Assembly (NCBI GenBank): GCA_003707065.3
Contig: PPXM03000009.1
Coordinates: forward strand, 62,001 to 126,000
Direction: 5' to 3'
Origin: Trigonopsis variabilis
Lineage: Eukaryota > Ascomycota > Trigonopsidomycetes > Trigonopsidales > Trigonopsidaceae
DNA: 64,000 nt
Of this stretch, positions 1 through 64,000 are shown in pieces. The notes under the pieces are model-generated. The model saw only the letters and a program-made list of their open reading frames with translations, searched no databases and was not told the origin of the DNA. Position 1 is the stretch's first letter, and each line of letters starts with the position of its first letter. Position numbers and translations under genes: made by a program.

Positions 1-966
1 GAGTACAGTGGCGAGTCGCAGGTGCCAAACAAAATCATGGACGAGGCGCTGTCCCTGTTTAAAGAAAAAAATCTCGTGACTGAAGATAAGGGCGCGACTT
101 TGATCGACCTGACTCCCTACAACAAGAAACTAGGCAAAGCGGTGATCCAAAAGCGCGATGGTACCACTCTGTATCTGACTCGAGACGTGGGAGCCGCTAT
201 TGACCGATATGCTCGATTCCACTTCGATAAAATGATCTACGTGGTGGCCTCCCAACAAGATCTCCATCTCGCTCAGCTTTTCAAGATCCTCGAGTTGCTT
301 GATCTTCCCTGGGCCAAGGATCTTATCCACGTCAACTTTGGCATGGTTCTCGGAATGAGCACTCGAAAGGGCACTGTGGTCTTTTTGGACAACATTCTTG
401 AAGAGGCCAAAGAAAACATGCACCAGGTCATGAAGAAGAATGAAACCAAATACTCGTTGGTCGAGAACCCTGAAGAGGTCGCCGACATTGTCGGCCGCTC
501 GGCTGTCATGATCCAAGATATGCAAGGCAAGCGAATCAACAACTATAAATTCGATTGGTCGCGAATCTTGACTTTTGAAGGTGACACCGGCCCTTATCTC
601 CAATACGCCCATTCCCGTCTTTGCTCGGTTGAACGCAAGGCTCTGACTGATTATGGCTTCTCGCCCCAAGACTATCAAAACGCCAACCTTGACCTTGTCA
701 CCGAGCCCGCAGGCGAAAACATCGTCCGCTCGTTGGCCCTCTACCCCGAAATCCTCCTCATGGCCAGCCGAAACTATGAACCTTCCACCATTTGCACCTA
801 CCTCTTCCGCTTGGCCCATCTTGTTTCCAGCGCCTACGACGTCCTCTGGGTGGCCAACCAGGAGAAAGATCTCGCTCTCGCCCGTTTGGCTGTCTACGCT
901 GCTGCTCGCCAGGTCATCAACAATGGCATGCGCCTCTTGGGTCTAACTCCAGTGGAACGGATGTAA
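1..966 (+). CDS. Arginyl-tRNA synthetase, C-terminal part (5' truncated by window edge)
   Basis: Charges tRNA-Arg with arginine in the cytosol (class I synthetase). The frame is open from base 1, so the N-terminal part lies upstream and about 321 residues are visible. The first residues (YSGESQV) and the block GMSTRKGTVVFLDNILEEA match the end of the Rossmann catalytic core of eukaryotic/fungal ArgRS; in this clade a GMSTRKG-type sequence occupies the KMSKS region. The block EGDTGPYLQYAHSRLCS starts the anticodon-binding DALR domain, and the protein ends in the typical short NNGMRLLGLTPVERM. No mitochondrial or cytosolic targeting can be judged without the N-terminus. No intron is seen in this part. 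The gene converges on Trm732, whose stop is about 90 bp away. Confidence 0.95.
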   Translation, partial: EYSGESQVPNKIMDEALSLFKEKNLVTEDKGATLIDLTPYNKKLGKAVIQKRDGTTLYLTRDVGAAIDRYARFHFDKMIYVVASQQDLHLAQLFKILELLDLPWAKDLIHVNFGMVLGMSTRKGTVVFLDNILEEAKENMHQVMKKNETKYSLVENPEEVADIVGRSAVMIQDMQGKRINNYKFDWSRILTFEGDTGPYLQYAHSRLCSVERKALTDYGFSPQDYQNANLDLVTEPAGENIVRSLALYPEILLMASRNYEPSTICTYLFRLAHLVSSAYDVLWVANQEKDLALARLAVYAAARQVINNGMRLLGLTPVERM

Positions 967-1058
967 GATACAAGTGTAAATAGGAACATGACACCAGGTT
1001 TTATAATACACAATACCTGTACCCTTGAATACATGCAATCCCTCTCACACATCTCCAC

Positions 1059-4000
1059 TTATTGGTCAACGTCTTTTATCAAATCCTCGAGGCATTCGCC
1101 AGCATAAGCTATTGCAAACGGCTCTGGTAACCGCGTCCACGATAAAGGCTTATCAGGCCCCAATGACGATTCTATGGAGTGCAGACTAGCCAATTGAGCC
1201 GAAAGCTCTGCTGCATAAGGTCCAAAGACGTCCGGAGAACCTTTGAGAGGCTCAGAATATAAAGACGTACAATGAACACGATCATAGTAGAGGTTCTGCT
1301 TTTCAACCGTGAACAGCAGCTCGTCACTTGTTAGAGAGGCCTCCAACTGTTCGCTAAGAGGCGCCCCTGAACTTAGGGAGAGATGACCCGAAGTAATACC
1401 ATTAATCAAGGCCTTGGGGTAAACGCTAGTGGTCTTGAGATAACTAATGAGTAACTTCTCAACGTGGGCGTAGTAATATTCCGTGTCCAACCCGAGAACT
1501 TGTCGAGATATGAAAGATGCCGCCCTGATTCGAAGTTCCTCATCGTCGTCAAGCAAAAAGGAGTAAAGAGACAAGACCAATTTTGGAGACGTCTGGCCAG
1601 ATGACATTAGATTGAGCAGTCCCTTTAAAGCAGCGAGTCTAAACGGATATTCCGCGTTTTCATCGATATACGGTTTAAGGGTCATAACATACTTGTCGAG
1701 CTTTGAGGTATCATGGGAATAGTCGACAGTGAGATATCCAAACGATTCAACGGCTGCAATGACGATTTTATCCGTAAACCTGCCATTTTCAAAGCCATTG
1801 GTCACGATCTCTTCAACCATGCTATAGAGGAGATTTTGACGGGATTCAGGAAGACGAATCTTCTTGTCAACTATCAACTGACAATATAAGGTCAACGCGG
1901 GCCCTTTGATTTGATCCCAGCCCTCAGAATCGGATACCAACGTCCATAGAGTGTCTAGAATGGGGGAGACGTCAACAAGTCTATCGAGTCGCGCATGGAG
2001 ATAGTACAAGCACTCAAGTTGCGTTTCATAGCAAGGGCTATTTAAGCAGTTGATAACCAGATCTGTCCAGGCTGGGTTCCGCTCGTACAGATACAGATAG
2101 AGCCGGCTCAGCTCGCGATAGTAAAGCCGATCGTCTGAATTATACGACTTCAGTGACAAGGCATCGGCCATAACCAGTTTGGTTTCAAGAATCTCGTCGT
2201 ATCCCAGCTGCTGCCCGATCATCCAGAGTAGCTTCAAATAAGCTGCCTTGGTGAAAGGACACGAGTTGAGACCTATAAAGACGTCAAACTGGGAATTTAG
2301 TTTAGAAACAAGCACTTTAAGGTCTGCAGTTAGTTTATGTTGACGAGGTAAACGCTTACCATCGGTATTAAGGAGCTTCCTGCCCACAAACTCTTGGGAG
2401 GCCAACAGATGACCATGCAACCGATTTTGTTTATCCAAGCTCATAGTATCGAGAAGTTGGACGCATATAGCCTTAGAATCATCGACAGAAAACACAGAGG
2501 GCAAAGCCATAGCGGCCATCTCTCGCACCTTCCACAGAGGGCTGTTCAAGCAGTTGAGCACTAATGGCTGAAACGATGCAGTTCCGTCATAACCAGGCAA
2601 GGTCTGCAAACGTGACAGAACCGACAGAACAGGATAGACGGTTTCATGGGCCGAAGGGGAGTGTTGGTCGAGATACCGGTGAAGATGATTGAGGAGAATG
2701 GGACGAATATCTTTGTATCTGGAGAAAAACACTTTGGCTGACATGGCAGCGTATGTCTTTTTTGGTCCAAACAAGCGTGTCTGAAGAGCAGTAAATAACA
2801 TAACACCACAGTTCCGCAGAGCCCATATTTCATGCGATAGGAGACTCAATGCGAGGGACAAGGCTTGATCAGCGTATGGGGTTGATAAAGTGCCAAGCCG
2901 GCTTTCTGTAAAGATCGCTTTGATACTGTTCACGGCGTGCACTTGAGGAAGGCTGACTTTGTCATCTCCAGAGGATGTAACAACGTCCATGTTGGCAATA
3001 GAAAAGAGTCGAGCCATTGTAGACGCTACTAGTGACTCTGGGTCTTTCTTTTTGGCCGAGAGAACGGCGGTAATGAGAAAAGGAAGGCCTCCCGATCTGC
3101 GGGTAATGGACTGCGACCGGACAATCAACTGGTCGAGATTGATTTCGAGCCATTCCAAGGGTAGCGCTCTGATGTCTTCGTGGGAGGAATTGAAACAGAA
3201 AGCACACAGCTCCATAAATGTAGGATGAATAGCGGAGAGCGCTCCTCGGTGTCGAATGGAAGCCAATTGAACCATAAGGGTCTCTCCAAGACATTTCAAC
3301 TGGTCTTTGTCCAGTAGCGGGAGATCCAAGGTGCGGCATTTAATCATCAGAGCTTCGATCAGACAGCTCGACTCTCGCAAAGCTCTCCAAGAAAAGTTGG
3401 AGATAACTTGAGCGGCTGAGCCGTATCGTTCATCAAGCTCTGCTAAATCGTCATTGCCGAGGTCATCTGGGGTGTTTCCTTCGGGGGAATTGTGAGAAAG
3501 TATGGGATCGACGATATCCCATGTCGTCAAGAAACATGCGATTAACTCCCTGATATGATTTCTCCAGCGCTCGATATTCTGCGAATCTATTTGTACTTGC
3601 TCAATTATTAAACGGAAAGATATGAATAATCCATGCAAGGCCTTTGACTTGACCACTCCAACAAGATCACGCTGGGCCCAGGAAAGAATCTGACGACACT
3701 CACCGATTAGCCGATCAAGTAGGTTGGATGGATCAGGGGAAAGCGAATAGGAAAGAGCAATGATCCTAGCACCACCATCACCCTCTCTACCTTTGAAACC
3801 ATAGGAAATCTCTAGTCCCTTGTCGACCAATTCTGACAAGTTGTCAAGACCAGGTAGAGGGCGAGGACTGAGCATTAATAACTGTTCAGACATCTGCCTT
3901 ATATCATCAAAATTGTTTAGATAATTATCAAGCAGCCTGTGGATAAGGAGGGGAGAAAATACCGACATATGGAATGGGAAAGTCACGTCTTGGGATTCAA

Positions 4001-5417
4001 TCAGTTTAGGATCAATATTTTTGTCGAGACCGGATCGTATGACGACAAAAAGAAACCTCAACGAGTTGTGAAGGCGCTGATAAGAAGAATAAGGGCGTAG
4101 CTGGTCGATCAAGAAGGAAACAAACCATTCTGTAAAGGCTTTAGTCTCTACATAATGGTCGTTCCAGAGGACAGACTTCTCGAGGTCATAAGATTTAATC
4201 TTCTGCGAGTCACGTAACAATCGATAGGAGGACTCTCTTAATCTAATGAACAAGCGCCGTAGCAGTCCGAATATGGTATTGCGGAACTCTGCGTCGGGAT
4301 CGACAAAAAACTCATCAAGCGCTGATTTAATCAAAGCAAACGCCACTACAGGAACGGGTTTAGAAGTCTGAATGCTCATGACCAGCAAGGAAAATCCGTT
4401 TGAGCGAAACAAATGCGAAGAGTGGTGGATGAGGTTCCGTATGAAGTCGAAATCAATCAATCCGTCATACTGAGAGGCATCCAATATTCCATTTTCTTGG
4501 GCAGTAGTAAGGCACGACACGAGGGCAGCGATAGATTGGACGTCGGCCCAATCGCGCTGGGCGTGACTATGGGATCTGATGAATTCGAGGAATGCCGGAC
4601 TGGAGATCTTTGAAATACCAGGCAAGAGATACATCTGGACTGGAGACCTTGTCGATGGGTTTTTCAATGCTTGCCATATGGATCCATCCCACTGGCCGAC
4701 ATAGGTGGTCAGATCGAGATGGCGCTCAAACTTTTTTAAAAGAGCGATATAAAGACGAGATATCGGATGAATTAGACTAGACGAATCCATATGACTGATC
4801 AGTGAAAACAGCTCGTCTCCTTGAGTAACAAGCCATTCAGCGTCTAATTCCTTTACCAGCAACCCAAGGATCAAATATAGGGACTTGTTGGTCTTGGGTA
4901 TAGTTTGGAGGCTGTACTCTGTATATTTCTTGTAAAGAGCGATCTCTTGATCTCTAGGATAGCAAGACTTGACCAGGGCTAGAAACTTGTGTAGCAGTTC
5001 CCTGATAGCGTTCCATTGTGGAGTCGAGCTGTTTAACCAAAACTCGGCAACAAACCTGAATACTATATGAACTGATCCGGAATTAACCTCCGATTCTAGC
5101 CGAGAATACATCAAGCTTCGAAGCTCAGGATCAAGATCCATGACACCACACGCACGCGTCATCCAAAGACTTAGACAGTCGCATGTCAAGACCTTGAGCG
5201 AAGATATATCGGATCCTTGGTACATGTACTCGATCAAATCGTTGTAGCTATCCAGAAACAGTCTTTTTCGTTAGCTCATCTTTGGCAAAAGCACCCACCC
5301 ATAGCTTCCTCCACAGATCTCCTTGATCTCCAACGGCTTGACGGCCCTATAGAATTCATTAAACAATTTCAGAGCATCATGGCTCAATTCTAGCCGAGGA
5401 AGGCCATCATGGGACAT
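1059..5417 (-). CDS. TRM732: Trm732/THADA-like protein (tRNA 2'-O-methylation partner, DUF2428)
   Basis: In yeast, Trm732 partners the Trm7 methyltransferase to place the 2'-O-methyl group at position 32 of the tRNA anticodon loop; the human homologue is THADA. The product is a large alpha-helical repeat protein. I model two exons: 5417-5299 starting MSHDGLPRLELSHD, and 5247-1059. A 51-nt intron (5298-5248, GTGGGT...TAG with a CTAAC branch) joins them in frame at GGSYG/YNDLIEYM. This gives about 1435 residues, close to the 1420 of yeast Trm732. The DUF2428 signature IWALRNCGVMLFTALQTRLF lies near residue 850. The remainder is HEAT/ARM-like helices. It is not similar to any methyltransferase itself, as expected for the family. 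The identification rests on the signature and size. Confidence 0.88.
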
Positions 5418-5557
5418 GTCCTGGAAATTTTATTTTGTTACTGTAGCGTTCCTGGGAAGTAATTCGCAACGTCCATGGACCTCATCATGATGCAGGGCTG
5501 ATAGTTGAATAGTGTTTGAAGGGCAACTGCGCTTTTAACATTATCAAACAAACTACT

Positions 5558-5905
5558 CTATTTTGGGCTTTTTCTAGACGCATATTGAACTATTTCTGCC
5601 GCACTAGCTTGTTTCTGCACTTTTGCCTGTCGTGGCAAGTCGTCGGGTCGTGCTCTTTGAAACAGCTTTCTACGGTCTTGGCTTTGTGATCTATTCAAAA
5701 GGCTCCATGGAAGATATGGAAAGTAATAGGTAGGAAGAGGTGCCGATAATATTATGCTCTTGAGGATTGTCACTGGGATCACAGGAACTAAGTACTCATG
5801 CAAACTTTTTAGCAAAGCAATAGATAACAAGGCAAAGCACTGTATGACAAAGGCAAACATTCTTATTGGAAGACCGCGCCTTTTCAATTCCAATGGGTGG
5901 CTCAT
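5558..5905 (-). CDS. Hypothetical small membrane protein (115 aa)
   Basis: I do not recognise this protein. From the ATG at 5905 it has a short basic N-terminus (KRRGLPIR). Two hydrophobic stretches follow, about residues 16-35 and 41-62, and then a basic, hydrophilic C-terminal tail with Gln/Lys-rich sequence. This looks like a small two-span membrane protein with a soluble tail, perhaps of the ER or mitochondria. It lies 141 bp upstream of the Trm732 start on the same strand, and its own 5' side faces the carboxypeptidase S promoter. No intron is needed. The ORF is short enough to be chance. The hydrophobic pattern and position in an otherwise empty gap are the only support. Confidence 0.4.
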   Translation of the reverse strand: MSHPLELKRRGLPIRMFAFVIQCFALLSIALLKSLHEYLVPVIPVTILKSIILSAPLPTYYFPYLPWSLLNRSQSQDRRKLFQRARPDDLPRQAKVQKQASAAEIVQYASRKSPK

Positions 5906-6631
5906 CAATCCATGCTGATAGACAAGCCTATAAAGATTGGCATTACCACTAGTCAGCCTCTCTTGATGAGCTGCGCGGAATTATTTGTGGCAGCGAATAA
6001 CAGGTTCTATTTATTGACTCCAGCCTTCCGGCAGAGCACGAGGGAATATCCGATCTACGTCCATGGCGATCTTGCCGCATCAGGTGGTGGACGCACGCTA
6101 CTCCAACAAGCAATTGCTTGACGATCAAACGATCAGCTAACGAGTGTACATCTGAACGAGATGGTGCGAGTGACTAACAAAACAGTCACCAAGTATTGAT
6201 GATCAACTGCAAGGGGCTTTTCCACCCATGTCGTGACGAGCCTGAGTCGTCGTTTTATTGTATAGGGACATCTCCGATGAGGCTTTCCCTATCAGGCAAC
6301 GACGTGCCGGTCACTTCCCAATGAAGACGCAACCAGCCCAAACGAGCGACAGAACAAGGGATCTTAGCGTCAAGAAAGCATTGAGTTCAACAAAGCTTGT
6401 AGTAAAAATAAATCACATTCAATGAGAAGTCTTTTTTTTTTAGTCGTCCTTGTAATTCGAGCAGCGATCCCGTGACAGTCCTGTGACTAGCAGCTGTCTG
6501 GAGCGGCAAGATGCTTCCAGAAAAGGAAAGCGGATAATAATGGCCTGTCAAGGACGTATCAATATCCAAAAGCAGTGGCGTCATACTATAAATATCTAGA
6601 CGACGCACCTTGCTCCACAAGGCAACTCATC
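5906..6631. other. Intergenic region upstream of carboxypeptidase S
   Basis: No gene is supported here. Short ORFs lack start context or coding character. The right end holds the CPS1 TATA element. The sequence otherwise is mixed-composition spacer between divergently oriented ORFs. Confidence 0.6.
6587..6594 (+). promoter_or_regulatory. TATA element upstream of carboxypeptidase S
   Basis: TATAAATA stands about 38 bp before the ATG at 6632. An in-frame ATG at 6575 would place the start codon upstream of this TATA box, so 6632 is the better start. The distance implies a very short leader if this box is used. Confidence 0.5.
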
Positions 6632-9096
6632 ATGACTGACCCCGAAAAGCAACAACTCAACATCGAAGAGGTTCAAGTGCAACAGCCCAATGTCGAAGCT
6701 GCTCACGCTGCCCGCAGACGTCGACTTGGTATCGCCGCCAAAATCGTGTTAGGTCTTACCGCCTTCTCGGCTATCACCGGCTTCGCTGTCGGCCCCAAGC
6801 GGATTGCTCATTGCCTTGAAGCAATGCAGAATGACTTTCATCACTCGATGGACCACCATGGTCCCCATGGTCCTCACGCTAAAGGACCTCACGGACCTCA
6901 CGATGGTCCCCATGATGCTCACGCCAAGGGACCCCGTCCCCACGGACTTGGCCGACTTCCCCCACCTGGAGATGCTCCTGAGTTCCCTCCCGCTGAGGTT
7001 GAGGTGATTGTCAATGAAGTTGAGGTTGATGGCGAGATGGTGCAGGAGGTTACTATCCAGCCCGTCTCTTCTCTTGACGAGGACCGCGTCCACGGCTTTG
7101 AAGCTTTTGAACCCCACTTCTCTGCCGAGCAGATCAAGGAGAACTTGGAGAAGTACGAGAATGAGCTTGGCAAGGCTTTTGAGAAGTTTGACTTTGACCA
7201 CTATGTCGAAGAGTTCCAAGAGACTGGCGTTTCTCTTTTGGAGTACCTTGACAAGGTCGTCGAGGCCAACTTTGACCACGGCAAGTTCTCGCCCAAGGAA
7301 GAGGAAGACTCCGATGCTGAATCCGACGACGAGGAGGAGCACAAGAAGGAGAAAGCCCCCAAGAAGAAGGGATGCAACGGTAAAGGAAAGGGTAAGGGTA
7401 AGGGCCATGACGAGTACTTAAAGGGTAAAGGTCATGGCAAGGGCGTTAAGGGTAAGGAGTAAAGATTAGCGGGTCTTAGTGGATACACAGAGGGTCGTCT
7501 ATTGTTTCTATTGATATTTGATTGCTTACATATGTAGATGCTACTGCCGAGTTATGCTCACAGCCGGCCCCGTTGTCTCCTTCGGCCAACTCGGAAGTTT
7601 TTGACAAAGTTAAGAGCGCGTTTGCCGATCCTGCCTACGTCAACGCTTCCGCGGAACTGTTGGGCGGCTTAGTTCGTATTCCTTCAGAATCATTCGATGA
7701 CATGGGACCACTCGGTGAGGATCCTCGCTGGGATATCTTTTACAAGATCGAAGAGTATCTCAAAAACACTTTCCCTGAAGTGTTTGAGACCTTTGAACTT
7801 GTCCACACCAACACTCACAACTTGATCTTGACCTGGAAAGGCTCCAACGCTGACTTGAAGCCCATTCTCTTTACTGCGCATCAAGATGTCGTCCCTGTTC
7901 TCCCCGATACCGTTTCTCAATGGACCCATCCTCCTTTCAGTGGCTTCTTTGATGGAGAAGTTGTGTGGGGACGGGGTTCTTTTGACGACAAGAATTCCTT
8001 GGTTGCTCTGTTCGAAGGCGCCACTCAATTGATCAAGGCTGGATTCAAACCCTCCCGATCCGTGATTATTGGTCTTGGATTTGATGAAGAGGTCAGCGGC
8101 AAGCAAGGAGCTAAGAACTTGGCTCCTTACATTGAAGAGACATATGGCCCCAAAGGAATCTTTTTGTTACTTGATGAGGGTTCTGCCATTATCGAGCAAT
8201 TTGATACCCCCTTTGCCGTCGTCGGAACCGGCGAGAAGGGATACATTGATCTGATCGTCAATGTCCACACTGCCGGCGGCCACGGCTCCATTCCTCCCGA
8301 CCATACTGGCATTGGTATCCTTTCCGCTGCGGTTGCCTTGATTGAAAAGCATCCCTTCACTCCTCGAGTTGCTCCTGTGAACCCTACTTATGGCATGCTT
8401 GGCTGTATGTCAGAGTATGGTGAAGACTTCCCTCCCGTGGCCAGCCACTTACTTGGTGCCATTGGCAATGGAAGTGTCAAGGCTGAATACCAACTTGGAA
8501 AGATCCTTTCCCATGAAGTCACAACCCGTTACTTGGTTGCCACCAGTCAAGCCGTCAACAAGATTGAAGGAGGAATCAAGGTCAATGCCTTGCCTGAATC
8601 TGCCACTGCTGAAGTGAATATCCGAATTGCAGTCGAGTCATCTGTCGATGAGGTGAAGGAGCATTATGCCAAACTCCTCAAGGCCATTGCTCATCGATTT
8701 GATCTTGAATACTATCCTTTTATTCCCGGTGCTGAGGAGTCATCCAACAAGTTCCGATTGGAGCTTCAAATTGATACCAACTCGTTGGAGCCTGCTCCTA
8801 TTTCACCTGCCGACGCCCCCGAGTTTAAATTGTTTGCCGGTACCATCAAGGATGCTCTTTCTGAGACCTTTGACAAAGAAGTCGTGGTGACCCCTGGCAT
8901 CATGACTGGAAACACAGACACTCGCTACTACTGGAACGTCACCGATCATATTTATCGTTTCTTCCCCACTCGGATCCGCGGCAAGTTCAACAATGCCCAC
9001 ACCGTGGACGAGTTTACTTTTATTGAAGATCACATCAACGTTGCCAAGTTCTACGCCGAGCTGGTGTTGAATGCCGACGAAGCCGATCTTCCTTAG
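6632..9096 (+). CDS. CPS1: Vacuolar carboxypeptidase S-like M20 metallopeptidase with enlarged stalk
   Basis: Family role: a dizinc M20A peptidase that removes C-terminal residues from small peptides in the vacuole. It is made as a type II membrane precursor. I model exon 1 as 6632-7451 and exon 2 as 7538-9096. The 86-nt GTAAGG...TAG intron joins in frame as KGVKG/DATAELC. The protein is about 792 residues, versus about 576 in yeast Cps1. There is a cytosolic tail (1-31) ending RRRRL, a membrane span (about 33-52), a His-Gly-Pro-rich stretch (about 70-104), an acidic helical segment, and a Lys-Gly repeat to about 273. The enzyme domain then starts at CSQPAPLSPS, aligning with the same point in yeast Cps1. 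Metal and catalytic motifs are present: TAHQDVVP (His about 388), GRGSFDDKNS, GFDEEVSG, LLLDEGSAI and NNAHTVDEF. The roughly 200-residue luminal insertion is the unusual part. Confidence 0.9.
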
Positions 9097-9464
9097 ACCA
9101 CTTTAGACAGTAGACCTGTTTAGAAATTTTTTATTTATTGAACAATAGCGAGAGTGTAGGTAGTACATTGATTTATTTAGGACAAGTAGCGTGAGTTGGT
9201 AGTGGCTTTGGGAGTGATAGCGAGAGAGTAGAGCAAAGGGATTTGATTACCTGATTAGGAATATAGCTGGCTAAACAGAGCGAGAGTAGAAAAATAGGCT
9301 CCATCCAAACTGAAATTCTTAGCTTTACCTGAGTTGTTGGAGATCAATTTCTGTTGGTGATAACAACGACTGGGTTACCAGAGACAGCACACCCTATCTG
9401 CCCAGCTTGCACAAAGTGACTCACCAACTCACCAACTCACCGACTTACTTTTCACAGTTAATCA
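9097..9464. other. Intergenic spacer, CPS1 to CBR1
   Basis: No gene is seen. A short imperfect tandem run of AACTCACC-type octamers (about 9418-9446) sits just before the CBR1 start, and GCGAGAGTAG-like words recur upstream of it. Confidence 0.6.
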
Positions 9465-10546
9465 ATGAGCACTAAGACTGATCCAAGTGAGCTACTTACT
9501 ACACCTCTTCATGGAGTGTTTATCCCTGTTGGATTAGTTCTTTTAGGAACTGCAATCGTTAAATGGCAGTATCTTCCCTATGCCATCGTGCTGTCGTTTG
9601 TCTTGGCTGCTCACAAGTTTTATAGAGGACGTGAGTAATTCACGGGGGATAGACTTGCTAATCATTCTAGGATCAAGAGCGGTTCTTAAGAAGGATGTCT
9701 ATCAAGAGTTTCCTTTAGTTGAAAAGACTATTATATCTCATAACACTGCTGTGTAAGAACTCAAGTCCTGGGTGCACTGCTGACTCTAGCTATCGTTTTG
9801 CTTTACCCGGAAAGAACGACCGCTTGGGTCTGCCTATTGGACAGGTGAGTTGATATGTGATAAGGGCCTCTTGCTAATATCCATAGCATGTCACCGTTGC
9901 AGCTGAGATTGATGGAAAGGACATTGCCCGATCATATACGCCCTCGAGCAGTGATGAGGATTTGGGACATTTTGACTTATTAATTAAGGTACGCATCTTT
10001 TGCAAGAACGAGACAGACTAACATCTTTAGTCGTACCCTACTGGAAATGTTTCCAAACACTTTGCTACTCTTCGTCTCGGACAAACCATCCGTGTCCGTG
10101 GACCCAAGGGGAATATGACTTATACACCCGGATTGGTTCGAGCTTTCGGAATGATTGCTGGCGGCACTGGCATCACTCCCATGCTTCAGATCATTCGCGC
10201 CATTTTGCGGAATCCTGAGGACAAGACCAAGGTCGACTTGATTTTCGCCAATGTCAAGTACGAAGATATTCTTCTTAAAGACGATCTGGATGTTTTGTCC
10301 CAGACTCATGAGAATTTCAATGTCCACTATGTCTTGAATACTCCTCCTGAGAACTGGACCGGAGATGTTGGCTTTGTTACTGCCGATCTCATCAAGCAGT
10401 ACTGCCCTGCTCCCGCCAAGGATGTCAAGATCCTTCTCTGTGGCCCTCCTCCTATGGTATCTGCCATGAAAAAAGCTACTCTTGAACTTGGATACGAAAA
10501 AGCCCGCCCTGTTTCGAAGCTAGAAGATCAAGTCTTTACCTTTTAG
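9465..10546 (+). CDS. CBR1: NADH-cytochrome b5 reductase
   Basis: An FAD flavoenzyme that passes electrons from NADH to cytochrome b5 for sterol and fatty-acid desaturation, anchored in the ER or outer mitochondrial membrane. There are five exons: 9465-9630, 9671-9752, 9790-9844, 9887-9988 and 10031-10546. The four introns are 37-42 nt, all GT-AG and in frame, giving 306 residues. The N-terminus has two hydrophobic stretches (about 17-30 and 37-48) as the membrane anchor. FAD-binding RSYTPSS follows, then [10 protein letters not shown], the NADH-domain motif [14 protein letters not shown], and LLCGPPPM. The C-terminus EDQVFTF is the family hallmark. The sequence tracks yeast Cbr1 closely (for example [15 protein letters not shown] and LGLPIGQHV), so the microsomal form is more likely than mitochondrial Mcr1. 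Confidence 0.95.
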
Positions 10547-10811
10547 ATTTAATCAGGCAAAAGTGAAATTTAGATGCCCTGTTACACTCTCCCGTAGCTC
10601 TATCATATCTTACTTGTCTGGTTCTGTGACAATCCCTTTTCCCAAAGGGAACGTTCCTTCATAGCTCAAATGTGGCACTTTGCATTGTACTTGACCTAAC
10701 TGATCTGGCGGACAAGCAGAGCAGGCCCATTGTGTAGAGTTCCCTAGCAACAGCGATTGGCCTTACGCTAGCACCCCACAGTGGTCATTCAGGACCTCTA
10801 TAGTAGCCGTC

Positions 10812-13269
10812 ATGTCTGGAAATATAGGAGAACCGACGGAAGAGTCGATAAGAAGGATCACAGAAATGGGGTTTGATCGAGATGTGGCAATTTCGGCGCT
10901 ACAAGTTAGAATAGTTATAGTCTTTGCTAACGCCTAGCGATCTGATAATAATGTTTCTAGAGCCATTGAATTGATTTTTGGTACAAGCTCTGATGCTTTT
11001 GAAGTATGAAATCGCCCTCGCTTGTGGTATTAATCTCAACTAGGGCGAGGTGGAGCCGGCCGATGACTGGCAGGAAGATCCCCATGCAATGTCTACAAGT
11101 GTGACCTGTAAGGACTTGAGCAGGCCTCCTTTGATGCTGACTATATTTAGTACAAGGATACGATATAGAAGGAGCAGAAGCTGGGTGGAATACGCCTATA
11201 GACATAGCACAGAGTGGTACGTATAGAGGCAATACAAAGGCACGACTAACGACCAGTCCACGCACCGTCGGGTTCGTACAGCATTTCATCTTCTACACCG
11301 ATTATTTCGCTTCCAAATGATGCGGCAGTGAAATTTGGTCCAGCTTCACAGGAGGCCTATGCACGGTCCAAACGTCAGGCCCCATTGAAGTCCAAGCTGG
11401 CAACGTCTCATCTTGCTGACGCTTCAGCGTCGCCTCCACTACCTTCCGAAGAACCGAGCACATATTCCAACAAAGAACTTCCTCGGATTCCTCCAAGTCT
11501 CAGACAGCGAGACGGCGAGTAAGTTGTTGTGCGTTGGAGTGTACTAACGGTTCTTTAGCCCTTCGCTGCTACTGCCCAATGAAAAGGCATTCAATATTTC
11601 TGCCTTTCTTTGTATTGCCCATTCCATTCCTAGAGTGAGAAATAAGCTTCTCTTTGATGGAAAAGCTTTAACTTCTGATTATGGGTATGCTCCTGAATGG
11701 TGGAACGGCGTGATAATAGACTTGCATTTCTCCCCTAATAATCCTCTTAATGTGAAGACATACTATGATTGGCGGTTTTTGCTGGAAACTCAGCGCTTAA
11801 TGGCTTTCTTGGATGGATCTACCGACCGTCTGTATGCTACCCTTGATAATTTGTTGTCTTGCTGGACCAACAGGTCTAACCCAGATGGAGGCGAACAGGA
11901 TCTGCAGGAATTCATCCAGACCTACGCCTCTATCCGGACCTCCATCGATCAGCCGGTTGATTCTCTGTTTGTTTCAAAAGCTGTGGCTGATGGCCCCGGT
12001 GCACCCGAAGGCCAAGTCGATTCGTTTGTGCATTTGGATCTTACTGTGACCCAAGACATGATAAACTCTTCAGTGTCATTTACGTCAGCCTTGGATGGGC
12101 TTGTCTGGGATTCATTTCCTGATTCGTACATAGATCAAGTGTCTGACGTCTTGATCATCACTATTAGACAACAAGACGGCGCTACAGGAGCCGGAATTAG
12201 CCCTCCAGCCTGTTGGTATCCTGATCGATATACTCGACCTTTTCGCGAACTTGTGGCGGCTAATCGGAAAGAGTTACAAGAGATTAATGCCCAAATTTCT
12301 GCCTTGGATGAGCGTAGAGACCAATTGACTACTTTTCATGGCCGAAGCACAGCCGGGATCCTGGCTGAAGTGTCGAATTACCTGTCAGTCAACGAAGAAG
12401 AAGAACTCCTTGCCAAGTTGAAGGCTGCTGGAAGGAAAATTGATGGAAAACTGGTGAAAATAGATGCTGAGCTTCGCGAATTGCAAAGCCTAAAACAGGC
12501 AAAACTGGATTATCTCACTGAACCTCCTCTGGACTTGGACAACTTGCCTCCCTTTCATCGTTACGAAATGGTGGGCCTGTTGATTAACGCACGAACATTT
12601 GCGTACAGGTCCAACGATCCATTGGAGGGTGTGGCTTGGCGGCTGGTTACCTATACTGGATGGGGAGCTGAGCGAACGAGGAATCTGGATGTGAGACGGA
12701 TCACTGAGAACGATGTACTCCAATTAGCCCGCACCGAAGGCTTTGGGCCGACTCTCATTTATGCTTCTAGCGAGGCCATCCATGACTCTGTCGCGGGCTT
12801 CACTGGCGCTCTTGCCGATTTTATCGCGCGGGACCGCGAAGCTTTCATTAGAGAACTGTCTCAGGAAGATAGTGAGGATGGATTATCAGTGACGGCGACA
12901 ATCGATTCCAGGGGTGAAGACGAACCTGAGCCGGTCTTTGGTAGTCGAAACCCGTTTTCACCGCGAGCCCAGACCCCGAATCTCGACCGCGTGGATAAGG
13001 CCGCTGCTGGGGGCGAGAATATTTTCGACCTCGACAGCGAGACCTTTGCAAAGCAAAGCACGAATCCTTTTGCTGGTGGAGGAGTAAGTCGATTGGCCGA
13101 ATTGGCTCGAGCTGCGAGCGCCAGTCCTCAGCTGGATGAGCCCGAGGAGAAAAGACCGGTAAAGCATGCTCAGACGAGTTCCCAAGAGCATACCACAGAT
13201 GGCGAGCAAGTTGGACCCGCCCCGGTTACGCAAGATGCAGACGACCAGAGCGTCTCCAGGACAGACTGA
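10812..13269 (+). CDS. UBA-domain protein resembling yeast Rup1 (ubiquitin pathway)
   Basis: There are six exons: 10812-10904, 10938-11003, 11044-11107, 11151-11216, 11257-11518 and 11559-13269. They give about 753 residues. For exon 3 a GTGTGA donor 9 nt earlier is also possible and keeps the frame. Residues about 8-46 form a UBA domain (RRITEMGFDRDVAISAL, then NNVSRAIELIF), interrupted by a 33-nt intron. A large central region has the look of a degenerate ubiquitin-protease fold (AFLCIAHSIPRVRNKLL, DYGYAPEWWNG) with a coiled coil near NRKELQEINAQISALDERRD. The C-terminus is acidic and disordered, with two NPF motifs (RNPFS and TNPFA). In yeast, Rup1 bridges the Rsp5 ligase and the Ubp2 deubiquitinase, so a regulatory ubiquitin role is likely. 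I see no catalytic Cys/His boxes. Assignment to Rup1 is inference from architecture. Confidence 0.7.
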
Positions 13270-14173
13270 TATGGCTGAAATTGCAGCTAGTTTTGACGGG
13301 ATTTATGAAAGATGTCCTTGTAGAGGTATAAGGATGGGAGACTGACTCCATGAGCATTAGAATGGTTTCGAGAGCAGGGAGTCTATTAATATGGTTATAA
13401 CTATGACACGAACGACATTGGAAGGTGTATGTATGGTGATGTATAAGCTGCATTGAACTGAAGTGAAGTAACCGTAGACTTTGCGAGGTCAGTCAGAGCA
13501 GAGGCGATATGAGGCCTCAATTGCTCGAGTGTATTTGAAAACCAAGTCTGAAGAGATATAGTGTAAGATTTCTTTTCTAATTGTGTGGTGACAAGGCCTT
13601 CCAGCTGATCTATTCCAGCCCATCTATGTAAGTACTCCAGCCATACTTGGTGACGTCTGTATGAACCAAGTTCAAAGTCTACTATTAACTACTCGTAATT
13701 GAGAATTTTACTAACCAACCGTAAGACTCATTTGCTACTATAATAGTCCTGCGAGAGATATCTAGGCCGATAACCTCAAGACCACGTGAAAGGAACCTGT
13801 TTGAATCAACACATTAAACAAACAAGAAAAACACGTTATCCTCAACAGTTACAGTGACCCTCCACTAATGGTTCTGTGACCGCGATGTGGAGTCACAGAT
13901 CACAGGCACCAAGGTGGTCGAGATGATCAGGGGCAGAGCAACAAACATGCGATACTTTGACCACCTTTGACACGTTCCATGTCGAACAGACAAGGAGCGA
14001 TACAACTTGGACCACCATTTCCATGTGGAGTCTCGCTATCTCGCCCCGATCAAGTCACTACGTAAGACACACGTCAGGCCGTTGTAATAAAACTTGCCCT
14101 GACGGCGGTGTACTGATAAAGGTCAGCCGTATTGTAACCGTCACAAGTAGACCTATCCTTCATTCCTCTTGAC
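13270..14173. other. Intergenic region upstream of the Kin1-like kinase
   Basis: No gene is supported. It contains an E-box-like CACGTG near 13783 and a perfect 8-bp inverted repeat at 13873-13899 (described separately). The sequence is otherwise unremarkable. Confidence 0.6.
13873..13899. repeat. Inverted repeat TCTGTGAC-N11-GTCACAGA
   Basis: Perfect 8-bp arms are separated by 11 nt, about 275 bp before the kinase ATG. Arm centres are about two helical turns apart, so it could be a dimeric factor site. No factor is assigned. Confidence 0.6.
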
Positions 14174-16676
14174 ATGCCTCACGACGACGGGTTCCGGAGG
14201 CAATCGACCAGCGGTTTGGCGCCGTTGACACCATTAACTACGTTCAAAGAGAATGACGAAGGTCTGGCGGGACGCACGGATCAGGCGATAAGTACCAGTC
14301 GAGAGAAAGGGAAACGACGGTCGATAGGTGATTGGGATTTCATAAAGACGGTGGGAAGTGGCTCGATGGGCAAAGTGAAGCTGGCACGGAACCGAGTGAA
14401 CGGAGTCCAAGCTGCTATAAAGATTGTTCCAAAGGCCGCGATTGACAGCGAGAACAAAAACTCGGATGAACTGAAAGATGTGCGGACGGTGCGCGAGGCT
14501 GCCATAGGCTCGCTCCTGCATCACCCGTATATTTGTGGCTTGTACGAGATGTTTGTGATGACGAATCACTATTATATTGTGTTTGAGTATATTAGTGGTG
14601 GTCAGATGCTGGACTATATAATTTCTCATGGTCGATTGAAGGAGAAGCAGGCGAGAAAATTTGCTCGCCAAATCGCTAGCGCTTTGGATTACTGTCATAG
14701 AAATAATGTCGTTCATAGAGGTAAGAGCTCGATAGGCTCGTTTGGCTGTTCTGACCCCTTTAGACTTGAAAATCGAAAATATCCTGATTTCGAAATCGGG
14801 AGATATCAGAATCATTGATTTCGGCCTGTCAAATCTGTATTCCTACAACTCCCTCCTCAAGACGTTCTGTGGCAGTCTTTATTTTGCGGCTCCAGAGCTC
14901 TTGTCTGCAAAGCAATACACAGGGCCAGAAGTCGATATCTGGTCCTTTGGCGTCGTCCTCTACGTCTTGGTCTGCGGCAAAGTTCCCTTTGACGATCAGT
15001 CGATGCCCGCTCTACATGCCAAAATCAAGCAAGGTAACGTGGAATATCCGCCCTGGCTATCGCCGGAATGTTTGCACCTTCTGCAGCGGATTTTGGTGGT
15101 CGACAGCACCAAGCGTGCCTCAATGGAGGAAATTATCAACCATCCGTGGATGATTAGAGGGTATGATGGACCCCAGGACTCGTTCTTGCCTCCAAGGCGC
15201 CCTCTTCATCTGCCTCTCGATATGGACATCATTACGGAAATGACAGGGTTTGATTTCGGCGATTCAAACGAAATGGCTACCGCACTCGCGGAAATTATCG
15301 AGTCGCCCGAGTATCAGGCCGCTGCCGCGCACTGGTACGCTACGCACGGCCATTGTTGCTCTTCGTCGAGTCTCGAGCATGTGATTTCGTCTCCTCTCGC
15401 GCCTTCCTCCACAAACTCATCCTTCACCAAGTCGCCGGCGGTTCTGGGCGAGCTCTACAAGAAGTTCTCCCATAACGGGTCGTCGACCCATGCCGAGCTC
15501 AAACCCCCTCCTGATCCTACTAATGCATACCACCCTCTGATCTCCATTTATTATTTGGTCTCTGAGAGACGGGATCGGCTTTGCAAAGAGCCAGTCAGTC
15601 CTGCAGAACTGGAAGGCTTCGTCATGGACTCTTCCTCCTATCCGCCCAAACTGCCTCCTCTCAAGATTCCCGACATGCCTGGTGCCATTCCTACTCATGC
15701 AAAGCCAGATATGGTTCCAGCCACAGCACTCGAGCCCATCATGCATGCGGCCACGATCTCGGCCCAACCTGAGGGCCAAAGTTCTCGTGCAAGGTCCAGG
15801 ACTCAAGGTGCCTCAGACTTGCATCCTCTTGTCGTTCCTCCGCGACCAATTGAATCGCGACCTCCAGCAAGCGCAGCTCCAGCGCCTACGTCAGCCCAGG
15901 CTCCTTTCTCTGCGAGCGCTGGCGGTAAGAAAGAGAGCGGCGGTTTGCTGAGAAAACTGAGTCTTCGCCGGACAAGCAAGCCTCATTTCCGCCAGCAGTC
16001 AGACGTGCCACCTGTGCCTGAAGTGCCCGAAAAGCCGGCTAATGTTAGCACGACTCCATCGGTAGGCGCGTTTGACCGGAGGCAGCGAGCATCCCATCGC
16101 CGTAACACGGTCGATGTCGATGGTCCAAAAGAAAGAACTGCCAAAGAAAGCGCCTTTGAAGACGTTCCTGAAGAGTGGTTTCCCCAAGATGAAAACGTCG
16201 AAGAGGGCGCTGGACTTAGTATCAAGTCTCCCAAGCAAGTCTTCCTCAAAGGCTTGTTTAGTGTCCAGACTACGTCTACGAAGCCTCTTCCGTTTATTCG
16301 CGGTGATCTGATTCGCGTGCTTAAGGAGCTCGGGATTTCCTACCATGAGATCAATAGCGGATTTTCTTGTCGATACGCGTTGCCAGAGGCCGCGTCACCG
16401 TCGGGAAGCGGCCGGCGCTGGCTGTCGCGTCGACGACTGGGCAATGACAGCAGTGTCTCGGCTGGCACAGGCGTCGAGGCTTCAGATGACAGCAATGATG
16501 AATCTGAATGGCAGCTGGACGATTCTGGAGATACCAAAAAGGGCGTGCGGTTTGAGATTTACATAGTCAAGGTGTCGATGTTGTCCCTGCATGGTATCCA
16601 GTTCAAGAAGTTGTCTGGAAACACTTGGGAGTTCAAGAACCTCGCTGGCGAGATCCTGGCCCGGTTGCGGTTGTAA
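14174..16676 (+). CDS. KIN1: Kin1/Kin2-type Ser/Thr kinase (MARK/PAR-1 family) with KA1 domain
   Basis: In fungi these kinases act at the plasma membrane in polarity, exocytosis and ER-stress signalling. There are two exons, 14174-14720 and 14764-16676. The 43-nt intron falls inside the catalytic loop and restores HRDLKIEN. The protein is about 819 residues. The kinase domain spans about residues 54-325: Gly loop GSGSMGKV, catalytic Lys in AAIKI, HRDLKIEN, DFG as IIDFGLSN, activation segment KTFCGSLYFAAPE, and subdomain block VDIWSFGVVLYVLVCGKVPF. A Pro/Ser-rich linker follows. The C-terminal KA1 domain (YIVKVSMLSLHGIQFKKLSG to the end) binds acidic lipids and restrains the kinase. The protein is shorter than yeast Kin1/Kin2 (over 1000 residues), mostly in the disordered parts. 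RTVREAAIGSLLHHPYICG is specific to this subfamily. Confidence 0.93.
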
Positions 16677-16818
16677 ATAAGCATAGGGCGGTAGTTTAAG
16701 AAAAGTTAATGATGTGTGTCTGAGCCAGAGCGACTAGCTACGTCTGTGGCGTCCAGTTTCCATTGTAGATAGGATTCTATGAGTTCTTCTTAATACTGTA
16801 GCCCTTGATTGACTCAGG

Positions 16819-17760
16819 CTAGGCATCTTGGATTTCCGACAAGACGCCTTTGACATGGTCGACGAGCCATTCAGTAGCAGCAGCTTGATTCACTGAATTA
16901 GGTCCGACATTGTGAGAAGCACCGGGTATAATGCCCGAATATGATGACCAGACTTCTGGGTCGGTAGCGTCTTTCCAGCTATCAAGGAGTTTTTGCTTGT
17001 CGACCCAGTTGGGGACAAACTCATCTGCACCCGACATCAGCGGGCACAGTTTGGTAGGAGCAAGTTTCTGACCGGCCGGAGAAGTCCTCTCCTTGATGTT
17101 CCCAAACGACTTGGCATAGTCTTCTTTTGTCAAATCGGACGAAAAGAAGTCATCACGTCCCCGGACAGCAAAAAGGTCGACGAAGCGTTGAGCATTGATC
17201 CCCGAAGACAAGAAGTTCAAGGGCATACTCATCATGTACTTTCCATGTCCTTCATCAACGAGTTTCTGCGCGACATTGACCAAGCTCTGGATCTTCTCTG
17301 CGCCCTCATTATCGACAGCGCACTGCCGGTCACTGACCGGGGCCTGGGGAATTGCAGCAGCCAAGTAATTAGGCAATGGAGACTGGCTCAGGTAATACAG
17401 AATATTCTGGGACCCAGTTGAATGCCCCATGAGGACAACTGTCTTGTAAGGGGTCTTGGAGATGAAGTAATCAACGCAAGCGTGCAGTTCTTTGTCATCC
17501 TGACCGAGATTTCCAATTCCCCATCCTACTCCCGATGAAGAGAAAGAAACCTCAGCAAGGGCCCATCCAACGGGATCCAATTCTTTAGCGAGCACTCGAG
17601 GAAAAGGCACAGTGAGAAGGTAATCACCTAAACCGCCTATGAATAAGACAATCTTATCATGCTGTTTTGAACTCTCATGCTCAAACGCAGTATGAAGTCC
17701 ATCATACTGGTGGAGCGTTCCCTTATAAGAGGCAATTGGGAATTCTCGCTTGAAACTCAT
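16819..17760 (-). CDS. Alpha/beta-hydrolase, DUF1749 (UPF0613) family
   Basis: A single-exon protein of 313 residues. The nucleophile elbow GHSTGSQ places the catalytic Ser at about residue 114. LFIGGLGDYLLTVPF precedes it as the oxyanion-hole strand. A late His in the PGASHNVG motif and an acid residue in MSGADEFVPNW complete a plausible triad. This matches the fungal DUF1749 family of serine hydrolases. Some relatives are annotated as siderophore-ester hydrolases or dolichol-phosphate-like proteins, but no substrate can be read from the sequence. There is no signal peptide or peroxisomal tail. It converges on the kinase gene with about 140 bp between stops. Confidence 0.85.
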   Translation of the reverse strand: MSFKREFPIASYKGTLHQYDGLHTAFEHESSKQHDKIVLFIGGLGDYLLTVPFPRVLAKELDPVGWALAEVSFSSSGVGWGIGNLGQDDKELHACVDYFISKTPYKTVVLMGHSTGSQNILYYLSQSPLPNYLAAAIPQAPVSDRQCAVDNEGAEKIQSLVNVAQKLVDEGHGKYMMSMPLNFLSSGINAQRFVDLFAVRGRDDFFSSDLTKEDYAKSFGNIKERTSPAGQKLAPTKLCPLMSGADEFVPNWVDKQKLLDSWKDATDPEVWSSYSGIIPGASHNVGPNSVNQAAATEWLVDHVKGVLSEIQDA

Positions 17761-17895
17761 GATGAGCAGTGACCGTTGGTTGGGAGGTTACCGCTAGCGA
17801 AGCTCATTTGTCTTGGGAGATAAGCTTTTCGATAGCCTATTTCGGGCATTCAGTTCACAGGAGTAGAGTAGACAAGAAGATATTACGCTATCACT

Positions 17896-17915
17896 AAGAT
17901 CTAATCCTAGATCTT
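17896..17915. repeat. Inverted repeat AAGATCTA-N4-TAGATCTT
   Basis: Perfect 8-bp arms with a 4-nt loop, about 135 bp upstream of the DUF1749 hydrolase start. It could be a hairpin or a dimer site. The role is unknown. Confidence 0.6.
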
Positions 17916-18578
17916 GTTAGAGATGATCATACAATGTAATGAAAGGAAGCGAGGACGAGTCATGGTAGATAAACATGGCAGTCAGATCGCGAGAAAGATG
18001 AGTAATAGCGGTGAATAGACGACAGTTGCATGAAGACAGCCGTTTCCACCCAGTGATCTCTGGAACCAGTTGAGAGTCCTTGTTATTATCATCTTCGAGG
18101 GTGGTTGTCAAAACTACATCAGGACTTTACTTGGCTACGTTCATATATGCGCGCAGTTTCATTGTGGACTTGTTTGATGAGACCGAGTTTAGACTCTTAA
18201 GCCTTGCTCTAATATATGTTTCCGCGGTCTACTATATAGAGTGAACTATTTTCCCACGTTGACGTTCCGGTGTCATTTTGCATTGTCGTAAAGTCCAGCT
18301 AGAGTGATCATAAGGAGAAGTTCGACGACTTTATCGACGCATCTTAAGGCAACTGGTCGCTGGTTTGCTTGCCTTGCGATCATAATGATGATCAACCAGA
18401 GAGTTCGAGCCCCAGAGCAACTGGTAGTGGGAAATGAAATATCTCACAAATGACTCTCCTGCCAGTACGTCTCCATTAGCCTTAATCCTCCTTATTAGCC
18501 TTGCGTTAAGGCTAGTCGAGGAAGCAGGCGTTGCCTTAGACGGCTTTAGCTGGCCATGCCTTCGCCTCAATAATCGAG

Positions 18579-18585
18579 TATAAAA
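18579..18585 (+). promoter_or_regulatory. TATA element upstream of the acidic repeat protein
   Basis: TATAAAA lies 47 bp before the ATG at 18632, which supports both the start codon and expression of this otherwise unrecognised gene. Confidence 0.5.
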
Positions 18586-18631
18586 CGAGAGCATCCTTCA
18601 AGGTATTTCTCCATTGTTTGCAGTTTCCATA

Positions 18632-19339
18632 ATGTCTCTACTTGACTTGTCTCTCAATACCTCTTCTGCCTCTGTCGAGTCCCTTTGTGAAGATCTCTTT
18701 GAAAGTGAAATAGACCAATTGGAGAAAGACGGCATCCAGTTGAAAGTGCTTCGATACTCTGAGGAATCTGAAGACAGCTCCGATGACGACTATGTTTCTG
18801 CCCTCGAACCATCTGACGATGAGGATGAATATTACATGGCAGAGGATGATGGTACCGCACCTGACGATGAGGACAAATATTATATGGCAGAGGATGATGG
18901 TACCGCACCTGACGATGAGGACAAATATTATATGGCAGATGATGAGGGCACCGCACCTGACAATGAAGATCAAGATAATAATACTGATCTAGACCTCCCT
19001 GAGGTTACACTACCTCTTCCTCTTCGCCTTGCGCCTTGCCAAGATTATCTAGGCCTTAAGGATATCGCCTTCGCCCATGCAAAAGATGCCGCCAATGGAG
19101 TCTCCAAGATGTTTGGAGAGATTAATAGCCCTTTTGATGAATGCAATTGCATCAATATGCTTTTGTCCAGAAGCATCTTTGCACATCGCATGAGAAATCA
19201 GTCAAAGAGCCCCGACTATCGCAACTCCTTTGATTATTACACGCATTACTGCAAACTGTATGGTGGTCCAGGTTACCATCGAGCGACTTTGAGAGACAAA
19301 GTCTGCAGTCTCTTTCATCGAATGACTGGTCATGCCTGA
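18632..19339 (+). CDS. Acidic tandem-repeat protein of unknown function (235 aa)
   Basis: I do not recognise this protein. It has no signal peptide or membrane span. Residues 1-60 are Ser/Glu-rich. Residues about 62-109 are three near-identical 16-residue units (DDEDKYYMAEDDGTAP type), encoded by a 48-bp DNA repeat. The C-terminal half (about 125-235) is not repetitive. It is mixed charged and aromatic, with Cys residues (DECNCINMLL, VCSLFHRM), and looks folded. The gene has a TATA box, no intron, and converges on the HST2 gene. Possible roles such as a nuclear or chaperone-like acidic protein are guesses. It may be lineage-restricted. Confidence 0.7.
   Translation: MSLLDLSLNTSSASVESLCEDLFESEIDQLEKDGIQLKVLRYSEESEDSSDDDYVSALEPSDDEDEYYMAEDDGTAPDDEDKYYMAEDDGTAPDDEDKYYMADDEGTAPDNEDQDNNTDLDLPEVTLPLPLRLAPCQDYLGLKDIAFAHAKDAANGVSKMFGEINSPFDECNCINMLLSRSIFAHRMRNQSKSPDYRNSFDYYTHYCKLYGGPGYHRATLRDKVCSLFHRMTGHA
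18815..18958 (+). repeat. Three 48-bp tandem repeats inside the acidic protein
   Basis: The units are 18815-18862, 18863-18910 and 18911-18958, in frame, encoding 16 residues each. Copies 2 and 3 are closest at the start and copies 1 and 2 at the end, consistent with recent in-frame expansion by slippage or unequal exchange. Confidence 0.9.
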
Positions 19340-19472
19340 GCTGCCCCTTCGTTTATCTTGTATCGTTAACCATATTTTTTATCCGAGTTATCGTAGCATG
19401 AAGAGAATAAAGCACTGTATATGATATCAGAGGCCTTTCATGTTTAGCAAATCAACGCCAAGTCGATAGTCT

Positions 19473-20734
<1,262 letters not shown>

Positions 20735-20931
20735 TATGATGTAGCAAGCGCTACAGTCGATCGTATGTATTTCATTACCGGTGGTCGACGACCTTATCAA
20801 TTGACTTGTTCTTTTCCTCTACAGAAGTCTTAGTCTAGCCAACTATCACACTCACATTCCCCTTTTTTCTACAGTTGTTCTCTGGGTACGCCATGATTAA
20901 AGATATTCTTGTTACCATTTCTTAACGTTTA

Positions 20932-22178
20932 TTAGAGCTCATCGTGAAAAGGGCACTTTGGTACCGGATGAACACCATTAGCGGCTTGACGTTTAACCAT
21001 TGAGGTGAGAATTTCATAGACAACTTGAGAAGCAGCCAAGGCAGTAATCTCTGCATGATCATAGGCCGGACTGACTTCTACTACATCTGCACCCACAATA
21101 TTCAGCGACTCGATTCCTCGTAAGATGCGAATGACCTCTCTGCTAGTCCATCCTCCTACTTCGGGGGTGCCGGTTCCAGGAGCAATACCAGGGTCCAAGA
21201 CATCGATATCGAGAGAGAGATAAACAGGCTTGTCGCCCATTTTTTCCAAGATGGCCTTAATGATACCCGAAGTACCAATGTCATCAATGTCCTCTGTCGC
21301 AATTCGCAGGAATCCTTGCTCGTCATCATTTTCATAATCGCCGTAGTCGTTACCGCTTAGGCGAGTCCGCAATCCAGCATGAACACTCGTGCCATTGGCA
21401 ATAAGACCTTCGTTTGCTGCCAACCAGAACATGGTACCGTGGGTGATCTTTGTCGTGTCAGACTCCCACGGACAAGGATACTTGTCCCCAGCCCAAGTGT
21501 CCAAATGGGCATCAAAATGGAGAACAGAAATCGGTTCCTTGTATGCTTTATATAATGCTCGTAGGGTCGGCAAGGCAATTGTGTGGTCTCCTCCAAGAGC
21601 AATGATCTTTGGTGGCTTGGACGGATCTGAAAAAGACTTTCTCGAGAGTAGCTCATCATAGGCTTCAGTAATCTGTTCAATTGCCAAGGCTGAATCAAAT
21701 GGAGTGACGGGAATATCTGTGCAATCCAAGATCTTCGCCCATGACTGATATGGGTTGATTCCTGCCCGTTGATTGAATCCTCTGAAGGAAGTTTGTCTAC
21801 CGCTTGCAGCTCTAATAGCTCTCGGTCCAAATCGTGCTCCAGGACGATACGATACCGCAGTATCAAAAGGAATGCCGAGAATTCCAACGTCAAATAGCTC
21901 CGAATCATCAGTTAAACACTTCTTGGCAGGCAAGTGCCCAAATGTCGCTATTCCAGAGAAACCCCACTAACATTAGCCCATTCAATCTCTATACTCACCT
22001 CAAATTCCCATTTTGACAGGTCCTTTTGCTTCTAAATTGAGTCAGTCGGCAATCCTAGAAACTCAGGTCATGAAATGACTAGCTGAGAGTATCTTATATG
22101 AGCTGTACATACCTTAGCGGAGACGCCATGAGCCAATGAAGACCCAAGCAGGCCCACAAAGACTAGAATTGCTTTCAT
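20932..22178 (-). CDS. Agmatinase-type ureohydrolase with signal peptide and C-terminal HDEL
   Basis: The ureohydrolase family splits guanidino compounds (agmatine, arginine or similar) to urea using two Mn ions. There are three exons: 22178-22113, 22031-21999 and 21966-20932, with introns of 81 and 32 nt. The protein has 377 residues. Exon 1 encodes a clear signal peptide ([18 protein letters not shown]). Metal motifs are intact: [18 protein letters not shown] and [10 protein letters not shown] followed by [11 protein letters not shown]. The N-terminal block [18 protein letters not shown] is typical of fungal agmatinase-like secreted proteins. The last four residues are HDEL, the fungal ER-retrieval signal, preceded by KCPF. 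A luminal ER enzyme is therefore predicted, which I do not know as described for this family. Its exact substrate cannot be read from sequence, and guanidinobutyrase or another guanidine is possible. Confidence 0.9.
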
Positions 22179-23135
22179 ATGTAGAATCATCGAGACACTC
22201 TCTTATCAGCTTGGCCTGAAGTTTATCGGCCTGGGGCCGTTACAAGCGACAACGGCGGCATGTCCGAAATCATCAGCCGCGTTTACTCTATAGAGTAGGT
22301 CAATTGGTACGGTAATAGATTTTTTATTCCGAGAATATCATGCTGGTGAACTTCGGGTCAATGCTCGACAAGGAACATGTATATGTTGCAAGTTGCATGT
22401 CGCTTCTGTCCTCCCTCTACTGCTTATTAAAGGTCGGCTAGATGACCTTCAAGGTACACAGTAATCTATCTGTATTATCATTACGAATCAGCTTTCATTG
22501 TTCTGATTTCTTTACGAGCACTTTGGGGAAATCTATCTGAATGAGCAAGTATTGTTCATCGCATGTAACGATATTTTCTGTCAGTGTAGCATAAGTAAGC
22601 TTTCCATGTATGGGTAAAGTATAAGACAGAGAGGGCAATGCTCATCAATTTTCTCTGGTTAATATTCATCTTGTAAAATATATCATGTCTTCTGTATCTT
22701 GTGGAACTTATCTGCTTGCTGAGGCCGTCACTAGTCTGTGAGGCTGGGATCCGCGTAAACCTTATGGTCTCGAGACCAATTAAAAGTGAATAAATGGAGA
22801 CCCTATTATCACATTTGACTCTTGTATCCTATTGGATTCGGCTAATAGTATGAAATGAGAATCGTTATTTATGAAAAGATAATACGAAAGCTGATCATGT
22901 AATAACATTTTAATTTCATGGCGCCCAACTTCTTCAGTCATGACAAAGAATAAAACTGATCTGTAAAAATAGAAAAGCTATATATAGTAATGTCAAAAGA
23001 AAGTTTCAGATCGGCTACATTCATGTCGATCATTAAGTCAAGAAAAACTGCTCACTGACCAATTTACCCTGGAATAAAAATCCACAATCCTTTAATGCAA
23101 AATATTTGGTACAAGGTCCATGGAATCCTGTTTTG
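22179..23135. other. AT-rich intergenic region between divergent ureohydrolase and CAF40 genes
   Basis: No ORF or RNA gene is supported. A TATATATA-like element (about 22980-22988) lies about 150 bp before the CAF40 ATG. Confidence 0.6.
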
Positions 23136-24227
23136 ATGCTACACAATCATCTATTTACGGATAGAGTTTGGCACGCTCCCTGGGCTCGCATAGGCTTTTT
23201 AGTCTCTCCCAGCTACACCAAGGCAACCATCTCACCGACCGCGCATAGGTACGCTTCCATGAGCAAAGCTCAAAACCCCAAAGCGCTTTTGACCACTCTT
23301 CATGGGGATACTCTTCATCGACAGAGTGTACCAGGGAGTGAAGATAATGAACTGCTAGCTGATAATGATGGGTCCACTTCTAAGAGTCGGCCAGGCCAAG
23401 ACGATGAGACCAAGGTATACGGCTGGATCATGGAATTTATGTATGGAACGAATCGGGAGCAAGCATTATTGGAGCTAGGCAAGAAAAGAGAACAGTTTGA
23501 AGATTTGGCATTGATTCTTTGGAACGCTTTTGGAGTCATGAGTGCTTTACTACAAGAAATCATCGATATCTATCCTACGCTCAGTCCGCCCACTCTTACC
23601 GCATCGACATCGAATCGCGTCTGCAATGCTTTGGCCTTGCTTCAATGTGTGGCCTCTCATCCTGAAACAAAGACTCACTTTCTCAACGCCCAGATTCCTC
23701 TCTTTCTCTATCCCTTTCTCAGCACCACCTCCAAGTCTCGACCGTTTGAATATTTGAGATTGACCAGTCTAGGCGTTATCGGTGCCCTGGTTAAAAATGA
23801 TAGCACAAAAGTCATCAACTTCTTATTGTCTACCGAGATTATTCCCTTGTGTCTTCGGATCATGGAAAGCGGCTCAGAACTAAGTAAAACGGTAGCCATT
23901 TTCATCGTCCAGAAGATCCTTCTTGATGATGTCGGCTTGGCTTACGTTTGCCAGACTTATGAACGGTTCTACGCTGTTGGATCTGTGTTGGCAACTATGG
24001 TCAACCAGCTAGTCGACCAGCAGGCCGTTCGGCTACTAAAACATGTCGTCCGTTGTTATCTTCGACTTTCGGACAACCCTCGGGCCAGAGAGGCCCTTCG
24101 TCAATGTCTTCCAGAACCTCTCAGAGATGCCACGTTTAGCCACGCCCTAAAGGATGACCAGGCCACAAAGCGCTGCCTAGCACAATTACTCGTCAATCTA
24201 TCCGATACCTTTGAAGATGTACGCTAA
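23136..24227 (+). CDS. CAF40: Caf40/Rcd1 (CNOT9), CCR4-NOT complex subunit
   Basis: A conserved armadillo-repeat subunit of the CCR4-NOT deadenylase complex, which shortens mRNA tails and represses translation. The conserved domain runs from [22 protein letters not shown] to about [22 protein letters not shown]. It includes [20 protein letters not shown] and [16 protein letters not shown], near-invariant from yeast to man. There is no intron in the coding frame. The first in-frame ATG is 23136, giving about 363 residues. A later ATG at 23259 (MSKAQNPKA) gives 322 residues and may be the true start, because the intervening 41 residues show no family similarity. The protein lacks the poly-Gln N-terminus of yeast Caf40. 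Confidence 0.93.
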
Positions 24228-24398
24228 TAATTCCGCTTGTATATGTTTTATGTAGCCAGAGATAACGTGCATACAACACGCGGGCTTGGGGCGCGGCGCT
24301 TCAACCCCGCTGGTATTCTGCTTTATAACGCGCTCGTTGTGAAATGCTACCATTTATATCTCGGCAACCCTATATTAAACTCTATTAAAAAAACACTT

Positions 24399-25121
24399 TT
24401 ATTGCTCCCCGACCAGCCGGCGCAGTCTACTGATCTCCTTTTCTAGTTCCTCGTTCTTTTGGCGCAGCTGTGTAACCTCACCCTCCAGTTCATCCATCCT
24501 CTCCATCTTGCGGGCTCGAGACCTGCGAGCTGCTTCAGTGTTTCTAGCTCTTTTAAGCGCAACCGGATCCTTATCATCAAACACAATATTAGGCAGCTGC
24601 GCTGTTCGCGGCCGCTTTGTATATCCCGAAGATCTCTTTCTCTTCAAAGGAACAGGAGCATCCATGTAAGGAGTCACTGGAGAATTAAACTCGGATCGTG
24701 GGCTATTAAGAGAAGAACAAACGCTGAACTCCCGAGACATCTTGGGTTTCTCACTACTTGGTGGAGCACAAGGAGCAGGAAAAGGTAAACCCATACTCAC
24801 AGATGGAGATTCGAGTTTGATGTCTGGTTGAACAAGACATGAGTTTAATTCACTTGGTTGACAAGCATTGAATGTAACGGAAGACTCAAAGAGAGGGTCC
24901 CAAGTATCAGAAGTGCCCAGATCAGCATCGTCAAACATAGGAGAAGACTCTGGTAGAGAAAAGGTGGGAGAAGATTCGGAGATGCCTGACGAACCTGAAT
25001 CGACAAACAACATTGAAGGCGAGACAGTTGCAGGGAGCGAGGGAAGAACGTCTTGCTTGACGCCTAGGACGTCCTCTCCAGTGAGGACGCCATCAAAAGA
25101 AAACGACCAATCAACAGACAT
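24399..25121 (-). CDS. GCN4: Gcn4/CpcA-type bZIP transcription factor
   Basis: Master activator of amino-acid biosynthesis genes under starvation. Single exon, 240 residues. The last 56 residues are a bZIP almost identical to yeast Gcn4: basic region RARNTEAARRSRARK, then a leucine zipper ending RRLVGEQ. The middle is acidic with Ser/Pro-rich activation segments (DTWDPLFESS). KRKRSSGYTKRPRT before the bZIP is a likely nuclear signal. The upstream minus-strand region carries five short ORFs and a perfect ATGAGTCAT site, as expected for a gene controlled by translation and autoregulation (listed separately). The position near WHI2 is tandem on the same strand. Confidence 0.93.
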   Translation of the reverse strand: MSVDWSFSFDGVLTGEDVLGVKQDVLPSLPATVSPSMLFVDSGSSGISESSPTFSLPESSPMFDDADLGTSDTWDPLFESSVTFNACQPSELNSCLVQPDIKLESPSVSMGLPFPAPCAPPSSEKPKMSREFSVCSSLNSPRSEFNSPVTPYMDAPVPLKRKRSSGYTKRPRTAQLPNIVFDDKDPVALKRARNTEAARRSRARKMERMDELEGEVTQLRQKNEELEKEISRLRRLVGEQ

Positions 25122-25169
25122 AATATTCAGGATAAGTTATTTTATATTAAAAAAAGGGTTTCAAGTTTC

Positions 25170-25464
25170 TTAGGGATAACAACAGCTAGGGTAGATAGAG
25201 CTTATCATTTTGTCGCGTAGCACCACACAATCGGTGACTATTATATTTCTCGCATTTTATATGATTTTGTTAAAATTCCTTCTTTAGAAGCAAAGACCAA
25301 TTGGGATCTTTAGGCAGACATTGTGGATGATGTTATTATCCAAAATAGTTCGTTTTAAAGGTCCCACAGTATTTGAAAAAAGTTTTTGTTATGCTAGTTA
25401 CCCGATGGCCGGGCTGATTTAAATACATTTCTCAGCAATCGTTACCCGGCCTGATATGAGTCAT
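25170..25464 (-). promoter_or_regulatory. Cluster of five upstream ORFs before GCN4
   Basis: Reading toward GCN4 on the minus strand, ATGs lie at 25464 (MTHIRPGNDC, stop 25432), 25428 (30 codons, stop 25336), 25321 (MSA, stop 25310), 25255 (MREI, stop 25241) and 25208 (MISSIYPSCCYP, stop 25170). All end before the main ATG at 25121. Two are ultrashort, as in yeast GCN4 uORF1 and uORF4. In this family such uORFs hold translation low until eIF2alpha phosphorylation lets ribosomes bypass the inhibitory ones. Transcript boundaries are not visible. A TATA-like box at 25519-25525 would put all five in the leader, while one at 25256-25262 would exclude most of them. Confidence 0.65.
25456..25464. 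promoter_or_regulatory. Gcn4-binding palindrome (GCRE) ATGAGTCAT
   Basis: An exact match to the ideal Gcn4 site ATGA(C/G)TCAT, 335 bp upstream of the GCN4 start codon. Autoregulation through such sites is known for the Aspergillus homologue cpcA. The same bases supply the ATG of the most upstream short ORF. Confidence 0.7.
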
Positions 25465-25870
25465 TTCACCCGCCGAATTGGGTCGCCCGGCTACAGACGG
25501 ACGATGAATTGACTGCTGTTTTATAGTCTGGTATGCAAATTGATTTTACTCTACGGCTCAGTTATTGTCAATCAATACATTCACCGAAAATACTCACATT
25601 AAATGCAAATTTAAGCCCAGAATTCCCTTATCAGAGTTCGGCGCTCGCGTGTCGGTATGGCAACCTATCCGTTCTAGGCCTGAATGTATCGGCTCTGCAA
25701 CAAAAGAGGAAAGGGGAATCGACTCCTTCCAAGAACGGTGGGCAACTATCAACGAGAGGCTCCATCGTGGAGAAGAAATCCAGGAGCCCAGCCAAACGTA
25801 ATGATAAGCTTCAAGCCCAAGGTCAATTGTAATTCGATTTGTGGTTATAATAGACGCGTCTGACTTGGCA

Positions 25871-26764
25871 TTAGACGCCGACCACGCTGAGTTCCAAGGT
25901 CCAAACACGACGCACATGGAGAGCCACCGGTTCAGCGCCATTGAGTCCCTTTGCATCGAGATGACGTACATCCCACCAACATTTCCTGGCAGGTTTTCTC
26001 CAAAACAAAAGTAACTTTACTGCCATATTTTCGCCCGCTTCATGAGGATTAGCTTGCTTGAGTTGGGTGAGAGATAATGAAGAGATGACGGCCTTGTTTG
26101 GCTCAAGACTTCGCTGTGCCCAAATGTCTGCGCGAGATAACCCAGATGAACATAACATATTGACCAAATGTTGCTCTGCGCTATCTTCATTCGCACCAGT
26201 ATATTTCAATCCATCGAAAATTTTACCCTCCGCCTCGAGCATCTTCCCGCAGTCCCGCTTCAGCGCCATCATTTCATCGCGCTCTCTAACTCCTGCCTTT
26301 GGAATGACATAATAATCAAGGTCTTCCCTCAGAACAATCAAAGCAGGACGGTTATTAAGAATAGCCTGGATGTTTTGGCCACTCGTATCATACCCATGAG
26401 GAGAAGGTCCATTGCTAGTTGATTCGGATAACGAATCGAGAATCTCATGAGTAGCCGTTGCTGGAACATGAGCAAGGGCCTTTCGAAAGGTGACAATGAT
26501 GTACTCTAAACAGTCCGGGTTGAAATCGACACTAATGACTCCTGTTTGGAAGTTTTGTATCATTCGGCCGTTTTCATCCAAGGCAACACCAGCAGGAAAC
26601 ATTGATAATAGAATACTTTCTGGCAATCTCATCAATTCTTCTCGGGTAAAATGAAATATCCGACCACGGACATTCATCGTGACTTCTTTGTCACTCCAAC
26701 TATCCAACACTGAGGAACTGACATTTGTAGCTTGTGTGATCACATCTGGCGACTGGACCGTCAT
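25871..26764 (-). CDS. WHI2: Whi2-type BTB/POZ phosphatase activator
   Basis: In yeast, Whi2 works with the Psr1/Psr2 phosphatases in the general stress response and in TORC1 restraint at low amino acids. From the ATG at 26764 the protein has 297 residues. The BTB/KCTD-like domain begins at VTMNVRGRIFHFTREELMRLPESIL. The family-specific block PALIVLREDLDYYVIPK follows, then HLVNMLCSSGLS, KLLLFWRKPARKCWW and the diagnostic end LHVRRVWTLELSVVGV. The frame stays open upstream to an acceptor-like TAATTGCAG at 26851, so the real N-terminus may be longer and include a PPPYSPP segment. An upstream exon candidate at 27463-27343 is in phase but would need a 492-nt intron. Confidence 0.9.
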   Translation of the reverse strand: MTVQSPDVITQATNVSSSVLDSWSDKEVTMNVRGRIFHFTREELMRLPESILLSMFPAGVALDENGRMIQNFQTGVISVDFNPDCLEYIIVTFRKALAHVPATATHEILDSLSESTSNGPSPHGYDTSGQNIQAILNNRPALIVLREDLDYYVIPKAGVRERDEMMALKRDCGKMLEAEGKIFDGLKYTGANEDSAEQHLVNMLCSSGLSRADIWAQRSLEPNKAVISSLSLTQLKQANPHEAGENMAVKLLLFWRKPARKCWWDVRHLDAKGLNGAEPVALHVRRVWTLELSVVGV

Positions 26765-27829
26765 TTTAAAAGAACGTAATTCAGTAGAGAGCGGAGGCGA
26801 ATAAGGTGGTGGTAGATCGGACGCAGTCAAGTTGATTGTCAAAAAAAGATCTGCAATTAGTTTGAAATTGGATACTAATTGGGCAAGGCAATCGAATTCT
26901 CGTGGCTAGAGTCAATCTTGTCGTTGAGCTTGCCGTCTTGCTCCTTTTGCCGCTCCTTGTCTCAATCAACGCACCTTGGCCACCTTAGGCAAGATCCTGG
27001 TAGGCTTCAAGTTTTTAGAGCTTGGATCCAATGCCCAGTACTCTGTGTATTAGGCACTTTTTATTCGACTAAGGATTGCCTCTAGTCTTGCTGTCGGGCT
27101 GATTGTTGTCTAGTATGGCAAACAAGCGGTTTCTATAGCAATTTCTCCAACCTGTCAGGAATCACCCACGCCCGCGTACAAGTACTGACTTCTATATTGA
27201 ACGGACCAATTGATATTCGTCTACCAAAGATACGGTAGGCTATGGCTCATATTATCAGTCTAATAATCGCGATTCATATTTCCAAGTTGTTTCCTCCCAT
27301 CTTGCATCGCTTGGAGAACAGGACTTACTTTGAAATACTTACGACCCTGGGAGGTTTCGAGGCTCAAGCGAAAAGAACGAGTGTCCCTCACTGATTCAAA
27401 GCAATCCGGTATAAATGAGCTGGATGAAGTGGAGTAGCCTGAGATGAGGCGATCAGACAACATTCTCGTAGGCAATGTTCTACAATCCCCTCTATAACAA
27501 AGATAAGTAGCTTTTCATAAACGATTTCATCTTGTCTTTTTGGACATACTATTAATCTCAAATAAAAAAATGAGTCTTGGGGTGATATTTTGATGACTCG
27601 AGGTAGATCGCACCCAAGCGTCGGATAATCATTTAAACAAAGAACAGGTCACTTACGGTTACTTTGGGCTTACTTCCAACACTAGCAATCAGGGTCGTGC
27701 GAGGATCCATTAAGACTTAACTTAAAACACCCAAAGATAAGAAACTTTGGGATTATAATACAGGCTACCTAATTCCTAATCCCGTAACATCCTCCTCCCG
27801 ATCGGTCTCCTGGCGTTAGACTCGGGCTC
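26765..27829. other. Intergenic region between WHI2 and SSU72
   Basis: No separate gene is supported. It contains a minus-strand ORF at 27463-27251 with a perfect GTAAGTAT donor. This may be a WHI2 first exon, a small gene or chance. The SSU72 promoter lies at the right end. Confidence 0.5.
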
Positions 27830-28508
27830 ATGTCTGACTCTCAACAGTCTACATCCAGTTCTCTGCGGTTTTGCACAGTATGCGCATCCAATCAGAATAG
27901 GTATTTTTCAACTTTAATGAGCTGTGCTAATCTAGATCCATGGAAGCTCACCGAGTCCTGGCTCAGGCAGGCTTCAACGTCTCGAGCTTTGGTACAGGTT
28001 CGGCAGTTCGATTGCCCGGACCTTCAATTGATAAGCCTAATGTATATAGGTTTGGGACGCCTTATGATGATATCTACAAAGAGCTGGAAGCCCAAAATCC
28101 GGAACTCTATAAATGGAATGGTTTATTGACTATGTTGGATCGGAATAGAAAGATAAAAGTGGCCCCTGAACGATGGCAGGATCAGAAGCAAGTTTTTGAT
28201 ATTATCTTTACGTGCGAGGAGCGATGTTTTGATGCTGTTTGTGAAGGTATTTATCTCTAACATGGAGACCTTACTAACCAAGAGATCTGATTACTCGAGG
28301 AGAAAACCTGAATAGAGCTGTTCATGTCATTAATGTGGATATTATGGATAATCATGAAAGTGCTGTCCTAGGCGGCCAAGGGATCTTGGCCCTGGCTAAG
28401 GCGCTATCGCTTGCTGACAACCTTAACAACGATATCATTTCTATTCTTGCCAAGTGGCAAGTGGAATATCCTAAACTTCCGGCACTTCATACTGTCTGTT
28501 ATTTCTAA
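27830..28508 (+). CDS. SSU72: Ssu72 RNA polymerase II CTD phosphatase
   Basis: A low-molecular-weight-type phosphatase that removes Ser5/Ser7 phosphates from the polymerase II CTD; it is part of the cleavage/polyadenylation factor. There are three exons: 27830-27900, 27936-28246 and 28285-28508, giving 201 residues (yeast 206). The catalytic CX5RS loop CASNQNRSMEAH spans the first intron junction (NQNR/SMEAH). [26 protein letters not shown] and [13 protein letters not shown] are all family hallmarks. The second intron uses the second AG of a TAACCAAGAG acceptor; the first would break the frame. The C-terminus is TVCYF. Confidence 0.95.
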
Positions 28509-28635
28509 TTGTACACTATCAATCATGTCGTTTCTAGGTTGACCTTGGGGGTGCATCGAACGCACAAGACGCGAATGTCTATGTCTATATTATTACATAT
28601 TTGCTTGCTACTTAACTGTCCGTGTCTTTCTTATA

Positions 28636-29864
28636 TCATACACTCTCCTCCCAGTCCTGTCTTCTGACATTAATTCCTTGTGCAGTGCCGAATTGACTTG
28701 CCATCGTAAAGGCATCTCCTGCCGAGCCATTGGCTATCCGCGATGCAACAGCAGCCATATCACCTTCTTCTCCCGTGCCTACCCGCGAGGGAAACCGAAA
28801 CTGGTCTGAATCATCTGGTTCCGGAGAAATATGATGGCTCGAAGAAGGGTAATTTGGGTGTATAACTCGAGAACTATCCACCATATCATTATCACTTACA
28901 ATTTTTTCTCGGTCCCGGAGTTGCTGCATCAATAGTAGAAATTTGCTAGCCCTAAATTTCTCATTCCCATTCAATCGCTCGTAGACTTCGCCCGCGGTCT
29001 TGGCCAAGCCGTCGTCGTTATCATTAGAGAACTGTGAATTATCAAGCTTTGTCTCCTCAAAGGCTAGTACAGCTGGTGCGTCGTATGTTGACCCGTCTCT
29101 TTCAACTTCAATGTCAAGGTTTCCGCTTTGCAGACTAGTTTCATCTTGCGTTGCAAGTGTCTGATGCACGTCAATTTCTTGAGACACGGAATCACTTTCC
29201 ACCTCGACGGAAGCTGTCTGAGCTTCCCGTTCTATGCTATTGTTCTCCTCAACCTCTCTAAACACTCTCTCAAAAGCTTCATCAAAGATCTTATTAAGGT
29301 CTTTTTCATTCGTCAGTAGCTGAGGATCAAGACTCGGCACACCTGTGTTTGCCATTAGCCCACTTGCAAACGCATTATGATGGTATGACGCATCAGGTGT
29401 GTGCATATGTCGAGACATATCTGGTCCGGCAGTCTGAAATTGTTCAAATTGATTGCCCCATTCAATTGCACTTGTCGCACTTCTAGAGTTATGTGCCAAA
29501 TGAGGGTGATGCGACATTCCCTGGGCGAATTCTTCACCCCATTTGGGCTGATTCATCACACCACCATCTAAAGGAGGAGGAGAAAAGTACTGTCGGTCTG
29601 GCGGTGGCGGTCCAAACATAGGCTCTGGGCTCTTGGCCTGAACAAACTCTGAAAATTGAGCATTTGCCGAAGATTCTCTCGACGTTCGAAATCCTTGGCT
29701 CTAAAATGCATCAGCTTGCCCGAAAATCACATACTTACAGATCCAGCTTCCTGAGATCTCGAATATTGTGATCCTCTATGAAGTGAACGATCGGTGCTAG
29801 AATATCGATCTAAAGACTTGAGAGGATTCGAAGGACCGCACGTATCTCCAGAGTTGAAACTCAT
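28636..29864 (-). CDS. PEX20: Pex20 peroxin (PTS2 co-receptor)
   Basis: Pex20 works with Pex7 to bring PTS2-tagged enzymes to the peroxisome and is recycled by ubiquitination. There are two exons, 29864-29739 and 29700-28636, with a 38-nt intron. The protein has 396 residues. The N-terminus MSFNSGDTCGPSNPLK carries the conserved recycling cysteine (Cys9) in CGPSNPL. Two WxxxF docking motifs, WGEEF and WGNQF, bind Pex14/Pex13. A helical segment NKIFDEAFERVFREVEE follows. The C-terminal block from FPSRVGTGEEGDMAAVASRI to the end is the Pex7-binding region. Saccharomyces replaced Pex20 with Pex18/Pex21, so this supports a lineage outside that clade. Confidence 0.93.
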
Positions 29865-31194
29865 GGTTGTTCACTAAACGGCCTTCGTGCAGTTGATAGC
29901 GTCGCTGAAAGTGCGGAGAGCAGAGCGACCGGTAACGATAGATAGATGGATAAAGCGTTACTATCCATCCCATCCCATCCCATCCACTGTCATGCAATAT
30001 GTCTCGCTAGAGATAGAGAAATGAGATGACCATAAAGGGAGGAATAAACTATATTTATACTGGTTATTGTTAAAAAGCATGAGCCTATATCAAACTAAAG
30101 AGTCGAGAGTTCAGAGGCCTGAGTCATGAATGTTGCCTTGGAGATTGCTCGATAATGATGAATATAGGCGGATCTTGTGGAAGAACAACAGATTAATGAA
30201 AGTTCGAATACATGCTATACTCAGATTAGATTGCATGCGTTATTTTTGGAGGATTAAGATCTTCGTATGGATCTTATCGCGCCTGTCTTGGTTGATATAT
30301 CCTAAAGCAGACAATGCCTCAAACTGCTATGTTGATTGGGGCTTAAATTGTAAATGAGTTCAATGACTGGCAAAGTCCAAGATGGCTTCTATATATACTA
30401 TAGATAGAGATGAGTCTGGCAAGTCTAAACTTCAGGTTCTGAACTATGTAGCATATCTCAACTCTAGTGATTTGGATCTTTATAACCATTGCGTGCTCTT
30501 TCAAATTGAGCTCTCTTTTCGTTTTAAGGTTCTACGTCCAGCTTATCTAAACTCTGTATCGACATCCATCACATATAGCGCCTCATGACACCCCTATCCC
30601 AGCGAGCTTAACCGACGTATCCGCTATATAGTCGCCGTACGCGAGTGGTCTGATTATTCTATGCTTTATCTGCCGTGGTATCCCTTGCTTTTCGTAGTCA
30701 CTATATCTCAAAGTTCTCATCGATAGAAACAGGCTTGGCTAGACTGCGTTCAAGCCTTATCAATCAATATTCAGTCCGCTCAAGCGACGCCAACAATAGC
30801 TGTCGTAGCCAATATGCCACGTTAGTGGACGAAGGATGTAAATAATATAATCAAAATACTTGAATTCGCACTTTCAATCCGGGACTTCAATCCTTATCGA
30901 TGAAGCGTTTATGGCAGAGCAGAGAAGGGACGGTACACTGATCGCTGGCAGGGACACTCTAATTATATGAATTCAGTTAGAGCTCCAAAATTACATATCT
31001 TATCGTTGTAATCTGACTAATACATGAGAGACGTGTTGCTAGACTGAATTCTGGCTGATGACTTCGTTGGTGCCTGAGCCAAACATTGATCATCGATACC
31101 GTCTACAGTCATCACAATCCACGTGACCAGAGTCCAACCACCAAGGTCTCCGGTCAAAGTTTTTTTTCTATCTGGGACTTTATATCAAGACAAG
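29865..31194. other. Intergenic region between PEX20 and the Zap1-like gene
   Basis: No gene is supported. Short ORFs lack coding character. An ATCCC-type microsatellite (29965-29986) lies about 100 bp upstream of PEX20. A CTGAGTCAT near-GCRE is at about 30119-30127. Confidence 0.6.
29965..29986. repeat. Pentanucleotide microsatellite (ATCCC)n
   Basis: About four tandem ATCCC units sit upstream of the PEX20 start. On the other strand it reads as GGGAT repeats. Confidence 0.85.
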
Positions 31195-32997
31195 ATGGTC
31201 ATTCGGGCATTTGAAGGGACAGACTACTGCTCTTCATGCTTATCGGTAAGTCAAAATAGGAGCTTAGCTAAGATATAGTGTACATCGTGTGCGGATTGTG
31301 ATAGCTGTCCTCAGAAAAGCGGGAGTGATATGGTGAAAATCGAGGCAAATCAAGAGAATGATGACCTTGTTCAAACGGGATACTGGCCAGGACCTCAAAA
31401 TAAGTTTCAGACAGTCGCTCCATTTGCTGGGCTGCATCAGTTTTGTGACCATCAACATGACAGCTTAGCGGATCAAATAGACTCAGAGACCAGGTCCTCA
31501 AGCCCAGTCTCTCTCTTCAATAGCTCTGTTCCTTCTCCTCAGACCGAAGAACCTTTTGGAAGGCTACCTCAGAATCCAGACCATGCTGATGCACCGTCAT
31601 TATACTGTCATTGGGGTACTGATTGTGACTCTTCGTTTACCACTAGGACTGCTCTGGATGCTCATTTGAGAAATTACCATTTGGCTACAGAGCTGGAACG
31701 GGAGAAAGGGACACCGGACGTAAACTTGGAGACAGTGAGCTGTCAGTGGAGTTCATGTAATGCTATGCTGGACGAGTTTGATGCCTTATTACAACATGTC
31801 AAGAGTCAACATTTGATCGGGCAATGGGACCCTAACTCTAGCAATCAACACCAGCTGCAACAGTCAAGACCAAGAACTGGCCATATTAATAATGTCGCCG
31901 TGTTGCCTGACGGTACAAGATTGGTAACTTCGGAGCCTTCACCTGGCGTTATATCTGAGCAGCACGCATCCAAGCCCCAAAGCAGTATCCTTGATTCCCA
32001 CCCCTTACTTACAGATCAGACACACAATATTCTTGACTCGAACGGAGAGAATGGTTCGAAAATTAACGGGTCTCTAGTCAAAGTTGAGGATATGGTCTCT
32101 CCTGCGTCGGCGGGATCACATGATCCGACTGGTTCCATGACATGTCTTCCTCCTTCGAGTTTTGTCAAGTGCTGTTGGAATGACTGTAATAATAGTTTTC
32201 CTGATGCCAGCTCGTTGGATGTTCATGTCTGGCTTCAGCATATGCTCAATTACTCTCCTTTACACTGCGAATGGGATAACTGCGATTTTCAAACCTTTCA
32301 GTCCAATGGACTGTTTAGCCATATCAAAAAACATGTGAATGATGAAAGCACTGCCCCTGGAGGGCCATCATCGGCTGAACATCATCGATGTCTCTGGGTC
32401 AACGATGACGGAGAAGTATGTAATATGTGTTTTCCTTCAACGCAAGCTTTATCAGAACATGTCGATAGCCTCCATGTGGGATCAAGAAAAAACTCTTATA
32501 CATGCAACTGGTTTGGATGTGAAAGACATGGAAAGCCATTTCAACAACGGCAGAAAGTCATTCGCCATCTTCAGACACACACCAAAAATAAGCCTTTCAA
32601 GTGCGAGGTGTGTGGTTACCGGTTTGCTGAAGAAGCCATTTTACGCCAGCACATGAGGGTTCACTCAGGTGAGAAGCCGTTCGAATGTAAGGTCTGCCAT
32701 AAACGCTTTGCTGCCTCAACTGCTCTGAGCGTCCATATGAGAACCCACACTGGCGAAAAGCCCCTGAGGTGTAAATGGCCCCGGTGCAACAAGTGCTTCA
32801 GCGAGTCGAGTAACTTGGCAAAGCATATGAAGACTCATACCGCGGAAAAGCCCTTCCATTGTCCCGTACAAGGATGCGGTAAATCTTTTGGAAGGAATGA
32901 CCAACTTCAGCGGCATCTGAGACTTCATCGTGATGTGATGGGACCAAAAAACACCTCAACACAGCTTCGAGCGGCCGAAAGTAGCTGCATTCGGTAG
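31195..32997 (+). CDS. Zap1/ZafA-like C2H2 zinc-finger transcription factor
   Basis: Probably the zinc-homeostasis regulator that activates zinc transporters at low zinc. There are two exons, 31195-31245 and 31279-32997, giving 589 residues. The short first exon joins in frame to give an N-terminal cysteine ladder (CSSCLSCTSCADCDSC, residues about 12-27). Paired C2H2-like fingers follow in the first half (CHWGTDC, CQWSSC) and near 280-350 (CCWNDC, CEWDNC). This resembles the zinc-sensing finger pairs of Zap1. The DNA-binding block has a CNWFGC finger, then KPFKCEVCGYRFAEEAILRQ and successive HSGEKPF/HTGEKPL-linked fingers, ending HLRLH. Other multi-finger factors are possible, and the Zap1 assignment rests on the arrangement. 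Confidence 0.75.
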
Positions 32998-33254
32998 TGG
33001 CATGGCGATCGGTAGGCGTGATTGTAAGATAGAGCATAGTTTTGAATGTGAAGGAGGGTTCATATGAGACGTAACTACGTAGACAGAGCACTGAATCCGA
33101 CCTGTACAGGTTGAGTTCAGTGACTGCAGTCGATTGTTGAGACTACTGTAACCGTGTAACAGGTAGTCCTTTCTACTTTTTAGTGAGGAACCCACTAAAC
33201 GGTTGCCACGCTCAAGCGCTCTCTTCACTTCACCTAATATAATACCAAAAGGCA

Positions 33255-35526
33255 ATGCCGAGCTATGTCAAAGGGGGCGTCTGGACGAATGTCGAAGGTA
33301 AGACAAGACATGTGACTGATGAACTGACCAAATAGATGAGATCTTGAGGGCTGCGTAAGTTGATTCTTAGCCGCGAAGAGGCCGTTACTAACCTTGCCTA
33401 GGATTTCCAAGTATGGATTGAATCAGTGGGCGCGAGTGGCCTCTTTATTAGTTAGGAAAAGTGCAAAGCAGGCTAAGGCCCGATGGACGGAGTGGTTGAA
33501 TCCAAATATCAAGAAGATCGAATGGTCGCGAGATGAGGATGAGAAACTGCTCCATCTGGCCAAGCTGATGCCTACACAATGGCGGACGATCGCGCCCATA
33601 GTTGGACGGACGGCAAATCAATGTTTGGAAAGATACCAGCAACTGCTAGATGAAGCTGAGGAACAGAGTGGTGGTCAGGGAGATTTTACTGGCCCAGGAG
33701 ACGAAGCCATGCCTTCGACCACCTCGGGCAATCTTAAGAAGCTGTTGCCTGGGGATTTAGATGTTGTTCCTGAAACCAAGCCAGCACGTCCTGATGCCAT
33801 TGATATGGATGAAGACGAAAAAGAGATGCTCAGTGAAGCTCGAGCTCGATTGGCTAATACACAAGGCAAAAAAGCCAAGCGAAAGGACCGCGAAAGATTG
33901 CTCATGGAAAGCCGGAAATTAGCTGTTCTTCAGAAACGTCGAGAACTCAAAAGTGCCGGAATTAATGTCGGTTTAGCTCGTGAAAAGAAGGGGTACGTCG
34001 ACTATAATGCAGATATCCCGTTTGAACATAAGCCTCCGCCTGGGTTCTATGATGTACGTGAAGAGGAATATCAGAACTTCAAGGAGAAGGAAGCTTTTGA
34101 TACCAAAGCTTTCCACCAAGGGCTCAAGACTGGAACCAATGAACGTAAACGGCCGCGAGAGGAAAAGGAGAAATCCAAGGATGGTAAAGCCGCCGAAGAG
34201 GCAGCCAGGCAAAGGGCGGAAAAACTCCATCTGATTGCACAAGCTGAGCAATTGTCCAAGCGACGGAAACTGGTTTTGCCTGCTCCGCAAGTCTCTGAAG
34301 CCGAACTAGAACGGATAGCGAAAATGAGTGCTAACGACGCATCCATCAATGACAAGTATGCTCTTCAAGATGGCAGCGCCACGGCCACTCTACTCCCTGA
34401 CTATAATCGCACGCCTCTTGCCAATGGATCATTTAGAACTCCATTACGGACTCCTCAAGGACTATCTCGAGATGATAGGCTATACCATGCAGCCCAAGAT
34501 TTGAAGGCATTACAAGAGACTCCGTCATCGCTTTTGGGGGGAACTAATACTCCTCTACATGCTGATTTAGACGGGCACTCTTCTGCTGCAATCACCCCTG
34601 CTCCAGTCGCTGCTACACCAAATCCCTTAGTTGCTGCTACGCCGGTGAGAGACGCTTTTGGACTGGTCGTCCATGGGGATGAACATTCTGCGATCAGAGA
34701 CCAGTTACGGCGGAAATTTGCTGCTCTGCCTAAGCCACAGAATGATTTCGAGCTAGAATTACCCGCTGAAGACGATCATGTTGTCCAAGACCAGGTGTCC
34801 GAAATCCCAGATCAAGAGGAGCTCGACCGGCGCATGGCCCAAGAAGTTGAGCGGAGACGGCAAGCTGAGTTGGCCGCCCGATCGTCTGTGCTCAAGCTAG
34901 GTCTTCCAAGGCCTGTCAAAGCTCCCAAAGTCGATAACAAGGCTAAAGGATTGACATTGGATGTTTCCAAAGAAATGAAGCGCTTGATCTTGTCAGATAA
35001 TACGCAGTATCCCGATGAAGAGGAGCGTGAAAGTGGTAAAGTGATCGAAGCTCTTCCTACAGAGATTAAGGAAAGGATAAATGACTTGGTTGACAGTGTG
35101 ATGAAGGAAGAAGAACAATCCAAGGAGCGCTTTAGCTCCAAGCTCTTTTCGTTGCTCGACAGTCGAAAGCAAGGCTTGGCTATGCTAAACGACTATGATC
35201 ACGATGGCTTGTACAATGAAGTTGAGGGCCAGGTAGAAAAGGTGGCCAAAGACTGTAACAAGATTGAAGAACGCCTCCAGCTCACGTTGGGAGGGTATAT
35301 TGCGCGACAAAAGAAGATGGAAAAAGCACTGAACCAGACACATGTGGAAATTATGGCTCGGCTGGCTGAGAAGGCAGCATTTGAGACGTTGGCTGCGCAA
35401 GAAGAAATCGCCTTAGAAAGCCGGATGACTAAGTTGGAAGATGAAGTGGAGCAAGTCATCAAAGCCGAGCGAGAAGCGCAAGCAAAGTATGCCGAGCTGG
35501 TTGATATTCGAAGAGGTTTGGCGTGA
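33255..35526 (+). CDS. CEF1: Cef1/Cdc5 spliceosome NineTeen-complex protein
   Basis: A core component of the Prp19 (NTC) complex, needed for spliceosome activation. There are three exons: 33255-33297, 33336-33354 (only 19 nt) and 33402-35526, giving 728 residues. The two N-terminal Myb repeats are reconstructed exactly: [31 protein letters not shown], then IEWSRDEDEKLLHLAKLM. These are followed by GRTANQCLERYQQLLD. KERERLL-like basic region and the AGINVGLAREKKGYVDYNADIPFE motif match the Cdc5 family. The C-terminal half is charged with long helices that bind Prp19 and Prp46. It is a good check on the intron model, because the family is so conserved here. Confidence 0.95.
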
Positions 35527-35666
35527 TGAAGAGAGGCGGAAAAATGTGTAAGTTATTATGGACGTTTGGTAGCAGAGGAGACTGTACGAGATGACCACAC
35601 AGACAACATATTATTTATAAAGTACACCAGATGAAAATACCAAAAAAAAGATCATATATAGCCCAT

Positions 35667-36692
35667 CTACTGAGCATCGCCAACCTCGACTGGGGGAGGC
35701 TGCTGATCTTGCACATCTGCTGCCGTTTCTGGGGGTGGCTGGGCTTCCGCAGTCACCGTTTCATTTGATTTATCAGTTGAAGCCCTAGGGGACGGCAGGG
35801 CCGGTCGGGAGGGGTCTTGTTGACGGTAGAGGATGATTTCGGATTGTTTGAAATAGCGCCGGGAGTCTTCATCGACGAGAACCAATGAAAGGAATGTCCT
35901 GGTTGAGAACTTTTTGTTTACATCTCGATAAGTAGGGGTGAGCTCAAAGGCAGAGAGGAAAAGTCGGATAGGAATGGTTTCACCCCGCACTGGGGCTCCG
36001 TCCATGATTTCAAATCGCCCCAAGGTCTCGCTTTCGTTATATTGATTAGGCGGGCTCCCGCATGTTTCTCTGCGGATGATTGAGAGCTCCATATATTTGA
36101 TCTTGAGCCGGACGAGGAGAAAATAGATACGGCCCACTATAACATCGTTTAGATGGTAGCGCGATTTGGTATACTCGAATTCGATATGAAGACAGTCCTC
36201 GATCCCGACGTCCATCTTGATCGACGACCCGGCATCAGAGGGGATCCGATACGAGTAAACCCACACGTCCTTGTCGCGGATGACATCGGCCATCCGTCTG
36301 GAAACCGTGACCTTGACAAAGTATCGCAGCCGGACATTGATTCCATTGTAGGACTCGTAAGCCTTTTCGACGTTTTTGAACTCAAAGTTGAATGTCTCGG
36401 GGTGACGAATCTCAGCCGGTGATGCTAGTTCCTGGCCCAGTGATAAGAATTCGTAGGGACTTGATTTATCTGCAGTTTCAATATATCCGATGAATTGGAC
36501 TTGGATGCCTAAATGGTCTAGCTTTCGTCCGTCTTTTGGACGGATGACTACTTGACCTGATACCGTTTCGCCGTCTTCGTAAAGTGGAACGCTCTCGCGG
36601 CTACCTTTATACTGGATATCGACATGTTTCCGCTGGTCCTCTCCGTCGAAGCGGATTTCTATATCCAAGGGTGATTTGAAGAACAAGCTCAT
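35667..36692 (-). CDS. VPS26: Vps26 retromer subunit
   Basis: An arrestin-like subunit of retromer, which recycles cargo such as the carboxypeptidase receptor from endosomes to the Golgi. A single exon of 341 residues. It starts MSLFFKSPLDIEIRFDGE. It contains QVVIRPKDGRKLDHLGIQVQFIG, FNFEFKNVEKAYESYNGINVRLRY, KMDVGIEDCLHIEFEY and the closing KKFSTRTFLSLVLVDEDSRRYFKQSEIILYR region. All are collinear with Vps26/Pep8 proteins. The tail is Pro/Gln-rich and variable. It converges on CEF1 with about 140 bp between stops. Confidence 0.96.
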   Translation of the reverse strand: MSLFFKSPLDIEIRFDGEDQRKHVDIQYKGSRESVPLYEDGETVSGQVVIRPKDGRKLDHLGIQVQFIGYIETADKSSPYEFLSLGQELASPAEIRHPETFNFEFKNVEKAYESYNGINVRLRYFVKVTVSRRMADVIRDKDVWVYSYRIPSDAGSSIKMDVGIEDCLHIEFEYTKSRYHLNDVIVGRIYFLLVRLKIKYMELSIIRRETCGSPPNQYNESETLGRFEIMDGAPVRGETIPIRLFLSAFELTPTYRDVNKKFSTRTFLSLVLVDEDSRRYFKQSEIILYRQQDPSRPALPSPRASTDKSNETVTAEAQPPPETAADVQDQQPPPVEVGDAQ

Positions 36693-39600
36693 CGGCGAGG
36701 CGAGCAGAGATTGGAGTGAAGTGGGAGTGTAGCAATCGCCGGTGGTGACCTAGCGAGGCTGCGTAATGGATCGACAAGGCTTTGTTCGACTGAACGAGGG
36801 AGCACGAGCTTCCTCTCAAGGCGAGTTATCGGTCACAAGTGGCCTGTTTTTAATTGAGATTGGCGATTCACAAAGGTGGGCTGGTTGATATGCTGATAGC
36901 TCAATAGCGGGTTGGATCTCGGGGTATGGATTAGTGAGTGTACTGTATTGGGATGTTGAGAGACTTTGGACTGTTCAATCAGGTAAATCGAATCATGAGC
37001 CAGTGCCTGTGATCCCTGGTGCTCTCTAAACGCACTATAGCTCGACCGTTGGAGTCTGAAGCCAGCTTTAGCACAACTAAGGACACACCTTTCGAAGAAA
37101 CAAGAGGAAACGAAGTCCCATAGGAGTGTATTTAAGATCTGAGTAGATAATTGCTAAAAATTGTGACTGTTTATTACATGTCTGCGGGGCTAAAGGACAG
37201 CTTTTGCAGAAGATTTTATAACGCAGAAAGGCTGGACAAATAGTATGTTCTTCGAGTTATCTTCATGATCTACGTATCCGAGATGTATGTCAGATTATAT
37301 TAATTCTGGATGGCCTCTTATGAATGACATTTAGTAGTTTTTATGTTGATCGTGTTGTCAGTTCACACTGTGGGTTGCCAGCATTGCTTTGTCAAGACAT
37401 TAAGAAAAAAGCATACGTTGAAGGCCTGTCTGTCTAAATCTATATAACGCTCAAGAGAAGCTCTCATTTGAGGAATATATACCTACTATACCAAACCTTG
37501 CGCTTTTTCGATGCTCAATCAGTTCGTACGGTGTCTAAAGATTTGAAGCCCGTACGCGAATAAAATTGCTTTCCTTTGACGACTATTATCATCCTACTCT
37601 AGCCCAGTAAAATGGACGTATGTTATAATGCAAGTTCAACCTACTCGCATAGTTGCACGACTGTATAAACAATTCACCAGGGGTAGTTTGTTTTTTTCGC
37701 CTTTTTCTTTTCCGTAGATTGTAGAGGCTATATTTTTCCCTTTTTCTTTTCTGCCGCTCATTTCCAAGATCTATAGTCACTACTAATACCATCTTGATCC
37801 AGCATGACAAGCTCAATCCAAGAACTTCTCAGGGCCCATATCCTTGAGTTTTACTCCGTCGAGGATGAGAAGTTCTGGTCAGACTTATTCTTATGATAGG
37901 AAGCTCTCGATAAAGCACTAGTTATGCACTCTATTATCCGTAATATTTGGGTTTCAGGAGACTTATTTTATTATCATCTCCAAGTACACGGGCTGTAGAC
38001 AAGGTGACAAGTTCCCGCAGCAACAGCAACATTTACAAAGGCACTTCAGTGATGTTTCTATCTCGACGTAATCTTCTGATCAAATTGTGACCTTTCAACT
38101 TTAGTATCCTTTCGGGAATTCGGCCTATCTTCATTTCGATGCCTCTTTTCCCTTACCCCACACTGATTCGCGAGCTTATGGCTGCTCTCGTCAGCGTAAA
38201 ACCTCCCTGGTAATGAGTTTTGCCGCGACCAGTGTCTGTGTCCAATCGCCCGACGGAACTGTCGGCTCTGGAGTTAAGTCTACAATAAAAGGAGAATGAC
38301 CATTAGGTAGAGTTTTCTTTGATTTTTTCAATATTCTAATATTGTTCTTTTTCTCTAGTGGCTAAACTTACTCTACCTTTGAATAATTTCTTGCGCAAGT
38401 GTCTTCGTGGAATTGCTTGCCTGCTTTTGGCCCATAGCCGCTTCCAAACAATCAGGACGAAATTTCCAGACGCTATTGCAACCTTAATTTCTCCCAGAGT
38501 TAGGACGGAAGGAGCCTATGCAACCTACCTTCACACCAATGAGGATAGTAGAAAGCTTGTATAACCTCTCCAATACTAGGTTCTAAGAATACCCGACCTT
38601 CTGTTATGGCGTATTGTGCTCACTTTACGCGGTCAACCAGCCTCAGGATAGCGTGAGCAGCCAGCCACCCACCGACCCCTATGGGCGAGGCTGTCAGAGA
38701 TAGCTTTTATTTTTAGAATTTCATGATACTCGAAGACGAGGGACCAAACAGAACCAACCTCTCGGACAGCGGCATCGTAAGAAACAAGGTAGGTCGCTCT
38801 TCCACATGATCAGTATTCTGAAAACGTGCATACATCGTTTACGTACAAGAAAATTGTGCTCTTGTGCTTGCTCTCATTGGAAATTCAGCCGAATCACTGG
38901 CGACTGTTTAGTTCGTTCAGATTAGTGAATGCCCATTCTAATAGACTGCGCGTTCAAGCACTACTTCCACTGTACAGCTGCCTATCTATCCAGAACGTGC
39001 TAGACTGAAGGATTCTTATGAAAGTAAGACAGCTAATTATCGGGTTTTACAGGAGACAGTCGGCATTGAAGACCGCTTAGGTCCCTCGTTGCACAATGCC
39101 AAGGCCCCGAGTTAGGAAGATAAGAGGAATAGGACAGGAATCCGAGAAGAATGCGAGAGATTTCCAGCCATCCCCCCTTGAACCAAAAATAACTTTGCGC
39201 CAAGACCATCGAAAGGCTGGAGTCTTCAGGGGTAAAAAAGGATATCCGGACAAAATAGAGCCATGGCTGCACGGAATTTGGCCGAGCGTCAAAGATATAG
39301 GTCTTTAAATCTCGACTTGGCTGATGCACAATTCAAAGTCCCATTCTATGCAGGTGCTGAATCTTCCTTGCAAGTCATAATCCCGTATCGTCAGTCGCCA
39401 TCCACCAAGACTAGTCTAAATACAAGCAATGAGAGGGGGAGCGAGCGCTACTTTTCTTAGAAGGAACATTGGAATGGACATTGACTGGCTCAGAAAAGAA
39501 CGCCGCACGCAGATATAACGAGTCATTGGATGACACAATAGTTTTCGGAGCGGGACAATAAGGGGAGGTAGTATTCAGTGATACAGACAGATCATTTTGT

Positions 39601-40695
39601 GCATCGCAATGGGGCTTCATATTCCTGAATGGTTTGGTTTATTACGTTTTATTCAGTTTAAACAGTCATAGGGGCCGCTGTGAATGGCACTGAGACAAGA
39701 GAGACAAGGGCAACAGCTTGTAGAATAGACCTATTCACTGTTGCCGGATCCCATGAGTCTGTCGGTCTCAATAGTCTTCCGTACGTTGGCTTCAATGAGG
39801 TATTTTTAATACCCGTCATTAGACGCTTTTCGCAGCATATCTCCGTTTACTGTGTTTCCCCTCCAATCGAAGACTTGAAAGTATCTATACGTGCTGATCC
39901 ATGGAAAGCCAAAGAGATCGATTAATATCTCACCGCGCAGATACTTGTGCATGATCAGTCTTGACAGCCCCTAGAAGGTGTCGAAACGTCTCCACATTAA
40001 TACAAACGACGGGCCAAGTGGCAGAAGGCCTTAAGAAGTTTATTGATTACACCTAATTGAAGAAACTTGCATGTAAACAAGGTGACTTTGATAGTTGTCG
40101 TACAGCATGCCACCCCTTTAGGTGGATGGTTTGGCCCACGTGGAACCACCTCTGCTGATGACAACGCGTATGTAACAATAAACAAATGGACAGAAACAAA
40201 GCGTATCGCGATTGATTGAGCGGTGGATATCTGATCTGTTTAGGCAATCTAAGATGTCCGGGGAAAAATAAAGTTATAATGCCCGATGTCTTAGAACCTT
40301 CTCACTAAGCTTTTCTTGTTACATCCGTCAGGCGATTTCCAGGGACGGCTTGTTTTCACATGTTTACATAAGCGGGTATGTCCGGGTCTTTGGTATTCTT
40401 GGGCATCGGGGTCATAAGAGTTTAGAATGAATGTCTTGAGAAAATGATTTGTCAAAGAAAGTAACAAATGGTCGAAAAGGTCAGTCATCGAAGGTGAGGA
40501 TTGCCTATTTGGGTCATATATGGCGCTAAGGTGCGCCAGAACGGAATGCTAATGGTAACCACGGCCTAAAACGGACTAGCGACCAAAGGCCCCGCCACGC
40601 CACTTATATTTAGCGGCTCCGAGGCCAATTGGACCAGTCGCGGAGCAAAAAAACTATATATACCACTCCAAGCCGGGTTCATTCCACCATCAAAC
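36693..40695. other. Gene-poor 4-kb region
   Basis: About 4 kb between VPS26 (-) and the first wall-protein gene (+) shows no gene I can support. ORFs are all under 100 codons, overlap on both strands, and have no recognisable motif. No tRNA, terminal repeats or transposon protein remnants were seen. The right end holds the wall-protein promoter, with CCAAT-like GGCCAATTGG at 40623-40632 and a TATA box. Confidence 0.6.
40655..40662 (+). promoter_or_regulatory. TATA element of first wall-protein gene
   Basis: TATATATA lies 34 bp before the ATG at 40696, consistent with a strongly or inducibly expressed wall gene. Confidence 0.55.
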
Positions 40696-41376
40696 ATGAA
40701 GTTCACAGCCTCCGTTCTTGCTCTCATTTCTGCCGTCAGTGCTGTCCAGTTCTACGTTGAGTCTTCCGACTCTTCGATCAATGGAGATGGTTTGGGTGAT
40801 CCTCATGAGGGTGCCGGTATCAACTACATCTTCCTTGGTACCGGAGGATCCGTCGATCTGACCTACAATGCCACTTCAGAAACCTTGACTGCTCCTTTTG
40901 GTGACGAATTGATCCAAACCCTCCAGGTCTTTGCCAGCCCCGGCGTTCTTGCTCTCAGCGTCACCGGCCCCAACGGTGACAAATTCACGATTGAGGACTC
41001 CTATTTGGCCCTCAACGGATCTACCAGCTTCTGGGCTTGCAAGAACATTAACGATCCCTACTCCTATTCTACCCAGCAATATGCCCTTGTCTTCGGCGAG
41101 TCTTCGCCTGCTGACGGGTGCATTTCCCTCAAGCTCAAGGAGGGTGGTTCAAGCAACTCTACCACTACTACTGCTCCTAGCAACTCTACCAGCACTGCTG
41201 CTCCTGGTAAGACCTCTACCCTTACCTCGCTCGAGACTTTCACCATCACCTCTTGCTCTGGCGGCTGCACTGCTACCGGAACCAAGACCGCTGCCCCCAC
41301 TTTCACTGGTGCTGGTGCCGTGAACCAACTCAGCTGGGCTGGTGTTGGTGTTGCTTTGGGTGCTTTGCTTCTTTAA
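40696..41376 (+). CDS. GPI-anchored cell-wall protein, paralogue 1 (Cwp1/PhiA-like)
   Basis: A predicted secreted wall mannoprotein, 226 residues, no intron. The signal peptide is MKFTASVLALISAVSA/VQ. The folded domain includes HEGAGINYIFLG, FTIEDSYLALNGS and FWACKNINDPYSYSTQQYAL, and closes with DGCISLKL. The order of these blocks resembles ascomycete Cwp1/PhiA-type wall proteins, where the Cys pair may bridge. A Ser/Thr-rich stalk (about 155-200) with NST sites suits O- and N-mannosylation. The C-terminal hydrophobic tail SWAGVGVALGALLL after a Gly/Ala/Asn-rich stretch is a GPI-attachment signal. It is a tandem paralogue of the next gene, 950 bp downstream on the same strand. The function beyond the wall is unknown. 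Confidence 0.8.
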   Translation: MKFTASVLALISAVSAVQFYVESSDSSINGDGLGDPHEGAGINYIFLGTGGSVDLTYNATSETLTAPFGDELIQTLQVFASPGVLALSVTGPNGDKFTIEDSYLALNGSTSFWACKNINDPYSYSTQQYALVFGESSPADGCISLKLKEGGSSNSTTTTAPSNSTSTAAPGKTSTLTSLETFTITSCSGGCTATGTKTAAPTFTGAGAVNQLSWAGVGVALGALLL

Positions 41377-42328
41377 CTTATGTATTTTATTAATTAAAAG
41401 TAATGTCATGTTAGTCCAGTATATTCTGAATATACCTTTGCGGCACTCAAGTTATGGAGCCGCGTTGCGCTATGGCGTAAACGGTTTGGCTAAACCATAA
41501 GTGGAAAAGAATGTAGCATGAAAGGGCAGAACCTGCTACGTCACTTTAGTTGGTACTTTCATCAGATAAACGTAACGCCGACTATGTCTGCTTTGTTAAT
41601 ACTACATAATTCCACCACGACTAGTCCACGTTATTATTTAGAGCACAATGCTTTAGAGCTGACTGACAAGACCATGAAGTGCTGCTGTGGATAAGGAGTG
41701 CTCGAGGCAGTCTAAAAGAGGAAAGTCGAACCACTTTCTTTACGAGATATTCGTTCACTCCCGCGGAACTTCTTCAACCCGTAAACGTGTGGAGACGGCA
41801 AGTGCTCGGGTATTAAAGCGTAAAAACGTTTGATTAATAATGAAAAGTGCAGGGCAGCAGGGGAATAATTCCCATAGTCGTATATTGTTACGGTGGATAC
41901 CGAATCAAGCCGGCAACCAGTTATAAGTTTGGCCAATTTGGTTGGACCGCCTGATTTGAATATGAAGCAATGACCATATATGGCAATTGGGCCATAATTG
42001 GCGACAACAAGCATTAAGTCGTTGCATTCATTCTACTTAAAAGATGGTGGGAGAAAAAGAGACGTTGTCATATGGGCAATTCTGATGTACATGGGTCGTT
42101 TACATCTTGGGAATAGCCTTTAACTCTTTTGACAGCATTGGAATTCGGGTGAGGGACAAGTTCCAAAGAGAGTCATAGCATGTCGTTAGGCCCGATGTGC
42201 GGCTCAGGTACCAAACTTAGGATTTGCACTAAGCCGTTCTCGGTGGGTACAATAGATAGATCACAAGGCAAAGCGAATTATAAAAGGACGTGCAATTCCA
42301 CACCATCTTCATTGTTTTTGATTAAATA
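41377..42328. other. Intergenic spacer between the two wall-protein paralogues
   Basis: It contains the promoter of paralogue 2 (TATAAAA at 42279-42285). A 100-codon minus-strand ORF at 42014-41712 has no recognisable features and is probably chance. Confidence 0.6.
42279..42285 (+). promoter_or_regulatory. TATA element of second wall-protein gene
   Basis: TATAAAA lies 44 bp before the ATG at 42329. Confidence 0.5.
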
Positions 42329-42973
42329 ATGCTTGCTCTCTTCTATATTTGTCTACTTCCCTTTACCTTGGCCACTCAATTCTGGGTCGAGTCGTCTGAT
42401 TCCTTTTTATCTGGCCTAGGTATCGCCTCAACCCATGAAGGCGCCGGCATAAATTATTTTTTCCTGGGTAAGGATGCAGAAGTCCTCACGTACAATGAGA
42501 CTTATGATAATTTCTACATTTACGCGGGTGTTCCCATGGTCATGTCCCTTAGTTATTGGGCATCTCCCTATGATAACATTTTGAGCATGTTCTTGCCTAG
42601 TTCCGACGATACCGACAAGTTCACCGTTAACAATGGCTACTTGGCCCTTAACGGCTCGGTGGATGTCTTCTGGGCCTGCAAGAACATCAACGATCCTTAC
42701 GACTACTCTGAGACCAGGTACGCGGTTCTGGCCTCTTCGTCTGCTCCAAATGACGACTGTGTTTCCATCAAGCTGAGCACGGAAAAGACCGAGTCTTCTG
42801 TTCCTGAATCTTCCTCCCCATCCAGTGCAGCCATTACTTCTTCTTCACCAACAGCAAGCTCGTCGGCTGCTGCCTCTAGTACCTCCGAGTCCGTGTTCAC
42901 CGGCGGTGCAGTTGCTAACCGCTCTTCTCTTTTACTTCTGGCCGTGACTTTCATCGCCTGCTTCTTTGTATAA
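42329..42973 (+). CDS. GPI-anchored cell-wall protein, paralogue 2 (Cwp1/PhiA-like)
   Basis: 214 residues, no intron, a diverged tandem duplicate of the preceding gene. Shared blocks are FWVESSDS, HEGAGINYFFLG, DKFTVNNGYLALNGS, FWACKNINDPYDYSETRYA and DCVSIKL. The signal peptide is MLALFYICLLPFTLA/TQ. The Ser-rich stalk (about 155-190) is shorter and more Ser-biased than in paralogue 1. The C-terminal tail SSLLLLAVTFIACFFV is a GPI signal. Between the shared blocks the sequence has drifted, with an insertion around LSYWASPYDNILSMF. The duplication is therefore not very recent, and the two may have different expression or roles. Confidence 0.8.
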   Translation: MLALFYICLLPFTLATQFWVESSDSFLSGLGIASTHEGAGINYFFLGKDAEVLTYNETYDNFYIYAGVPMVMSLSYWASPYDNILSMFLPSSDDTDKFTVNNGYLALNGSVDVFWACKNINDPYDYSETRYAVLASSSAPNDDCVSIKLSTEKTESSVPESSSPSSAAITSSSPTASSSAAASSTSESVFTGGAVANRSSLLLLAVTFIACFFV

Positions 42974-43117
42974 ATCTAGACTAAGCCTAGATACGATCGC
43001 TCTCTACGAATACCTATCAATATAATTTCTAATTCATTCTTTCATTGCTGTAGCCGCCATGATTTCTATTTCAAACACACTTGGTTGTCACTTGATCCTA
43101 TCGCTACGCTCGACACT

Positions 43118-44717
43118 ATGTCCCCCGCACCAATGTGGAGAAATCTCACTTCATCCATGATTGCCAATCGCCTGAAAGCAGGATTGCAGATATCTCGAGC
43201 CTGCCAAATTGTCCGGTCATTTCATGCATACCACCGGAATCTAAAGCTGACTCCCTTTCTCCTAGCTGATATTGGCGAAGGTGCGCGATCGATAGTCGAC
43301 CTTTACTAACCGTGCCTAGGCATCAAAGAATGCGAGATTATCCAGTGGTTTGTGGAACCAAACTCCAAAGTGCAGGAGTTTGACAAGATCTGTGAAGTGC
43401 AAAGCGATAAAGTAGGTGGTCTTGATTGATCTGCTGACTGGAATAGGCCTCGGTCGAAATATCATCTCGATTTGATGGAATAATAAGAAAATTACACTAC
43501 AACGCGGGCGACATGGCAGCTGTTGGCAAGGTAAGCTTTCAATGGAGATATGCTCTGAGGACCCCTGTGGAGGGCTGGTCAGGAGTTGTTTGCATAGCAT
43601 TTTTTAGAAGAAAAAACTTGACTGACTTCAGCCTCTTTGTGATATCGAAGTGCCCGATGATGATCCAGATGCACCCCCGCAGTCGTCGGGCGAAGCAGCG
43701 GCCGGCGATAGCCGTCCACAGCCGGACAACGGTCCTATCGAGGTTTCCCAGGGTGATACCAGCTCCGCCGTGACGTATCCTCCTCCTCCTCTGGTGGGTC
43801 AAGAACACCAATCCTTGGCAACGCCAGCTGTCCGTCGACTGTGCCGTGAGAATAGCCTCAATATCACCCAGATCAAAGGAACCGGCAAGGATGGAAGAGT
43901 ACTAAAGGAGGATGTGCTGAATCATGTCAAGACAACTCAGCAGAGTTCTGGCTCGAAGGACGCAGCTCCAGAGACCAAGCCTGCAGCAACAGAGGAACAA
44001 GACACCCAAGTGCCTTTGACACCGATCCAGAGCCAAATGTTCAAGACCATGACGGCATCGCTGTCCATTCCACATTTCCTCTATACGGACGAGGTCGAAT
44101 TGGACAACCTGACTGCCATCCGCAAGATTCTCAACGACGAACTGAGCCGAACACCAGTTGACGGAGTGTCCAAAGTGTCGTTCATGCCCTTCTTTATCAA
44201 GGCTTTATCCGAGGCCTTGAAAGAGTATCCGCTTTTGAATGCTAGAGTGCAGGTCGAGGATAAGCCGAGCCTGGTAATGAGAAAGTCTCACAACATTGGT
44301 ATCGCCATGGACACTCCGCAAGGCCTGATTGTTCCCAACATCAAAGGAGTTGAGAACTTGTCGATTCTAGAGATAGCCAAGGAATTGAGTCGGTTACAGC
44401 AAGCTGGATCCGCTGGGCGATTGAGCCCGGCTGATCTGCGAGGAGGCACGATAAGCATCAGTAACATTGGAACGGTAGGAGGAACATATGTGGCCCCCGT
44501 CGTTGTGACGTCTGAGGTTGCGATCCTCGGCTTGGGTCAGGCCCGGCGATTGCCTCGATTTAAGCCAGGGACGGACGACATTTTAGCAAAGACAGTCGTC
44601 AACATGAGCTGGTCAGGCGACCATCGGGTGGTGGATGGAATGACAATGGCAACTGTGGCCAATTTGTGGAAGAAGTACGTCCAGGATCCATCCAAGCTAT
44701 TGGTACGATTACATTAA
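43118..44717 (+). CDS. Branched-chain 2-oxoacid dehydrogenase E2 (lipoamide acyltransferase)
   Basis: The mitochondrial core of the complex that degrades keto-acids of Leu, Ile and Val. There are four exons: 43118-43280, 43320-43411, 43447-43530 and 43632-44717. Introns are 39, 35 and 101 nt, giving 474 residues. A basic, hydroxylated N-terminus fits a mitochondrial presequence. The single lipoyl domain has EVQSDKASVEI, with the lipoylated Lys at about 85. The peripheral-subunit-binding domain is ATPAVRRLCRENSLNITQIKG. The catalytic core runs from PLTPIQSQMFKTMTAS to GDHRVVDG (His about 444, Asp about 448). FMPFFIKALSEALKEYP is typical of the branched-chain E2 rather than pyruvate or oxoglutarate E2. 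Saccharomyces lacks this enzyme. Confidence 0.94.
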
Positions 44718-44869
44718 TACGCAATCCCAGTGTATTTAGGGTGAAAATATTCTATGATAGAGTCCATCTCGTAGCGGACCGTTTCTTTCAGTAAATAGCC
44801 TACCAGCTCGTAAGCAGGCTATCAAGACATGGTTGTTGATTGTTTTTGAAGTCATTGGTATAGTATTGT

Positions 44870-45612
44870 TTATTTCGTAGTACCATTGCTTGGAGCGGAG
44901 GGGTCCTGTATGGAACCAGTCTCGCCCGAGGGTTTGCGGGGTAGAATTGGGTCGACGATCTTTTCAACCATCTCTCGGACTTGAGTGGGAGTCTTTCCAC
45001 CAATATCGAGCACAGTTACATCCTTTTCGTCTTGGGCTGGCGGTTCGTAGTCATGCAATTGGCTCGCAACCATGTCTTGTTTCATGTAGTGGTTGTGCCG
45101 TAAAGCAACTCTGGCCATGAGTTGATCCTTTGGCAGAGATAGGAAGATGAAGCGGACCTTGACAGACTCCTCGAGAATCGAGGGCGGCGAAGGAACAGCT
45201 TGTGCGGTGACAATTTGATTGTGAGCACGAAGGATGTCTCTATACCGTCGTTTTAAGGCTGAACACGAGACCACGCATCCTGCATAGGCACTCTTGATTG
45301 GAATGAAGGTCTCATTGTTGGCTGTCTTTTCCTCCTCAAGTTCAGACTTATCGCTGCACCCGGCCAATCTCAGGATTGGAACAGTCCTGACGCGCTCTAG
45401 CCATGGTTCTCGATCTTCATCTGTCAAAGGAATTCCGTGAGCCATCTTTTCTATGTTGGACTTGGGATGGAGCTAAAGTTAGAAGGAAGTCTCTGTGGAC
45501 ATACATCATCTCCCTCGATATAAATCAGTCCATATTCCCGTGACAGAAACTGGCATACGGTCGTCTTGCCGCAGCCTGAAGGACCACAGATGTAGATGAT
45601 GTACTTTGTCAT
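44870..45612 (-). CDS. Gluconokinase
   Basis: Phosphorylates gluconate to 6-phosphogluconate, feeding the pentose-phosphate pathway. Two exons, 45612-45505 and 45472-44870, with a 32-nt intron, give 236 residues. The P-loop GPSGCGKTT is at residues 10-18. EGDDLHPKSNIEKMAHGIPLTDEDREPWL, restored exactly across the intron, is the family's gluconate/ATP-binding signature. SCSALKRRYRDILR follows. A loop of about 20 residues (EEEKTANNET) is inserted before the Ser-Cys motif, as in many fungal gluconokinases. The C-terminal tail is longer than in bacteria. The gene converges on the E2 gene. Confidence 0.94.
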
Positions 45613-47130
45613 GGATCAATTGTGGAGTACAGGTCCTAGCGACGATGAGACAGACCATAGAGGAGCCCCCCACAGTGACGACCCCCCACAAGCAGCCAGC
45701 GTCTGGATGAGCGTGGGGGCTCGACAGTAATTTACTTTAGGGATCTTCCAGTAAGATGGATATATGTAGCTTTGGAGCTACGGGTTCTCTGGTTCATCAT
45801 GTCCAGTGACGGGACTAATTTTGTACGCTCGCGCTACTTAAAAAATATTCGCGAGAATATCAATCCTGCTGAACCGTAGCTTATTCATTTTAAAAGAGAG
45901 GGTGCTACCGTTGAAGATTACGCAGATGCGAGATTTTTGTGAGAGCACTGTTGATCTAGGTGATTCTTGTGCTCTTGATATCGACACAAGTCGAGCTGGT
46001 CGATTCAGGCTCCCTTTCTATATCGGAGAGCCGATTGCAGAATGGGTTTGCGGTGGCTTGTTCTGAAGCTTGAAATAAATCCTGCTTCGGCTCCGAAGGA
46101 TATTATGCATCCGCTTGCTCGGTCCCCAAAGCGGCTGTGGATTCAAGCTTCGGTTCCGAGATACAGTCAATATGCGCTTGTTTGGCCACCGGACCATGTC
46201 TATACGCGATCAATTCCAGCCATTTTTTTTAGGTGGTCGTGAGTCGAAACAAGTCATCGTCAACTTCGGTGCCGAGCGCGAGCGCTCCTGTGCGGCTTTG
46301 GCCGAGCACCGAAGCTCATGAGAAAATTGTTCAGTTGACGGCACAATGCCTACTGATTTCGCGCCACCACTCCGGCCCCGTATTTGGGGTTGGAGTAGAA
46401 CGTTGTCGGCTCCGAAAGACTGCGAGGATCTCTAGATGTCCGCCGGTCCAACCTTTCGGCGCCGATTGCGATCAGGTCATCTCAAACGTCTACACCGACC
46501 CGCCGTAATGGCGCCACTAGTAGCTATGGAGCATTCTAAATATAATTCTATTCAGATGGAGTTTTCTCCTCTCGAGTAAATTCGACTACTACTGAGATGC
46601 CAGTGACATTTTATATATCCTCCCTCTGCGAGTCAACCAGCAAGAGATCTCGACCGTAGCTAGATTCCACTCGAGAATACCGTAGCCTCGCCTGTACATT
46701 GTCTCTCATTAGGCCATCTTCGGCGGCCTTGGCCGGTCGCGGGCCACACCCCCTCGGCCCCGAGCTGACAGCGATGACTATCCCACTAAGAGTAACGGAA
46801 CGAGACTGGCGGCTACTGCTCCTTCCGGACCGGCTGCTCTTTTTAATTTAGCCTAATGCAGTCATGGTAGCCCATAGACCCTCAAACGATACAGACATCA
46901 CATACCCCGTGCGTTTAACCTCGATGTGAAGCTAGGGGGCCGTGCCTCGTGACCAGCAGGGATTGTTCTCGTCTTGCTGTGCTCACAAGAACCAGTAATT
47001 GATCGCTGTTAGTATCTAGGACTCTGGCTAGTGTCCCTCTTGTGGTTGTAGTTAGGGCCGTCTAGTCTGATCTTTGGGCAGTAATGAACTCCTAGTAACG
47101 AACTCCTTTGCCCACCAACCTCTCGACTCA
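45613..47130. other. Divergent promoter region with unusual GC-rich middle
   Basis: This is a 1.5-kb spacer between gluconokinase (-) and DPB4 (+). No coding gene is supported. It holds a GC-rich block with five TCGGNNCCGA sites (46087-46465) and a second GC-rich patch near 46720-46840. Two small hairpins are also present: GTAGCT-TTGG-AGCTAC near 45765 and ATATTC-GCGA-GAATAT near 45848. Confidence 0.6.
46087..46465. repeat. Cluster of five TCGGNNCCGA palindromes
   Basis: The copies lie at 46087-46096, 46150-46159, 46266-46275, 46406-46415 and 46456-46465. Each has T before CGG and A after CCG, around a variable two-base core. CGG-spacer-CCG inverted repeats are typical binding sites of fungal Zn2Cys6 factors. 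The cluster could instead be the remains of a repeat element. Confidence 0.75.
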
Positions 47131-47923
47131 ATGCCGCCAAAAGGATGGCGAAAATATCCAAATGAGGCTACAAAGCAACAAGCAAAAGCCGCTCAGCAAT
47201 CAGGAATTACACTTGAGGTATCTGGGCTGGGTCCTGCCGGGTCTAACGTCTAGGATCTGTCTCTTCCTCGCGGAACAGTTTCGCGTCTTGCCAAGCAGCA
47301 GCTCGCGCCTAATTCTCAAATCCAGCGCGATGCCATAACCGGTCTCAGTAAAAGTGCCGCTGTGTTTATAAGTTATCTTGGATCTCAGTGAGTTGGCTGT
47401 GCTTTGGTAGGATTTACTGACGCAGACAGGGTGAGCGACGTGGTGCTCCAGTCCGGACGCAAGACTGCTACGCCCGAGGATGTATATACCGCACTCAAAG
47501 CTATTGAGCTTGACGATTTTATCGACAAAATCCGGGTCGAACTGAGCAGTGAGTGACCCGCTCTGAAATACGTTGACTCTGACTAATCTAGGCCACAATG
47601 AGCTTTTAGCAGAGAAGGCAGCCAAGAAACAAGCGCTCCAATCTGGCGATGAGCCTCCAAACAAGATTCCGAGATCTTTGATCCCAAACGCTGCTGCTGA
47701 ATCATCGGATGAAGACGAAATCGACGATAACGGCCAAGACAATGACGAGACAGACGACGAAGTGGTTAATGAACCTGAAGACAACTCCAAAATCATTCCC
47801 AACATAGAAGATCTAGATGACGAAGATACTGCAGAAGGCGAGGATGACGGCGAGGATGACGGCGAGGATGACGGCGAGGATGAAGATGGTGATGGTGATG
47901 ATGAGGATGATGACGCCAACTAA
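47131..47923 (+). CDS. DPB4: Dpb4/POLE3-like histone-fold protein (DNA polymerase epsilon, chromatin remodelling)
   Basis: A histone-fold subunit of DNA polymerase epsilon that is shared with ISW2/CHRAC remodellers. There are four exons: 47131-47217, 47254-47387, 47430-47548 and 47592-47923. Introns are 36, 42 and 43 nt, giving 223 residues. The histone fold starts DLSLPRGTVSRLAKQQL and continues RDAITGLSKSAAVFISYLG, VVLQSGRKTATPEDVYTALKAIEL. This is the NF-YB/Dpb4 branch. The C-terminal half is very acidic, ending in EDDG repeats (three 12-bp units at 47840-47875) and a poly-Asp/Glu end, as in POLE3 proteins. Convergent with CUS2, with 52 bp between stops. Confidence 0.92.
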
Positions 47924-47975
47924 AAGGAGTTCCTCTACTTTTTGGACCACTATCGTACATCAATTCTCCATGTCC

Positions 47976-49091
47976 TTATTTTGGCTCCTTCGCAGGCTCG
48001 TCATGTGTGCTTGGACCACTTTCGCCATTATATTCACCATCACCCCCCTCCTCTCCTTTTCCTTCCAGCCAGTCGCCAAACTCCTCTAATCGCTTCGCCT
48101 CATCTTCCTCGTCTTCCTTGTCGCCTAGTTTGTTCTTTTTGAGCGACGCTCCTAACCGTCTCCCGTCAAAGAATCGCCCATCCATCACGCTGATACATTT
48201 CCGGGCGTCTGCATAATTGGTAAACACTACCGTAACCAGACCTCTGTGATCGGCGCGATCGAGCTCAACACCGAGCACGGGACCTATCTCGGAGCAGCCT
48301 TCTTTCAGATCATCTTCGAGCTCGGTAATGAGACCCGGAGTCAGCTTGGCAGGATCAAAGCAATTGGACAGATAAGCCTTGGTGGGATGAATTGGCAGGA
48401 CCGATTCGCTACCAAGGAGAGTCTGTGGATCTTCGTCACCCCAGCTTGAGACTTTGTTTTCTAGTTTTCGGTACCGCCGCTGGCGCTTCACCCGCTCCTC
48501 AGCACTCAGAGGCCCCTTTTCCGTCGGCGCTGCTTGAGTCTTTGGCTGGAACTTGGCAGGCTCGACATGAATCTCGCCTTCCCCGGGCCGCAGACATGTA
48601 CCGTCAAGAATGTCGATCGCTAGATCCACACTTTCAGGTCGGAAGAAGACCACCGTAGCATCCCCTTTGGCGTTCCCGTCCTCATCTACGTAGATCTTGA
48701 TCCTCTTTTTCCCTTCTCCATCTTCCGCAATCACCCCAAATCGGCTGACCGTTCGTTCCAGTTCGTCCTGACTGATGTCTCGCGGGAGGTTTGATAAATA
48801 GATCGCCGAGTTCGCCTTGGGAGGAGGCGCCTGCTTGTCCTGAGCTGGTTCCTTTTTCTTTCTTTTCTTTGAATCCTTGTGCGCGTGGTCCTTGGCGCTG
48901 GTCGACAGTTGCTCTTCAAGCTCCTCCACCTGGTCGTCGTGGGCCTCATCCCCATCGTCCACTCGCACTTTCCACGCGCTTCCATCCCATACAATGACTT
49001 CACCGTCCTCAGTTTCACACGTCCATTTTCCCAGTAGGGAAGAATACGCTACACTAAGCCCTTCTTGAGGTGGGTCTGGGGGTGAAGACAT
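47976..49091 (-). CDS. CUS2: Cus2/Tat-SF1-like U2 snRNP splicing factor
   Basis: An RNA-binding protein that helps U2 snRNA folding and binds SF3b through its UHM domain. From the ATG at 49091 (MSSPPDPPQEGL) it has 371 residues. An earlier in-frame ATG at 49220 would add 43 residues without similarity. A WW-like start (GKWTCETEDGEVIVWDGSAWKV) precedes a charged linker. RRM1 has AIYLSNLPRDISQDELE and KGDATVVFF. RRM2 (the UHM) has KAYLSNCFDPAKLTP and GLVTVVFTNYADARKCI. The tail is acidic. No introns. This is the human Tat-SF1 arrangement, fuller than yeast Cus2. Confidence 0.9.
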   Translation of the reverse strand: MSSPPDPPQEGLSVAYSSLLGKWTCETEDGEVIVWDGSAWKVRVDDGDEAHDDQVEELEEQLSTSAKDHAHKDSKKRKKKEPAQDKQAPPPKANSAIYLSNLPRDISQDELERTVSRFGVIAEDGEGKKRIKIYVDEDGNAKGDATVVFFRPESVDLAIDILDGTCLRPGEGEIHVEPAKFQPKTQAAPTEKGPLSAEERVKRQRRYRKLENKVSSWGDEDPQTLLGSESVLPIHPTKAYLSNCFDPAKLTPGLITELEDDLKEGCSEIGPVLGVELDRADHRGLVTVVFTNYADARKCISVMDGRFFDGRRLGASLKKNKLGDKEDEEDEAKRLEEFGDWLEGKGEEGGDGEYNGESGPSTHDEPAKEPK

Positions 49092-49404
49092 GACGGGCTC
49101 GACGTAGCAGCAAGACAAGATGTAGCGTTGCGGGGCCGGCTTGGATCTCAACGGTCGCCGGGTGCCTGTTCCTGGAACATTCTCTCCACACTTTATCCGT
49201 AAAACTGTACCAACCTTCATTGAGGCGTCTCATGATAACGGGAACTAAGCACAGTGCTTCAAGTAGATATGAAAAATATACAGAAATTAACTTTGGTTCT
49301 TTTTTTTTTGGCACCAACCCAGCCAGACCTCATATATTCCCAAGGCTTACCCGGCGTTCTGCACTGTTACAACTGTCGATACACGTCGTCGGCTTCCCAA
49401 CTTC
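49092..49404. other. Short divergent promoter between CUS2 and the myristoylated protein
   Basis: About 310 bp contains the leaders of both genes. A poly-T run lies near 49300-49310. Nothing else is seen. Confidence 0.5.
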
Positions 49405-49820
49405 ATGGGCAACTGTCTAGGCGGTCCTCAGCACGGTCCAGGATCCACGAGACCTCCGGGTGGCCGGCCGATACGATCTGGTGGTCCTGGGCGACCTCCT
49501 CCTCCTCGATCTGGTCCCAGGACAGCGCCTCCTTCGCAGCCTTCTACTAGACCCCCCAAGCCTAAACCAGCTCACAGAGATAATGGACGGTCTCTAGGTT
49601 CCGTGTCATCTGGAGATGACCGTCCAGGGAACGCAAAGCAGGCGGCGGCTACGGCAGCTTTGGTAAGCTACGACTATTTACGGTGCTGACCTTCTAGAGC
49701 CGGGCGACGGCCAAGCCGGGCGGAAAGTTATCTGCGAAATTAGTGCAAGAACAGCGACAGTCCCGCGGCGAATTACTGAAAAAGCCCGATATGGGACCTG
49801 AACGGCTTGTGTTTGATTAG
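49405..49820 (+). CDS. Small predicted N-myristoylated, palmitoylated protein (126 aa)
   Basis: I do not recognise a named family. Two exons, 49405-49662 and 49698-49820, with a 35-nt intron, give 126 residues. The start MGNCLGG is a strong myristoylation (Gly2) plus palmitoylation (Cys4) signal, so membrane attachment is likely. Residues 8-60 are Pro/Gly/Arg-rich and disordered (PPRSGPRTAPPSQPST). The C-terminal part, KQAAATAALSRATAKPGGKLSAKLVQEQ, looks helical and basic, and ends RLVFD. The overall pattern (MGNC, basic Pro-rich middle, short helix) is seen in small fungal proteins without known role. The gene lies downstream of CUS2's divergent promoter and converges on IML1. Confidence 0.7.
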
Positions 49821-49936
49821 TATACAATAGGAATCTGGTGCAAACGGTCCTTGAACGATCGCCCTCTCGTCGTAGCGCCATCTTTGCCCTGCACTGTGAT
49901 CTGTACTATTTTTAGGCTTTATCACTGCCACTCCCG

Positions 49937-52900
49937 TCATCCTTCAGTTGCATCCACCTCTTCTTTTTCTTCCTTGGCACTGCTTTCGGGCTGATCCTCG
50001 AGCATTCTGATCTTCTCGTCGATGTCCTTCAACACGTCGTCGTAGAAGCTCTGCAAGGTAGCCTCAGTGCCACAAAATCCCGCTATATCCTTGCGCAAGT
50101 TCACGCTGAACTGGCGAGAGTTGGAGACGACCTGACCATTATACGTAGGCGGCGATCCTCGGTTCATGTAGCACGGGTTATCGAGAATCCAGATCTGACC
50201 AAGTTCAGGGACAATCTGGGCCAGACAGATGCCCGTCCTGTGGATATACTGAGGATACTTGAAGTCGAGCCGACCCCATGACCAGGTGACGTTGTATTTG
50301 CTGGCGGCTGGAAGAGTCTGCGCTCCCGGGAAGTGAAAAAGAAAACCGAAGCGATCGAGAATCAGCCGCTGGAATAAGATTTTCGCTTGGACAACCGGAT
50401 GAGACGCCGAATATAAGCCATATTTCTGCCCAGAATGGACCAGGATCTTGGATACGTCGGGAGGAGCAACGGCCAGCTTTATCTTCAACAGCTGCCGGAA
50501 CGGGTTCTCTAGCTCGGGAAACTTGTGCATCTCGCACACAGGGACTTCCATTAGCCCCAGGCCGTATCGTTCACATGTTCTTGCCCAGACCTGGAGCGTG
50601 TCTTCGATATATTTTGGCGTCGTGTTGATCCAGTCCAACTGGAGATGATAACAGCTCTCAGGATTATACAGTTTCTCGAAATGCAAAGCAAACGTCTCAG
50701 GCCTCTTTGAATATCCGGCGGGGTCCGCGTTATACATCAAATGAGTGCTCAACTCGATCTTATGGCGCTCGCCACTGCTCTTGTCTGGGCCCGGCTGTTC
50801 TTCCTGCACTTTTGGCTTTCTATTGGCATATTCTGGACAGAGTTTGTAAAAATAATATCCATCGAGGAACTTGTGACGGTTATTAACGTGTTGGAACAGC
50901 CCATTATCGATGAGTCGGTCGCCGTACTGGACCGCTTGCTCGGTGGACTCGATATCACTGAAATTCTCAAGAAGCCACACCACAAACTCATGTCCAACGA
51001 AGCATCTCGAATGCAGATTCAAATGCCACCATCGATCCTGCATTTTTATCCCTTGAGGTCCTTGCATTTCTTGTGCCAAGGCAGACAATTTGATCCCCCG
51101 ATCAAAACGACCCTTTTTAGCTATAAACGAATACGTCTTTGAGCCTTGAAGTCCCCCTTCATGGATCGTCTCTTCGATGAAAGTGTTGAGATCGGTTGTA
51201 TAAAAGGCAAGCTCGGGGACTCCAATCAGTTCCTTCTTTTCTCGCACCCGACGAGGGTCATTAAACAGCTGGTTTCTATAGAATAGTCGAGTCAAGCGCC
51301 TCAGTCCTTCCAGATGAAGCTCTTCCTGGTTGATTGAATCACCATCCGCCGTCTGAGTTCTAGTTTCTTTGGGAATGATGACAAAGCGACTAATGAAAAT
51401 CCCCCTGATGTGAAGCAACATATCATGATATCCAGCCAGTCGCTGATCCAGCTGATTCCAGTTTAATTCACCCGCAAAGGGGTCTCGAAACTCAACCTTG
51501 ATCTGGCGATAGGCTGTATCCAGTCGACCTTGGAGCCAGGGATGGTATTCCTGCCGTTTCATACTCCTCATCAACGAACGCCGGTAGACCTGTACCGATA
51601 TATGTCCATCCCAATCCACTGAGATTCGATGAACGTGATTGCTCCGAGAAAGATAGATCCTGATTCCAAAATAGTCCTCAGGAATATACTTGACAATAGC
51701 TGACGCATTACCATCTCGTCGCTTACTCTCAATTACCTCGACTTGGTGTCCAGTGATTATCTGAAACCCCATGATCAGCCGTAACATGATCATCTCTCTC
51801 ACCAGAGCTCGAGGACTACCGTATTCGCTGTCTTCGTCCAGAGTCACGTCGTATGTCTGAAAGACGTAGTTATGACTCAATTGAGCTTCACTGGGTATCA
51901 CCTCAGAGGTAACTGGGAGGTTCGCAGGTGATAGGAGCGACCACCATTTCATCGACTTGGGTCGGACAGTCTGAGTATAAATATCACTCCATCGCCCGTG
52001 CAAGCGCACCGTAGGACCCGAGAATTCATTGGGTTCTGACACGTTGTGGATAGGAAACCACAAGAGGTTTGTCATGTCATTTTCTTCTTGGACAGAGGTG
52101 GCACTGACCGACAGCGCCGATGGACCGTTGCTCGAAGTCCCGTATCCTCCGCTTTGACTTAATCCGCCGTGTTCTACACTAGCAGATAAGGCAGTAGAGT
52201 GCATGGGAAATCGGTGGTGAGATTCATTAGATGCAGCGTGATGATGATGAGGAGGAGGCAGCGCTGGATTTTGCTGATTGGCTGAAGACGTATTTGCTCC
52301 TTGCTGGCTTGTAATAATATTCGGCACTGCCGATAGTGCATCAGAAGCCAATTCAGCATCAACACCAAAGCCCATCAGAGCAGTCAAGGCCGACCGATGG
52401 GATTTGGCAAAAGGCAAGGTGCGGTGACAAGTGGAGGACTGAACGACTGGCTGAGATTTCGATACTGTAAGGTTAGGTCCAAAGATCATTGATAGATTAG
52501 ACCGTTTGGCCGATACAAGGGGTCTTCTTGCGGAAGATAAGGAGAGTCGGGATGCTAAGGACGATTGATGAGATCTGGGAGATACTGATGGAAGGGGAAG
52601 GCTTTGGCTGTCGTCTCCACCTGCTCGAGACGAATTTAGCAATGGCTCGCTAGAATCGCGGTCTGGCGTAGCTTCTTTCATGAAGACTTGATCGTCATAT
52701 TGGTCTATGAAGGACTCTGGATCAGTATTAGGCGGCGCCTTAGGTAGAAAAGCAACTGAAATGGAAGAAAGCTCATTCTCCATCACTCCCATCATCTGGA
52801 TCTCATACATCGAGCACCGCGGGACCCATATTCTCGTGAGTGAAGCCCCTCGCCAGAACGAAGCCTCGACAGTAAAGGGAATACAACACGCCACCTTGCC

Positions 52901-54409
52901 GTTGGCATCCTTATACCGAAATAACGGAGACACGTATAGCGGTTGACGACTAAGACAGACCAAGTCAATAGCAATACCCAAGGCAAGCAGCATCTCCGTA
53001 GTATCGTAGAGTAAATCATATTCGACATCGTACAAGCCTGTTCCAGGAGTGATTAGAACCAGCTGGTGACCTGTCCGTCTCAAATCAGGGGATAGAGTCA
53101 AAGTACCCAACTGGCTGAAATACATATTAATAGCTCCCAGGATATTGCCTTTAACAGCAGGGAGAAGTCGACCTTGAACTTCATCCAGTCCTGTCTTTGG
53201 ATCGAGCCTAGTCAGGACGTATTTCTGGAAATTTGTAAACTCCAACCTTAAGGCAGCCATGATATCGGAGAATCTGGAGATTTTCATCCGGTGTACTGCT
53301 ACTCGATAATAGTCTCTGGCAGTAGGACACCGTTCACCCCATCCATAGTCACTGGAGTAGTTATCTGACTCATTGACCGAGGTGAAAAGGACGATTGTCA
53401 GCAAGTGGTGCATATCGCGCTGTCTCCATCTTCGAAAAAGCTCTGGCAATAACGAGTTGACAACCTTATGAAAGATAATCTCCCCAGACTCGTCAAAATG
53501 CCACATTTCAGCAGACATTTGCAAGAAAATAGTGAAATCGACACTTTCCGACCTGAAAATAGGCTTGGTACTGTTGTCGAAATAACCAGAAAAGACCTAA
53601 AGTTAGTTTGTAGCCTCATGATTACGATTTACCTTATGGCCGTCCCGATACACATTGGTGATTACCAACCGGATGTTGTTAAAGACGGTAATACGCTGAA
53701 AAGAGTAAACCGGCTGACCGACCAAAAATTCAGAGATCCTCCACATATCTGCACGTGTCAGGTTTATATCTTTGATACAGATCTCAACGAATGATGCTGC
53801 AACTGAGTGTTTATGGGGAATCAAAGTCACAGGAACAATAGTTCTTGGAGTAAGGCCCAGTAATTTATTAAGCTCCCCATTTAGTATTGATAGCTGGACT
53901 TAGTCATAGTCTGTAGAGTCTTATCTTACCTGCGAATTATGCAACTTGCGCTGGGACTCAGGATCAGGATTCGTCAGAAAGAAAAACAGCCGCCGTTTAT
54001 TGACTGGAGACCGTATACATGCCAAGTCGCCTTCACGAGATAAAGGAAAGTACTTTTGCGCATTCAATAACACAACTTCTTGACTGCAAACTCGAGCATC
54101 ATGGAAACTCACAGGGATCTCAACCGGTCCATTAGAGAAATGACTCCCATACAGCGCATCCAATCCGTCATCTTTGGCCGTGTTTTGTGACTGAGAAGGC
54201 GTCAAGGTGCTGTCGGATATTAGACTTGCTGATGAGGGCGGTACAGGCCCATTGGATCCTTTGTCCGGCCTTGACCTTTGCTGAGGATCCTGATTCACCG
54301 AACTCGTCGACTCTTCACTGGTATTCTCACTTTCCTTGGCACCACGGTGGCCTTTTTTGAAAAAACTCAAGTGCTTGGGTGCATGCCTTGATGCCCGTTC
54401 CTGGACCAT
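49937..54409 (-). CDS. IML1: Iml1 (DEPDC5), SEACIT/GATOR1 subunit
   Basis: GATOR1 subunit that inhibits TORC1 when amino acids are low, at the vacuole. There are three exons: 54409-53930, 53893-53633 and 53596-49937, with two 36-nt introns, giving 1466 residues (yeast 1584). The N-terminal block LSILNGELNKLLGLTPRT and VAASFVEICIKDINLTRADMWRI are the Iml1 start signature. MSAEMWHFDESGEIIFHK and NSLLPELFRRWR follow, then LTIVLFTSV. The DEP domain (about residues 1085-1165: WWHLNLHSRCFVGHEFVVWLL, GLFQHVNN) is near the C-terminus. The end has CYHLQLDWI and the GTEATLQSFYDD block. The acidic tail is SSAKEEKEEVDATEG. The middle is Ser-rich and likely a phosphorylation region. Confidence 0.94.
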
Positions 54410-54826
54410 TGACTCGGTTTCAAGGTGTCAAAATAGCAACCCAGCTGTGTAGTTCCACTATCTCGTCAGGTTATTGCTCTTAAAGATTCAGTCTGTCTCA
54501 AATGATCTCTGGTTTCAGTCACTGACAAGAGATGTTCATCTGCTAGCGTAGCGCTGTAACGATTGCAACCAGTGGACCAACTATCGATTGTGATCACAGA
54601 TGATAACAGACGCGTTGGTCATGATCGTTATTTTTTTCACTTGGAATAAACATCGAGTAGTTTTCTTTCGTAGAAATTACGATCGTTTCTACTAGTCACT
54701 CTAGACTGCTACTTTGACCTGATATAGCCTCCTATACTAAACGGTGTAGTCTAATCTACAAGACAGAATGCATGATCCTTCCAAACATTGCCAAACATCA
54801 AAAAGATGAGCCTAATTACCCGACCA
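54410..54826. other. IML1 upstream region
   Basis: No gene is seen between the IML1 start and the ANP1 stop, both on the minus strand. The sequence is unremarkable. Confidence 0.5.
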
Positions 54827-56307
54827 CTACTCGGTATTCTTAAAGATGAGCTCCTTTTCTTTCTTCCAGACTTCTTCGCTCGGTGACTCAAAGCCGGCTT
54901 TGAGTCGTTCTTGGTGAAGCTTTTCCTCGGCCTCTTGCTTCTCCTTCTCTATGCGCTCGGCCTCCATCTCCTCCATATGCTTCAGGTCATCATTACTGGG
55001 CTCGTAAAGATGCCAAATCACATAGTGAGGGAGCCCCACAACCGAGAATTCAAGTCTTCGGCACATCTTTCCAAAACCCTCTGTCTCGGCATGTCGCTCA
55101 TAAGAGAAGGCCGGGAAATGAGCTCCAGCCCTGAAGACACGAGCCTTTGCAAGAATAGACACTCCTCCAATACCGTCGAGATCCATTTCGACGTTTGGGT
55201 CTCCATAGGGATCCCTGAGATAAGCCAAATGGGGTCTCCACGTGGCATACTCGGCATATCCTTCAACAATAACAGCATCTTCAGGCAGACTCTTGGCCAG
55301 CTGTAAAGCTGTACTGCTTTCCTGCCAAGAATTTAAATCATACGGCTGTTCGTTTCCGAGCCAAGGGGGTAAAGGCCTCCAGACGTTTGGAACGATAACA
55401 TCTTTGTTATGTCTCATCAGATCCTCAAGAATAGTCACCGGGCACGTTTCGACATCGGCATCTCTCCAGTATACCCAGGTATGGTAAGGCTTTAAGCTGG
55501 CCGACAGAAGCCAATTCCGAGCGCGAGCCATCAATTTTCGACGGGGCCCCTGCGCTTCAAAACCGTGGCGATCAGAGAAATCTTGCCCAACCGCTTGACC
55601 AAAGTCCTTTTCTATAATGTCAATAGTCCCAAATCGCTTAGATTTGTCACTGTTGCCCTGGAGTTCATCGCAATATTCACCTGCATTGTCAGTAAAGGTA
55701 AACGCGAGATTTGCAAATTAAATCAAACATCTTAAAGTGCATCAAGTCTAGGCCGCTGGTATTTCAGATCAACGACCTGCAGAGCGTTGCAAAACATTGG
55801 TGCATCACCCGATCGGGTGAAGCGAGAATAGAATTACTTACTTAAAAGTTCCAACGTATTGTCCTTTGAATCGGAGACTAGGAAAGCCATGTCAATAAGA
55901 TTATGGGGATAGGTCAAGTTTCTTAGATGAGAAAAAAACATTGGGAGATGTTGGGCTGCGTCTCGCAAAGGAACACACATCAAGATCCGCTCCTCGTTCT
56001 CCCATCCGTTCGAAGTCCCTTGGAAATCTCTCAGATCGTAATAATGCACTGATGTGGCCAGCGGATCTTCGATCGGACGCGTCCATGCCAGCGAGACGAT
56101 TTTCAGCGCATGATAGGTGATATAGAGCACCCCAACCAAACCTAGCAACAGAGAATATCTGTAGACCGACTGCTTTTTTGATGATTTCGGTTGGAACCTT
56201 TGGTCAACAGTAGTTCGACAACCAACCCACCTGTGAGGAGATATACTGAATGATCCGGCAGCTCCATTAGAGAACGGCAAAGGGCTCTGATAGCCGCTCT
56301 TCGACAT
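54827..56307 (-). CDS. ANP1: Anp1-type mannan polymerase II glycosyltransferase (GT62)
   Basis: A Golgi alpha-1,6-mannosyltransferase subunit that extends N-linked mannan. Two exons, 56307-55842 and 55680-54827, give 439 residues. The 161-nt intron is the longest modelled here, joining as ELLS/EYCDEL. A type II anchor is at about residues 51-70 (YSLLLGLVGVLYITYHALKI). Lumen domain motifs are ILMCVPLRDAAQHLPMFFSHL, YWRDADVET (metal-binding DxD) and LMRHNKDVIVPNVWRPLP. QPYDLNSWQES, EGYAEYATWRPHLAYLRDPYG and LDGIGGVSILAK are also present. These match Anp1 more closely than Mnn9 or Van1. The C-terminus is a charged helix (MEEMEAERIEKEKQEA). Confidence 0.94.
55681..55841 (-). other. Long ANP1 intron containing a 16-bp perfect palindrome
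   Basis: The intron is 161 nt (GTAAGT...CAG, branch TACTGAC). TCACCCGATCGGGTGA at 55805-55820 is a perfect palindrome, 22-37 nt from the donor. Several TGATG and CTGA words follow, so a box C/D snoRNA is conceivable but unproven. Confidence 0.6.
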
Positions 56308-57226
56308 TCTGCTTCGATCGTTCAATGAAAAGAAAAACGAAAATTCCGATCGATACTAGGAAACACGCCTCAAACCGCTCGGGTTTGCGATTCTTGAGCA
56401 GGGTGATCGAGCAAGTAAAGGAAAAAAGTAGGGTGCGTTGCTATGTAGAGCCCAGGCTGCACCTGTTAACACGCGCTGCGTGCAACTCGTAAGGGGCACC
56501 ATCGCTTGTGATACTACGATCTAAGCTTGCTTTACTGGACTTGAGCCATGTTTATTATGCCAAGTGAACACTACTGATATTGCCACAGATGTTATAAATT
56601 AGGCATCCGCCGTCTTTTGTCCTTTGTAGCTATAGGTGACTGTGCTATTGCACCGTTGCTGATTGCGAGACAGACATCTGGTTGTCTCCCTGCGCGGGCC
56701 ATCCCTAGCAACCGCTGACTCTTCCACGCGCTGAGCGTTATCGATGGAAAAGATATCTGCCACTGCTCATTTCTTTCACATTTGATGGCTGTTATTTGAT
56801 ACGTATAATTCATCGTGTAATACGATCTCCTAGTTCTTGTACGTATATTGCAATCGAGGAGTTCTAAAGATCATGGCTATCCTGCAGAGGCCAAGATAAG
56901 AAAGGATATAACAAGTCAGCTTGTAGTCGCGGCTGTCAATGAGGTGATTATTTCTTGGAATTAGTTGTGAAACATGCATTCCTGGATGAGAACTCAACAA
57001 GAGAAGGAAGCTAACTTGTTGGGCGAGCTTAGGTGACACCCTTTACACTGTAGACCTGTCATCATCGCCTTAGCACCAATAACTCTCGCACAAGCTTAAA
57101 TATCTCCAGACGACAGCAAAACTCAACTACTGTCTCAGAGCCAGTCGCGTGTTGATAGCAACGGGCTTGCTTGCTCCAGGTGGTTTGGAGAATCTACCGT
57201 TACCACGACGTTATCCCGGCCGTGGT
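56308..57226. other. Divergent promoter region, ANP1 to GEA gene
   Basis: No gene is supported in about 920 bp. Only short random ORFs are present. Confidence 0.6.
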
Positions 57227-60200
57227 ATGGAAAGGCCTGTGAGCATGACCAACATATCAATCGATCCAATAGCCTTTGCGGTAAATGAGTGTTTGGCCGT
57301 GACAAGGGCGATGAGGAAAAACGCCCGCTGGGCCAACATAGGCGTGACGGCCATCTTGGGGAATGATTCTTCTCTGGACGTCAGTGCATCAGGCATTGCG
57401 ACCCGATGGAGTCTCAAGAATAATCGTCAAGAAGGATCCAAGGTATGGGATCAGCAGTAATAGGGCTAACGTACAGATTAATGTGTTGCTGGCCGACTTT
57501 ATCAAGCTCAAGGCTGACCTGAGTTCATGTACAGGTATGATCCGACACGGTTTTGCAGGACTTGGCTGACTCTTCTTCTCTAGACATAAAATCGTTTGAT
57601 ACAGTGGCGTTGTTTCATCCTTTTCTCCAGGTCATTTTGTCTTCTTTGGTATCAGGAGCCATCACCAATGTCGCGTTGAACTCCATCAGCAAATTCTTAT
57701 CTTTTGGAATTGTGACGCCTGATTCGCCGAATCTACCCATTGCAATGTATAATCTATCTGCAGCAGTCACGAATTGCCGGTTTGAAGCGTCAGACTCTAC
57801 CCAAGATGATGTGGTCCTGCTCCGAATCCTTCGATTGATGGAACTAATGCTGTGTGGAGCTTGTGGCGATAGCTTGGCAGATGAAAGTGTTTGTGAAATG
57901 ATGGCTACTGGCTTGAGTATGTGCTGTCAGACAAAGTTATCCCAGTTACTGCGGCGATCGGCGGAGATGGTGATGTTATCAATGTGTCATCGAGTGTTTG
58001 AGCGCTTAAATGACCTCGACTTGAATGTTGAAACCATATCTGATTCTGGAAATCATGTGAATATTGATGAAACACCTTCAGCACTGCAGCCAGAATCCAG
58101 CGATGCCGAGGCTTCTACCAAAGACCAGCCCGAAATCGTTGAATCATCTGATACCCTGGCCCTTAACCCTTACGGCCTTTTCGCTGTCTATGAGCTCTTA
58201 AAGGCTTTAGTTGCAATTCTAGAGCCAAACAACCGCCAGCATACTGACTCAATGCGAGTCATAGCTTTACGGATCGCTGAAGTAGCGTTTGAAGTGGCTG
58301 GCCACACTATTGCATCTCACCCTTCCCTTCATGATTTGGTGTCCGATCATCTTTGTCATCATCTTTTTTGCTTGTTACGATCCGATTCTCTATCTGTCTT
58401 GCAGAGCGCGGTGAGGGTCTTGACAACCATCTTCTTAACTATGCGTTCATCCCTTCCTCTTCACGAACAGTACTTTTTATCTTATGTCTTTTCAACCGTT
58501 GGAATCAGCACTCCTGTCCCTTTGAATCCGGCAGTGGATCCAATCATTTACCAAGGTATTGCAACCGCTGTTGTTGAGAAGTCCTCAGGTACATCGACTC
58601 CAAATCGCAAAGGTAACGAAAAGAATCCAGTGTCTAAGAGCGGAGACGCCCAAGAGGCTCTCATGGAAGCACTGTGTGCGCTCTGTAGGACTGGAAGCTT
58701 GGTACCGGAATTGTTTATCAACTATGACATGAACGAGCAGCGGGATAATATCTGCATTCGTCTTACATCTTTTCTATCCAGAAACGCCTTCCCAGATGCA
58801 GCGGATGAATCCAATACCAGTGTGCCACCATTGTGTTTAGAGGCTCTGTTGCAGCTGTTATCAGGCTTTGTGGACAGGCTAAGCTTGAATCGTGGCTCGT
58901 GTGATTTAGATTTCGCCTCGCTAGAACAAGGAGCCGTCCGCAAGGGGCACTTACTAGAATTTGCTACTAAATTCAACCAAAAACCAAAGGAAGGAATTGC
59001 TTATGCTGCTGAAAAGAATCTCGTGAAGAGCGCTGATGATATCCAAGGAGTCGCCGATTTAATCTGGAATACCCGCGGGCTCGATAAGACTGTGCTTGGG
59101 CGTTATTTTGGCCGGCCGGAAGTCATGGATATCTTTGTTGCTTATGCTAAACATTTCGACTTCACTGGAGTGAGAATCGATGACGCTCTACGTCAATTTT
59201 TAGGTTCTTTTCGGATGTTTGGCGAAGGCCAGGTGGTGGAACGGACGATGGAAACTTTCACGGATATATACTACGAACAAAATAAGCAGGGCTATACTAA
59301 TCGTGATGATGTGCTAGTCTTTGCATTCTCAGTGGTTATGCTCAACACGGATCTCCACAACCCGCAGATCAAGGTTCACATGCAGCTTGAAGATTATCGT
59401 CGGAACATTAGAGAGGTGATTAGTCATAATCACCTTGGAGATGATTTTATTTCTTCTATTTACGCGTCCATTCATGACAATGAAATCGTCGTCCCTGAAG
59501 ATTATCCTGAGACCCTAGGATGGTCTTCTATATGGTCTTCTCTTGTAAAGGAATCCAAGACCACGGATAATCAGATCGAAATCATTACCAACAAGTTTGA
59601 TTGTCAGATCTTTTGCGATGTCTGGCGGCCAATCGTGGCTGCCTTGGCGTTTGTGTTTTATTCTGCCACCGATGATACAGTATTCCATCGCGTTATTTCA
59701 GGATTTGATGAAATTGCCCAAGTTGCGGCATCGTATAAAGTGTCTGAATGCTTGGATCATGCCATGGCATGCTTGGTATCGATTTCGACGTTGAGCCTCA
59801 CAAAGTCGAATCCAGATCTAAATGTTGAAATTCAGGTTGACGCTAATAAACTGACCGTCTCAGAGTTATCGGTAACATTTGGGCGAAGCTTCAAAGCCCA
59901 ATTAGCTACCGTTGTGTTGGTGAAAATAATATCTGGCCGAGAGAGTTTATTGCGAAAGGGATGGAGGCCTCTGATCCAAGTATTGAGGGCGTTGATATCC
60001 AATGGACTTCTTCATGCACCCTTGCCTAGCGATTATAACGAGCTTCTTGGCCTTGGTCCGCTACCTGGAGCCGCTGCTAAAAATGTGATTAAGCGGAACG
60101 ACAGTCGAGACAATGGTCTCTTTTCTGCTTTATCCTCTTATCTTAGTGCATATGCTGCCGATGAACCTCCCGAGCCTTCAGATGAGGAGCTCGAGAGCTC

Positions 60201-61725
60201 TCTTTGTGCGAGCGACTGTATCTCGACCTGTGGATTTGATGAAGTCGTCTCAAATATCTGTAAAGTCACTGGAGATGGAAGCAAAGCTCTACTGGAAGTT
60301 CTTTTAGACTCTTTTCCTGCCAGCACCGACAAACCTCGCCCTGAGAATGAGAAGTCAGTGCCTGCAGAAGGTCGGGGCACCTACGACGCAGCTGAGATGT
60401 TCTCATTAGAGCTTGCTATGGTTATTCTAATTCGAAACGCAGATCTATTTGAATCAAAAGCTGGCCTTTTTATTGACAAGTTGCTGGGTCTTGTCAACAG
60501 TCCCACGACAAATGTGACCATTCTAGGGCGGATTACGGTGATGTTAGTATGGCTTGTTGGTCAAGATCAATACAGGGAACGGATGCCTGCAGTTCTCGGT
60601 GCGATTGTCAAAGCATCAAAGTCCGGTAAATGGCTGCCGAAGGTGGCTGGACCGTTGAATAAGAAACTGTTTGAATTACTTCAAGGGCAGCATCATGAAC
60701 AAGTGGCGAAATGCACTGAGTTCTGGGATCTACTCGAGACTCAGGTGCAGTCTTCGTACTTGGCTGGTAACGTGATTTGGGATAAATTGGAAGGAGTTTT
60801 AACTAGAGGTGAGCCAGGTTCGATTGACACTGGAAGCGTTCGACCTATGCTTGGATTATTGGATCTCTTTATCCACCAAGGGCGAGTGGGAGCGAAGCTA
60901 GAAGAGAAAGGACGCGATGGCGGAAGGAAAGGAGGAAATGAAGGAAACCGAAAGCAGCAGCGGGAACAAGAGGAAGGGATAGTGAAAAGGGCATTGAAAA
61001 GTGTTGATCTTGTGGGACGATTGATGGAGATCGGGGAGGGATGTTCAGATTTGAATCGATGGGAAGTGTTTTACTACCCTGCCTTTAAAGTGCTTGCGCG
61101 ACAGAGCGTCAATGAATGCCGGCAGGTTCGCTTCAAAGCCTTTGGATGTCTCCAGCGCAACTTGGTTTCTCACGGAGAACGGTATCTCGATTCTCGGGAA
61201 CAAGTGTTTGAGAAGATTCTGTTCCCGCTGACCAGTGAGCTTTTGCGACCAGAGATCTTTGCTCGAGACCCGCGTGGAATGGGAGATTCGCGCTCGCAGG
61301 CGGCGTCACTCCTATGCAAGATGTTTTTGTTCTATCTGAACCGGGCCGACCCTGGCGATCAAGACTCTCTGACCGATCTATGGCTCAAGATTTTGGATAT
61401 GATGGATAGACTGATGAATAGCGGTCAACGAGATACGCTCGAGGAGGCCGTCCCCGAGTCGGTGAAGAATGTGTTGTTGGTGATGTCATCCCTTGGGGTC
61501 TTCAATCTTCCAGTGGAAGAGGAGCCAGGGTACTTGTGGAACGAGACGTGGGTCAGGATCAATCGATTTATCCCTGGGCTGAAGGATGAGCTTTTCCCTG
61601 CTTCATCTGATGACAAGGAGACTAAGAGTGCACCAGAGCTAGATACGACTACGGCACCCGACTCCAAAACCAGTGGTGAAGTAGTCGAGGTGAAAGAGGA
61701 CCCGCAGGAGGCAAGTGAGCAATAG
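57227..61725 (+). CDS. GEA2: Gea1/Gea2-type Sec7 ARF guanine-nucleotide exchange factor (GBF1 family)
   Basis: Activates Arf1 at the early Golgi to form COPI vesicles. The family is the target of brefeldin A. Three exons, 57227-57442, 57477-57534 and 57584-61725, give 1471 residues. Introns are 34 and 49 nt. The DCB domain starts MTNISIDPIAFAVNECLAVT. The HUS region lies before the Sec7 domain, with NYDMNEQRDNI. Sec7 spans about residues 545-720: KKEGIAYAAEKN-like start, FLGSFRMFGEGQVVERTMETF with the glutamic finger near residue 638, and VLVFAFSVVMLNTDLHNPQI. HDS helices follow to a charged tail. FRMFGEG in place of FRLPGE is typical of the GBF/Gea branch. Yeast has two such genes and only one is seen here, so the symbol could equally be GEA1. 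Confidence 0.93.
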
Positions 61726-61807
61726 GTCACGTGTATGATATATATAGACTTATAATTACAATTACGATTAAATTCAAAGACTAGAGTACATCAAGGGCAT
61801 CACAAAA

Positions 61808-62593
61808 CTAAGGACATAACAGGTCCAACGTCCAATCGTCCGCAGATATCCGCGTCGAGAGCGCTCTTGATCCCGGACCTTGGACGCACACGTGGTCGAC
61901 CGAATCGACATGAAGAAGGAGCACGACGAAGTTGTCGATGGCCTGCGAGTCACTGTTGCCTGCAACACCGCGATTGATAGCGTCTAATCGCGCTTTTGCC
62001 TCGTCGTCCAGCGGCGAACCCGGCGGCGGTTTAAGAAACGAGTCCTTCATCCTTTGCGAGAGGTTGTTCCAGATACGAAAGTACTCGTCTGTCCACGTTG
62101 TTCCATCTGGAGGTTGGGCGTAGAACGATCCGTCAGGCTGGGTCTGGTACGACGTTCCATTGTACTCAGCGCGAGCGGCAGACTGATCAAGAACCAGAAT
62201 CCGCCCCTTGAAGCGAAACTGCTCTTGGAACTTGGGAAAGTAAAAGACGGCCTCGTAGGGAGGGTGTACAGCTAGAGAAGGAGAGGACGAGTTAGAGAGA
62301 GGAGGATAGTTGATGATATCGGTGAATTTGGCCATTCGTTTGTCGGTACAAAGAGTCATCACTGAGGTGGACGGATCATTGAAGAGCCAAGATCGAAAGA
62401 CGCAGGTTCTCGATCGAGGCTGGACCTCGTACGATCGATCCACTGGTGCACCGTCGTCCGAAGGTTGGCGACTATAGTAAGGATTGGCGCTTTTTGGAAC
62501 ATAGGCCACAGTCGACAAGGTAAACAGGACAGGCTCAGTCAAGCTTTCCAGCCTCGATCTAAATCGAGGAGACCATAGCGGAGTTATGGGCAT
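61808..62593 (-). CDS. Alr4036-type FMN-binding (pyridoxamine-phosphate-oxidase-like) protein
   Basis: 261 residues, single exon. PPLWSPRF-like start and RTCVFRSWLF correspond to strands of the split-barrel FMN domain. MTLCTDKRMAKFTDI is the FMN-phosphate-binding segment. AVFYFPKFQEQFRFKGRILVL follows. IWNNLSQRMKDSFLKPPPGSPL is the C-terminal signature of the Alr4036-type family. Some relatives are annotated as pyridoxamine 5'-phosphate oxidases, but the substrate is unproven. The final strand ends DDWTLDLLCP, where a typical Trp-rich end binds the flavin. The protein is tandem with ARC1 on the minus strand. Confidence 0.85.
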   Translation of the reverse strand: MPITPLWSPRFRSRLESLTEPVLFTLSTVAYVPKSANPYYSRQPSDDGAPVDRSYEVQPRSRTCVFRSWLFNDPSTSVMTLCTDKRMAKFTDIINYPPLSNSSSPSLAVHPPYEAVFYFPKFQEQFRFKGRILVLDQSAARAEYNGTSYQTQPDGSFYAQPPDGTTWTDEYFRIWNNLSQRMKDSFLKPPPGSPLDDEAKARLDAINRGVAGNSDSQAIDNFVVLLLHVDSVDHVCVQGPGSRALSTRISADDWTLDLLCP

Positions 62594-62864
62594 TTTCGTG
62601 AATCTTAGTCAGATTTCGTCGCCCCGGTCCCGCGTGGTGTCGGGGACCTTTTTGTCACCATCACGTGCGGGCGCTACCTGACCCTGCATCTCTGGGGCCC
62701 TTAAGGATTTGGATCATCGCAGGCGAGGTTCACATCGCCGCGATAGAATTACGGAAGCAATGGGGAGTACAGATATTACTCCTGGTCATACAGCCAAAGA
62801 GATTCGCCATGTGCAAGGGGAAGATACTTTGGTCTCCTTACAGCAACTCGCAGACTATGCATAT

Positions 62865-64000
62865 CTAAGAACAAGGGACTCCAACCAAACTTGGAACTTT
62901 GCATGGCTTACCAGACACGGTGTTGATGAGGCGGTGCTCAGAGCCATCTGGGGCCCGGTAAAGGACCTCTAAATCAGGAGAGGTGATGAAACCAGGCTGA
63001 ACGGTCTCCCAAATCTTCTTTTTGGGATTGAGTTGTTTTTCGGGGACGATGTCTTCGTATCCAGCGAACGAAAGCTTATCGCCAGGCTTGGAGCCCTCGG
63101 GAGGAGCAATGATCTCGACTGCAGACTTGTCGGGAGTGCACGCGCACAGGACCATGGCCTGGCTCTTGACTCCTCGCATGGTGACGGGTTTCAAGTTGGC
63201 AATGAGGACGATGTAACGGTGCTGCATTTCCTCCAAGGGCACAAAAGAAACAAGACCAGAACAGACGGTACGGGGGCCCTCAGGGTCGCCCGCTTGGATA
63301 GTAGAAACATAGAGAGAATCAGCATCGGGGTGCTTGATAGCCTTCTCAATATAGCCCACCCGAAGATCGACCATTCCAGGTGTAATGACCAATTCTTCTT
63401 TCTTAGGTTGGGGCTTGGGCTTCTTTTCCTTCTTTTCCTTCTTTTCTTTCTTTTCCTTTTTCGCGCCTTCTCCTTTAGGAGCCTGGGCAGCAGTCTCTTT
63501 GGAACCTTCTTTAGCTGAGGCCTCTTTGTCTCCTTTGGCTCCCTTGTCTCCCTTGGCTTCCTTGGCTCCTTTGGCTCCCTTGGCAGGCTCTTTGGCCTTC
63601 AGTTCTCGTGGGACCTGGGCATCGACGTCGATCTTGAGCAGGTCTGATGGCTCGAACTTGAGCCATGACGTGTGATGAATTAAATCGACCCATCGAATAA
63701 TATGTCTAAACGTAGCCAACGACGATTGACCTTCCTCAAGCCATTTCTGAACAAATGGACGAGCCCTAGCAAAAGCAGCAGTATCAGCCAGAGATGGGCT
63801 GGTCGTATTTAGTAGATATGTCCTAGATGATAGGGTTTTATTAAGATCATCCAGCCTGTTGGGAAACTGAGACGAAAAAGTCAACCATTGAGCTTGCTCA
63901 GCCTTTTGGGCATTATCAAGGGCTGGAAACGGATTAGAAGATGACGACTCAATAGCCTGTAATAAGCCATTCAAGACAGTGTTGGACCCCGACACTTGGG
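62865..64000 (-). CDS. ARC1: Arc1-type tRNA-binding cofactor of aminoacyl-tRNA synthetases (5' end beyond window)
   Basis: Arc1 delivers tRNA to methionyl- and glutamyl-tRNA synthetases in the cytosol. The frame is open to the window edge (upstream residues QVSGSNTVL), and the only candidate start, a GTG at 63995, is poor. The N-terminus therefore probably lies outside. About 378 residues are visible. A GST-C-like domain (AQWLTFSSQF to WVDLIHHT) binds the synthetases. A basic linker with KGAKG/KGDKG repeats and a KKEKK tract binds tRNA. The C-terminal EMAPII-type OB-fold has DLRVGYIEKAIKHPDADSL, VCSGLVSFVP, LIANLKPVTMRGVKSQAM and APPEGSKPGD. Stop at 62865. Confidence 0.93.
   Translation of the reverse strand, partial: QVSGSNTVLNGLLQAIESSSSNPFPALDNAQKAEQAQWLTFSSQFPNRLDDLNKTLSSRTYLLNTTSPSLADTAAFARARPFVQKWLEEGQSSLATFRHIIRWVDLIHHTSWLKFEPSDLLKIDVDAQVPRELKAKEPAKGAKGAKEAKGDKGAKGDKEASAKEGSKETAAQAPKGEGAKKEKKEKKEKKEKKPKPQPKKEELVITPGMVDLRVGYIEKAIKHPDADSLYVSTIQAGDPEGPRTVCSGLVSFVPLEEMQHRYIVLIANLKPVTMRGVKSQAMVLCACTPDKSAVEIIAPPEGSKPGDKLSFAGYEDIVPEKQLNPKKKIWETVQPGFITSPDLEVLYRAPDGSEHRLINTVSGKPCKVPSLVGVPCS

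Follow-up and report, generated by a model that had tools for sequence, protein, structure and literature searches.

A three-exon gene on the minus strand of a 64,000-nucleotide stretch of Trigonopsis variabilis DNA (hereafter, the window) runs from an ATG at 22178 to a stop at 20932 and encodes a ureohydrolase precursor of 377 residues. The product is probably a soluble, agmatinase-type ureohydrolase of the endoplasmic reticulum (ER) lumen, directed there by a signal peptide encoded in exon 1 and held by HDEL retrieval, where it would hydrolyze agmatine or a close guanidino compound. The sequence carries both targeting signals and an intact set of metal ligands, and a structural model has the fold of the family together with a C-terminal tail that is predicted to be exposed.

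An earlier note on this DNA had assigned the gene to 20932-22178, which is exactly the distance from ATG to stop on the minus strand. Exon 1 (22113-22178) encodes 22 residues that make up the predicted signal peptide; an in-frame Met codon lies upstream at 22190 and, if used, would prepend MILH. Intron 1 (22032-22112, 81 nt, GTATGT...TTTAG) has a possible alternative acceptor 3 nt downstream, the use of which would cost the protein one Lys. Between this intron and a second one of 32 nt sits a 33-nt mini-exon (exon 2, 21999-22031) that contributes 11 residues in frame and was absent from the earlier description. Exon 3 (20932-21966) encodes 344 residues, comprising the complete arginase/agmatinase domain and a C-terminal tail that ends in KCPFHDEL before the stop. 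All of these features lie on the minus strand, and retention of either intron 1 or intron 2 gives rise to a stop. A gene model that skips the mini-exon keeps the frame, leaves both signals unchanged, and may be a valid alternative. We also considered a 51-nt version of intron 2 with its acceptor at 21948, which was discarded because the frame shifts into stops.

At 32 nt, intron 2 (21967-21998, GTGAGT...GCTAATGTTAG) is unusually short. A neighboring gene of the Sir2 family (Pfam SIR2, window positions 19473-20720, minus strand) appears to contain introns of 35, 38, and 40 nt, the second with GC-AG borders, which are very short for a fungus; the Sir2-like reading becomes continuous when the sequence is joined across them. 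The introns implied in this neighbor suggest that tiny introns, including the 32-nt intron 2, appear to be normal in this genome.

The leader encoded by exon 1 opens with a lysine n-region followed by a hydrophobic core, for which the best 10-residue Kyte-Doolittle mean is 2.81. Signal-peptide cleavage calls for small residues at positions -3 and -1, and two candidate sites fit this rule, one after residue 16 and the other after residue 21. Hydropathy and the -3,-1 rule together predict an N-terminal signal peptide, as the earlier note had read exon 1. Since no 19-residue hydropathy window that starts after residue 16 exceeds 1.22, a further membrane span is unlikely, and a soluble mature protein is to be expected. 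Of the 377 residues, the next Met to follow Met1 is at position 212, beyond four of the six metal ligands, so that a downstream start cannot yield a working cytosolic enzyme, and this route to a cytosolic form is excluded for the present transcript. A different first exon may encode a cytosolic protein.

Residues 26-320 of exon 3 match the Pfam Arginase family (PF00491) with 303 bits. Among the NCBIfam models, which serve bacterial and archaeal annotation, exon 3 passes the TIGR01230 agmatinase equivalog (190 bits, cut-off 174.3) and misses the PRK02190 agmatinase subfamily (NF002564; 281 bits, cut-off 302), a shortfall to be read as a subfamily miss that does not exclude the equivalog. Scores fall below the cut-off for the arginase model (87.3 against 227.6 bits) and for the formimidoylglutamase model (107.5 against 229.15 bits). 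The top sequence matches in the PDB are an agmatinase, a guanidinobutyrase, two more agmatinase entries, proclavaminate amidino hydrolase, and guanidinopropionase. The enzyme is, by these comparisons, probably an agmatinase.

The six residues that we take to be the metal ligands (H; DxHxD; DxD) are all present, at H161, D185, H187, D189, D286, and D288 of the precursor (H128, D152, H154, D156, D253, and D255 in exon-3 numbering). They are invariant in all 30 rows of an alignment of the query with 29 relatives picked from 115 viral and top-ranking genome loci, which bears out the earlier impression that the metal ligands look intact. The AlphaFold2 model of exon 3 has a mean pLDDT of 84.1 and a pTM of 0.88; in a fold comparison it comes closest to proclavaminate amidino hydrolase, guanidinopropionase, agmatinase, and guanidinobutyrase. 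In sequence and in fold, the PDB entries for guanidinobutyrase, guanidinopropionase, and proclavaminate amidino hydrolase match about as well as the agmatinases do. With several specificities this close, and with the PRK02190 cut-off missed, agmatine is no more than the most likely substrate, and guanidinobutyrate and others remain candidates. The loop after DAHLDTW is longer in the fungal protein than in the 29 aligned relatives. Active-site loops are held to account for specificity in the ureohydrolase family in the accessible part of PMC10833137.

At the other end of the protein, HDEL occupies the final four codons (20935-20946, minus strand), directly before the stop at 20932-20934, just as had been claimed. 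The last helix of the exon-3 model ends at residue 329, and residues 330-344, a 15-residue tail (20935-20979, minus strand) that ends in HDEL, form a low-confidence coil with pLDDT of 64 for residues 331-340 and 52 for residues 341-344. Among the 60 PDB matches listed, the best aligned stretch ends at query residue 332 of 344 at the latest. The tail is therefore modeled outside the last helix, and the HDEL is predicted to be flexible and exposed. A signal peptide, a C-terminal [HK]DEL, the lack of a further predicted span, and a tail exposed in the model together predict a soluble ER-lumen resident of the HDEL class.

Neither signal was seen in the prokaryotic and viral relatives. These comprised 115 loci, 35 of them viral and the remainder the best 80 of 590 genome loci, gathered with an alignment query; scans of viral and genome contigs with the single protein gave 2 and 49 pattern matches, respectively, none of them confirmed as relatives. 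No open reading frame ended in DEL among the 113 of 115 relatives whose stop lay within the fetched DNA, a count that represents fewer independent cases because some IMG/VR loci resemble copies of each other. Similarly, none of the 71 relatives that qualified for the leader check (an alignment beginning at residue 3, with a Met no more than 60 residues upstream) had a hydropathy peak of at least 2.2, the maximum being 1.51. The comparison shows the two signals to be additions to a bare domain; relatives that are prokaryotic or viral are not informative on the conservation of the signals in fungi. We note that agmatinase-like genes occur on 35 putative viral contigs (IMG/VR) with 26-37% identity to the query, three of these contigs being longer than 300 kb. 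They may be viral polyamine genes or may reflect host contamination.

Upstream of the agmatinase ATG, GATAAG motifs are found at 22207 and 22712 (minus strand), 29 and 534 bases away, which we take as a possible link to nitrogen regulation. The two are among 8 matches to the looser pattern HGATAR in the 822 upstream bases, and as a bare pattern count the observation is weak. Two UPRE-like patterns have no match in the same 822 bases, and CCAAT, labeled as ERSE, has three, the pattern being too short to mean anything. Elsewhere, the gene content of the window, for example Anp1 and DUF7907, points to a fungal host, probably an ascomycete. Two neighboring, similar-looking plus-strand open reading frames, 40570-41376 and 42326-42973, have signal-like leaders, are rich in Ser and Thr, and end in hydrophobic C-termini that by eye resemble GPI-anchor signals; against the Pfam DUF7907 cut-off of 27, the second passes at 34.6 and the first falls below at 22.1. 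At 18813-18966 (plus strand), a 48-nt unit is repeated 3.2 times with 93% matches inside an open reading frame that codes for an acidic repeat and matches no Pfam family at E 0.001. Scans of the whole window for tRNA genes and Rfam families found none.

The sequence is best read as that of an ER-lumen ureohydrolase, the central claim of the earlier note, given two signals in separate exons and neither of them among the relatives examined, which were prokaryotic or viral; the placement itself is not wholly new. The exon-1 signal peptide would lead to translocation of the ureohydrolase into the ER, where the protein would fold around a di-manganese site. A receptor of the Erd2 type would read the flexible C-terminal tail and keep the enzyme in the ER lumen, or return it there, and agmatine or a close guanidino compound would be converted to urea and an amine in that compartment. 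Within this scheme, we infer ER residence, the use of manganese, agmatine as the substrate, and a role in the use of external agmatine or in putrescine supply.

The earlier note had also supposed that ER placement of such an enzyme was undescribed. This no longer holds as stated, since an agmatinase with HDEL or KDEL, FGSG_05446, was reported as ER-enriched in 2017 (PMC5347122); what stands is that the accessible part of that report does not discuss it. In that study of Fusarium graminearum, four of 21 proteins enriched in sorted ER carried HDEL or KDEL, namely, two protein disulfide isomerases, BiP, and FGSG_05446, and agmatine and agmatinase are otherwise unmentioned in the accessible main text (PMC5347122). 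The same gene identifier shows a 29.4-fold induction by agmatine in Fusarium asiaticum, where agmatine raised putrescine from 20.3 to 39.8 nmol/g and increased GABA as well, according to the available part of PMC3624000, and it appears in an arginine-metabolism table in that of PMC4960244. FGSG_05446 (PMC5347122) was the sole case that we found in the literature on agmatinase together with HDEL, KDEL, or ER retention; searches for an agmatinase with a signal peptide and HDEL, for guanidinobutyrase in the endoplasmic reticulum, and for a fungal arginase with HDEL gave no match, and the accessible part of PMC12526404 holds nothing on localization. In Candida albicans, the agmatinase Agt1 and the guanidinobutyrase Gbu1 are predicted to be secreted, and an agt1 single mutant grows on agmatine and an agt1 gbu1 double mutant cannot, as described in the available text of PMC7439472. 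An HDEL/KDEL agmatinase enriched in an ER fraction is thus already known, which makes the present case a real one and not a wholly new one.

When a soluble protein with a signal peptide ends in a free HDEL, this is the standard retrieval signal. HDEL retention can be saturated, and the enzyme might instead be an agmatinase that is secreted, or that lies in the wall or vacuole, and scavenges agmatine from outside, with HDEL merely slowing its exit or with the enzyme moving on to a later compartment. The predicted secretion of the agmatinase and guanidinobutyrase of C. albicans fits such a scavenger, and initial extracellular breakdown has been suggested there as a possibility (PMC7439472, available part). 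We nonetheless consider secretion unlikely, given the retrieval signal itself, the tail that the model predicts to be exposed, and the ER enrichment of the HDEL/KDEL agmatinase in F. graminearum (PMC5347122). HDEL could also be the chance C-terminus of a secreted enzyme. Among the matches listed, most relatives have short and variable C-terminal tails, which indicates that a tail can drift, but of 5,644 stops in the six reading frames of the window only that of the present gene is preceded by HDEL, and none is preceded by KDEL. From the amino acid composition of 13 long open reading frames, [HK]DEL is expected at one given C-terminus with a chance of 3.7e-5, or about 0.02 times among an assumed 500 signal-peptide proteins. 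These figures agree with the earlier argument that two signals in separate exons make coincidence less likely and, with a second fungal agmatinase that ends in HDEL or KDEL (FGSG_05446, PMC5347122), they render a chance origin very improbable.

It is likewise conceivable that the protein resides in the ER with a main role other than hydrolysis, for example, a structural or actin-linked one. Neurospora crassa AGM-1, a candidate counterpart, affects F-actin dynamics and is essential, as described in the accessible part of PMC7439472. All six metal ligands are nevertheless kept in the T. variabilis protein, which argues for selection on catalysis, and we hold a mainly nonhydrolytic role to be very improbable.

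Should the enzyme be active in the compartment to which its signals direct it, one step in the metabolism of polyamines and guanidines would proceed inside the ER of some fungi. One might go further and propose for the ascomycetes an old and conserved breakdown of agmatine in the ER lumen by an HDEL-held manganese agmatinase, with putrescine and urea made in the ER and with agmatine import and polyamine/urea export implied; we offer this extension tentatively and regard it as rather doubtful. In the accessible literature, comparable fungal enzymes are discussed as secreted scavengers (PMC7439472), and FGSG_05446 appears only as an entry in a list (PMC5347122). With a second case now recognized blind from sequence, the generality of the trait and the role of agmatine in the ER become worthwhile questions.

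BiP, protein disulfide isomerase, and similar soluble residents of the ER have a signal peptide and a C-terminal HDEL. The T. variabilis protein is like them in being soluble, as predicted, and in having both signals, and it differs from these folding factors as a small-molecule metabolic enzyme. With the bacterial agmatinase, guanidinobutyrase, guanidinopropionase, and proclavaminate amidino hydrolase (PDB 4dz4, 3nio, 3nip, 7lol, and 1gq6), it has a fold common to all; identity to 3nio and 4dz4 is 39-40% over the aligned segments and 34-36% in structure-based rows. Unlike the prokaryotic and viral relatives examined, the fungal protein has a strongly hydrophobic leader and HDEL, and its loop after DAHLDTW exceeds that of the 29 aligned relatives in length. 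Agt1 and Gbu1 of C. albicans are similar as ureohydrolases of agmatine use that are predicted to enter the secretory route; by their description they are set apart as predicted secreted enzymes for which an ER-retention signal goes unmentioned in the accessible part of PMC7439472. The closest counterpart by description is FGSG_05446 of F. graminearum, which is named an agmatinase, carries HDEL or KDEL, and is ER-enriched (PMC5347122, accessible part). Its ER location comes from proteomics, whereas that of the T. variabilis enzyme is predicted from sequence alone, and on our best reading the latter adds a second case to a type of enzyme that has hardly been noticed, the ER-lumenal agmatinase.
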